The position numbers and the translations under genes are program-made. From positions 1-35,923 of the IMG/VR virus record IMGVR_UViG_3300035670_000711: a stretch of DNA of 35,923 bases. One strand, written 5' to 3'. Position 1 is the first letter of the stretch. The number at the start of each line of letters is the position of its first letter. The notes beneath the pieces were generated by a model, which searched no databases, was not told the origin of the DNA, and saw only the letters and a program-made list of their open reading frames with translations. Source of the stretch: a virus. Positions 1 to 35,923 of this stretch are shown in pieces.

Positions 1-127
1 TCCCCAGGCTGATCGCCGTCTGTAGCTCTTCCAGATCTGCCTGTGCTTCGTCGCGCTCATCCATCGTCGCTTCGAGCAGCTCACGTGCCGCCGCCGCCAG
101 ATTGATCGCAACACCCTGCTGCATACT
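1..127. repeat. Terminal direct repeat, left copy (circular overlap)
   Basis: Bases 1-127 are identical to 35797-35923. A reading frame on the minus strand continues through the joined ends. The exact 127-base length matches a common assembler k-mer, so it is more likely the overlap of a circular assembly than a physical terminal repeat. Confidence 0.95.
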
Positions 128-322
128 GATTGCCTCAATATGGCTCCAGGTTGCGGTCAGCAGCGTCATCGCCTTAACATCTTCGGAGGCTTCCGCACGC
201 TGCCACATCTCCTCAAAACGTTGACCGATGCTTGCCATCGTAGCGGCAGGATCTCCCACCGTCGCTACGATCTCCTTCACAATCTGATCCTGATGTTTCG
301 TGATGCCTGATTCCTCATTCAT
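1..322 (-). CDS. Hypothetical early protein, N-terminal part (gene crosses the circular join)
   Basis: This is the first part of a 233-residue protein whose remainder lies at 35417-35923. The ATG at 322 follows the stop of the upstream 390-residue gene by one base (TGAGATG), which suggests translational coupling. Joined across the 127-base overlap, the frame has no stop: residues 1-66 come from 322-125, and the next Met (codon at 124-122) is the same codon as the one at 35920-35918. The N-terminal part is acidic and helical, beginning MNEESGITKHQDQ. The function is not recognised. It belongs to the leftward early operon, five genes upstream of parB. The intact frame is the best evidence that the molecule is circular. 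Confidence 0.9.
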   Translation of the reverse strand, partial: MNEESGITKHQDQIVKEIVATVGDPAATMASIGQRFEEMWQRAEASEDVKAMTLLTATWSHIEAISMQQGVAINLAAAARELLEATMDERDEAQADLEELQTAISLG

Positions 323-323
323 C

Positions 324-1496
324 TCAGAACCTCGCAAATCCCGGCGCAGCCGCCGACCAATCCATCGGATTCTTCCCGTATTTCGCACGAATTGCCTCGA
401 ATTTCAGATCGTCCTTGACCGCCTGCGCCGCACGAATACCAGCTGCCGCCACCGCTTCCTCAAACGTGATCTCCCCGCTGCGGAACGCCTCCAGCCGTTC
501 ATTCACGCGCTTCTCTGTCTCTGCCTCGTGGATCGCCCCCAGCTGCTCAGCATCCACATCCACGCGCTTGATTGCTTCCTCATACGGCGTCTCCTTGCTC
601 ACACCGTCCGCAAACTGCACTAGCGGCTTGCCATCAACATCCAACACGCGCATATTCGCCGGCAGCGCCACATTGTCCGCTATCACTTCCGCAATCGGCT
701 CAAATTCAATCACCGTCTCCGCGTCGTTATTCCCCTCTCCATTAGGGTCTAGGGGTGCAGTTTCTGTTCCCAGTTCTACCCCGGCGCTTTTCTCTGGCTC
801 TGGTGCCGGTGACGGGGTAATCAGCTTCTTCAGCGTCGTCACCCGTGTGTAGTCGATCTCCCCGTCATCAACATGGCATTGCCCGAAGTTGATCGCGACG
901 ATCTCCCATCCACTGTTGAGGTAATCGGCAATCTGCTCCGAGCAGTCCCCGGTGCGTGACGTGGGATCGTCTACCAGCGTCTCCACTACCCAGTACGGCG
1001 CTATTCGCCCCGGCTGCACATCCTCGCGCATGATCTCTGTCGTATGATTCCGCTGTTCAATCGCCGCATTCCGCGCAATCGCCGCATCTCGCTCTTTTGG
1101 CAGCTCATCAAATACATTTGCCAGCCGCACCGCCACATCAAACGAATATCGCAATTCACGCTCTGCGAATGACCGGCTCACCTGCACCTGATACCCGTCA
1201 TCAAACCAATCAAACGGCTTATCAATATCAGCACCTGGAATCGGCAGCGATACCGATACAATCATCGCGGACCGCTGCTCGCGTGATGCCCGGATCCGAT
1301 AGCCATCAATCTCCCATTCCGGCGTATCCCGTTCTGGCAATTCCAGCCCCGCCAGCCCGAAGTACTTGCGCACCTCAGATTCCATTTCTTTTTGCAGCGC
1401 CTTCTCAGCCGCCTCACGTTCTTCCTTCGCAATCCGCTCTAAATCCCTGTGCCTTGTCTGCGCTTCGCGGATCTTCTCTTGCCATGCTGGATACAT
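324..1496 (-). CDS. Hypothetical 390-residue early protein with repeat-derived linker
   Basis: I do not recognise the family. The ATG at 1496 is chosen because GGAGAA lies just upstream; the frame is open further, to 1565, but without a better ribosome site. The first 45 residues form a charged helix (EKIREAQ..., KEEREAAEK), probably coiled coil. The middle contains a segment with WVVETLVDD and SGWEIVAINFG that resembles small DUF4177-like folds in phage proteins, though this is weak. A Pro/Glu-rich linker around residues 235-260 contains PLDPNGEGN, encoded by a GC-rich repeat at 732-757. The C-terminus is again helical and acidic. It is preceded by a 126-base leader with two hairpins and followed one base later by the next gene. 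Confidence 0.85.
   Translation of the reverse strand: MYPAWQEKIREAQTRHRDLERIAKEEREAAEKALQKEMESEVRKYFGLAGLELPERDTPEWEIDGYRIRASREQRSAMIVSVSLPIPGADIDKPFDWFDDGYQVQVSRSFAERELRYSFDVAVRLANVFDELPKERDAAIARNAAIEQRNHTTEIMREDVQPGRIAPYWVVETLVDDPTSRTGDCSEQIADYLNSGWEIVAINFGQCHVDDGEIDYTRVTTLKKLITPSPAPEPEKSAGVELGTETAPLDPNGEGNNDAETVIEFEPIAEVIADNVALPANMRVLDVDGKPLVQFADGVSKETPYEEAIKRVDVDAEQLGAIHEAETEKRVNERLEAFRSGEITFEEAVAAAGIRAAQAVKDDLKFEAIRAKYGKNPMDWSAAAPGFARF
732..757. repeat. GC-rich host-like repeat, type A, inside a CDS
   Basis: A CCCCTCTCC...AGGGTCTAGGGGTG element sits in frame in the 390-residue gene and encodes part of its linker. Related copies occur at 5494, 30534, 32671 and 32745. Confidence 0.7.
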
Positions 1497-1533
1497 ATTC
1501 TTTTCTCCTATATTCGATAATCCGTTGTAAAAT

Positions 1534-1595
1534 GGGGGAGCACCTTCCCCCGCGGGTTTGTGCATTGGGGACAGGGTGTGTCATACTCTGTCCCC
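1534..1595 (-). promoter_or_regulatory. Two hairpins in the leader of the 390-residue gene
   Basis: The 126-base gap between 1496 and 1623 contains GGGGG/CCCCC (1534-1538 with 1547-1551) and an 8-bp stem GGGGACAG/CTGTCCCC (1567-1574 with 1588-1595). Neither is followed by a T-run in the leftward direction, so simple termination is unlikely. They could protect or process the mRNA or modulate downstream expression. Confidence 0.45.
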
Positions 1596-1622
1596 ACCTC
1601 CGTTGTGATAAAGAAGATTCTG

Positions 1623-2096
1623 CTAGTCGCCTGCCGTCCGCATCAGCGATGTTTTTGCCGCTTCCAGCGTGTCAAAAACGTCCATCGACGGCATCAGCAA
1701 TTCCGACAAAATCCAATCAGCCCCGTCAAATTGCAGATCATAAAGCGTATTCCCTGCACGCATCAGAAAACGCTCATCATCCACTCGCACCAGATTGCCC
1801 TCATCAGCCCATGCTCGCTGGCTCTGGTCATTCATCGCCGTGCGCAATGCCCCGTCCGGCTCGATCTCTTCCGTCAGCAGGTAGCGCGTCGGCGTCTCAA
1901 GTTGCGTCCATGTGATCTCACATTGCAGATCGAAAAGCGCCTCATTCAACGCGCCCAGGATCCGCTCAATCTTGTCGCGCAATGCTGGCTTTTCATCAGC
2001 CACCATTCGCAGCACATCCATCCGATTCAGCAGATCCGATAGCTTAAGCTCCAGATCCTCCAACTGCCCGCGACTGAAAAAATTGCGATTGAACAT
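1623..2096 (-). CDS. Hypothetical early protein, 157 residues
   Basis: The ATG at 2096 has a strong ribosome site (GGAGGG, about 5 bases upstream) that starts directly after the previous gene's TAG. The N-terminal half is a predicted amphipathic helical region (LEDLELKLSDLLNRMDVL... LRDKIERILGALNEALFDLQ). The C-terminal half looks like a small beta-rich domain (YLLTEEIEPDGALR... NTLYDLQFDGADWIL). No catalytic motif is visible and the family is not recognised. It lies second in the leftward early operon, between the zinc-finger protein and the 390-residue protein. The 3' end precedes a hairpin-containing intergenic region. Confidence 0.82.
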   Translation of the reverse strand: MFNRNFFSRGQLEDLELKLSDLLNRMDVLRMVADEKPALRDKIERILGALNEALFDLQCEITWTQLETPTRYLLTEEIEPDGALRTAMNDQSQRAWADEGNLVRVDDERFLMRAGNTLYDLQFDGADWILSELLMPSMDVFDTLEAAKTSLMRTAGD

Positions 2097-2106
2097 CTCT
2101 ACCCTC

Positions 2107-2640
2107 CTAATAACCGAATCCTTCATCCCACTCATCGTCCTGATCAACGCCGCTAAGCGCTGCATCCAATTCCTGCTCGCACTCGTAGCACAGCCCAGAT
2201 CGGCTCATGTCAAACGATTCCATCCCGGCGCAGAATGCCCCGCAACCCTGGCAGAATCCCGCGTCATACGCATGCGCCCCGCATCGCCATTCACCAACCT
2301 CCACATCTAGCGCATGGTGATAGTACGGCTCTCCACGTTGATCGCACCCCTCATGACCGCACTGGCGCACCTCTGCCGCGTGTGCTTCTCGCTGCGCCTC
2401 CAACGCTGCCTCATCGACCTTTCGCATCTGCACCAATCGCTCCTCGCCGGTATCAGCGAAGCTGAAATGCAGCCATGCTCCCTGCTGGCAAATGACCAGC
2501 TTCTCGTTACCGTACGAGCTGTAGGCTTCCAGCGCTGCCATCAGATCACGCGGATCCGCTGTGAATGGTTCCATGCTGGCGCTGTGCACCATATATAGCC
2601 GTTCAAATTGCCGCTCACACACCGGGCAGCTATACGCCAT
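2107..2640 (-). CDS. Cys-rich zinc-finger-like protein, first gene of early operon
   Basis: This 177-residue protein starts at ATG 2640 behind GGGAGGTG. It carries several Cys/His pairs: CPVC at residues 5-8, CGHEGC near 94, a later C...H (WRCGAHAYDAG), CQGCGAFC and a final CYEC. Together these suggest two or three zinc-binding knuckles, of the kind used for nucleic-acid or protein contacts. The C-terminus is very acidic (DQDDEWDEGFGY). It is the first gene read leftward from the divergent region 2641-2738, so it heads the early transcript. The exact family is not recognised. Confidence 0.8.
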   Translation of the reverse strand: MAYSCPVCERQFERLYMVHSASMEPFTADPRDLMAALEAYSSYGNEKLVICQQGAWLHFSFADTGEERLVQMRKVDEAALEAQREAHAAEVRQCGHEGCDQRGEPYYHHALDVEVGEWRCGAHAYDAGFCQGCGAFCAGMESFDMSRSGLCYECEQELDAALSGVDQDDEWDEGFGY

Positions 2641-2691
2641 CCAACACCTCCCTCAATTTGTGCGTTAATTCACCATTTCGTTTCATTTCAA

Positions 2692-2720
2692 TTGCTCTTT
2701 CATGCTATCCTTACGATAAA
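2692..2720 (+). promoter_or_regulatory. Candidate promoter of the first recombinase
   Basis: TTGCTC at 2692-2697 and GATAAA at 2715-2720 are 17 bases apart, upstream of the recombinase ATG at 2739. The hexamers are only partly consensus. The start codon is preceded directly by GGAGTAGCCGCC, a leader also found at 21649. A leftward promoter for the early operon must overlap this 98-base divergent gap, but I cannot identify it with confidence. Confidence 0.4.
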
Positions 2721-2738
2721 TAGAATGGAGTAGCCGCC

Positions 2739-3662
2739 ATGCAACTGATCGAAGCCATCGAGCTTTTTATTGATCGTCCCGAAATCCGACCAGCAACCCG
2801 CCGCACCTATTTGCACGATCTGCGTGCCATGGCAGCATTCATCGGTCACGCTCGCCCTGTCTCGGAAATCATCGCCATCGACCTGATGCGCTACGGGAAT
2901 CACCTGAACAAGAAGGCAACCGTCAAATCAGCCTTCACCTACAACAAGCACATCAAGTCCATGCGTGCGTTCTTCAATTGGTGCGTTCGCGCCGACCTGC
3001 TCGAAAAATCCCCTGCTGCCATCCTCAAACGCAAGAAGGCGAATGAGTCCGTTCCAAAATCGAAAGCCATGCCGGATCTCAAATTGATCCGCCTGCTGGA
3101 GTATGTTGCCGCCACGCCCCGCGGCTGGGATCCCCGCGAAGAAGCTCTCATTCGCTTCCTTGCAGATACCGGCTGCCGTATTTCAGGCGCCTCTGCACTC
3201 ACCGAAGATCTGCTCGATCTGCGAGAGCGCAAAGCCATGATCTATGAAAAGGGAAAGACCGAGCCGCACACTGTGCGCTTTGGGCGCGAATGTGCCTACG
3301 CCCTCACTACCTGGCTGCTCCAGCGCAAGGCTTCCAACGGACGCTATGTCTTCAGCGTTAACGGCTCGCGCATGACCAATCGATCCCTGGGGCAGTATTT
3401 TCGGCGCTTGTGCGAACGTGCTGGCATCGGATCGTGGGGACCTCATTCACTCAGGCATCGCATGGGGCACAAGGCAATCGAAAAACATCCCGTATCCATC
3501 GTTGCTAAAATCCTCAACGATACGCCCGAAATCGTTATCAAACATTATCTGCCACAGCACGATGAAGCTGTTCAAAAGGCAATGTTAGACATGACGACAG
3601 ACTACTTAATCGGGCACGATATTGAGGAACTTACAAGTATTTCAAAGAGGACCGCTAAGTAA
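2739..3662 (+). CDS. int: Tyrosine recombinase 1, probable tRNA-site integrase
   Basis: This 307-residue enzyme would cut and rejoin DNA between attP and attB through a covalent phosphotyrosine intermediate. An N-terminal core-binding (SAM-like) domain spans about residues 1-100 and the catalytic domain about 110-285. Visible catalytic positions are R147 (TGCRISGAS), K171 or K173 (YEKGKTE), H236 and R239 (PHSLRHR), and Y270 (IKHYLP). The position nine residues before the tyrosine, normally His or Trp, is D261 (ILNDTPE). This is unusual and may alter or weaken catalysis. A tRNA 3' half lies 22 bases after the stop, the usual arrangement of integrase beside attP. A rho-independent terminator follows at 3826-3873. 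Confidence 0.9.
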   Translation: MQLIEAIELFIDRPEIRPATRRTYLHDLRAMAAFIGHARPVSEIIAIDLMRYGNHLNKKATVKSAFTYNKHIKSMRAFFNWCVRADLLEKSPAAILKRKKANESVPKSKAMPDLKLIRLLEYVAATPRGWDPREEALIRFLADTGCRISGASALTEDLLDLRERKAMIYEKGKTEPHTVRFGRECAYALTTWLLQRKASNGRYVFSVNGSRMTNRSLGQYFRRLCERAGIGSWGPHSLRHRMGHKAIEKHPVSIVAKILNDTPEIVIKHYLPQHDEAVQKAMLDMTTDYLIGHDIEELTSISKRTAK

Positions 3663-3683
3663 CTCATCTTGCGAAGATACGAC

Positions 3684-3719
3684 AAGAGGTCGTGGGTTCA
3701 AATCCCGCTGCCCCGACAA
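3684..3719 (+). other. Putative attP core: 3' part of a tRNA (Pro-like)
   Basis: The segment reads as a tRNA T-arm and acceptor 3' strand: stem GTGGG (3692-3696), loop TTCAAAT, stem CCCGC (3704-3708), then TGCCCCG and discriminator A (3716). No matching 5' half is present upstream, so it is not a functional tRNA gene. Phages that integrate in tRNA genes carry such a 3' copy, which restores the host tRNA. GAGGTCG before the T-arm and a CGGGGC-type acceptor resemble bacterial tRNA-Pro. Confidence 0.75.
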
Positions 3720-3793
3720 TATTTCTGCCGTGCCATACCTGCAAAGTGATACAGTAGGTGTCCTCTACTATATTGCTATTCAGTTGGTAACGT

Positions 3794-3826
3794 GCACCGA
3801 GGAATCAAATGATCCTCTTTGGGTGC
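3794..3826. repeat. Interrupted inverted repeat between integrase and repressor genes
   Basis: GCACC-GAGGA (3794-3803) is mirrored by TCCTC (3813-3817) and GGTGC (3822-3826), with a 9-base centre and a 4-base asymmetric gap. It lies in the att region and could be a recombinase arm or crossover site, or part of an RNA structure. Confidence 0.4.
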
Positions 3827-3873
3827 CGATCTACCTGTCACTTAGACCGCGAGGGGTAGATCGGATTTTTTTT
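3826..3873 (+). terminator. Rho-independent terminator after recombinase 1
   Basis: A 10-bp stem CCGATCTACC (3826-3835) / GGTAGATCGG (3855-3864) with a 19-base loop is followed by ATTTTTTTT. It stops rightward transcription from the first recombinase and overlaps the last codons of the convergent repressor gene. Confidence 0.75.
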
Positions 3874-4120
3874 CAGGGGTTTCTTCGTCATCCTCGACGA
3901 GAACCAGCAGATCATTCACTCCACAATCAAGATACTGACAAAACGCTGCAATATGATCTGCATCATACCGGGTTATTGCATTCTTAGACCATGCGTGAAC
4001 GCTGCTCAAACTGGTTCCGGTTTCCTCAGCCATTGTCTGCTGAGTAATCTTCCGCTTCTCTTTGCGTTCCTTGCGTGCAAGGAGCTCTTTGAGTCTGTTT
4101 TCGATTCGCACCCTAACCAT
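3842..4120 (-). CDS. XRE/Cro-CI family repressor, 92 residues
   Basis: This small DNA-binding protein probably maintains lysogeny or controls the integration genes. A single helix-turn-helix domain spans about residues 24-72: ITQQTMAEETG forms helices 1-2, TSLSSVHAWSKN is the recognition helix region, followed by ITRYDADHIAAFCQYLDC and VNDLLVL. The acidic tail has no peptidase domain, so it is not a LexA-like self-cleaving repressor. A near-perfect Shine-Dalgarno (AAGGAGG) precedes the ATG at 4120. It has its own strong promoter (4141-4169) and is divergent from the second recombinase. Two tandem AATCAAT copies between the divergent promoters may be its operator. Confidence 0.88.
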   Translation of the reverse strand: MVRVRIENRLKELLARKERKEKRKITQQTMAEETGTSLSSVHAWSKNAITRYDADHIAAFCQYLDCGVNDLLVLVEDDEETPEKKSDLPLAV

Positions 4121-4140
4121 AAGACCTCCTTTCTGCCTTC

Positions 4141-4169
4141 AAGATAACGTGCATTTTACGACTTGTCAA
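4141..4169 (-). promoter_or_regulatory. Sigma-70-type promoter of the repressor
   Basis: Read leftward, TTGACA (4169-4164) and TATCTT (4146-4141) are separated by exactly 17 bases, close to consensus. It is the strongest promoter I can see in the window, as expected for a repressor expressed in the lysogen. Confidence 0.8.
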
Positions 4170-4183
4170 GCAATTACTGTCTC

Positions 4184-4197
4184 AATCAATAATCAAT
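4184..4197. promoter_or_regulatory. Candidate operator: tandem AATCAAT
   Basis: Two adjacent AATCAAT copies lie between the -35 boxes of the leftward repressor promoter and the rightward recombinase promoter. The placement would let a bound repressor control both. Binding is inferred. Confidence 0.4.
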
Positions 4198-4200
4198 GTG

Positions 4201-4229
4201 TTGCATTTTGCTTTTTTTCGGGATACACT
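4201..4229 (+). promoter_or_regulatory. Promoter of recombinase 2
   Basis: TTGCAT (4201-4206) and TACACT (4224-4229) have a 17-base spacer containing a T-run. The transcript would have a leader of about 110 bases containing a hairpin at 4252-4281 before the ATG at 4348. Confidence 0.55.
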
Positions 4230-4251
4230 GTACTCATGCAACTGGAACAGA

Positions 4252-4281
4252 AAAGCCCCGCTGCGTCAACAACGGGGCTTT
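4252..4281. terminator. Terminator-like hairpin in the recombinase 2 leader
   Basis: A perfect 9-bp stem AAAGCCCCG / CGGGGCTTT has a 12-base loop. The leftward side has four T, the rightward side only three. It could insulate the repressor promoter from leftward read-through or attenuate recombinase 2. Confidence 0.55.
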
Positions 4282-4347
4282 CCCGATACCCTGCGACGGT
4301 TTGCAGAATACCTATTAGCACAAGCGAGTATACAGAAAGGTCACACA

Positions 4348-5487
4348 ATGAGCAACAGCAACTCTTTGATGATTCCGGATAACAATCCCTGGCTCAACTA
4401 TTTCGATCGCGCTTCCGCGCTCGAATCCGTTTTCGCGCACATCGCCGCGCTGCCCAGTTCCCGCACCACCACCGAGCAGCACACCCTCCGCGTATATAAG
4501 AGCGGACTCGCCTATTTCATTGACTGGATCGGCGAAGCCCTCCCTACCCCGTCAGCCGTACAGAAGTACATCGCACACCTCACGCTGCAAAAAAATCTCA
4601 AATCCAGCACCGTGGGCAGCAAGTACCTGGCACCGCTGCGCCTCTATCTCAAAGCCCTCGCCGCGCAGCACATCCCGTCCCGGCTCGATGGCACCCCCCT
4701 TAATACCGAAGATCGTCATTTCATCGTCGATGCACGCGAACAGCTTCGCGCCGCCGTTGATGTTCCCACACCACGCGATGAGACATCCAGCAACCTGCCT
4801 CCCCTCTGGCAGCACGGCAATCGCCTCACCCTGCGCCAGATCAACCAGCTCTATCAGAGCTGCGATCCCAACACCATCGCCGGCAGCCGCGATCTGGCAA
4901 TCCTCTATATCGGATTCACATCAGCACTCCGCATCGCCGAAATCCAGCGCATGACCCTTTCCAGCATTCGCCCCGGCAGATCTGCCTACGAAGTACACGT
5001 CCGCGGCAAACGCTCCAATGTCGATCCCGTTCCGCTCGATAACACCGCCTATCAGCTCATCATGGAATACGTCGCCATCTACAATGCCGATCTGCTTCCC
5101 GATGATCCGCGCTACATTCACCGCGATACCCCGCTCTGGCAGCCCCTCCAGCACAATGACACCCCGTTCCCGATTGGCTACCAGGGCATGGATCCAAAAC
5201 GCGGCATGTCTTCGCAATCCCTCCGCATGATGCTGCGCAAACGTTGTCAGCAGGTGCAGGAATACGACAGCGCCATGCCCGTGATCGCGCCGCACGATAT
5301 GCGCCGCAGCGCCGCCGCACTGGGGCATGAAGCAGGCATGGACTATCCCGAATTGCAGCGCCTCCTGCGCCATCGCAACATGGCAACCACCTTCGGCTAT
5401 ATCGGCAAAGCGCCCGATCTCTCCAAGTCGATCATCTCACAGATGCCTGGCGTCAACTTCGTCATCCCGCAGCGCCGCGTAGGCTAA
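4348..5487 (+). CDS. Tyrosine recombinase 2, complete catalytic set
   Basis: This 379-residue XerC/D- or phage-type recombinase starts at ATG 4348 behind AGAAAGG; the frame is open from 4198 but has no better start. The N-terminal core-binding domain spans about residues 25-135 and the catalytic domain about 155-365. All six expected positions are visible: R195 (SALRIAE), K221 (RGKRSN), H316 and R319 (APHDMRRSA), H342 (LLRHRN) and Y351 (TFGYIG). Unlike recombinase 1 it has the canonical second histidine. It could be the integrase/excisionase partner or a resolvase that keeps circular copies monomeric. It converges on the late operon's last gene, with GC-rich repeats between. Confidence 0.9.
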   Translation: MSNSNSLMIPDNNPWLNYFDRASALESVFAHIAALPSSRTTTEQHTLRVYKSGLAYFIDWIGEALPTPSAVQKYIAHLTLQKNLKSSTVGSKYLAPLRLYLKALAAQHIPSRLDGTPLNTEDRHFIVDAREQLRAAVDVPTPRDETSSNLPPLWQHGNRLTLRQINQLYQSCDPNTIAGSRDLAILYIGFTSALRIAEIQRMTLSSIRPGRSAYEVHVRGKRSNVDPVPLDNTAYQLIMEYVAIYNADLLPDDPRYIHRDTPLWQPLQHNDTPFPIGYQGMDPKRGMSSQSLRMMLRKRCQQVQEYDSAMPVIAPHDMRRSAAALGHEAGMDYPELQRLLRHRNMATTFGYIGKAPDLSKSIISQMPGVNFVIPQRRVG

Positions 5488-5493
5488 ACAAAA

Positions 5494-5553
5494 CCCCTCT
5501 CTATTGTGGAGGGGTAGGGGTGAGGTTCGTAGGGGCATGGCACGTCCATGCCC
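5494..5553. repeat. Composite host-like repeat (type A plus palindromic type B)
   Basis: CCCCTC...GAGGGG (5494-5499 with 5509-5514) is followed by AGGGGTGAGG and then a palindrome GGGCATGG/CCATGCCC (5533-5540 with 5546-5553). The 101-base region between the convergent genes holds little else. The hairpins may also act as a transcription barrier. Confidence 0.65.
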
Positions 5554-5588
5554 TTATCTTATTGAATAATTTTCATCAAAAAGTTGAC

Positions 5589-6476
5589 TCATTCCCCATA
5601 ACACGCCACCCCATCTTTATCCCGATCCAGATGCGGCCACGTTTGTGCAATCTGCGCTGCTCCGTATCCCATCGCAACCGCAGTAGCACAATATCGAGGC
5701 CTGGGCACACTTGGAGCAGCCCCACTCCCCGTCGATCCACTTCCGCTCACCGGTGGAGCAGCCTGCTGCTGTGCTGGACGTGTCCTGCTCATCAACGAAC
5801 TGTGAATATACACAGTCCGACCACCACCATCAGCAATCCACCACCGGTTATCTCCAGATACCGTATCACCGGCAATCGATCCAATCACAGTCAGATCATC
5901 CCCATAGGCTAGCGTCACCACCACATCACAGGTCAATTGCGGGCACGCTCGCGCTCGTGCACCTTCCGTGACCGCATAGAATGTATCATCCGCGATTCGC
6001 GTCATAGCAAGCACCGGAGCCGGTGTATTGGTATCCCACAGCGTATTGCTCGTCGGTGGAGTGTTGCTACTGGTGGCTGTAGCTGTATTCGTGGGCAATG
6101 GGGTATTCGTCACAGACGGGGTATACGTAATGGTTGGGGTAGGGGTTTTCGTCCACAATGTGGCAGTAGCAGTCTGCTGCGCTTCCCCGGTCACGGTAGC
6201 AATCGCAATCTGGAACTCCCGTATCGATTCTGTCGCCGTCAGATCTGCCGCCATAGCGACCAGCGTCAGCGCCTGCACCGTCTGAGTAGGTGCACGTTGC
6301 GCCTGCTGCATCTGCCCGATCTGCCCAAGGACAAAGAACCCGCCGCATAGCACCACCCATCCCGCCAGCGAAAGCGTCCGCAATTGGTACGCTAAATTGC
6401 CAATACATCCTCTTTTCCCATTCCGTCCAGCAACATCCGTCTGGATTGCCTGCCGTTTCGCTTTTTGTTTCGCCAT
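5589..6476 (-). CDS. Membrane-anchored SH3b-Excalibur surface protein
   Basis: This 295-residue protein is probably displayed outside the cell. Basic residues 1-35 precede a single membrane segment (about 36-53, LSLAGWVVLCGGFFVLG). A Thr/Pro-rich linker (about 103-155, with KTPTPTITYTP and TNTPLPTNT) leads to a bacterial SH3-like domain (about 167-230, beginning FYAVTEGARARACPQ). A Gly/Ser/Pro linker ends in an Excalibur domain (262-295, LDRDKDGVAC), a proposed calcium-binding motif. The start is ATG 6476 or the GTG two codons upstream, both behind AAGGG. A terminator separates it from the late operon, so it may be expressed alone, possibly in the lysogen. It has no enzyme domain. Lysogenic conversion, exclusion or wall binding are possible roles. 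Confidence 0.85.
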   Translation of the reverse strand: MAKQKAKRQAIQTDVAGRNGKRGCIGNLAYQLRTLSLAGWVVLCGGFFVLGQIGQMQQAQRAPTQTVQALTLVAMAADLTATESIREFQIAIATVTGEAQQTATATLWTKTPTPTITYTPSVTNTPLPTNTATATSSNTPPTSNTLWDTNTPAPVLAMTRIADDTFYAVTEGARARACPQLTCDVVVTLAYGDDLTVIGSIAGDTVSGDNRWWIADGGGRTVYIHSSLMSRTRPAQQQAAPPVSGSGSTGSGAAPSVPRPRYCATAVAMGYGAAQIAQTWPHLDRDKDGVACYGE

Positions 6477-6521
6477 GCTCACTATTCCCTTCACGTAAAT
6501 AATCCCTGATACGTAATATAC

Positions 6522-6554
6522 AACCAAAAAGGGTGCTTTCGCACCCCCTTGGTT
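6522..6554 (-). terminator. Terminator at the end of the late operon
   Basis: Read leftward, a GGGTGC-GAAA-GCACCC hairpin with outer AACCAA/TTGGTT pairing is followed by TTTTT. It lies between the last small late gene and the surface-protein gene. Confidence 0.75.
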
Positions 6555-6569
6555 GGGTTGGGATTATTT

Positions 6570-6653
6570 CTAGCTCAGCAGCCCCGCCAACAGCACTTCC
6601 GCCTCGCGGTCTACCGATTTGTAGACAATAGCCGCGAGCGCCGTAACGGTCAT
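6570..6653 (-). CDS. Possible 27-residue peptide, ATGA-coupled
   Basis: The ATG at 6653 overlaps the TGA of the upstream signal-peptide gene (ATGA), the same coupling used throughout this operon. The peptide begins MTVTALAAIVYKSVDRE and ends in a hydrophobic LLAGLLS. The stop is 16 bases before the operon terminator, so it fills the space exactly. It is too short to assign. It could be a small membrane or lysis-associated peptide, or a translational relic. Confidence 0.5.
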   Translation of the reverse strand: MTVTALAAIVYKSVDREAEVLLAGLLS

Positions 6654-7066
6654 GCCGTTGGCTTGGGGGGAATAGGGGGATGAGGCTGCTGTTCGTCCCC
6701 GACAATCGTACTAACAGCTTTCGTCAGCAACGGACTGACCACGCCCCACACCATATCATCAATTGGCGTTTTGCTGCTATATACCATACTATTGACCCGT
6801 TGATCGATCGTATCATTGATCTCTTGTAAAAAGCCTGCCGGGATCATATCCCGCACAGCTTCCAGATTCGCACCAAGCCTGTTCAGCAACATGACCACCA
6901 TCCCCATCAGGATGATACATGCCACGCCAAGCACCACCACAGCGATGCTCAACATCGCCACCGGCGATTCCCCCACATCCACCGGCAGCGCATCTTGTGC
7001 CAGCACCGGCATCGCCAGCAGCAGCAGCACCACGAAAACACTAACGATTTGTATCAGCTTCATCAT
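6650..7066 (-). CDS. Small exported/membrane protein, holin candidate
   Basis: This 138-residue protein starts at ATG 7066 with AGGAG six bases upstream. Residues 1-24 look like a signal peptide or signal anchor (KLIQIVSVFVVLLLLAMP then VLAQDA). A second hydrophobic segment covers about 36-62 (MLSIAVVVLGVACIILMG). The rest is a soluble helical tail ending in PPIPPKPTA. Two membrane segments at the end of a phage late operon fit a holin or spanin-like lysis protein, but no family motif confirms this. It overlaps the coiled-coil gene by 26 bases and is coupled to the 27-residue ORF. Confidence 0.75.
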   Translation of the reverse strand: MMKLIQIVSVFVVLLLLAMPVLAQDALPVDVGESPVAMLSIAVVVLGVACIILMGMVVMLLNRLGANLEAVRDMIPAGFLQEINDTIDQRVNSMVYSSKTPIDDMVWGVVSPLLTKAVSTIVGDEQQPHPPIPPKPTA

Positions 7067-7709
7067 TCTTCGCTCCTAATTCCGTCTGCAACCGTGCGAT
7101 TTCAACATCCTTTGCAACAATTTGCGCTTCCAGCTCGCGGATGCGTTTTTCGTAGCTGTCGCGCATAGTTTCCATGCTCTTGCGGATCGTTTCCGTCTCT
7201 TGGCTGATCCGCTCCATTCGCGCCTGCAACGTTTCAACAGTCGCCTGCGCTTCTGCCTTCTGCTGCTCCAGACGTATCTTCTCGGCGATCGTCGCCTCCA
7301 GCTTGATCTGTATGTCCTTCATCTCGGATTGCAGGCTCTCGATCTGCTCTGTCAGATCCGCTATCCGCTGATCGCTATCCGATCTCATCGTCTCTAAAGC
7401 AGCCTTATTCTCGGTATCCTGCTTGATAATCTTCTCGCGCAGCTCGTTGCTGCTGGATCGCTCCGCATCAAGCTGCACCTGCAATGCCCGCAGCCGCTCA
7501 TCGGCTCTCCCCCGTGCTTCCGCTTGTGCAGAAATGAAATCCATCTGCCACTTCATCACATCCTGCACCTGTGCTTGCGCCTGCACCGCCACGCTCAGCG
7601 CCTTGTTTCCCGTGCCATATCGCGCAATCAATACCTGCACCACAGCGATCAGCATCGCAGGAACTGCCAGCAGCAGCGCATAATACTGTACATTCATTCC
7701 TTCTGGCAT
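7041..7709 (-). CDS. Membrane-anchored coiled-coil protein
   Basis: The 222-residue product starts at ATG 7709 with GGAGG four bases upstream. The frame is open to 7982, but that extension shadows the upstream gene. One membrane helix lies at about residues 8-29 (YYALLLAVPAMLIAVVQVLIA). A long heptad-rich coiled coil then runs from about 45 to 215 (DLTEQIESLQSEMKDIQIKL, IRELEAQIVAKDVEIARL). This N-in anchor plus rod resembles spanin-like or membrane-tethering proteins. It sits between tail-fibre genes and the holin candidate, so a lysis or envelope role is plausible but unproven. About 100 bases upstream of the start hold no convincing gene. Confidence 0.78.
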   Translation of the reverse strand: MPEGMNVQYYALLLAVPAMLIAVVQVLIARYGTGNKALSVAVQAQAQVQDVMKWQMDFISAQAEARGRADERLRALQVQLDAERSSSNELREKIIKQDTENKAALETMRSDSDQRIADLTEQIESLQSEMKDIQIKLEATIAEKIRLEQQKAEAQATVETLQARMERISQETETIRKSMETMRDSYEKRIRELEAQIVAKDVEIARLQTELGAKNDEADTNR

Positions 7710-7810
7710 ATATCCTCCCATCGCACCTAGCGCAGGAATCCGGGCATCCCGATAATCCTGTTTATCACAATTGCCATCAGCATACCCGCACGCGCTCTGT
7801 ACATCGGCAA

Positions 7811-8140
7811 TTACCGCAGCAGCAACTTCTCCAGCGCAATCACACGCTCCGCCAGTTCCTGCACAATTTCGCGCAATTGCGGCATCGTCGCCGCGGCGTT
7901 CGCGTTGATCGGTCGTCCCTGATCCTGTTTCGCCACAAAATAAAGCTGGCGCTCTTCCGATGCCACTTCCCCGGCACGCCAATATGCTATCAGGCTGCTC
8001 TCATCGACCGCCAGCACACTGTCAATCGCCAGCCGCACCCGTGCCTCCTTCACAAGCCCTTCATGCAACACCAGCACATCAACCATCTTGTGCGACATAC
8101 TCGTCGCTTGCTCGCTCAAAATCAAAAATTTAGCCATCAT
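7811..8140 (-). CDS. Hypothetical late protein, 109 residues
   Basis: It starts at ATG 8140, overlapping the upstream adhesin stop as ATGA; ATG 8137 is equally possible. The N-terminal half looks like a compact alpha/beta fold (KFLILSEQATSM, VDVLVLHEGLVKEARVRLA). The last 25 residues form an amphipathic helix (LREIVQELAERVIALEKLLLR) of the type that mediates trimerisation. The position after the adhesin suggests a fibre-associated, baseplate or lysis-accessory protein. No family is recognised. Confidence 0.75.
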   Translation of the reverse strand: MMAKFLILSEQATSMSHKMVDVLVLHEGLVKEARVRLAIDSVLAVDESSLIAYWRAGEVASEERQLYFVAKQDQGRPINANAAATMPQLREIVQELAERVIALEKLLLR

Positions 8141-9867
8141 GGAAGCTCCACCACTACCGTCAAATCTTCAAATCCCGCATCACGCAGGCACTTAAACGTC
8201 GTCTTTGTGGCTAGATCCGCGCCCGCTCCATCGCCATATCGATTGACCACATCCGCATACGTGCTGCTCCACCAGTCCACGCTCACCCGGCTCGGATGCG
8301 TCACACCAGGCGCAATCACGCTGAATACCGCGTCTTTGCTTTCTGCGCTCCATGTCCCTGATGCCTCATATTTCATTTCCCCATTTGAATACGAAGGCGT
8401 CGATCCATCAGCCCCCCACTGCACATAATCCGTATTGCTCTGCGCTCTAGATGTGCTCAGCACGAGCCAATACGTAGTGCTGCCCGTCAGTTCAAAGTCC
8501 GTCGCAAAATTGAACACAACAGCCGCATAGCTTGTTGTCAGGCTGCTTTCCGCAACCGTTACAGTCGCGTTTGCATTCACGAGTGTACCCGATGGCGATC
8601 CCACATTGTTTGTCTCAATGCGTAGCGTCAACGTGCCTGCCGGAGCACCAACTTCACGCAACCACAACGTTACACGATCAACTGTCGCCGTACTAGCAAT
8701 CGTAAAGCTCTGCGCCAGCTTGTCCGTGCTTGGATTTGTTGTTTGAACGCTAATCTCAATTTCCAGATCTGTTCCTGTACTCCACGTCGTGCCGCCATCT
8801 GATGATGTCTTTTGCTGCCCGTCGGCATAGCTGGCAGTTGATCCCTTTCTCCATTGGTAATAGTTTCCGCTGGTTTGTGTTTGCGTGAATAGCACCAGCC
8901 AATAGGTAGTCCCCGAAGTCAAACTCGGACCATCCGTTACATTCACGGTGTTCTCAGCCGATGCCGATACTGCAACCGGTCCGCCAGATTTCAGCGTAGT
9001 ACCAGGATTGCCTGCATTATCCGAACGGATCTGCCAGCTGATACCACCTGTCGGCGTGCCGACATTTGCATTCAATGTGAATTTGAATTGCGTAAGCGTG
9101 CCCGTGGCGCTCACAATGAATGATTGTGCATTTCGATAAGAAGTCCCGCTCAAATTGCCGATAGCAGCATTTTGACCGCTCACATTCACATCTAATATGC
9201 TAGTAGTGGTCGATGGTCCCCGCAGCACAACATTGGAATCCTGGTTACTGCTGGCATATCCTGCCAGCTCTGTGCCAGCATCAGATTCCGTGATATACGC
9301 CCACACATTTCTCAGGAATCCTCGATTATCGGCATGGTGCGCCACCGTCACCGTCTCATTGTCGCTCGCCACAATCCGCTTCTGATACTGAATTGGTCTC
9401 GGTGCCACCAGCACCAGATCAGTATCCAGCGCATACCCCATCGGCATAATTGCAATCTGATTGCCATCCAATGCCGGAACCGGGCGCGTCTGCGTGATCG
9501 ATCCGGCAGTCGTCCCAACGTAGACCTCTGCCATCGTCGTCAACCCGCTGAACCCGTCCATAATGCCCCTTATCACAAGCGTCGCCTGCGTGTTGATCAG
9601 CACCGCCCCGTCAACAAAGCCGCGAATTACACCAGCACGCGCCGGGCTTGTGTCACTATCCAGCAGATAGATTTTGCCATCACTCGGATTGATATACGCC
9701 GGTGCGCGATCGCTCAGCCCCTCTCCAGCGAGCGCAGATAAGGTACTATTGCCACTTACGCTCCCTATGTTGTAGATCGCCGCATCCAGATCGCTAAATC
9801 TGGTATTCAGCGCCAGCAGCGATGCAGCATCCGCGCTGCTCAACGGGCTATGATAATAAGTCGTCAT
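8137..9867 (-). CDS. Tail adhesin with two tandem beta-sandwich domains
   Basis: This 576-residue protein is probably the host-recognition protein of the tail tip. The N-terminal 220 residues resemble a tail-fibre attachment region (helical start with ADAASLLALNTRFSDLDAA, then DGKIYLLDSD). Two related domains follow, at about 250-385 and 390-520. Each begins QSF(I/T)...T, contains SGTTYWLVL or GSTTYWLVL, then a YYQW or YVQW stretch and SYADG or SYSNG. This matches the 'choice-of-anchor R' type jelly-roll seen in surface proteins. The C-terminal 55 residues are different (RVSVDWWSSTYADVVNRYG). The ATG at 9867 follows the upstream stop as TGAGATG. Confidence 0.8.
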   Translation of the reverse strand: MTTYYHSPLSSADAASLLALNTRFSDLDAAIYNIGSVSGNSTLSALAGEGLSDRAPAYINPSDGKIYLLDSDTSPARAGVIRGFVDGAVLINTQATLVIRGIMDGFSGLTTMAEVYVGTTAGSITQTRPVPALDGNQIAIMPMGYALDTDLVLVAPRPIQYQKRIVASDNETVTVAHHADNRGFLRNVWAYITESDAGTELAGYASSNQDSNVVLRGPSTTTSILDVNVSGQNAAIGNLSGTSYRNAQSFIVSATGTLTQFKFTLNANVGTPTGGISWQIRSDNAGNPGTTLKSGGPVAVSASAENTVNVTDGPSLTSGTTYWLVLFTQTQTSGNYYQWRKGSTASYADGQQKTSSDGGTTWSTGTDLEIEISVQTTNPSTDKLAQSFTIASTATVDRVTLWLREVGAPAGTLTLRIETNNVGSPSGTLVNANATVTVAESSLTTSYAAVVFNFATDFELTGSTTYWLVLSTSRAQSNTDYVQWGADGSTPSYSNGEMKYEASGTWSAESKDAVFSVIAPGVTHPSRVSVDWWSSTYADVVNRYGDGAGADLATKTTFKCLRDAGFEDLTVVVELP

Positions 9868-9868
9868 C

Positions 9869-11725
9869 TCACAACCTCACCTTGCTAATATCCACATCTA
9901 CCCAGATCACCACACTCAGATCGCCCCGCCCCGCTCCGCAATTGATGAGCATCGTATGCCAGCCGCGGAAGCCTCCGCTTTTGCCAAGCACCGCATCCGT
10001 AATATCAATCTCCCATTCCGTCGCCGTGCTCCCACTCGCGAATACTCCCTCAGCCACCGCCACCCCGTTCACATTGATCGCAAGATCTTCCGGCAGTTGA
10101 TTGTCCCGCGTCACGCTACCAAATGTAATCGTATGCGTGTGCGCATCGGACGCGCTGAACGTATATAAATCTCCGATCGGTCCCGTTACCGGGATTTCCG
10201 GAAGATAAATCCCGTAAGCATAGCCACCCCCGCTTGCATTTTGTGCCAGATAATAGGCTCTCCAGCTCGTTGTGTTGGCAGGATCGGAATAGCTCAGCGT
10301 ATCCGCCCGCGTCGCTACCAGATGCCGATGGCTGCCCCCGGAACTCGCAACTCCGTTCACCGCTGTCCACGAATCGCGGATGATATACGCCTTCGCGCTG
10401 TTCAGCCGCAGCACATTGTCAAAAATCGGAAAACGGAATTCCACCGCTGTACTGGTATCAATCGGCTGCTGAAACGGTCCCCACGGGAACGAAGTCGGAT
10501 ATGGCTGCACATCCACCTTCTGCACCTGGATCGCATCCATCATTCCCACCACCACACCCGCAGCATCCTGCCGGTAGCGATCAATGTTTGACACTTCCAG
10601 ATTCAATGCCACCCCATTCAGCCCTACGCGCTCATCAGCTTTCATCACCCAGTAATCCGCATCGATCTCGCGGTACTTGTACGGCAACCCGTTCTTGTTC
10701 GTCATGCCCACATAGCGGATCCGCAGCTTGTCACCCGGACGAATCGTCTGCCGCACATTCCGCACCGTCAGGCTCAAAACCTCTTGCGGGAACGCATACC
10801 GATCCAGCTTGGCTTTAATCGCATCGGCAGCCGCGTCCGCTGCCCATTGCATGGCAGAATCTGTTGTGTCCACCGGCACAATCCGCTTCGCATCCACCCG
10901 CCGCTCAATCTGCCCGTAAAACGCAATCGACCCGGCATCCGCGATGAAATAGTGCGTCCTGCCATATAGCTCAATCGAATCGACGAAATTGCGCGTAGAT
11001 AGCCCCAGATCAATCGCGGCATCCCCATCTCCCCCGGCAAATCCTAGCGCCCAATTAAAGATGTTCCCGCTTTCCGTGACTACGCTGATCCGCTCCATTA
11101 GCATCAGATCATCGCTCATCGTGTGGATCTCGCCGCCATCACCCTCGACATATTCCACCCAGGCATCTGCCGTCGTACCAAATACCCCCACCTCAATCTC
11201 ATTGGCAGATACGCCCGCCCGCAGATGCACGCCCTTCGTCTCGGCAATTACTTGCAGCGCCCGCAGCACACTATCCCCATTGAACGGCACGCTGATATAT
11301 TCGCTGCTCAATGACCCGTCAAACATCGCCGTCCAACCCGCCAGCGCCGCCAGATTCGTGATTACGCTCTCTACCGTCTGATTGACATACGTCAGCCCCG
11401 GCAGCGTGATCTTATTCGCCAGCGATACCATCACACTCCGCCCGCCAATGCTAATCGACGACGATTGGCTGTCCACCTTTGACTCATTCTCGATCACAAA
11501 CGCGCCGATCCGCCGCGCAGCAAATCCCGTCTCATGCACCCAGATCTCACACACCCGCCGCGGTTCCAGCAGCGTCAGCACACGCGGATCAATCCCGATC
11601 AGCTCTGCGTTCCCGTCCCCCGTCTCATCAAGCGCCCGGCTGAATGCTGCCGATTTCACAAAGATCGGTCCATCTCCCAGACGAACGGTATAGGTCGGGT
11701 CGTACACCTCAATCCATGCCAGCAT
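9869..11725 (-). CDS. Tail hub / tail-associated protein with HxH fibre motifs
   Basis: The 618-residue product starts at ATG 11725 behind AAGGGGTG. Its position after the distal tail protein and its N-terminal beta-rich hub region (WIEVYDPTYTVRLGDGP, then VFGTTADAWVEYVEGD) fit a siphovirus Tal/baseplate hub. The central part carries RPGDKLRIRYVG, typical of hub OB-like domains. The C-terminal third is fibre-like and has His motifs SHRH and HTHT, as in metal-binding phage fibres whose HxH motifs bind iron at the trimer axis. No peptidase or muralytic domain is visible. A palindromic host-like repeat lies 28 bases upstream of the start. Confidence 0.8.
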   Translation of the reverse strand: MLAWIEVYDPTYTVRLGDGPIFVKSAAFSRALDETGDGNAELIGIDPRVLTLLEPRRVCEIWVHETGFAARRIGAFVIENESKVDSQSSSISIGGRSVMVSLANKITLPGLTYVNQTVESVITNLAALAGWTAMFDGSLSSEYISVPFNGDSVLRALQVIAETKGVHLRAGVSANEIEVGVFGTTADAWVEYVEGDGGEIHTMSDDLMLMERISVVTESGNIFNWALGFAGGDGDAAIDLGLSTRNFVDSIELYGRTHYFIADAGSIAFYGQIERRVDAKRIVPVDTTDSAMQWAADAAADAIKAKLDRYAFPQEVLSLTVRNVRQTIRPGDKLRIRYVGMTNKNGLPYKYREIDADYWVMKADERVGLNGVALNLEVSNIDRYRQDAAGVVVGMMDAIQVQKVDVQPYPTSFPWGPFQQPIDTSTAVEFRFPIFDNVLRLNSAKAYIIRDSWTAVNGVASSGGSHRHLVATRADTLSYSDPANTTSWRAYYLAQNASGGGYAYGIYLPEIPVTGPIGDLYTFSASDAHTHTITFGSVTRDNQLPEDLAINVNGVAVAEGVFASGSTATEWEIDITDAVLGKSGGFRGWHTMLINCGAGRGDLSVVIWVDVDISKVRL

Positions 11726-11752
11726 GAAACACCCCTTATTTTCATCTCACTC

Positions 11753-11777
11753 GTAGGGGCATGGCGTGCCATGCCCT
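11753..11777. repeat. Palindromic host-like repeat, type B
   Basis: GTAGGGGCATGGC...GCCATGCCC forms a near-perfect hairpin in the 76-base gap between the distal tail and hub genes. Copies occur at 5529, 30506 and 30575. Confidence 0.75.
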
Positions 11778-11801
11778 GCGTGTCATTTCCGTGACGGAGG
11801 A

Positions 11802-12680
11802 TCAATAATATGTATCCCAGCAATCGACCGTCAGCAGCGCATCCCCGCCTGTGAAAGTGCCGCTAATTTCCAGCGTGATCGTGCCCGGTGGGATCTGTAG
11901 CCACGCACCACTAGCCGCCTGTAATTTGCTATACGCCGGTTCTGCGATCAGATTCTTGATCGTGCTGTGATCCCGCGCATCGATCTCCACCACATCATTC
12001 GCGCCGAGCGTATCCGCATAGCGCAGCTGATCCACAATCTGCCCCGCCTCATTGCGCCGAATAATCGTCGGATTCACCACCGATACACCCGTCGGGATAT
12101 CCCATCGCACGAAAGCCCCCGCCGTTGCGTTTCCGGCATTTGTGATCGTCACCGTATCGCCATCGCCCACCGCCGTCTGATCCACCTTCGGCACACTCAG
12201 CGCCAGCCCATCATCCAGCACCCACGCATCCTCGAAAAAAAGCATGTCAGGCTTCCCATACCACCTCGACTTTGGGCAGTTCCAGCTAATCTGCACATTC
12301 TGCCAGATATAGCTCAGATCATCGTCGCGCTGCGGCATCTGGATATTGGTCACAGTCGCCCACGTCCACACCTGCACCCCGTCACCGTACGTCTTGAACA
12401 GCCGCGCCTCGCCCCAATCCAGCATCTCCATAATTGCTCGCCGCTTGCCAGCCATATCCGCGTGCGTGCCATCCGCCTCTAGCAGAAAATTCGCCTGCAC
12501 CGTGCCAATCGCCGACCGCGCCCGATCCCGCCCATCCAGATTGAAGCCACCATCCAGCCCGATCAAGCGCGTAGCATTCGTCAGCGCGTCCCCGAACCCG
12601 CTCGGCAGCGATACGCGCAGCAGCCCCGTCAGATCATAGCTATTCGCGCCATTCCCGAATTTTGTCAGCCTGTCGTCCAT
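11802..12680 (-). CDS. Distal tail protein (Dit-like)
   Basis: The 292-residue protein starts at ATG 12680, overlapping the tape-measure stop by one base (TGATG). The order tape measure, then this protein, then hub is that of Dit in siphoviruses. The N-terminal region (ANSYDLTGLLRVSLPSGFG... FNLDGRDR) with a following beta-sandwich (ALSVPKVDQTAVGDGDTVTI, GTITLEISGTFTGG) agrees with the Dit N-terminal ring and a C-terminal galectin-like domain. Dit caps the tail tube and organises the baseplate. The assignment is by position and architecture, with no diagnostic motif. Confidence 0.8.
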   Translation of the reverse strand: MDDRLTKFGNGANSYDLTGLLRVSLPSGFGDALTNATRLIGLDGGFNLDGRDRARSAIGTVQANFLLEADGTHADMAGKRRAIMEMLDWGEARLFKTYGDGVQVWTWATVTNIQMPQRDDDLSYIWQNVQISWNCPKSRWYGKPDMLFFEDAWVLDDGLALSVPKVDQTAVGDGDTVTITNAGNATAGAFVRWDIPTGVSVVNPTIIRRNEAGQIVDQLRYADTLGANDVVEIDARDHSTIKNLIAEPAYSKLQAASGAWLQIPPGTITLEISGTFTGGDALLTVDCWDTYY

Positions 12681-15031
12681 CACACACCCTCTGCATAGCC
12701 GCTGTTCCGCAGCTTGTTGATAAACGCATCCCCGAACGCATTCCCCAGCGCAGCCGCTTCCTGGCTATTCGCCGCCGTGATGCTCTCAATGCTGATCTGG
12801 TACGTGCTGCCGCCCATTGCACCCCCGGCATTCGGGTAGAATGTCCCCGCGCTATCCGGCACAAATAATTCAGGCTGCGCCCCGGCACCAATCAGATACG
12901 GCACCCCCGGATTACCCCGTCCGCCACTATCCCGCGTCTCCACCATGCCCGGTGCATTCAAATCCGCCTGCCCGCTCAATCCCAGGAAATCACGCACCCC
13001 GTTAATGGCGTCGTTCACAATATCCAAAAATCCGCCAAACACACCGATAATGCCATTTATCGCATCCGTCACCGGTCCCTCGATGAAATTCTTGATAGCC
13101 GGCAGCGCATCCACCATGAACCAGTTGTACAGCGCTTCCAGATGCGGAGACACCAACCGCCAGATGTCACTGAATAGCCCGATCAAGCTGTTGATGACCG
13201 GGAATACGCTCGTCTCCAGAAAACTGATCACGCCTGGCAAGAATGTCACCACAAACCACTCATAAAGACTCGTCAGATAAGGCTGCACATCCGTCCAGAT
13301 GCGCCCGATCCAATCAATCAGCGTCTGAATCCCCGGCAGCACCGTATCCGTGATGAAGCTCATCACCGCAGGCAGCGCCGTCACCGTGAACCAATCCCAT
13401 AGCGCCTGAAGCTGTGGCTGTGTCAGATGCCACAATTCATTCAGCCAATTCACAAACCGCAGCAGGATCGGATACACGCTGTCTTCCAGGATGCTCACAA
13501 TTGCCGGCAGCGCATCCACCATAAACCAATTCGCCAGCATCTCCAGCGCCGGTCGCACTTCTGCCCAGATACTTCCCAATAGCCCGATGAACCCGTCGAT
13601 TGCGCTGGAAGCAGCCCCCACGATGAAATCAACCACCGGTTGCAGCGTCGCCCGCATCCCGCCAAAGTCCGTCGCCCACGCCACCGCCAGCGCAGCAATT
13701 GCTGCCATCACCAACCCGATCGGAGACATCAGCAGCGCCAGCGCACCCCCCAGCGCACCTACCACGCCTCCCAATGCCGTGATCGCTGTTCCCGCCACCA
13801 CCAGCACCGGACCCAGTAGCGTCAGCCCTGCCAGCACTGCCACAATTCCGGCGGATAACTCCGGATTCGCAATCATCCATTCCGTCAGCGAGTTCACCAC
13901 ATCCGCGATCAAGTTCACTAGCGGCGTCAAATACTGATCCATCAGCGGTTGCAATGCGGTCACCTGTAGCAGCTCCAGCGATCCCTGCAAAAACGATAGC
14001 CCGCCGCTGAATGTCTCCAGCTTGCTCGCCGCGATATCCTGCACCGATGCCTGCCCCTGCATCGATTCCGCCATCGCGCCAAATCCATCACTCGCCAGCA
14101 GAGCCGATAACCCAAGCTGCCCGTATGAGCCGGCAAGCGTCGTAATCGTCTCGTTACGCTCCGATTCCGACATGCCCGCCATCGAGCGATTCAGATCCCG
14201 GATTACATCATTCAGCGGGCGCATATTCCCGCGTGCGTCATACATGCTGATGCCCAGATCATCCCACAATTCGCGCACATCATCCGTTGGGCGCGTCATA
14301 TTATTCAGCATCGAACGCAGCTGCGTTCCCGCCTCCGCTCCCTTGATCCCGTTTTCGCTGAAGACCGCCAGCACCGCCGCCGTATCATCGACATTCAGCC
14401 CCATGTTTCGCGCCATCGGTCCCACGTTGGCAAATCCCTGCACCAGATCTTCCATCGTCGCCGACGACGATCCACTCGCAGCAGCCAGCGCCTGCATCAC
14501 AGCACCGGATTGATCCGCCTCCAACCCGAACGCCGCCATGATGTCCGTCAGCGCGTCTGCCGTCGTGCCCAGTTCCATCCCCGATGCCGATGCACCCTGA
14601 ATCACGCTGTCAATCTGGAGCATTGCCTCTTCCACACTGCTGCCGGATGTCAAAAGTTGCAGGAACGCATCCGCCACCTCTGTCGGTCCGTATTGCGAAG
14701 ACAGCGATAGATCGCGTGTTTTTTCTTCCACCATCGCAATCTGCTCGGCAGATAGCCCCGCCCTAACCTCGATCTCCTTCAGCGCGTCCTCATACTGACT
14801 TGCCGTCCGGATGCCCGTCGCAAAGAAGCCCGCCAGCGGAGCCGTCGCCACCGTAATCGCGCTCCCCGCATTGCTCATCGCGCTGCCCACCGCGCTGATG
14901 CTATTCCCGATTCGTGATAGTGCCGCATCAAACGACTGCGTTGCGCCATCTAGCGCCCGGTCGATATTGTCGTTGATCTCAATGGATCCGTATGCAGAGC
15001 CTAGATTGACCCCGCCGCGTGGAGTCGTCAT
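12680..15031 (-). CDS. Tape measure protein, TP901-like core with four 45-residue repeats
   Basis: At 783 residues this is the largest protein. It sets tail length and occupies the tube lumen. The start ATG 15031 has GAGGTG upstream; the longer frame to 15079 runs into a hairpin. Residues 65-360 match the TP901 core style (ATGIRTASQYEDALKEIEVR, ENGIKGAEAGTQLRSMLNNM). Hydrophobic segments at about 393-455 could interact with the host membrane. From about 487 to 665 a W-centred unit repeats four times at exactly 45-residue spacing (W489, W534, W579, W624), each followed by a (W/Y)xWF..(T/D)xLP pattern. By the usual 0.15 nm per residue, the tail should be about 115 nm. Confidence 0.93.
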   Translation of the reverse strand: MTTPRGGVNLGSAYGSIEINDNIDRALDGATQSFDAALSRIGNSISAVGSAMSNAGSAITVATAPLAGFFATGIRTASQYEDALKEIEVRAGLSAEQIAMVEEKTRDLSLSSQYGPTEVADAFLQLLTSGSSVEEAMLQIDSVIQGASASGMELGTTADALTDIMAAFGLEADQSGAVMQALAAASGSSSATMEDLVQGFANVGPMARNMGLNVDDTAAVLAVFSENGIKGAEAGTQLRSMLNNMTRPTDDVRELWDDLGISMYDARGNMRPLNDVIRDLNRSMAGMSESERNETITTLAGSYGQLGLSALLASDGFGAMAESMQGQASVQDIAASKLETFSGGLSFLQGSLELLQVTALQPLMDQYLTPLVNLIADVVNSLTEWMIANPELSAGIVAVLAGLTLLGPVLVVAGTAITALGGVVGALGGALALLMSPIGLVMAAIAALAVAWATDFGGMRATLQPVVDFIVGAASSAIDGFIGLLGSIWAEVRPALEMLANWFMVDALPAIVSILEDSVYPILLRFVNWLNELWHLTQPQLQALWDWFTVTALPAVMSFITDTVLPGIQTLIDWIGRIWTDVQPYLTSLYEWFVVTFLPGVISFLETSVFPVINSLIGLFSDIWRLVSPHLEALYNWFMVDALPAIKNFIEGPVTDAINGIIGVFGGFLDIVNDAINGVRDFLGLSGQADLNAPGMVETRDSGGRGNPGVPYLIGAGAQPELFVPDSAGTFYPNAGGAMGGSTYQISIESITAANSQEAAALGNAFGDAFINKLRNSGYAEGV

Positions 15032-15040
15032 ACCCACCTC

Positions 15041-15079
15041 AAATAAAAATGCTATCGACCTAATTCTGATCGATAGCAT
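15041..15079 (-). terminator. Terminator/attenuator between tail chaperone and tape measure
   Basis: A perfect 9-bp stem ATGCTATCG/CGATAGCAT (15049-15057 with 15071-15079) has a 13-base loop. Read leftward it is followed by TTTTTATTT. It lies just before the tape-measure ribosome site. It would reduce tape-measure and baseplate transcription relative to the tube protein. Confidence 0.75.
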
Positions 15080-15082
15080 CCC

Positions 15083-15385
15083 TCACTCAGGCAATTCGCG
15101 CCGCATTCCGGCAGCGCCTCCCATCAGCGCCAGCAACCCCGTCAGCGATTGTGAGCGCTTCCGCTCGCTGAAATCATCTGACAAAATCTGCTCCAGCTTA
15201 TAGCGCGGCTTCCCGCGATTCTGACCTTTCGTCTCGCGGGCTTCCAGCCACCGCTCCACCCACTTCCCAAAGATCAGCACTGCCTCATCGAAGATGTAGC
15301 ACAAATATTCGCAGTCCTCCGGAATCCCGAATAGCCTGCTAGGACGCTGCGACCACGCTTTCGCCTGGCTGTACAGATTCCACAT
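15083..15385 (-). CDS. Tail assembly chaperone, out-of-frame C-terminal extension
   Basis: This frame lies +1 (equivalently -2) relative to the chaperone gene that ends at 15339 and overlaps its end. It would supply an extension beginning near KAWSQRPSRLFG and ending GMRRELPE. Siphovirus chaperones are normally made as a short form and a frameshifted long form that binds the tape measure, and this pair sits directly upstream of the tape measure. Independent translation from the ATG at 15385 (100 residues) is also possible; its upstream sequence has only a weak ribosome site. Upstream of 15385 the same frame is a shadow of the chaperone gene. No family motif is recognised. Confidence 0.7.
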   Translation of the reverse strand: MWNLYSQAKAWSQRPSRLFGIPEDCEYLCYIFDEAVLIFGKWVERWLEARETKGQNRGKPRYKLEQILSDDFSERKRSQSLTGLLALMGGAAGMRRELPE

Positions 15386-15806
15386 CGGCTTGCGCCTGAC
15401 GACGAAATGTAGCAACAGCATCAATGACTGCTGCATCCCCCGTCGCATAGCTGGCAGCAAACGCCAGATCAGATTCCGGCACATCCGCAATGCACACTTC
15501 ATCATCTGCCTGCGGTTCGCCATCCACCAGCCGCGGATACACGAATACCGCCTTCGCGATGAAGAACACACTGTCCACCGCGCTGCGTGCCATCTCCAAC
15601 GAGTCAGGGGCAGCAGCATTCGCCGGCTTCCGCCCACTCAGCCGCTCAGTGACCTTCGTCGCCAGAAAATTCGGCACATTCTCGCCATCGCGGATCATCG
15701 TCAGCAGATTGGCACGCCGCAGCTTCGCCACACGTCCCGATGGCATTTTCACCAGCTCTGCCTTATTCCGCCATTCACTCGCAGGCGTGAGGATCAAATT
15801 GCTCAT
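15339..15806 (-). CDS. Tail assembly chaperone, short form
   Basis: The 155-residue protein starts at ATG 15806, three bases after the tail-tube stop. It begins MSNLILTPASEWRNKAELVK and carries a basic segment RVAKLRRANLLTMI, like other phage chaperones of this position. It ends SVVAAS before TAG. Its function is inferred from order: tube protein, chaperone, overlapping extension, tape measure. Possible slip sites near the end are GGC GAA AGC and the terminal TCC TAG; the latter would allow a +1 slip at the stop as described in some phages. Which is used cannot be decided from sequence. Confidence 0.78.
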   Translation of the reverse strand: MSNLILTPASEWRNKAELVKMPSGRVAKLRRANLLTMIRDGENVPNFLATKVTERLSGRKPANAAAPDSLEMARSAVDSVFFIAKAVFVYPRLVDGEPQADDEVCIADVPESDLAFAASYATGDAAVIDAVATFRRQAQADVESVQPGESVVAAS

Positions 15807-15808
15807 GA

Positions 15809-16396
15809 TTAGCTGATCCCGAAGAACGTGTTGAAATTGCTGATCGTCTTCGCCTGCTGATTCTGATCGATCCACAGGATGCGCTTGGGATTCGTGCTGC
15901 TCAGATTGGCAATGCCCCTCGCGCTCGATTCCGGCAGCATGAACTGATTCTGCTCGCTGGCGAGGCTCGGCGGAGCATCCAGCTTCACACGCGGAATCCC
16001 GATCACCACATCCCCGGCATCATCGCTGGCAAAATTGCCAACCACGCCGAAATATGGCAGCCCAGCGCCACCACCATCCAAACCTAGGCGCTGGATCTTG
16101 TCGCCGCTCGCGCCGGTCTCGGTCACGTTTACGCCCACCATCACCCACCACGCATTCGCCTGAATCAGACCGATCCCGATCGTGACATTGACATGCGTGA
16201 AGACGCTCAGCAGGCGTGATACCTGCCCGTACGATTTCTTTTCATCGGTGTCTGCCTGTGGCTCAAATTCCAGCATCTGACCCTCAGCCAGAGATACCGG
16301 TGTGCCGTAGGTTGTTCCGTCCCAGCGTGCCACACGCAGATCGGTCAGCGTGTAAATGCTCTGGGGAACTCCACTTACAAATGTTGGCATGCTCAT
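15809..16396 (-). CDS. Major tail tube protein
   Basis: This 195-residue protein starts at ATG 16396 behind GAGGAAA. It has the expected size, beta-rich composition and position, between the tail terminator and the chaperones. N-terminal MPTFVSGVPQSIYTLTDLRVA is followed by SLAEGQMLEFEPQADTDEK and later DVVIGIPRVKLDAPPSL. Tube proteins of this class assemble as stacked hexamers around the tape measure. The assignment depends mainly on gene order. The downstream gene follows within three bases, so expression is coupled. Confidence 0.8.
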   Translation of the reverse strand: MSMPTFVSGVPQSIYTLTDLRVARWDGTTYGTPVSLAEGQMLEFEPQADTDEKKSYGQVSRLLSVFTHVNVTIGIGLIQANAWWVMVGVNVTETGASGDKIQRLGLDGGGAGLPYFGVVGNFASDDAGDVVIGIPRVKLDAPPSLASEQNQFMLPESSARGIANLSSTNPKRILWIDQNQQAKTISNFNTFFGIS

Positions 16397-16857
16397 GTTG
16401 TTTTCCTCGTCAAATCAACTAGATATCGGCTGCGTCCCATGCTCGCCATCAGCACATCATCCCGCCTGCCTTCCGGCAGCTCTCCCAGATCGCCCGCCCA
16501 GACCAGATACGCCATCCGTTCATGATCGGTGTTCGTGACCCACCGTTTGTTGAGCAGCTCCCAGATCCGCCGCTTGCCGTAATCAATATTATCTCTACCG
16601 TGACTCGGATCATCGTACAGATAAATCTCAACGAACTGCCGCGCCGCATAGCTGATACCCCTGACAGGATTGCGCTCCCTCCACCGCAAAACACCGGTTG
16701 GCTGGATGGTGACGCCATTACTCTCTTTTGCTATAGTAGCCACAGTCAGCCCGCCATTAGGCAAGCTATCCGCATCAAACACCCCGCCTGTGATAATGCC
16801 GCTCAATGCCACATCATCATTCAAAATCGCCAGCACACTAGCCTTCAGCGTAGCCAT
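16393..16857 (-). CDS. Tail terminator-like protein
   Basis: The 154-residue product starts at ATG 16857, overlapping the previous gene's end by one base. Size, place (directly before the tail tube protein) and an alpha/beta pattern with a helical N-terminus (KASVLAILNDDVALSGII) followed by FVEIYLYDDPSHGRDNID fit the small proteins that cap the tail tube and join it to the neck. No unique motif is visible. The identification rests on order, with moderate confidence. Confidence 0.7.
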   Translation of the reverse strand: MATLKASVLAILNDDVALSGIITGGVFDADSLPNGGLTVATIAKESNGVTIQPTGVLRWRERNPVRGISYAARQFVEIYLYDDPSHGRDNIDYGKRRIWELLNKRWVTNTDHERMAYLVWAGDLGELPEGRRDDVLMASMGRSRYLVDLTRKTT

Positions 16858-17195
16858 CAGCGGAATAGCTCCTTCAAATCAGCTTGGATGATGGGGTAAA
16901 ACTTCTCCAGCGTCGGCAGGATGATCGCATAGCGCCCATCGTTGTTGAGTTCGAGATAGACTCCGTAGTCCATCTCGTGCGATAGATAAATCGTTGTGCG
17001 CCCTGGTTCGCTCTCCACCTCGCTGAATAGTGTCTGCCGGGCATTTGCTGTCCGATCCTCCCAGGGGGCTTCTACCTTTGCATCTGCTTCGATCTCTGCG
17101 CGAAATTGCTCCGCCAGACCGACGATCGCCGCCTTGCAATCATCTCCATATTGCTGCATCCTGCGCTTCACATCCGCATCGCCCCGCCATTTCAT
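16857..17195 (-). CDS. Tail completion / HK97 gp10-like protein
   Basis: The 112-residue protein begins at ATG 17195 (ATGA overlap with the upstream gene). A helical N-terminal half (DDCKAAIVGLAEQFRAEIEADAKVEAPW) precedes TIYLSHEMDYGVYLELNNDGRYAIILPTL. The 'H...YG.YLE...G' pattern and the ...RYAIILPTLE... segment are characteristic of the HK97 gp10 / minor tail completion family. It would act at the head-tail joint before attachment of the tail. Confidence 0.82.
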   Translation of the reverse strand: MKWRGDADVKRRMQQYGDDCKAAIVGLAEQFRAEIEADAKVEAPWEDRTANARQTLFSEVESEPGRTTIYLSHEMDYGVYLELNNDGRYAIILPTLEKFYPIIQADLKELFR

Positions 17196-17560
17196 GTCAC
17201 TATCTCCGCGAATCCCTGCACCTCGCCCGGCACTATCGCAATCTGCACAATCTCATGCAGCACCCCGTCATACATGAAGCGATCGCCACTCCGCAGATCG
17301 CTATCATCAATCGTCGGATGATCCCGCACCCCGTACACCACACGCCGCATAGCTCCTGCCCGCCCCGCATCGCTGGCGATCTGCCGCGCTGTGCTGTCCG
17401 ATTCAATCCGCACAATCTGGGCATCTAGCGCCGTACCATCCCGCACCACAACCACACTCACGGGATTGCGCTGGATTCGATTCCACGCACCCACCGCACG
17501 CGCCCGCACCATCTCATCAATTGCCGTGCTATCGATCATCCACAGATCAAAATCAGGCAT
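17192..17560 (-). CDS. Head closure / neck protein
   Basis: The 122-residue protein starts at ATG 17560, overlapping the upstream connector gene by 8 bases, with GGAAGG upstream. The longer frame to 17653 is a shadow. It is beta-rich: PVSVVVVRDGTALDAQIVRIES, then RRVVYGVRDHP and GDRFMYDGVLHEIVQI. The size, fold impression and position (second after the adaptor) are those of head-completion 'stopper' proteins. These close the portal channel and receive the tail. Confidence 0.7.
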   Translation of the reverse strand: MPDFDLWMIDSTAIDEMVRARAVGAWNRIQRNPVSVVVVRDGTALDAQIVRIESDSTARQIASDAGRAGAMRRVVYGVRDHPTIDDSDLRSGDRFMYDGVLHEIVQIAIVPGEVQGFAEIVT

Positions 17561-17921
17561 CCGGGTATTCCTTCCGCCGTGCCGGTATTTTGCGCGTATC
17601 ACCAAATCGCGCCTTTGCGCTCTGTGCCTCTGCCAGATCATCCAGCACATCATCCAGATCAGCCTGGTACAGCATCAGCATCTCTTGCAGATGCTTGAAT
17701 ACCTGCGATTGCTTCTCGCTGGATTCATTCGCTGTGTAATCGTAGCGCTTGGCACTATTGGCAAGCAGCTGCTGCACCGCCAGCACCCGTGCCCCCTCAT
17801 ACGCCACACTAGCGCCCCATCTGGTAATTGCACGCGCTTCCAGACGATCAATCTCCTCATCCCCGAACGCCGCATTCCCATCGCCAATATCAGCGCGAAA
17901 ATCATCGTAATTGAGTGCCAT
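17553..17921 (-). CDS. Head-tail connector (adaptor) protein
   Basis: The 122-residue protein starts at ATG 17921, sharing one base with the glycosyltransferase stop (TGATG). It is mostly helical (NYDDFRADIGDGNAAFGDEEIDRL, EARAITRWGAS, VLAVQQLLANSAKRYDYT) with an acidic C-terminal helix (DLDDVLDDLAEAQSAK). It resembles gp6/gp15-like adaptors that bind the portal after packaging. It is normally found right after the capsid gene; here a glycosyltransferase separates them. Confidence 0.75.
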   Translation of the reverse strand: MALNYDDFRADIGDGNAAFGDEEIDRLEARAITRWGASVAYEGARVLAVQQLLANSAKRYDYTANESSEKQSQVFKHLQEMLMLYQADLDDVLDDLAEAQSAKARFGDTRKIPARRKEYPDA

Positions 17922-18925
17922 CACAGCCCCCTGTAAATTTCAAACACACGATCAGCAAATCTATTCCAGCAATAATGATGTGCCGTCCACCATTGCAGCG
18001 CACGCGCCCTAGCACCATCACTGTAGCACGCTTCCCGCGCTACCACGCGCATCAGATGCACAAGCTGATCAAGATCCGGCTCAGCCCATTCACCCAATGC
18101 CTCAAAACGCTCATGCCCCATCCACGCCGGCACCATCTTCGCCGGAATGCCATAGCCCCACAGATCAATATCATCTGCCGTGCCACCCCATCTGGTCGCG
18201 ATCACATGCCCACCAGTAGCAGCAAATTCCCGCGGAGGAAGCCCGAATCCCTCCCCCCGTGTCGGAAACACCATGCAATCACATTGCGCGTATAGCTCCG
18301 CCATCTCGCGCTCATCCAGATCTGCCCGCAAAATCTCAACATTCGCATCAGCACTGCTGACATTCAGCATCGCACCCTCGCGGCACTTCAGAATCAGCTT
18401 GTGATTGGCACTGTTCCCAAATGCACTCCGGAACGCATGCCACGCCAGATCCCATCCCTTACGCATGCCCCTGTCAGCGATCGCCAGAAATACAAAGGGC
18501 TTCTTCTCCGGGCGGATCTTGCGCGTGATTGCCCCATACGCTTCGCTCACGCCGAGGGGCACCACATGCACCGGTACCGTCACCCCGGCATCACGAAACA
18601 CCTGCACCAAAAACTGTGCCGGAACCACTACCCCGTCACAGCGATTCAACGCAGCAGACCAGCCTTCAGGCAGCTTCGTGCTCTCAAACATCGTGATCGC
18701 CAGCCGCTTGCCCATATTCGCCAGCGCCCCAAACTCCCTGTGCAACGTCGGATACCCTAGCAGCAGCCCCCCGGTGACCGGTCGTACTTCGCCGCCGCCA
18801 TCCTGCATACCAATTCGGTTGACGTGCACGAAGCACTGCTCTGCACGCCGCGCCAGCCTCCCGGCAAGAATCCCATAACTATCGTGCTCATCCCATTGTG
18901 GCGTATAGATCGATAGCGTTTGCAT
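17921..18925 (-). CDS. GT-B glycosyltransferase (GT4-like)
   Basis: The 334-residue enzyme starts at ATG 18925 behind GAGGGG. The C-terminal Rossmann half carries the GT4-type motif FPTRGEGFGLPPREFAATGG with the E-x7-E glutamates E225 and E233, and WGGTADD after it. Upstream VFLAIADRGMRKGWDLAWHAF is the usual start of the donor-binding domain. It would transfer a nucleotide-activated sugar to an acceptor that cannot be read from the sequence. It sits between the major capsid protein and the connectors, just after a strong terminator. Virion protein glycosylation is a reasonable guess. Confidence 0.9.
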   Translation of the reverse strand: MQTLSIYTPQWDEHDSYGILAGRLARRAEQCFVHVNRIGMQDGGGEVRPVTGGLLLGYPTLHREFGALANMGKRLAITMFESTKLPEGWSAALNRCDGVVVPAQFLVQVFRDAGVTVPVHVVPLGVSEAYGAITRKIRPEKKPFVFLAIADRGMRKGWDLAWHAFRSAFGNSANHKLILKCREGAMLNVSSADANVEILRADLDEREMAELYAQCDCMVFPTRGEGFGLPPREFAATGGHVIATRWGGTADDIDLWGYGIPAKMVPAWMGHERFEALGEWAEPDLDQLVHLMRVVAREACYSDGARARALQWWTAHHYCWNRFADRVFEIYRGL

Positions 18926-18937
18926 AGCCCCTCATAC

Positions 18938-18960
18938 AAAAAAGCCCCTCTGCGGGGCTT
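18938..18960 (-). terminator. Strong terminator after the major capsid gene
   Basis: Read leftward, AAGCCCC-gcaga-GGGGCTT (stem 18942-18948 with 18954-18960) is followed by TTTTTT. There is no room for a promoter before the glycosyltransferase ATG at 18925, so the genes beyond must depend on read-through or antitermination. Confidence 0.85.
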
Positions 18961-18981
18961 CTCTCATTTCGTGTGTTGACC

Positions 18982-20085
18982 CTAGCTGGTCGGGAAGTTG
19001 ATCTTCTGCACCGCAGTGGTATCGCAGTACACACCGCGATCGAGATCCCAGACCGTCTGCGCCATAATGCGGCGCGATACATCCGGATTGCCCATCGTGG
19101 CTTCGAGACCCTGATTCTGGTAGCTGCGGAAATCGTTCGAGCGATCCGACAGACCAACCAGATAACCCACATTATCAGCAACGCCGCTGTAGGTCGTGGT
19201 CTTTGCGCCGCGTGTGCCGCTCCAGCCGTCGTACTCGATCACGCTGCTGATCTGCGACTGTACCGGGCTGCGTGCCGGGTTCCCGTCCTGAATGGTGAGC
19301 TGGAGCGCCTTTTGCAGCTTCAGGCTGTTCAGAGTGCCGGTGATGATGACGAACGGACCGCGAATGTCGCGCTTTTTCGCAGCCTGCACCGCATCCTCAA
19401 CCGTGCTCAGGTATTTCTCCAGCAGATTCGATCCCACAGCGCTGGCACTCGTTTCAGTGGGCTTGGCACCCGCTGTGCTGTAGCTAGCAGTCAAAATCGG
19501 GCTGAAGTGGATATGGTTCTGGAGCGCGTTGTGGGCAATACCCGCCTGACGTTCAACCAGCGCGACATCCCACAGCTGATTGTACTTGACGAGATCCTTG
19601 CTGTATTCCAGACCCATCGCGTAATCAATCAGGCGCACCGTGAAATTGCTCGATTCGACCGACACAAAACGGACTTCGCCGCCTTCGCTGATCGCCTCAA
19701 AAACCACGCCGCCGGGACCGATGCGATTCACGCTGATGACCTTCGGCAAGCTGCTGTCCTGCGTTTCCGCATACAGCGCACGCCACAGTTCCGGTTCCTC
19801 GTCACGCCCGGCGTACACTTCGTAACGCTGGCGCTCGAACCACTCTGCCGCGAAATTGCCGGTGCCCACGAATTCGCCCAGCACGCCAGCGCGACGATCA
19901 TCGCTCGCCGCAGGGCGCACATGATTGCGCAGGTCGAAATTTTCCGGGAACCCCATCACAGGAATATTCCCATCTTCCAGTTCACGCAGCAGCTTCCCGC
20001 GATTCGAGATCTGGCTCTGTTCCAGCATCTGAATACGGCGGGTGATCGCTGCAATTTTTGCGGTTTCTTTGCTGATGAATTTCAT
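18982..20085 (-). CDS. Major capsid protein, HK97 fold
   Basis: The 367-residue protein starts at ATG 20085 behind GGAGGATT, one of the best ribosome sites in the window. N-terminal residues 1-40 are a charged helix that could be a short delta domain. The body has features of HK97-fold capsid proteins: GVVFEAISEGGEVRFVSVES (E-loop region), YAMGLEYSKDLVKYNQLWDV (spine-helix region), and NVGYLVGLSDRSNDFRSYQ near the end of the A-domain. It is bounded upstream by the decoration gene and downstream by a strong terminator, which fits a product needed in hundreds of copies. Confidence 0.9.
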   Translation of the reverse strand: MKFISKETAKIAAITRRIQMLEQSQISNRGKLLRELEDGNIPVMGFPENFDLRNHVRPAASDDRRAGVLGEFVGTGNFAAEWFERQRYEVYAGRDEEPELWRALYAETQDSSLPKVISVNRIGPGGVVFEAISEGGEVRFVSVESSNFTVRLIDYAMGLEYSKDLVKYNQLWDVALVERQAGIAHNALQNHIHFSPILTASYSTAGAKPTETSASAVGSNLLEKYLSTVEDAVQAAKKRDIRGPFVIITGTLNSLKLQKALQLTIQDGNPARSPVQSQISSVIEYDGWSGTRGAKTTTYSGVADNVGYLVGLSDRSNDFRSYQNQGLEATMGNPDVSRRIMAQTVWDLDRGVYCDTTAVQKINFPTS

Positions 20086-20112
20086 GTCTCAATCCTCCGT
20101 GATTGTGCCGGC

Positions 20113-20475
20113 TTAGAAATTCGCCAGCTTAACGTCGCACCAGTTGCTGGCATCTTTTGTCGTCAGAACAACAAACAGACGCTTCTTGCCGGCACCGCTG
20201 CTGGTCGAATACGCTGCATCCGGGATGTCATGCGCCGTCACACTTGCCAGCGTGACATACACCTCATCCCCCACTGCCAGTGACAGAGCTGCCGGAGCCT
20301 GCCAGCGGAACACAGCACCGTCGCTGCGCACCGCAACAGAGTCGCCGCTGTCGCCGGATTCAAACGGTATGCCGACAATGCCGCTCACAGCAATCGGCTT
20401 TTCCCCGCTGATTTTGTGGCTCAGCGTCACATCAACGCTTTTGCCATCGGTCTCTTTGTAAAATGTCGTTGCCAT
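20113..20475 (-). CDS. Capsid decoration/stabilisation protein (DUF2190-like)
   Basis: This 120-residue beta-rich protein starts at ATG 20475 with GAGGA upstream. The pattern (SVDVTLSHKISGEKPIAVSG, AVRSDGAVFRWQAPAA, SLAVGDEVYVTLASVT) matches small DUF2190-like or lambda gpD-positioned proteins that bind the capsid surface. It lies between the protease-scaffold and major capsid genes, as in many siphoviruses. It is likely trimeric on the expanded capsid. Confidence 0.82.
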   Translation of the reverse strand: MATTFYKETDGKSVDVTLSHKISGEKPIAVSGIVGIPFESGDSGDSVAVRSDGAVFRWQAPAALSLAVGDEVYVTLASVTAHDIPDAAYSTSSGAGKKRLFVVLTTKDASNWCDVKLANF

Positions 20476-20506
20476 CGCTCAATCCTCGCTCATCAATCCA
20501 TCAGAC

Positions 20507-21526
20507 CTAGTACGGAGGAACCGTACCAAGTAGCTTCTGCTGATTCGGCTGCTGACCGCCCGCATTCAGATTCGGACCCATCATCTCAGCCACGCTCGCC
20601 TTGTTGAAAGCCTTGACGCTCTCATCATTCAACACGGCACTGATAGCAGCATCAACATCCGCGATGGACGCTACCCCGTCAATCATCCGCGCACCATCCT
20701 GCTCGCGGATGCCTACTAGCTTTCCGACCAGCACGCGCACCGGCTCGATCTGCACCTGCTCGCTGATACGCGCCTCGGCGTATGTCACCAGCAATTGCGA
20801 AATCATCGTACGCGCAGCCGCCAGATCGCTGCTGAGTGTCTGCACCTGCTCCGAGAGCGTGCCGACCTGTGCTTCCATCTCCGAAAGACGCTCCCCGGAT
20901 TCAGCAGCAGCCTGCTCAAGAATCTGCTGACGCACCTCTGCCGGCACGTCATTCAACGTGATTGTCATGTCTGTTTCTCCTGCCATTGCCATCTCGGTCG
21001 TTACAATTGGCTCGGCGGCAGTGTCCGGTATCCCAACACGATTCGGATCAGCCAGGTCGATCGTTTCCAAGTCGAATGCGATCACCCGATCCCCTTCCAA
21101 TCGCCCCATCCCGTAGACGCTGGTCCCGACCTGCGCCCCCGCGATTTTTGCGATCCGGAAGTGCTCGCGAGCTTCTGCCGTCACCGGAATCCCTTTTGCC
21201 CAGGCAACCCCTTCATCATCCAGCATCGCCGCCAGCCACCTGATCGCTGGTGGATCATACCGCGTCGCCCGCTCGTCATCCCGCAGATGACCCCAACGCC
21301 CCTCCGGACGCTTCCCGTTGACCGCGTCAACAATGGATTGCACAGCCTCGCGTGTATACGTGCGCCCGTTTCGGGACCGCGCCCCGACCCGTGCCACTGG
21401 AAGAGTCACGAATAGCGCATCTTCGCCCAACTGTGCACGCACATCGTCCGATAGTTCTACCTTCGGATACGCGCCCCGCAGCTCGCAAATCTGCACCAAA
21501 AAATCGCCTGTCGATTGCTTTCCCAT
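20507..21526 (-). CDS. Prohead protease fused to scaffold domain
   Basis: The 339-residue protein starts at ATG 21526 behind GGTGGGAA. Residues 35-180 look like an S78-type prohead serine protease: H80 in RWGHL and S136 in AQVGTSVYGMG are the likely catalytic pair. A linker is followed by a long helical, Gln/Glu-rich region (EVRQQILEQAAAESGERL, then EMEAQVGTLSEQVQTLSSDL), typical of a scaffold. Such fusions assemble the procapsid, then digest the scaffold. It is the first gene after the inserted moron, so it needs its own promoter or read-through of the terminator at 22112. Confidence 0.85.
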   Translation of the reverse strand: MGKQSTGDFLVQICELRGAYPKVELSDDVRAQLGEDALFVTLPVARVGARSRNGRTYTREAVQSIVDAVNGKRPEGRWGHLRDDERATRYDPPAIRWLAAMLDDEGVAWAKGIPVTAEAREHFRIAKIAGAQVGTSVYGMGRLEGDRVIAFDLETIDLADPNRVGIPDTAAEPIVTTEMAMAGETDMTITLNDVPAEVRQQILEQAAAESGERLSEMEAQVGTLSEQVQTLSSDLAAARTMISQLLVTYAEARISEQVQIEPVRVLVGKLVGIREQDGARMIDGVASIADVDAAISAVLNDESVKAFNKASVAEMMGPNLNAGGQQPNQQKLLGTVPPY

Positions 21527-21597
21527 TTCCCACCGCCTGCCAAAGAGTAGCCATCCTCAAAATACATCATCCCGCTTCTCACATCGGCAATGGGCAA

Positions 21598-21625
21598 TTG
21601 ATACGCTCGCCTGTTCTGGTATAAA
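21598..21625 (+). promoter_or_regulatory. Promoter of the rightward moron
   Basis: TTGATA (21598-21603) and TATAAA (21620-21625) are 16 bases apart, ahead of GGAGTAGCCACC and GTG 21661. Both boxes are good matches to sigma-70 hexamers, which suggests expression from a repressed prophage. Confidence 0.7.
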
Positions 21626-21660
21626 CTGTGTCAAATAGGGATTCACTAGGAGTAGCCACC

Positions 21661-22107
21661 GTGAAAGAATATCAAATGATGATGAATCAAATTGCGAATT
21701 TGCGTGCAGAGGCAGATTGCACGCCATTCAATATTGAGTCGTTTAACCACGAACTGTATGCTCTAATGCTAGATATTTCAAACATCCAGTCCCGCATTCC
21801 AAATATGGACAGTTTTGAGCAAGGGTTAGAGCATATCAGATTGACTCATCAGGTAATTGTAGACCTATTTTCAGTGGTAGATCTTGTATACGAAAAAAAC
21901 AAGCTCATGCACGCGGATTTGCTAAAACACTACACCTCACTGCAATTATGGCGGAATCAACTACATGCCCACATGCAACGCTGGAATGACATAAGGATCC
22001 TAGTACAAAAACTGATTCCCGTTGCATGGCATGAACTAGAGCAAATCACAAACATGGCAACTTTTACAACAGACCCTAAAACTTGGAATTTAGTTATCAT
22101 GGATTAA
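21661..22107 (+). CDS. Moron: helical cytoplasmic protein of unknown function
   Basis: The 148-residue product starts at GTG 21661 directly behind GGAGTAGCCACC; the frame opens at 21628 without a ribosome site. It is the only gene within the late block on the plus strand. It has its own promoter and terminator, and its first 60 bases are only about 38% GC, clearly lower than its neighbours. The protein is all helical (MMMNQIANLRAEAD, ALMLDISNIQSRIPN, HIRLTHQVIVDLFSVVDLVY) with no membrane segment. These are the marks of a moron, often giving exclusion or another benefit to the lysogen. No homologous family is recognised. Confidence 0.85.
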   Translation: MKEYQMMMNQIANLRAEADCTPFNIESFNHELYALMLDISNIQSRIPNMDSFEQGLEHIRLTHQVIVDLFSVVDLVYEKNKLMHADLLKHYTSLQLWRNQLHAHMQRWNDIRILVQKLIPVAWHELEQITNMATFTTDPKTWNLVIMD

Positions 22108-22111
22108 ACAA

Positions 22112-22137
22112 AAAAGACCCCCTGAGAGGGGTCTTTT
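22112..22137. terminator. Bidirectional terminator between moron and glycosyltransferase
   Basis: A 10-bp stem AAAAGACCCC/GGGGTCTTTT (22112-22121 with 22128-22137) has T-runs on both strands. It serves the convergent moron and GT-A genes and would also stop late transcription before the protease gene. Confidence 0.88.
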
Positions 22138-22170
22138 CAATTCCATCGACGCTTTGCATAATTCAGCTTA

Positions 22171-22842
22171 TCACAACCCGTACCCCCACTTTTGCAGGAA
22201 CTTTCCGCGGTTCAGATCCGCCAGCGTTGCTGCTGACGGGGTTGTCGGATGCTCATGCCGCAGCCCCACATTCCCCACTGAGCGAATACTCATGCCCTTC
22301 ATCCGTGCCTGAAAACACAGATCAACATCCTCATAATAATTCGGGTTGAACTGTTCATCGAACATACACCCGGCAGCAAACACATCCCCCCGGATCGCGC
22401 ACCATCCCCCCGACACATAATCAATATCATCAGTGGCAGCCACCGTCAGACCATCACGCTGTACCCGCCGCCCTTCCACGCCGCAAATGCTGTACATCGT
22501 CCATAGCGGATCAATCAGTTTCGGCAGCCACCCGGCATCGAGAACCTCAATATCATCATCCAGATACACAATCGCTAGCCGCTCATCTGGATGCCCGTAG
22601 TCGTTGATGATGCGCTGCGTCAGTGCCTTGCGTCCACCGGCACACCCCAGATTCTCCGCGCTATGCAAAATGTGCAGCACGGGCACATGATAATATGGCT
22701 TCGCATGATGGATCAGCCCGCCCTGCGTCAGCACATGCACCCCGGCAACCCGCCCCCATACGCTCTCCCAGAACAGATCAGATAGCAACCGGTCGAGCAT
22801 CGCCTGCTTGCCCATCGTAAGAATCGCAATGTGAATCTCCAT
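22171..22842 (-). CDS. GT-A (family 2-like) glycosyltransferase
   Basis: The 223-residue enzyme starts at ATG 22842, sharing a base with the MuF stop (TGATG). The longer frame has no ribosome site. The N-terminal half shows the nucleotide-sugar fold: EIHIAILTMGKQAM, SAENLGCAGGRK and the metal-binding DxD in IVYLDDDIEVLD (94-97). The C-terminal motif NYYEDVDLCFQARMKGM is the usual acceptor/base region of family 2 enzymes (ED-hD-x-R-x-x-x-x-G). It is the second glycosyltransferase in the virion operon. The acceptor is unknown; capsid, tail or host surface are possible. Confidence 0.9.
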   Translation of the reverse strand: MEIHIAILTMGKQAMLDRLLSDLFWESVWGRVAGVHVLTQGGLIHHAKPYYHVPVLHILHSAENLGCAGGRKALTQRIINDYGHPDERLAIVYLDDDIEVLDAGWLPKLIDPLWTMYSICGVEGRRVQRDGLTVAATDDIDYVSGGWCAIRGDVFAAGCMFDEQFNPNYYEDVDLCFQARMKGMSIRSVGNVGLRHEHPTTPSAATLADLNRGKFLQKWGYGL

Positions 22843-23981
22843 CAGAACAATCTCGGCTGAGCAGGCAGCACCTGCTTCACAATCGCCCACAATGCCTCTC
22901 CGAGCAGCCTCTGATTGATGCCCTCGATTTGCACCGGTGTCATCACCGGACGCAAATTCACCTCACGGCTCCGCTCCAGCATATTTCGCAATCGCTGCGT
23001 GACCACACTATGATTGTCGCGCACCACCGGCAGCACATAGCACATATCATGCGGATGATATGGCGGAATATTCCCATTATCCACATCATACGCATCGCGC
23101 AGTCGCTCGCCGCCAAATCCAAGCGTCGCGTGCTGCGGGCAGATCATGCACATCCTGTCCCCGTTCGCAGATCTGGCAATATCAATCCCGCCTACGTACG
23201 GATTCAGATACGCGCTGATATACGCCGCCTGATTGCCCGCTCTGGCAATCTCTGTCCGTGCCAGCCGCATCGCATCATAGCTCCCGTTCGTACCATAGGG
23301 GCGATTCGTCTGCACCAGCTCGCGCCCCGGAATCAAAAATTGTTCCACCCGTCGCGCAATCTCCACAGCCCCATATCCGCCCTCGATCATATCCCCTAGC
23401 AGCAGATCAATCTTCCGCCGCGTCTCTTCATCCGTCCGCCAAATTCGATCGCTCAGCCGGTACCCGTTCGGATCAACCCAGGTATGCGCTGGCTCATACT
23501 CCGCCCACCGATTGTGCCGGAAGATCCGCAAATCGCGCACCATTGCCAGCTCTTCTTCCGTCAGCGAAGGGAATCGCGCCGCCAGATCCTCATCCTGCTC
23601 TGCCATCATTTCAGCGGACGGGGTACGCAGCAGCCACGCCAGCACATCATCCGGCAGCGTCCGCCTCAGATACGCCCCATGCGCCGCGACGATCTCAAAT
23701 GTCATCCGCCCGATCTCTTCCATCAACGCTCGCGCATACGGCGAGATCGGCACCCCATTACTGCGCAGCGCCTCCCGTCCCCCGAACACACGCCCCACAA
23801 TCTCCCGCGCCTGCCTGCGGATAGATTGCGCGTACTCAATTGGCACCGTGCCATCGTCGCCGGCAAGCCGCACCACCACCGCCCCAATCTGCCCGGCAGC
23901 AGCTCCCATCAGCCCCTTAAAACGATTCCGGAATCGCACCTGCGCCCCCGGCATGGCACGCCGATACCCAATTTCACTCAC
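22842..23981 (-). CDS. MuF-like minor head protein
   Basis: The 379-residue protein starts at GTG 23981 (overlapping the previous stop) or possibly ATG 23954. The C-terminal part matches phage Mu gpF-like head morphogenesis proteins: LARTEIARAGNQAAYISAY, then DRMCMICPQHATLGFGG and PPYHPHDMCYVLPV, the conserved Cys/His-containing module near residues 240-320. A helical N-terminal region precedes it. MuF proteins are minor capsid components next to the portal and may be injected. No toxin domain is fused here. Confidence 0.88.
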   Translation of the reverse strand: MSEIGYRRAMPGAQVRFRNRFKGLMGAAAGQIGAVVVRLAGDDGTVPIEYAQSIRRQAREIVGRVFGGREALRSNGVPISPYARALMEEIGRMTFEIVAAHGAYLRRTLPDDVLAWLLRTPSAEMMAEQDEDLAARFPSLTEEELAMVRDLRIFRHNRWAEYEPAHTWVDPNGYRLSDRIWRTDEETRRKIDLLLGDMIEGGYGAVEIARRVEQFLIPGRELVQTNRPYGTNGSYDAMRLARTEIARAGNQAAYISAYLNPYVGGIDIARSANGDRMCMICPQHATLGFGGERLRDAYDVDNGNIPPYHPHDMCYVLPVVRDNHSVVTQRLRNMLERSREVNLRPVMTPVQIEGINQRLLGEALWAIVKQVLPAQPRLF

Positions 23982-24234
23982 GCCCCGCAGCCTTTCTTCC
24001 GCGCCTGATCAACTCAGCATCATCCGCTGCCAGCACATCCGCCACCGTCGCGCCCTCGCGCATCCACAGCAGCACACCCTCTGTCAGCGCAGCCAGATTC
24101 AGACCCATCTGCCGTTGATACGCCGCCTCAATCCGCTGGCGAATCTGCACTACTTCTGCATTAGTCGCCATCAGCGCAGCATGCCCTTCGCGATCATATC
24201 GGATCATCAGATCGCAGAAGATGAAAGACATCAT
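23974..24234 (-). CDS. Small protein between portal and MuF
   Basis: About 86 residues if it begins at the ATG pair 24234/24231; the frame is open back to 24348 inside the portal gene. The start is uncertain because no clear ribosome site is seen. The sequence is helical (EVVQIRQRIEAAYQRQMGLNL, AALTEGVLLWMREGATVADV) and ends in a basic RRGRKAAGRE. It overlaps the MuF start by 8 bases, so translation is coupled. The function is not recognised. Confidence 0.6.
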   Translation of the reverse strand: MMSFIFCDLMIRYDREGHAALMATNAEVVQIRQRIEAAYQRQMGLNLAALTEGVLLWMREGATVADVLAADDAELIRRGRKAAGRE

Positions 24235-24274
24235 GTTGCTGAATGAGCGCCGGTTATACAGATTTGGCTGATAA

Positions 24275-25711
24275 TTAGTAATCGCTGGCACGTTCCGCCT
24301 CCGTCCAATATGCCATCTCGCGCTGCTGTGCCTGGTCGAAATTGTCACCCTGCTGCACCGGATTCTCTGCGGCGTTCTGCTTGATCCGCGCCAGCATCGC
24401 CTGCGGATTCGCCACTTCCACCGGCATCAGCCGCACCGCTTCCGCTTCATCCAGCAGCCCCGCACTATACGCCCACTTCAGCGTATCCAGCGTCAGACGA
24501 TTGTCATCGTCCGTCAGCTTCGCCCACTGGATCTTGAATTTGACATCCGCAGCGCCTCGCCGCATCCGCGCAACACGCAAATAAGCAATCGCAAGCTGCA
24601 CCATTTCACGCAGCCAATCCTCGCTCAGCGTCTGGATCATCTCGATGAAGCGCACGAATGGCGGCATCTGCGTCTCAGCACTTGCCTTGCTGCTGGCAAT
24701 CGCAGTCCCCATCAAAAATTCAGGCATCTCCGTATGTTCCATGAACAGATAGTAGAGGATCTCTAAGTAAGCGACCGTATCCCCGGATGAACTGGCAGGC
24801 GACTTAAAATCACCCTTTGCATTCGCCAGGGTAACCACACCCTCCAGATCCACATCCAGATACGATTCTTCTTCCGTCGTGCCATCGCTCAGCGTCTGCC
24901 GATTCGTGCGCCCATACAGATCCCAGAACTTATTCATGCTCTGCACGTCGCCAAATTCGATCGCAAACACCGGGCGCCCCTGCTTATAATTCCCATCCAG
25001 CCCGGCATCCAGAATCTGACCGTAGTCGTGCATCAACGGCAGCAGAGGCTCCGCATACGGATGCCCGAACAGATCATTCGCCCCCCGCTGCACAGCGATA
25101 TGAATCACCGGCACCCGCCCCAGCGGATTCGGATACTCTTCCCGTGCAATCTCGCTGCCATCCCGCGACAAGATCCGCACGCGCCGCTCTGCCGTATACT
25201 CATCCACAATCCGCATCGTGCTGAAGCTCTCCGGATGCTGGTGCACCGCCACCACGCGCCACCCGATCCGCTTGGAATAATCCGCCGCATCAACAATCGG
25301 AAATACCACATCAGGCGGCATCAGCGTCAACGTACCATCCCCATTCAGCACAAGGAAGCAATCGCCCAGCTTGCCAGCTTCCAGCACCGCATGCAGAATC
25401 CGTGTATGCGCCCCGGCAAGAAATTCATTGATCTCTCGCTCCAGATCATCATCTTCATCAATCGAGATCTGCGGCATCCGTCCGATCACCCACGCCGTCA
25501 CCTTAGACACCATCGGCTTGACCAGCAGCCCGGATTTTTCCAGCCCCTCCGCTTGACCACGCCACAGCTTGTCATAAAACGCATAATCGACTCGCGTCCA
25601 ATCGAACGTCGGTCGCAGCGACCAGATTTGATTACTCCACAGCGAAAGCACCCGCCGTGTATTCCCGATCAGCTCCCCCATTACTTGCTTCGTACGCTGC
25701 ACAATGCCCAT
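24275..25711 (-). CDS. Portal protein
   Basis: The 478-residue protein starts at ATG 25711, directly after the terminase stop. Portal features of the SPP1 gp6-like class are visible: an N-terminal helical clip (NQIWSLRPTFDWTRVDYAFYD), a wing domain with VVAVHQHPESFSTMRIVDEY, and a stem/crown region with MHDYGQILDAGLDGNYKQGRP and EMPEFLMGTAIASSKASAET. It forms the dodecameric DNA channel at one vertex, bound by TerL during packaging. Gene order TerL-portal-MuF agrees. Confidence 0.92.
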   Translation of the reverse strand: MGIVQRTKQVMGELIGNTRRVLSLWSNQIWSLRPTFDWTRVDYAFYDKLWRGQAEGLEKSGLLVKPMVSKVTAWVIGRMPQISIDEDDDLEREINEFLAGAHTRILHAVLEAGKLGDCFLVLNGDGTLTLMPPDVVFPIVDAADYSKRIGWRVVAVHQHPESFSTMRIVDEYTAERRVRILSRDGSEIAREEYPNPLGRVPVIHIAVQRGANDLFGHPYAEPLLPLMHDYGQILDAGLDGNYKQGRPVFAIEFGDVQSMNKFWDLYGRTNRQTLSDGTTEEESYLDVDLEGVVTLANAKGDFKSPASSSGDTVAYLEILYYLFMEHTEMPEFLMGTAIASSKASAETQMPPFVRFIEMIQTLSEDWLREMVQLAIAYLRVARMRRGAADVKFKIQWAKLTDDDNRLTLDTLKWAYSAGLLDEAEAVRLMPVEVANPQAMLARIKQNAAENPVQQGDNFDQAQQREMAYWTEAERASDY

Positions 25712-27259
25712 CTATCGCCGCCTTCCGCCCTTGTTGCGCCGCCAATTGATATTGCTCTGCCGGATCTCAACACCGCTCGAAACCATCCCAGGATCATCCA
25801 GAGACATTACCATATAGCGCAGCGCATCAACCCCGTGATCATCCACTTTAACAGGCTCTTCCTTGCGTGTGGCATCATTCCACACATAGCCAGGCATTTC
25901 TTCCGCCGTGCTCGTCGGCTTGCCAGCATCCTTCAGCCTGCCATCCTGCGCAATCCGTGCCCCGCGCACAATGTAGATCCTCGGCTTGCCGTCCGCCTGC
26001 ACCCGGATCCGTGATTGCACCGCCTGAATACCATTGCCAACGCCTTTGCGTGCTGCAATCGTCGCAATCCCGTATTTCTCTAATGTTGCACGATCCTCAG
26101 CATCATGGTCGGCAATCGTCGCCTCAATCGGTTCCAGCTGCCGCGCCATCCGCCACAATTCCAACCAGAATCGCCCATACGGATCCGCATGATCCGCATA
26201 CTGCCGCTTCAATTCCGTAAGATCCTCGCCGGATAACCCCGCCTCCAGCCGCACAATCTCCAGCGCCGCATCACTCACCAGCAGCTCTGTCTGATAAATC
26301 TCACGGTATAGATAAAGTCGGTTATCGTAGTCCTCACCCCACCACTGCACCACAAACGGATTGCGATACCCGAAGTCGATCGAGCGCCACCGCCGCACAA
26401 ATTGCGGCAGCTTGTCCTCGTCGATCAGATGCACGCTCTCATCCCACTCGTCATAAATCGCACCCTCCGCAATCGCCCATTGATTATCCAGATAGCGTTT
26501 GCGCCGCACACCGCTCATCCGGTGCAGCTTCCCGAAGATGTACGCCTCGCCTTTTGCCGTCCACTTTTCGCCATCCCACCACGCCGGATTATCTTTGTGG
26601 TACGTATTCAGCATCTTTGTCATATTGGCATCTGCCCGCTGCTTCAGCCAGTGATCCGGTCTGTCTGGATTTGTGTCCGCCACCAGCAGCGGATGCGGAT
26701 ACGGACCGGCACGCAGACGCATAATCAGCATCTCCCAATCCATCAGCGTGAGCTGTGTCGCCTCCGCCACATAGATCACATCATACTCCGCCGAGAGCAC
26801 CGACCCCGGACGATCCAATCCCCCCACCACGATCTCGCTGCCGTTCGGATACCGGTACGACATGCGATTCGGGCGCTGAATGTTGCTCACAATTGGATTA
26901 TCCGTGCCCATCACATCGCGCTCGAACGTCACCAAGGTACTCTGTGCCAGATCTGCCCTGACCTTACGCACGATGAGCACACGCGCCCCACTGTACGCCC
27001 AGCACACCTCATTCACCCAATGCAAAATCCGCAGCGTCTTGCCCGTACCGGCAGCCCCGCATAACAGCACTTCCTGATGCTCCCGGATTGCCTCATCAAA
27101 CGCCGCACCCATGTTCCCGCGAAACTCGTAATCCCACCGGCACCGCTCCCGCGCCTGCCGGATCGCCGTATGCCGTTTCGCTTGCTCCAGCTTCGCTTTC
27201 AGCAGCCACTCATGGGACTGGAACGCCCGCCTCGCGGAATAATTGGCTGGCAAGGTCAT
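25712..27259 (-). CDS. terL: Terminase large subunit
   Basis: The 515-residue packaging motor and nuclease starts at ATG 27259 with GAGGAG upstream; the frame extends two codons to a TTG. The ATPase half has Walker A GAAGTGKT (about residues 68-75), Walker B VIYVAEA with the catalytic glutamate (about 166), and a coupling motif VADTNP. The RNase H-like nuclease half has SIDFGY (Asp near 295), IADHDAEDR (near 384-388) and HGVDALRY (near 478). All motifs are intact. It overlaps the small subunit by 50 bases. Confidence 0.96.
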   Translation of the reverse strand: MTLPANYSARRAFQSHEWLLKAKLEQAKRHTAIRQARERCRWDYEFRGNMGAAFDEAIREHQEVLLCGAAGTGKTLRILHWVNEVCWAYSGARVLIVRKVRADLAQSTLVTFERDVMGTDNPIVSNIQRPNRMSYRYPNGSEIVVGGLDRPGSVLSAEYDVIYVAEATQLTLMDWEMLIMRLRAGPYPHPLLVADTNPDRPDHWLKQRADANMTKMLNTYHKDNPAWWDGEKWTAKGEAYIFGKLHRMSGVRRKRYLDNQWAIAEGAIYDEWDESVHLIDEDKLPQFVRRWRSIDFGYRNPFVVQWWGEDYDNRLYLYREIYQTELLVSDAALEIVRLEAGLSGEDLTELKRQYADHADPYGRFWLELWRMARQLEPIEATIADHDAEDRATLEKYGIATIAARKGVGNGIQAVQSRIRVQADGKPRIYIVRGARIAQDGRLKDAGKPTSTAEEMPGYVWNDATRKEEPVKVDDHGVDALRYMVMSLDDPGMVSSGVEIRQSNINWRRNKGGRRR

Positions 27260-27791
27260 CGCCAAGCTCCTCAGCTATCGCCACATAATCAATCTCATTC
27301 TTCCGGATCGCTTGCACCGCTTCACCACGCCAATCCAGCACTTCCATCTTGTCCGTAAAAAGCTTGTGGAATCGCCCAAGCTGCACCAGCGCACTCTGGG
27401 CATCATGCAGCTCCACCTCCTGCTCAATGATCGTACCCTGCTCGCTGACCACCTTCTTATATTTCCATTTGCGGATCAGGTGCATTTTCCCGCGTTCCCG
27501 CATCCGCGAAACATCCGGCGTGCCGTACTTATCCAGCACATCATCAAACGTCCCCCGCGCATGCTCACTCAGCAGATAAAGCACCTCCGCGGCACTCATC
27601 GCGCTCTCGCGTAATCGCGTTTCGATCGCATCCCGTATCGCAGGTTTTCTGAGGTTTTCGGTGGCGATTGAGGCAGCCACCACCCGATCTTTGCATTTAT
27701 ACCCCGCAGCAATTGCCGCATCCGTGCCATTCCGCCCACAGATGAAATACTGATTGACAAATTCCGCCTGCTTATTTGTCAGCTTTGGCAT
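27210..27791 (-). CDS. terS: Terminase small subunit
   Basis: The 193-residue protein starts at ATG 27791 behind GAAGGGCGG. Residues 1-65 are the DNA-binding part of the Terminase_2 family: LTNKQAEFVNQYFICGRNGTD then AAIAAGYKCKDRVVAASIATEN, with the familiar 'A...AGY.......A...L..P.I...I' pattern. The rest is an oligomerisation helix and tail. It recognises packaging sites and feeds DNA to the large subunit. It overlaps the triple winged-helix gene by 13 bases. Confidence 0.93.
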   Translation of the reverse strand: MPKLTNKQAEFVNQYFICGRNGTDAAIAAGYKCKDRVVAASIATENLRKPAIRDAIETRLRESAMSAAEVLYLLSEHARGTFDDVLDKYGTPDVSRMRERGKMHLIRKWKYKKVVSEQGTIIEQEVELHDAQSALVQLGRFHKLFTDKMEVLDWRGEAVQAIRKNEIDYVAIAEELGDDLASQLFREAGVPVP

Positions 27792-28516
27792 AGCCGCCCT
27801 TCTTTCAGTGCCACGTCCAGCACCGCCCGCACCTGCACATCCACCAGCCGATAGCCCCCATTCCGCGCATGCGGACGCTCAATCAGCCCGGCGCGTTCCA
27901 GCGCATGCAGGTGATAGCGCACCGTCCGCGCAGGCATATCCAGCCACCCGGCAAGGATCTCGCTGTGCAGCAGCATTGAACGCCCCGCCAGATCTGACAT
28001 CAGATGCAGCAAATGCAGACGCGCCGCAGATAAATCCGCACACATCTGCCGCGCACCAGCCAAAGCAACCGCCTCGCGTGCCCCATGTGTCGCATCATAG
28101 CCGCCCTTCTTGCCGTTCACGCGCCGCGCCATGCCCAGCCGCTCCAGCTTCCCCAGGCGATATTGCATGCGCCGCACACCATACCCCGTCACATCTGCCA
28201 GCGCTGCGCCAGTCTGCCGCCCTCGCTCCAACAGCAAGCGCAATATTTGCATATCCAATCGGTCGAGCTTTCGCGCTGTGATTTGCACAGTCCGCTCTCG
28301 ATCCGCCAGCGATTGCACAAACGGACTCGCACTATATCCGGCATTCCGTCCCGCCGGACGATAAATCCGCCCGGCATCTTCCAGCCGCCGCAGATAATGC
28401 CGGATTGTCCTGTCCGGCACCTTCAACGCATTTTTCAAATCACGCGAACGCACCAGCCCGGCATGCTCGCGAATCAATCCATATACCCGCCTGTCGAATG
28501 GAGATAGCTCGCTCAT
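27779..28516 (-). CDS. Protein of three tandem winged-helix domains
   Basis: The 245-residue protein starts at ATG 28516 behind GAGG (the frame has a GTG two codons earlier). It consists of three related winged helix-turn-helix units at about residues 6-63, 86-142 and 165-224. Each has an RT(I/V)R(H/Y)-type recognition helix (the second is VRRMQYRL), then a 'LE.(A/L)G' turn and a wing ending RNAGY, KKGGY or RNGGY. It is the first gene after the early terminator and overlaps terS, so it could regulate late transcription or bind packaging-site DNA. I know no phage family with this triplication. Confidence 0.85.
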   Translation of the reverse strand: MSELSPFDRRVYGLIREHAGLVRSRDLKNALKVPDRTIRHYLRRLEDAGRIYRPAGRNAGYSASPFVQSLADRERTVQITARKLDRLDMQILRLLLERGRQTGAALADVTGYGVRRMQYRLGKLERLGMARRVNGKKGGYDATHGAREAVALAGARQMCADLSAARLHLLHLMSDLAGRSMLLHSEILAGWLDMPARTVRYHLHALERAGLIERPHARNGGYRLVDVQVRAVLDVALKEGRLCQS

Positions 28517-28602
28517 TCCCACCTCGTATCGTCTGCCATCTCATCAATCCTAGCGTAATCGCGCAACCTCATTGGCAAAATCCCCCACTTTAGTGACATA
28601 AA

Positions 28603-28629
28603 CAAAAAGAGCGCCACCCGGCGCTCTTT
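28603..28629 (-). terminator. Terminator separating early and late operons
   Basis: A perfect 10-bp stem AAAGAGCGCC/GGCGCTCTTT (28606-28615 with 28620-28629) with a 4-base loop is followed leftward by TTTTTG. A late promoter should lie in 28517-28600, but its boxes are not obvious. Confidence 0.9.
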
Positions 28630-28644
28630 GCATAATGTGCGTTA

Positions 28645-28788
28645 TCAGCACTCAGGCACCCATTCATGCCCACATGCCCGGCAAAATGTCGTGATGTTGT
28701 CATCCTCATCAACGCCATTCGTCAGGAATTCGCTGCCGCATTCCGGGCAACGCGGAGCATCTTCCTCTGCATCCACCACATCTACCAT
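28645..28788 (-). CDS. 47-residue zinc-ribbon protein
   Basis: This short gene starts at ATG 28788, overlapping the upstream stop by 7 bases, and ends just before the early terminator. The product has CPECG near residue 14 and CRACG near residue 36, spaced as a classical four-cysteine zinc ribbon, followed by HEWVPEC. Acidic residues fill the N-terminus. Small ribbons of this kind act in nucleic-acid binding or as transcription modulators. It is the last gene of the early operon. Confidence 0.8.
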   Translation of the reverse strand: MVDVVDAEEDAPRCPECGSEFLTNGVDEDDNITTFCRACGHEWVPEC

Positions 28789-29090
28789 TTCTTCACCTCA
28801 CAAATATTCGTGATCCCCAGTGCCGGGACCCGCTTCACCAGCGGAGCAGGAATGCCCTCCTGCCCCGGCGCACGCTTCCAATATCGGTTCACCTTGCCCA
28901 CCAGCCGCACCCGATCGCCGGCTTTCAGCGCCAGCTTCCGGAATCGATTCGTATACGGAATATACACATGATCACGGAATACCACGCCATCTTCACGGCA
29001 CACATCATTCAGCAGCATCTGGGCGCCATTTTCACTGGCGAATATCGCTAGAAATGCGCAGCGCTTCCCGATTTCTCGCTCCCAGTTCAT
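28782..29090 (-). CDS. Small OB-like protein of the replication region
   Basis: The 102-residue product starts at ATG 29090 (ATGA overlap). The sequence is beta-rich with KAGDRVRLVGKVNRYWKR, a typical OB-fold strand-turn-strand, and aromatic/basic residues that could bind single-stranded nucleic acid. It lies beside the DnaQ-like exonuclease. A single-strand-binding or replication accessory role is inferred, not proven. Confidence 0.65.
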   Translation of the reverse strand: MNWEREIGKRCAFLAIFASENGAQMLLNDVCREDGVVFRDHVYIPYTNRFRKLALKAGDRVRLVGKVNRYWKRAPGQEGIPAPLVKRVPALGITNICEVKKW

Positions 29091-29395
29091 GAGTCTGCCA
29101 CCTGAATCGCAATGACTTCGACATAATTATCCCAGGTGGATTTCTCGATGATCATCCATCCTTGCTGCTCGATGAATCCTTTGATAGCCTCTAGCAGCTT
29201 ATCCGTGCATTCGTGTCCATCTGCCAGCACAACCAAGATCCGGCGCTCAATAATGGTTTCCATCACTCTGACAGAAATCCCTAAATTGCTGATCTTTATG
29301 GTTTCCATCACTCTGACAGAAATCCCCAAATTGCTGATCTTTGCCAAGCCCTTGATAATGCCGTAAAGCTCCATCACATAGTCTCTATGTTTCAT
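29087..29395 (-). CDS. Hypothetical protein with an exact 15-residue tandem duplication
   Basis: The 102-residue protein starts at ATG 29395, overlapping the exonuclease stop (ATGA). Residues KISNLGISVRVMETI occur twice in a row, produced by a 45-bp in-frame duplication. The C-terminal part (RRILVVLADGHECTDKLLEAI, then YVEVIAIQVADS) looks like a small alpha/beta fold. The function is unknown. The duplication is very recent, since the copies differ at one base. Confidence 0.78.
   Translation of the reverse strand: MKHRDYVMELYGIIKGLAKISNLGISVRVMETIKISNLGISVRVMETIIERRILVVLADGHECTDKLLEAIKGFIEQQGWMIIEKSTWDNYVEVIAIQVADS
29253..29342. repeat. 45-bp in-frame tandem duplication
   Basis: Units 29253-29297 and 29298-29342 differ only at one position (T/C, at unit base 30), a synonymous change. 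Confidence 0.95.
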
Positions 29396-30255
29396 GGCGT
29401 AATCTCCGCCATCTGCCGCAAACACCGCAGCGCCGCCTGGCAATCCCCCACCGCGCTATGATCCCCGCTCGGAAGCCTCTGCCATCTGTACGATTCATGA
29501 TACCGGTTCCATTCGCCGTACCATTGCGCGTACCACTTCATCAGACACGCACTATCCGGCTTCCACTTCGGCAGCGTCAGCCCGCCCCGCGCACATTCCC
29601 GATGGATCATGTCAAAATCAAAATTGAAATTGTAGATCAGCACCGTCTTATTCTGCGTGATCTCGCGCAGCCTCAGATAAGCAAGTCCGAAACCTGGCGC
29701 ATCTTCTAGCATCTCCAGCGTGATCCCGTGCACTGCCTGCGCCCCCGGCGCGATCAGCCCTCTCGGCTTAATCCGCTGATTCAGCAGCACATTCCCCGCC
29801 AGATCAATCACCCCGATTTCGATGATCTCCCCGTTCAGATCCGTCGTCTCCGTGTCAAGAATTAGCACCTCACCAGCCGGACGCGCCAGCATCCCCCGTG
29901 CCCAATCGCGTGCTGCTTCCTCATCGATGCAGCGATTGCACAGCGCACTCTCTGTCATCGCCTGCGCCGCCTTCCGCGTGATATTGGCGATATAGCCGCC
30001 GCATTTCCCGCAGCGCATTTCGACCTTCTCCGCCATATATCGCGCCTTCTCCATCGCCGCGATCTTCTCCGGCGATGCCTCGTACTTCACAGCCTCCGCC
30101 TTCAAATACAGCGGATAATCCTTTTTCCGCCTGATATCGTGCTTCCATCCATGCACCGGCTGATCCTTCGCCAGCCGGAACCCCATCTGCCGCAATTGTG
30201 TTTTTGTGTGCAATCCCTCCGGGATCGCTGTCCATGATGTGTATGTAATTTTCAT
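29392..30255 (-). CDS. DnaQ-like 3'-5' exonuclease with zinc knuckle
   Basis: The 287-residue enzyme starts at ATG 30255 with GAGGTG upstream. Residues 128-283 form a DEDDh exonuclease: Exo I LILDTETTD (D134, E136), Exo II YNFNFDFD (Asp near 213), Exo III HSAVGD (H266, D271). The N-terminal 120 residues carry a CGKC...CNRC four-cysteine zinc site (82-109) and a charged substrate-binding-like region (TKTQLRQMGFRLAKDQP). It could proofread or trim DNA ends during phage replication. No phage DNA polymerase is present, so it would have to work with the host enzyme. Confidence 0.9.
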   Translation of the reverse strand: MKITYTSWTAIPEGLHTKTQLRQMGFRLAKDQPVHGWKHDIRRKKDYPLYLKAEAVKYEASPEKIAAMEKARYMAEKVEMRCGKCGGYIANITRKAAQAMTESALCNRCIDEEAARDWARGMLARPAGEVLILDTETTDLNGEIIEIGVIDLAGNVLLNQRIKPRGLIAPGAQAVHGITLEMLEDAPGFGLAYLRLREITQNKTVLIYNFNFDFDMIHRECARGGLTLPKWKPDSACLMKWYAQWYGEWNRYHESYRWQRLPSGDHSAVGDCQAALRCLRQMAEITP

Positions 30256-30264
30256 CCCTGCACC

Positions 30265-31440
30265 TCATTCAAATCGAATTTGTATCGGCATTCCTGCCGC
30301 CGTCTCAAAAGATTTCGCAATCACGCGCCGCAACCGCCCATCGCACATCTCTCGCGCATACGAATTCGCAGCCCGCACCACATACACCCCGTCATCAAGC
30401 CCGCCATACGCGCAGCGCTTCACGTAGCTCGTCCAGCTCGTCCAATCAAGCTGATGCTCCAGCTGCGTCATCGCCCGCTGAAAAACATCCTGCCCCACTG
30501 GTTCGCAAGGGCATGGCGTGCCATGCCCCTCATTCCCCTCTCCACGCAATGGGGGGATCACGTCCCCCTCTTGCGTAGGGGCATGGCGTACAATGCCCGT
30601 CTGTGCCATCCCCATCGAGGCTTCTGCCTTCTTCAGCGCACCCCGCAAATACGCCAGATACGTCTTCCGCAGCTTGCCCGCATCACGCGCCGCTTGCGCC
30701 GCCTGCACCGTCTCGCGCACCTTCTCATCTCCCAGAGCGGCATACCGATTCGCTTCCGCAGCACTTAGCCCTTCGCTTTGCAGCACTTCAACAGCATTCA
30801 CAGAAAACGACTTATCAAAACCGTCTGTTATCTGTTCTGTTGAAAGTTCTGTTGCAGATGTTGTTGTTATTTCTGTTAATGGAATCTGCGCTAGCGATAC
30901 TCTCGGCTTTTCTAGCGATACTCCCACCTGCGGAAATGGTATCGGTGCCTTCGCTGGCGATACTCGCCGTACCATTTCACACAACGTCACGCGCACCATC
31001 TCATACGCAATCTGCATCTGATCTGCAATCGCCATCACAAAGCGATCCGCCTCAATCCGGAAGTGAAGCACATTTTCGCCCTGTGCCCGCTCGACCCACA
31101 CTACCAGCCCAGCAGCTTCCAATCGTGCACGCCGCCGCTTGTTGTAAATCGCGCTGCGCGTCAACCCCGTCCTCTGTTGCCATTCGCTCGCACGCCGCCA
31201 CACCGCACGATCACCCCGGATCGAGCGCGGCAGCCAGTATAAAATGTGACGCAGCATCGTCGCTGCAATCACATCGCCCGCGCATAAATTCACGAATAAC
31301 GCATCCACACTACGGATCGCACCCGCATCTCGATACGGCATCATCAGCGCCTGCAACTTCGGCATCCAATCCGCCGGTGCCTCATACACATACTCGCTAA
31401 ATCGCGGAGCACCCCCCGCGAACTCTCGTCTCACAAACAT
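30265..31440 (-). CDS. Replication initiator with C-terminal DnaA-N-like domain
   Basis: The 391-residue protein starts at ATG 31440 directly behind GAGGTGGGGA. Residues 45-130 are a winged-helix replisome-organiser-type domain (TMLRHILYWLPRS, SEWQQRTGLTRSAIYNKRR, LEAAGLVVWVERA). A low-complexity middle follows. Residues 318-391 resemble DnaA domain I: FQRAMTQLEHQLDWTSWTSYV, then VYVVRAANSYAREM and PIQIRFE. DnaA domain I recruits the host helicase, so this suggests an initiator that loads DnaB. Two features are embedded in the gene: an AT-rich block with three 21-bp-phased repeats, and host-like repeats encoding the linker (about 285-316). Lambda O has the same origin-in-gene arrangement. Confidence 0.85.
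   Translation of the reverse strand: MFVRREFAGGAPRFSEYVYEAPADWMPKLQALMMPYRDAGAIRSVDALFVNLCAGDVIAATMLRHILYWLPRSIRGDRAVWRRASEWQQRTGLTRSAIYNKRRRARLEAAGLVVWVERAQGENVLHFRIEADRFVMAIADQMQIAYEMVRVTLCEMVRRVSPAKAPIPFPQVGVSLEKPRVSLAQIPLTEITTTSATELSTEQITDGFDKSFSVNAVEVLQSEGLSAAEANRYAALGDEKVRETVQAAQAARDAGKLRKTYLAYLRGALKKAEASMGMAQTGIVRHAPTQEGDVIPPLRGEGNEGHGTPCPCEPVGQDVFQRAMTQLEHQLDWTSWTSYVKRCAYGGLDDGVYVVRAANSYAREMCDGRLRRVIAKSFETAAGMPIQIRFE
30506..30598. repeat. Cluster of host-like repeats inside the initiator gene
   Basis: Two type-B palindromes (30506-30529 and 30573-30598) flank a type-A element (about 30534-30556). The block is translated in frame as a linker containing HAPTQEGD and PPLRGEGNEG between the central helices and the DnaA-N-like domain. 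Confidence 0.75.
30788..30965. other. Candidate replication origin: iterons plus AT-rich block
   Basis: Three copies of CT(A/G)GCGATACTC start at 30891, 30912 and 30954, i.e. 21 and 42 bases apart and on the same helix face. A partial inverted copy (TATCGGTG) lies between. Next to them, 30801-30880 is only about 34% GC and contains five CTGTT repeats, a likely unwinding element. Because the spacing is also a multiple of three, a protein repeat (VSL/VSP) is an alternative explanation. Confidence 0.55.
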
Positions 31441-31448
31441 TCCCCACC

Positions 31449-32108
31449 TCAAAACAATGATTTTTGTGTCGGTTTTTGCATCAAATCCGGATGATCATCA
31501 TCAACAGCATATTGCAGCAATTGCTTCGCATTCATCGTGTTGAATTCTTGCCCCTGATACCAATCCAACCACCGTTCCTCTGGTCCTTGATACGGCAGAC
31601 CCAACATCAAAAAGAGCATCGTCTCATCCCGGATTGCAACCTTTTTCCCGTAATGCTCTTTACCGCTCATATAGCTCGTGATCCGCCCGTATAGTTCGTG
31701 GAATCGCAGCGCAGACTTGCGCCATTTCAACTGACTCATCACATAGTTATTTGCATCGCTATGACCGGTTCGCAGCCACAGCATATATCCCCAATTGATC
31801 GGAGTGGCGAGTGACAATTGCACGCGCATGTCCAGATACACCATGCCCCGGTACAGATCGCCCCATCGCGGCAGATTCCCATACAGCGCCTTGCTCACGA
31901 TATTGCGCCGCACCCAACCATCCGTAAGGCTATGCATCTCTTCAAAACTCTTCGGGATCGCGACAATCTCAATACCATCGACCACCAAAGCGCCTCGCCG
32001 CAGGCTTCCCGCGATCTCGATCTGAGTGCAATGATCCACCAGCAAATCAATCATATTCCGCGCAATTGCTAGAGCTTTCTTTCGATTGCTATAATCAACG
32101 CTGCTCAT
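31449..32108 (-). CDS. PolX-like nucleotidyltransferase with altered active site
   Basis: The 219-residue protein starts at ATG 32108, overlapping the parB stop. The fold signature of the polymerase X palm is clear: IEIAGSLRRGAL at 31-41, a later YLDMRVQL (D93), GYMLWLRTGHSDANNYV, and the typical small C-terminal helix region. In active enzymes the helix-turn GSxRRG is followed by a (G)DhDh pair; here the aligned residues read D44-G-I-E47, so one metal-binding Asp is Gly and the other Glu. The third Asp (D93) remains. It may be a non-catalytic or altered-specificity member. It lies between parB and the initiator, so a role in replication or repair is likely. Confidence 0.75.
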   Translation of the reverse strand: MSSVDYSNRKKALAIARNMIDLLVDHCTQIEIAGSLRRGALVVDGIEIVAIPKSFEEMHSLTDGWVRRNIVSKALYGNLPRWGDLYRGMVYLDMRVQLSLATPINWGYMLWLRTGHSDANNYVMSQLKWRKSALRFHELYGRITSYMSGKEHYGKKVAIRDETMLFLMLGLPYQGPEERWLDWYQGQEFNTMNAKQLLQYAVDDDHPDLMQKPTQKSLF

Positions 32109-33888
32109 CACGTACCGCCTGGTCGATTTCTGCCCATCTTTTCAGGCATCCTTCAATCTCGTGAAGCATCGCCTCAAATAGATTCGCTACGCTCTCATAT
32201 TTCTCTTGCAGCCCCGCCTCAACAGCCTCGCGTGACTGACCCTGCGCTACACGTTGAATCTGATCAATGGACATCTGTCCAATGACAGACATCCACATCA
32301 CAGCACGCTCATGATCCATCAGCAGCCCCATTTGCCGGATCTGCTGCAACATCGTCTGCATACGTTTGTCCTCAATCAATTTCCCATCTGCCACCGAAGA
32401 AGGAGTAGCAGATGCCGATGGGAATGCTGGCTGCCCTTGCACCAGCGTCAATCGCTCCGGCGCAAACGACCATTTCTTTCCGAATCCATCTACCACATGC
32501 ACCCGATTCTCCAGATATCCGCACACTTCCCCGATCCAGCGCTTGCTGATCCCATCGAACGTTTCCACCTTTGCCTTCATAGGAAAACGCTCCTTCAAAT
32601 CATCGTTGCTTACCTTCGCCGGAAATGGATTGATCTGCGGACGAACATACACAGGTTCATCATTCTCATTCCCCAAAGGGTCTAGGGGTGAGCTTGCTTT
32701 CCCATAATTCGCCCGCGCCGCGCTCGGAATCGCCCCTTCTTTGTTCCCCTCTCCACGCAGTGGGGAGGGGCTAGGGGAGGGGATGCTTTCATCAAGATGC
32801 GTTCCAATTGGAACGGTTCTTGCGTCATTTTCTGGTGCAGATGCGTAACGGTCGTTACGCATCTTTGATGCGAAATGTCCACTCACAGCCTCACGCAACG
32901 CACTTTCAACATCCCCATCTGCGTTCAAAATCTGCCGAATTTCATGCACATCCAACTTGCGAATATCCCGCATAAAATTCTCAGACCAATCGTATTGATC
33001 TCCCAGATCCCACAACCGGTTATCGATCTCGTGATCACCGGTCATCCGGAGCAGCGCACGGTACTGGCGCATCTGAGTAGTACTTATTGTCAAAGTCCGC
33101 TCAAATTCTGGTGCCATCCCATAGGGAATGGGATGCAGATTGCCATCCGCCACCTGCGCAAACCACCCGCGATTACATCCCCCCGGCACCACTAGCGCCC
33201 CCCACGGGTCATAAGGCGGATCTTGCACGTCCTTCCGTGCTAGAATCAGCAGCTTCGCGAACTGCCGCGCCTTGCTGATCGCGTTCAGCTCTGCCTGGTG
33301 GAAATTCTCCGCCGCCTGAATCTTCGCCAGCTCCCATTCAGAGACCTTCGCCACCTGCGCCGGAATCTTCAGCCACTTCGCATCATCAAGCACCAGCATC
33401 AGCAGATGAAATGCCGTCCATCGCCGCTCACCGTAGATGATCCGGTAATCGTGCGCGTTCGTCTGAATCACGCCAATCGGTTGCTTCAGCCCCACATCGC
33501 GGATCTGTGCCGCCAGATTGACCACCCGCAAGAACTTCTGAAGATCCGCATCCTGCACCTCGTACAGATCGCGTGTAGTCTTCTTTTCCTTGCCCCGTAG
33601 CATCGCTTCCACCGGCAGCGTGTACTTCTGCTCCAGCGAACGGATCCAGCGCGGCAGCAGATCCCCCAGTGCATCCGGATTCCCGTCCCAATCGCCCCGG
33701 ATCTCTCGCGGGATGATATTGCGTGGCTGCGTCACATCCGCCCAGATCTGCATAATCGGCAGCTTGCCACTCTCGACCTTTCCGGCATCCAGCGCCGCGA
33801 AGATGCTGTCATCGTACGTCCCGAACGGCTGTTCACCCTGCTCGCTGCGATACTCCGCCGCAGCTTCGTCAAATCGTTTCTTAGTCAT
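32095..33888 (-). CDS. parB: ParB-like partition protein, large
   Basis: The 597-residue protein overlaps the parA stop by 8 bases. Residues 110-215 contain the ParB N-terminal domain: LAAQIRDVGLKQPIGVIQ, GERRWTAF (153-160, the CTP-binding arginine patch) and AENFHQAELNAISKARQF (193-210), the usual 'ENxxR..L...E.A' helix. A long helical middle that should hold the DNA-binding part follows, then a repeat-derived linker (about 368-412) and a C-terminal helical dimerisation-like domain ending at 597. It is larger than plasmid ParBs, with about 100 extra N-terminal residues. A 26-bp palindrome within the gene (32839-32864) could be its own binding site. Confidence 0.85.
   Translation of the reverse strand: MTKKRFDEAAAEYRSEQGEQPFGTYDDSIFAALDAGKVESGKLPIMQIWADVTQPRNIIPREIRGDWDGNPDALGDLLPRWIRSLEQKYTLPVEAMLRGKEKKTTRDLYEVQDADLQKFLRVVNLAAQIRDVGLKQPIGVIQTNAHDYRIIYGERRWTAFHLLMLVLDDAKWLKIPAQVAKVSEWELAKIQAAENFHQAELNAISKARQFAKLLILARKDVQDPPYDPWGALVVPGGCNRGWFAQVADGNLHPIPYGMAPEFERTLTISTTQMRQYRALLRMTGDHEIDNRLWDLGDQYDWSENFMRDIRKLDVHEIRQILNADGDVESALREAVSGHFASKMRNDRYASAPENDARTVPIGTHLDESIPSPSPSPLRGEGNKEGAIPSAARANYGKASSPLDPLGNENDEPVYVRPQINPFPAKVSNDDLKERFPMKAKVETFDGISKRWIGEVCGYLENRVHVVDGFGKKWSFAPERLTLVQGQPAFPSASATPSSVADGKLIEDKRMQTMLQQIRQMGLLMDHERAVMWMSVIGQMSIDQIQRVAQGQSREAVEAGLQEKYESVANLFEAMLHEIEGCLKRWAEIDQAVRDEQR
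32671..32782. repeat. Two host-like type-A repeats inside parB
   Basis: CCCCAAAGGGTCTAGGGG (from 32671) and CCCCTCTCC...GGGGAGGGG (32745-32782) are both in frame and encode the linker SPLDPLGNEN and PSPSPSPLRGEGN of ParB. Confidence 0.75.
32839..32864. promoter_or_regulatory. 26-bp palindrome, candidate parS
   Basis: Perfect 12-bp arms AGATGCGTAACG and CGTTACGCATCT surround a 2-base centre. It sits inside parB, encoding residues 342-350, between the DNA-binding part and the linker. No canonical parS (TGTTTCACGTGAAACA-type) is seen elsewhere. Confidence 0.55.
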
Positions 33889-34678
33889 GAATCACCCCTA
33901 ACACTCGATCAACCAGCCCCCACAGATACCCGTTCGTCTCCAAATCGGGTGCCGCGTACATCACCGATTCCTGCAACAACTGCGCTTCACTGACAGCGAT
34001 CCGCTTCGGCACCGGCTCCCAGATCTGATCCCCGTACGCATCGATCAGCGTCTTCAAAACGTGCTGGTGCAGCTTCGTCCGCGGATCGTACTTATTCGGC
34101 ACAATCCCCATCAGCCGCGCCTTATCGCGCCCATTCCGCAGCGATTGCTCCCGTACACCCTCGATATGCTCCAGCGCCGATTTCAGCCCACCATACGCGC
34201 TCAGCGGTTCCGGATCCGTCGGCACCAGAAACCAGTCCGTCACCAGCGCGATCGCATCATGCAGCGTGCTCGCGCTCGGTTGCGTGTCGATGATGCACAC
34301 GTCGAACACCCCGTCGATCTCAGCCATCCGCAGCGCCAGGCTGCTCACAATCCCCTGTAAGCGCGTACTGGTCGGGATTCCCCACGTCTCGCTGTTCCCG
34401 GCGACAATGTATAGGCTCTCCGGGTGCCGCTCTGCCGGTGGCTTGCTGATCAGATTCTTCGTCGGCATGTAATCGTCCGAATCCTTATCATTCCGCTTCA
34501 CCCAGTTGTAGAAGCTGGAGCGCATCGGGATTTTCATGTTCTTCGTCAAATCACCCTGCCCATCGGCATCGATCAGCAGCACGCGCTTCCCGCGCATTGC
34601 CATCCCTGCACCGAGGATCCCGGCGAGCGTGGTTTTCCCCACGCCCCCCTTTTCGTTGTAAATACAGATCGTTTTCAT
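33881..34678 (-). CDS. parA: ParA-type partition ATPase
   Basis: The 265-residue protein starts at ATG 34678 with GGAGAG upstream; the frame continues to 34837 but the extra part is a shadow of the upstream gene. It has the deviant Walker A motif KGGVGKTT at 10-17, A' motif LLIDADGQGD (34-43) and Walker B CIIDTQPS. Without an N-terminal helix-turn-helix it is a Soj/type Ib-like ParA. It would move DNA by ATP-dependent binding to the nucleoid, driven by ParB. Immediate coupling to parB (8-base overlap) makes a complete partition pair. Confidence 0.93.
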   Translation of the reverse strand: MKTICIYNEKGGVGKTTLAGILGAGMAMRGKRVLLIDADGQGDLTKNMKIPMRSSFYNWVKRNDKDSDDYMPTKNLISKPPAERHPESLYIVAGNSETWGIPTSTRLQGIVSSLALRMAEIDGVFDVCIIDTQPSASTLHDAIALVTDWFLVPTDPEPLSAYGGLKSALEHIEGVREQSLRNGRDKARLMGIVPNKYDPRTKLHQHVLKTLIDAYGDQIWEPVPKRIAVSEAQLLQESVMYAAPDLETNGYLWGLVDRVLGVIHD

Positions 34679-34986
34679 TTGGCTACTCTCCGTTGTGATA
34701 AGGCGCTTTCTGCACGCCTCAACCCTTCGCTTGTTCTGGAATCGATGACGGCTTGATCCGCAGTCCGATACGCCACCAGCCCCCGCCCCGTCATCCGCAC
34801 ATAGCTGATCGCCCCTTCCCGCTTGATCTCGATCCACTCGCGCTTGACGAGCGATGCCACCATTGCGCGATTAGCCCCATCCGGCACCGCCACAAATTCA
34901 TTCTTGTGATCGTACAGAAGCCCCAGCAATTGCATGGCATGCCACGAAATCGGCTCTTTATTCTTCCGTGGTCGCCCGCGCCTCAT
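34675..34986 (-). CDS. Small winged-helix protein upstream of parA
   Basis: The 103-residue protein starts at ATG 34986 (ATGA overlap) and is itself coupled to parA by ATGA. It begins MRRGRPRKNKEP, an AT-hook-like basic stretch, then a winged helix (WHAMQLLGLLYDHKN, GANRAMVASLVKREWIEI, wing GAISYVRMTGRG). It could be the partition regulator or centromere-binding accessory often encoded with ParA, or an early transcription factor. No exact family is assigned. Confidence 0.72.
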   Translation of the reverse strand: MRRGRPRKNKEPISWHAMQLLGLLYDHKNEFVAVPDGANRAMVASLVKREWIEIKREGAISYVRMTGRGLVAYRTADQAVIDSRTSEGLRRAESALSQRRVAK

Positions 34987-35420
34987 GAAGCATCCTCCCC
35001 GCGCTCATACGTCACAATGTCGCGTACCTCGCGGAATGCCTCCCGCAGTTGATTGATGAAAAACGGTGGCACATCCGCAGGCAGATCCCCCTCGATCCAT
35101 TTCAGCACCACATCGATCATTGCCGGATCCATATCCAGCCCGCGCCCGATCACGCCCGCCAGATAATCGCGTCCCTTCTGCATCCCGTCTGCCTTCCAGC
35201 GCGATACCTCCCGTTCCGCAATCGCCCGATTTGCCTGCGCAACACATTCACGCTCCAGCGCTACAATGATCGCTTCCTGTAAGCTCTGGATCACACCAGC
35301 GAGCATCTGTACATCACGCAATACCGCCTGTGCTTCCGGCGTATCCATTTGCAGCAGCGTTCTCTGGGCATCCTGAATGATCTGTCTCGGATTCGCGTCC
35401 CTCACCTTTTTCCCGCTCAT
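34983..35420 (-). CDS. Hypothetical helical early protein, 145 residues
   Basis: It starts at ATG 35420, overlapping the junction-spanning gene by ATGA. It is almost wholly helical: PRQIIQDAQRTLLQMDTPEAQ, VQMLAGVIQSLQEAIIVALE, a Lys/Arg-poor long helix, then MIDVVLKWIEGDLPADVPPF. No catalytic or metal-binding motif is visible. Operon position between the junction gene and the winged-helix/ParA pair is all that indicates its role. Confidence 0.8.
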   Translation of the reverse strand: MSGKKVRDANPRQIIQDAQRTLLQMDTPEAQAVLRDVQMLAGVIQSLQEAIIVALERECVAQANRAIAEREVSRWKADGMQKGRDYLAGVIGRGLDMDPAMIDVVLKWIEGDLPADVPPFFINQLREAFREVRDIVTYERGEDAS

Positions 35421-35923
35421 GATGCCTTCCCTTCTTCTTTCGCCGCCCGCATCGCAGCAATCCGCGCCTCATGCGCTTTCCGGATCTCTTCGTCCTTCCG
35501 TTGCCGTTCCGCGTGCAGCTCGCGTTCAATCTCGATGATCTGCCGCCACAAATCCGCCTGCCGCGGATCCCACTCATCTTCCCCGCGCATCTTCTCGATC
35601 AGAAATCGCTTGATGCTGTAGTGGATCGGCGCCAGATTGTGATCCTGGCAAAAAAGATCCAGCGCATCATCAACCGTTTCATCCACATTCTGAAAGGCAT
35701 AATCGAGAGCATCATCTTCAATCCATTCCCGCGTAGCCTCTTCTGCATCCTCGCGGATCGCTGCCGCATAATCCGCGAGCAATTCATGAGTCTCATTCCC
35801 CAGGCTGATCGCCGTCTGTAGCTCTTCCAGATCTGCCTGTGCTTCGTCGCGCTCATCCATCGTCGCTTCGAGCAGCTCACGTGCCGCCGCCGCCAGATTG
35901 ATCGCAACACCCTGCTGCATACT
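35417..35923 (-). CDS. Hypothetical early protein, C-terminal part (gene crosses the circular join)
   Basis: Continuation of the gene that starts at 322. Residues 67-233 are encoded here, entering from the right edge with MQQGVAINLAAAARELLEA. The protein is rich in Glu/Asp and Ala (DERDEAQADLEELQTAI, AIREDAEEATREWIEDDALD) and ends in a charged helix (RQRKDEEIRKAHEARIAAM). It is probably an elongated helical protein. ATGA overlap with the next gene at 35417-35420. Any annotation that treats the contig as linear would truncate it. Confidence 0.9.
   Translation of the reverse strand, partial: SMQQGVAINLAAAARELLEATMDERDEAQADLEELQTAISLGNETHELLADYAAAIREDAEEATREWIEDDALDYAFQNVDETVDDALDLFCQDHNLAPIHYSIKRFLIEKMRGEDEWDPRQADLWRQIIEIERELHAERQRKDEEIRKAHEARIAAMRAAKEEGKAS
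35797..35923. repeat. Terminal direct repeat, right copy (circular overlap)
   Basis: Identical to bases 1-127. One copy should be removed to give the 35,796-bp circle. Confidence 0.95.

Follow-up and report, generated by a model that had tools for sequence, protein, structure and literature searches.

A predicted lambda O-type replication origin within a phage initiator gene coding for a C-terminal DnaA domain I

We present a predicted replication origin of the lambda O type situated within the initiator gene of a virus genome (IMG/VR record IMGVR_UViG_3300035670_000711), the whole stretch of which, 35,923 bases, was analyzed and is referred to here as the window. The original prediction had placed an origin in this gene; its sequence signature is confirmed, and function as an origin is very probable, at a rough probability of 0.85. 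That a winged helix binds the iterons, that the strands open, that a helicase is recruited and that the site acts as an origin are inferred. We also favor, with clearly less assurance, a helicase-recruiting step mediated by a DnaA domain I at the C-terminus of the initiator. Origins of the lambda type are known as such, but in the literature that we searched their pairing with an initiator carrying the helicase-recruiting domain of DnaA appears to be new; this search covered open-access papers and yielded no report of a phage initiator with a DnaA domain I.

The virus record displays a 127-base direct repeat at both ends, and hence the genome is probably circular, with 35,796 bases. It codes for tailed-phage terminase, portal, head and tape-measure proteins along with an integrase and a parA-parB pair. 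One of the nearest terminases is a 66% match in an Anaerolineaceae genome (L098), which makes a host from the Chloroflexota probable. The presence of the integrase gene (4198-5487, plus strand) and parA-parB (32095-34837, minus strand) in the same virus genome makes both integration and plasmid-like maintenance possible.

Table 1. Positions in the window of the predicted origin, the parts of the initiator gene and the adjacent partition genes
Feature	Position	Strand	Basis or description
ParA-like partition gene	33881..34837	-	PHROG 164, E 5.4e-37
ParB-like partition gene, upstream of initiator	32095..33888	-	Pfam ParB_N, E 4.4e-9; PHROG 3264
Gene of the O-like replication initiator (395 aa; called with a TTG start)	30265..31452	-	PHROG 9773
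N-terminal winged-helix region, aa 52-145, presumed iteron-binding	31018..31299	-	PHROG match, AF2, Foldseek
Iteron 1, GAGTATCGCCAGCG on coding strand	30952..30965	-	includes the 12-mer at 30954-30965
Iteron 2, GAGTATCGCTAGAA on coding strand	30910..30923	-	includes the 12-mer at 30912-30923
Iteron 3, GAGTATCGCTAGCG on coding strand	30889..30902	-	includes the 12-mer at 30891-30902
AT-rich block, presumed unwinding element	30804..30883	-	34% GC; A-rich on the coding strand, with five copies of AACAG
C-terminal DnaA domain I, aa 320-395, presumed helicase-recruiting module	30268..30495	-	phmmer, AF2, Foldseek

The likeness of the initiator to the O-like initiators of PHROG 9773 ('replication initiation O-like'; profile match, E 9.5e-11) is limited to the winged-helix region, with the linker, the helical part (which is common to L019) and the DnaA domain I lying outside it. 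In the AlphaFold (AF2) model the core of the winged-helix region has pLDDT values mostly of 82-93, and its Foldseek neighbors, at weak E-values, are winged-helix regulators. On the coding strand the winged helix is followed successively by the iterons, the AT-rich block, the helical part and the C-terminal domain. As predicted, the repeats and the AT-rich block both lie entirely within the initiator reading frame. The prediction had further spoken of three 12-base repeats at 21- and 42-base spacing, and these are borne out by exact copies: the 12-mer CTAGCGATACTC occurs at 30891-30902 and 30912-30923, and CTGGCGATACTC at 30954-30965, in steps of 21 and 42 nt. They are located in the middle of the gene, about 490-560 nt from its start, and their dyad symmetry is weak, with on average 4 of 8 positions paired. 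A fourth 12-mer with one mismatch, isolated at 29040-29051 (minus strand), is probably a chance occurrence. The lowest-GC 80 nt in the vicinity of the iterons match the 80-base block of about 34% GC that had been noted, and the five copies of CTGTT ascribed to it are found at 30825, 30832, 30837, 30849 and 30873. A reading of its A-rich triplets as a DnaA-trio was considered and set aside, the protein having no AAA+ domain.

The repeat cluster stands out against both the genome and its own coding constraints. We scanned the whole window for clusters of 14-mers with at most two mismatches on either strand within 130 nt, a width and mismatch limit picked after seeing the window and then used unchanged on relatives and controls; the initiator cluster, with a score of 39, is the only one with a score of at least 36. 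Among 240 Markov segments, each 1.2 kb long, none attained this score. When synonymous codons were shuffled within the gene, so that its codon counts and the encoded protein stayed the same, the maximum score was 28 and none of 400 shuffles reached the observed value. Likewise, synonymous shuffles predict a GC content of 0.51 for the 70 nt past the last iteron, whereas the observed content is 0.37-0.39, as low as in none of 1000 and none of 500 shuffles. The codons are unusual for this genome: in the repeats GTA, which makes up 11% of Val codons, occurs three times and CTA, at 8% of Leu codons, twice, and ACA, at 19% of Thr codons, is used throughout the AT-rich block. The iterons and the AT-rich region are thus not explained by the amino-acid sequence or by codon usage. 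GC skew, which had been put forward as a check, did not support the site: after detrending, the skew is lowest at 2448 and highest at 22251, and with nearly all genes on one strand it is uninformative here.

Protein searches of phages, plasmids, viral contigs and genome contigs recovered no initiator homologue close enough for the window iterons to be aligned. Relatives were reached by two routes, via the terminase and via the C-terminal domain, and genes were included if they coded for a DnaA domain I or adjoined a gene for a DnaC/IstB-like loader. This gave ten initiator genes: that of the window and those of L097, L127, L128, L129, L130, L120, L126, L010 and L119. In all ten, the linker that follows the winged helix contains a repeat cluster, each with a sequence of its own (e.g., GGTCACAGGCGACC in L097, ATTGCAGCAC in L130 and GTCAATTTGAACC in L126), and such a cluster was seen in none of 12 control genes, including the O-like genes without domain I of L019, L113 and L116. 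Seven of the nine relatives outscore all 100 of their synonymous shuffles with at least three copies; L128 does so with only two copies, and L130 is marginal (5/100). Iteron dyads are clearer in L130, L128 and L097 than in the window. Where the domain is fused on the C-terminal side, the end of the last iteron falls 38-47% of the way along the gene, and GC content after the iterons falls below the synonymous null in nine of the ten genes, the exception being L126. A separate scan of viral contigs for the paired window iteron brought up L005-L008, of which three were rejected: L005 and L006 for peptide repeats of the Pro-Ser-Asp-Thr and Pro-Ser-Gly types and L008 for a non-coding repeat.

The spacing of the repeats in the relatives is mostly 19-33 nt and mostly not a multiple of three (steps of 22/43/22 in L097, 39/23/23/23 in L119, 22/23/21 in L129 and 53/31/33 in L010), and hence the copies fall in different reading frames. 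Moreover, the related initiators of L010 and L126 (38% identical over 223 aa) have an iteron core in common, CAAATTGAAC / TCAATTTGAAC, which they read in different frames, the encoded residues being QIE, SKLN or VNLN. The out-of-frame repeats and this common core favor, for the family, the earlier suggestion that the bases rather than the residues are conserved, a comparison made on the relatives and not on the window's own iterons.

These observations bear directly on the possibility that the repeats are merely a short protein repeat, VS(L/P), that is situated in a flexible linker, was multiplied by local duplication and has no role at the DNA level. All three window iterons, unlike those of most relatives, share one codon phase, being 7 and 14 codons apart, and such a repeat would be compatible with the window data taken alone. 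Nevertheless, the copies match at synonymous sites with the use of rare codons, synonymous shuffles never attain the observed score, the adjoining AT-richness is also seen at the synonymous level, and repeats at the corresponding place in the relatives are out of frame; we accordingly judge a protein-level explanation highly improbable. We consider it just as improbable that the repeats are operators for control of the initiator gene by its own product or by a repressor, with the origin elsewhere. Initiators often autoregulate via iterons, and the binding step would leave the same sequence signature; however, the site is in the middle of the gene, far from its start, nearly all relatives have an AT-rich block after the repeats, and no better origin is found among the other repeat clusters of the window.

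Somewhat less improbable, but still unlikely, is a partition site (parS/centromere) for the nearby ParB that happens to lie inside the initiator gene. The parB and parA genes are just upstream of the initiator, and a ParB-like gene also precedes the initiator in L128 and L130 and, by eye, in L119. Yet repeats of the same design are present in records without a ParB_N match (G002, the genome of L010; G455, of L127; and G012, of L097), some of which are fragments; conversely, L113 and L116 have ParB directly upstream of an initiator gene devoid of iterons. An adjoining AT-rich block would not be expected of a parS, and no parS of the chromosomal type was found in the window. The lambda O-type origin remains the reading that we prefer.

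The C-terminal 76 residues of the initiator match chain B of 4TPS (4tps_B) in a phmmer search (E 0.0096) and are 35-36% identical to DnaA of Anaerolineae genomes, and no Pfam DnaA_N match was listed for the protein. The AlphaFold model of this domain has a pLDDT of 96.4; in a Foldseek search with it 4TPS is the best match (TM 0.91, E 5e-6), followed by the helicase loader DciA. The alignment given to AlphaFold held true DnaA sequences, and the model is hence not independent of the assignment, whereas the phmmer match is. A KH fold is common to DciA and DnaA domain I (PMC9912922). By sequence, model and fold search the C-terminus is a DnaA domain I, with the same fold over the full domain as in the Bacillus subtilis structure 4TPS and the Anaerolineae DnaA. 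Unlike in DnaA, it forms the C-terminal end of a winged-helix initiator and is accompanied by neither the AAA+ nor the box-binding domains. In Escherichia coli, DnaA domain I contacts DnaB through Glu21 and Phe46 (PMC5448010); as we read the alignment, these positions are occupied by Ser and Tyr, as in Anaerolineae DnaA, and the DnaB interface is therefore not directly readable from the sequence.

We propose that copies of the O-like protein would bind the three iterons through the winged helix of their N-terminal part, probably all from the same side of the DNA given the steps of 21 and 42 nt, and that this binding would strain and open the adjoining AT-rich block. The C-terminal DnaA domain I might then recruit host DnaB to the opened DNA, either directly or with a host loader, standing in for the loader-binding part of lambda O and with no handover to a phage loader such as lambda P. 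No gene of the DnaB or IstB/DnaC families was matched in the window, a P-like loader outside the latter families being a further possibility, and the initiators of L010 (in G002) and L119, which are without domain I, have a P-loop loader encoded next door (IstB-like in G002). These two loader-linked cases, in records that are possibly fragments, together with the want of a loader-family match in the window, suggest domain I as a replacement; that it takes over from the loader-binding part of lambda O is the economical reading.

Lambda O itself has its origin, with iterons and then an AT-rich region, within its gene and comprises an N-terminal DNA-binding part, a flexible linker and a C-terminal part for helicase recruitment (PMC6022878). 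The window resembles ori-lambda in having its candidate origin inside the initiator's own gene, with iterons and then an AT-rich region, and the claim that it copies the lambda O arrangement holds for the order of winged helix, iterons and AT-rich block. It differs in that lambda has four iterons with hyphenated dyads of 18 bp as against three repeats with weak dyads, and an AT-rich region of 39 bp as against a longer block; further, the C-terminus of lambda O binds the phage loader P, whereas that of the window protein is a DnaA domain I with no loader found. We therefore file the system as a variant working like the lambda origin rather than as a lambda O/P system.

A DnaA domain I is also found in seven other initiators of mobile elements or phages, after the linker in L097, L120, L127, L128, L129 and L130 and at the N-terminus in L126. 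The domain carried within L120:1159-2292 shares 86% identity with a host DnaA encoded by a different genome sampled from the same class, and the one within L126:487-1728 shares 77% with the DnaA that its own genome encodes (L125). These identities and the fusion at opposite ends suggest that the two are recent, separate captures; a tree built on so short a domain is weakly supported. It is an evenly balanced proposition that phages and related elements with hosts of the Chloroflexota type have repeatedly captured the host DnaA domain I and fused it at either end of O-type initiators. Were it so, they would have a means of calling in the host helicase that needs no phage loader, from initiators with self-contained intragenic origins. 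If domain I indeed recruits DnaB, the N-terminal domain of DnaA tethered to another origin binder would be enough to start replication, and such proteins would offer a test of the share of helicase loading that is due to DnaA domain I. More generally, the ten initiator genes with their built-in candidate origins provide iterons, DNA-binding domains and helicase-recruiting modules that can be compared and swapped, and they point to a rule for locating origins in uncultured phages: out-of-frame repeats in the linker of the initiator gene, followed by AT-rich DNA.

Apart from the predicted origin, a palindromic element, approximately GTAGGGGCATGGCGTGCCATGCCC, is dispersed in the genome (5531-5555, 11751-11776, 30503-30528 and 30573-30598, with a partial copy at 32744-32765). 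Two of its copies are in the initiator gene, between the helical part and the DnaA domain I, and its exact 20-mer is present in just one of ten related-class genomes (G403). A 247-aa protein (27779-28522, minus strand) seemingly contains about three winged-helix units and is matched by many HTH families. Finally, a near-perfect (98%) 45-bp tandem duplication is seen at 29253-29342, inside a small ORF (29087-29443, minus strand).
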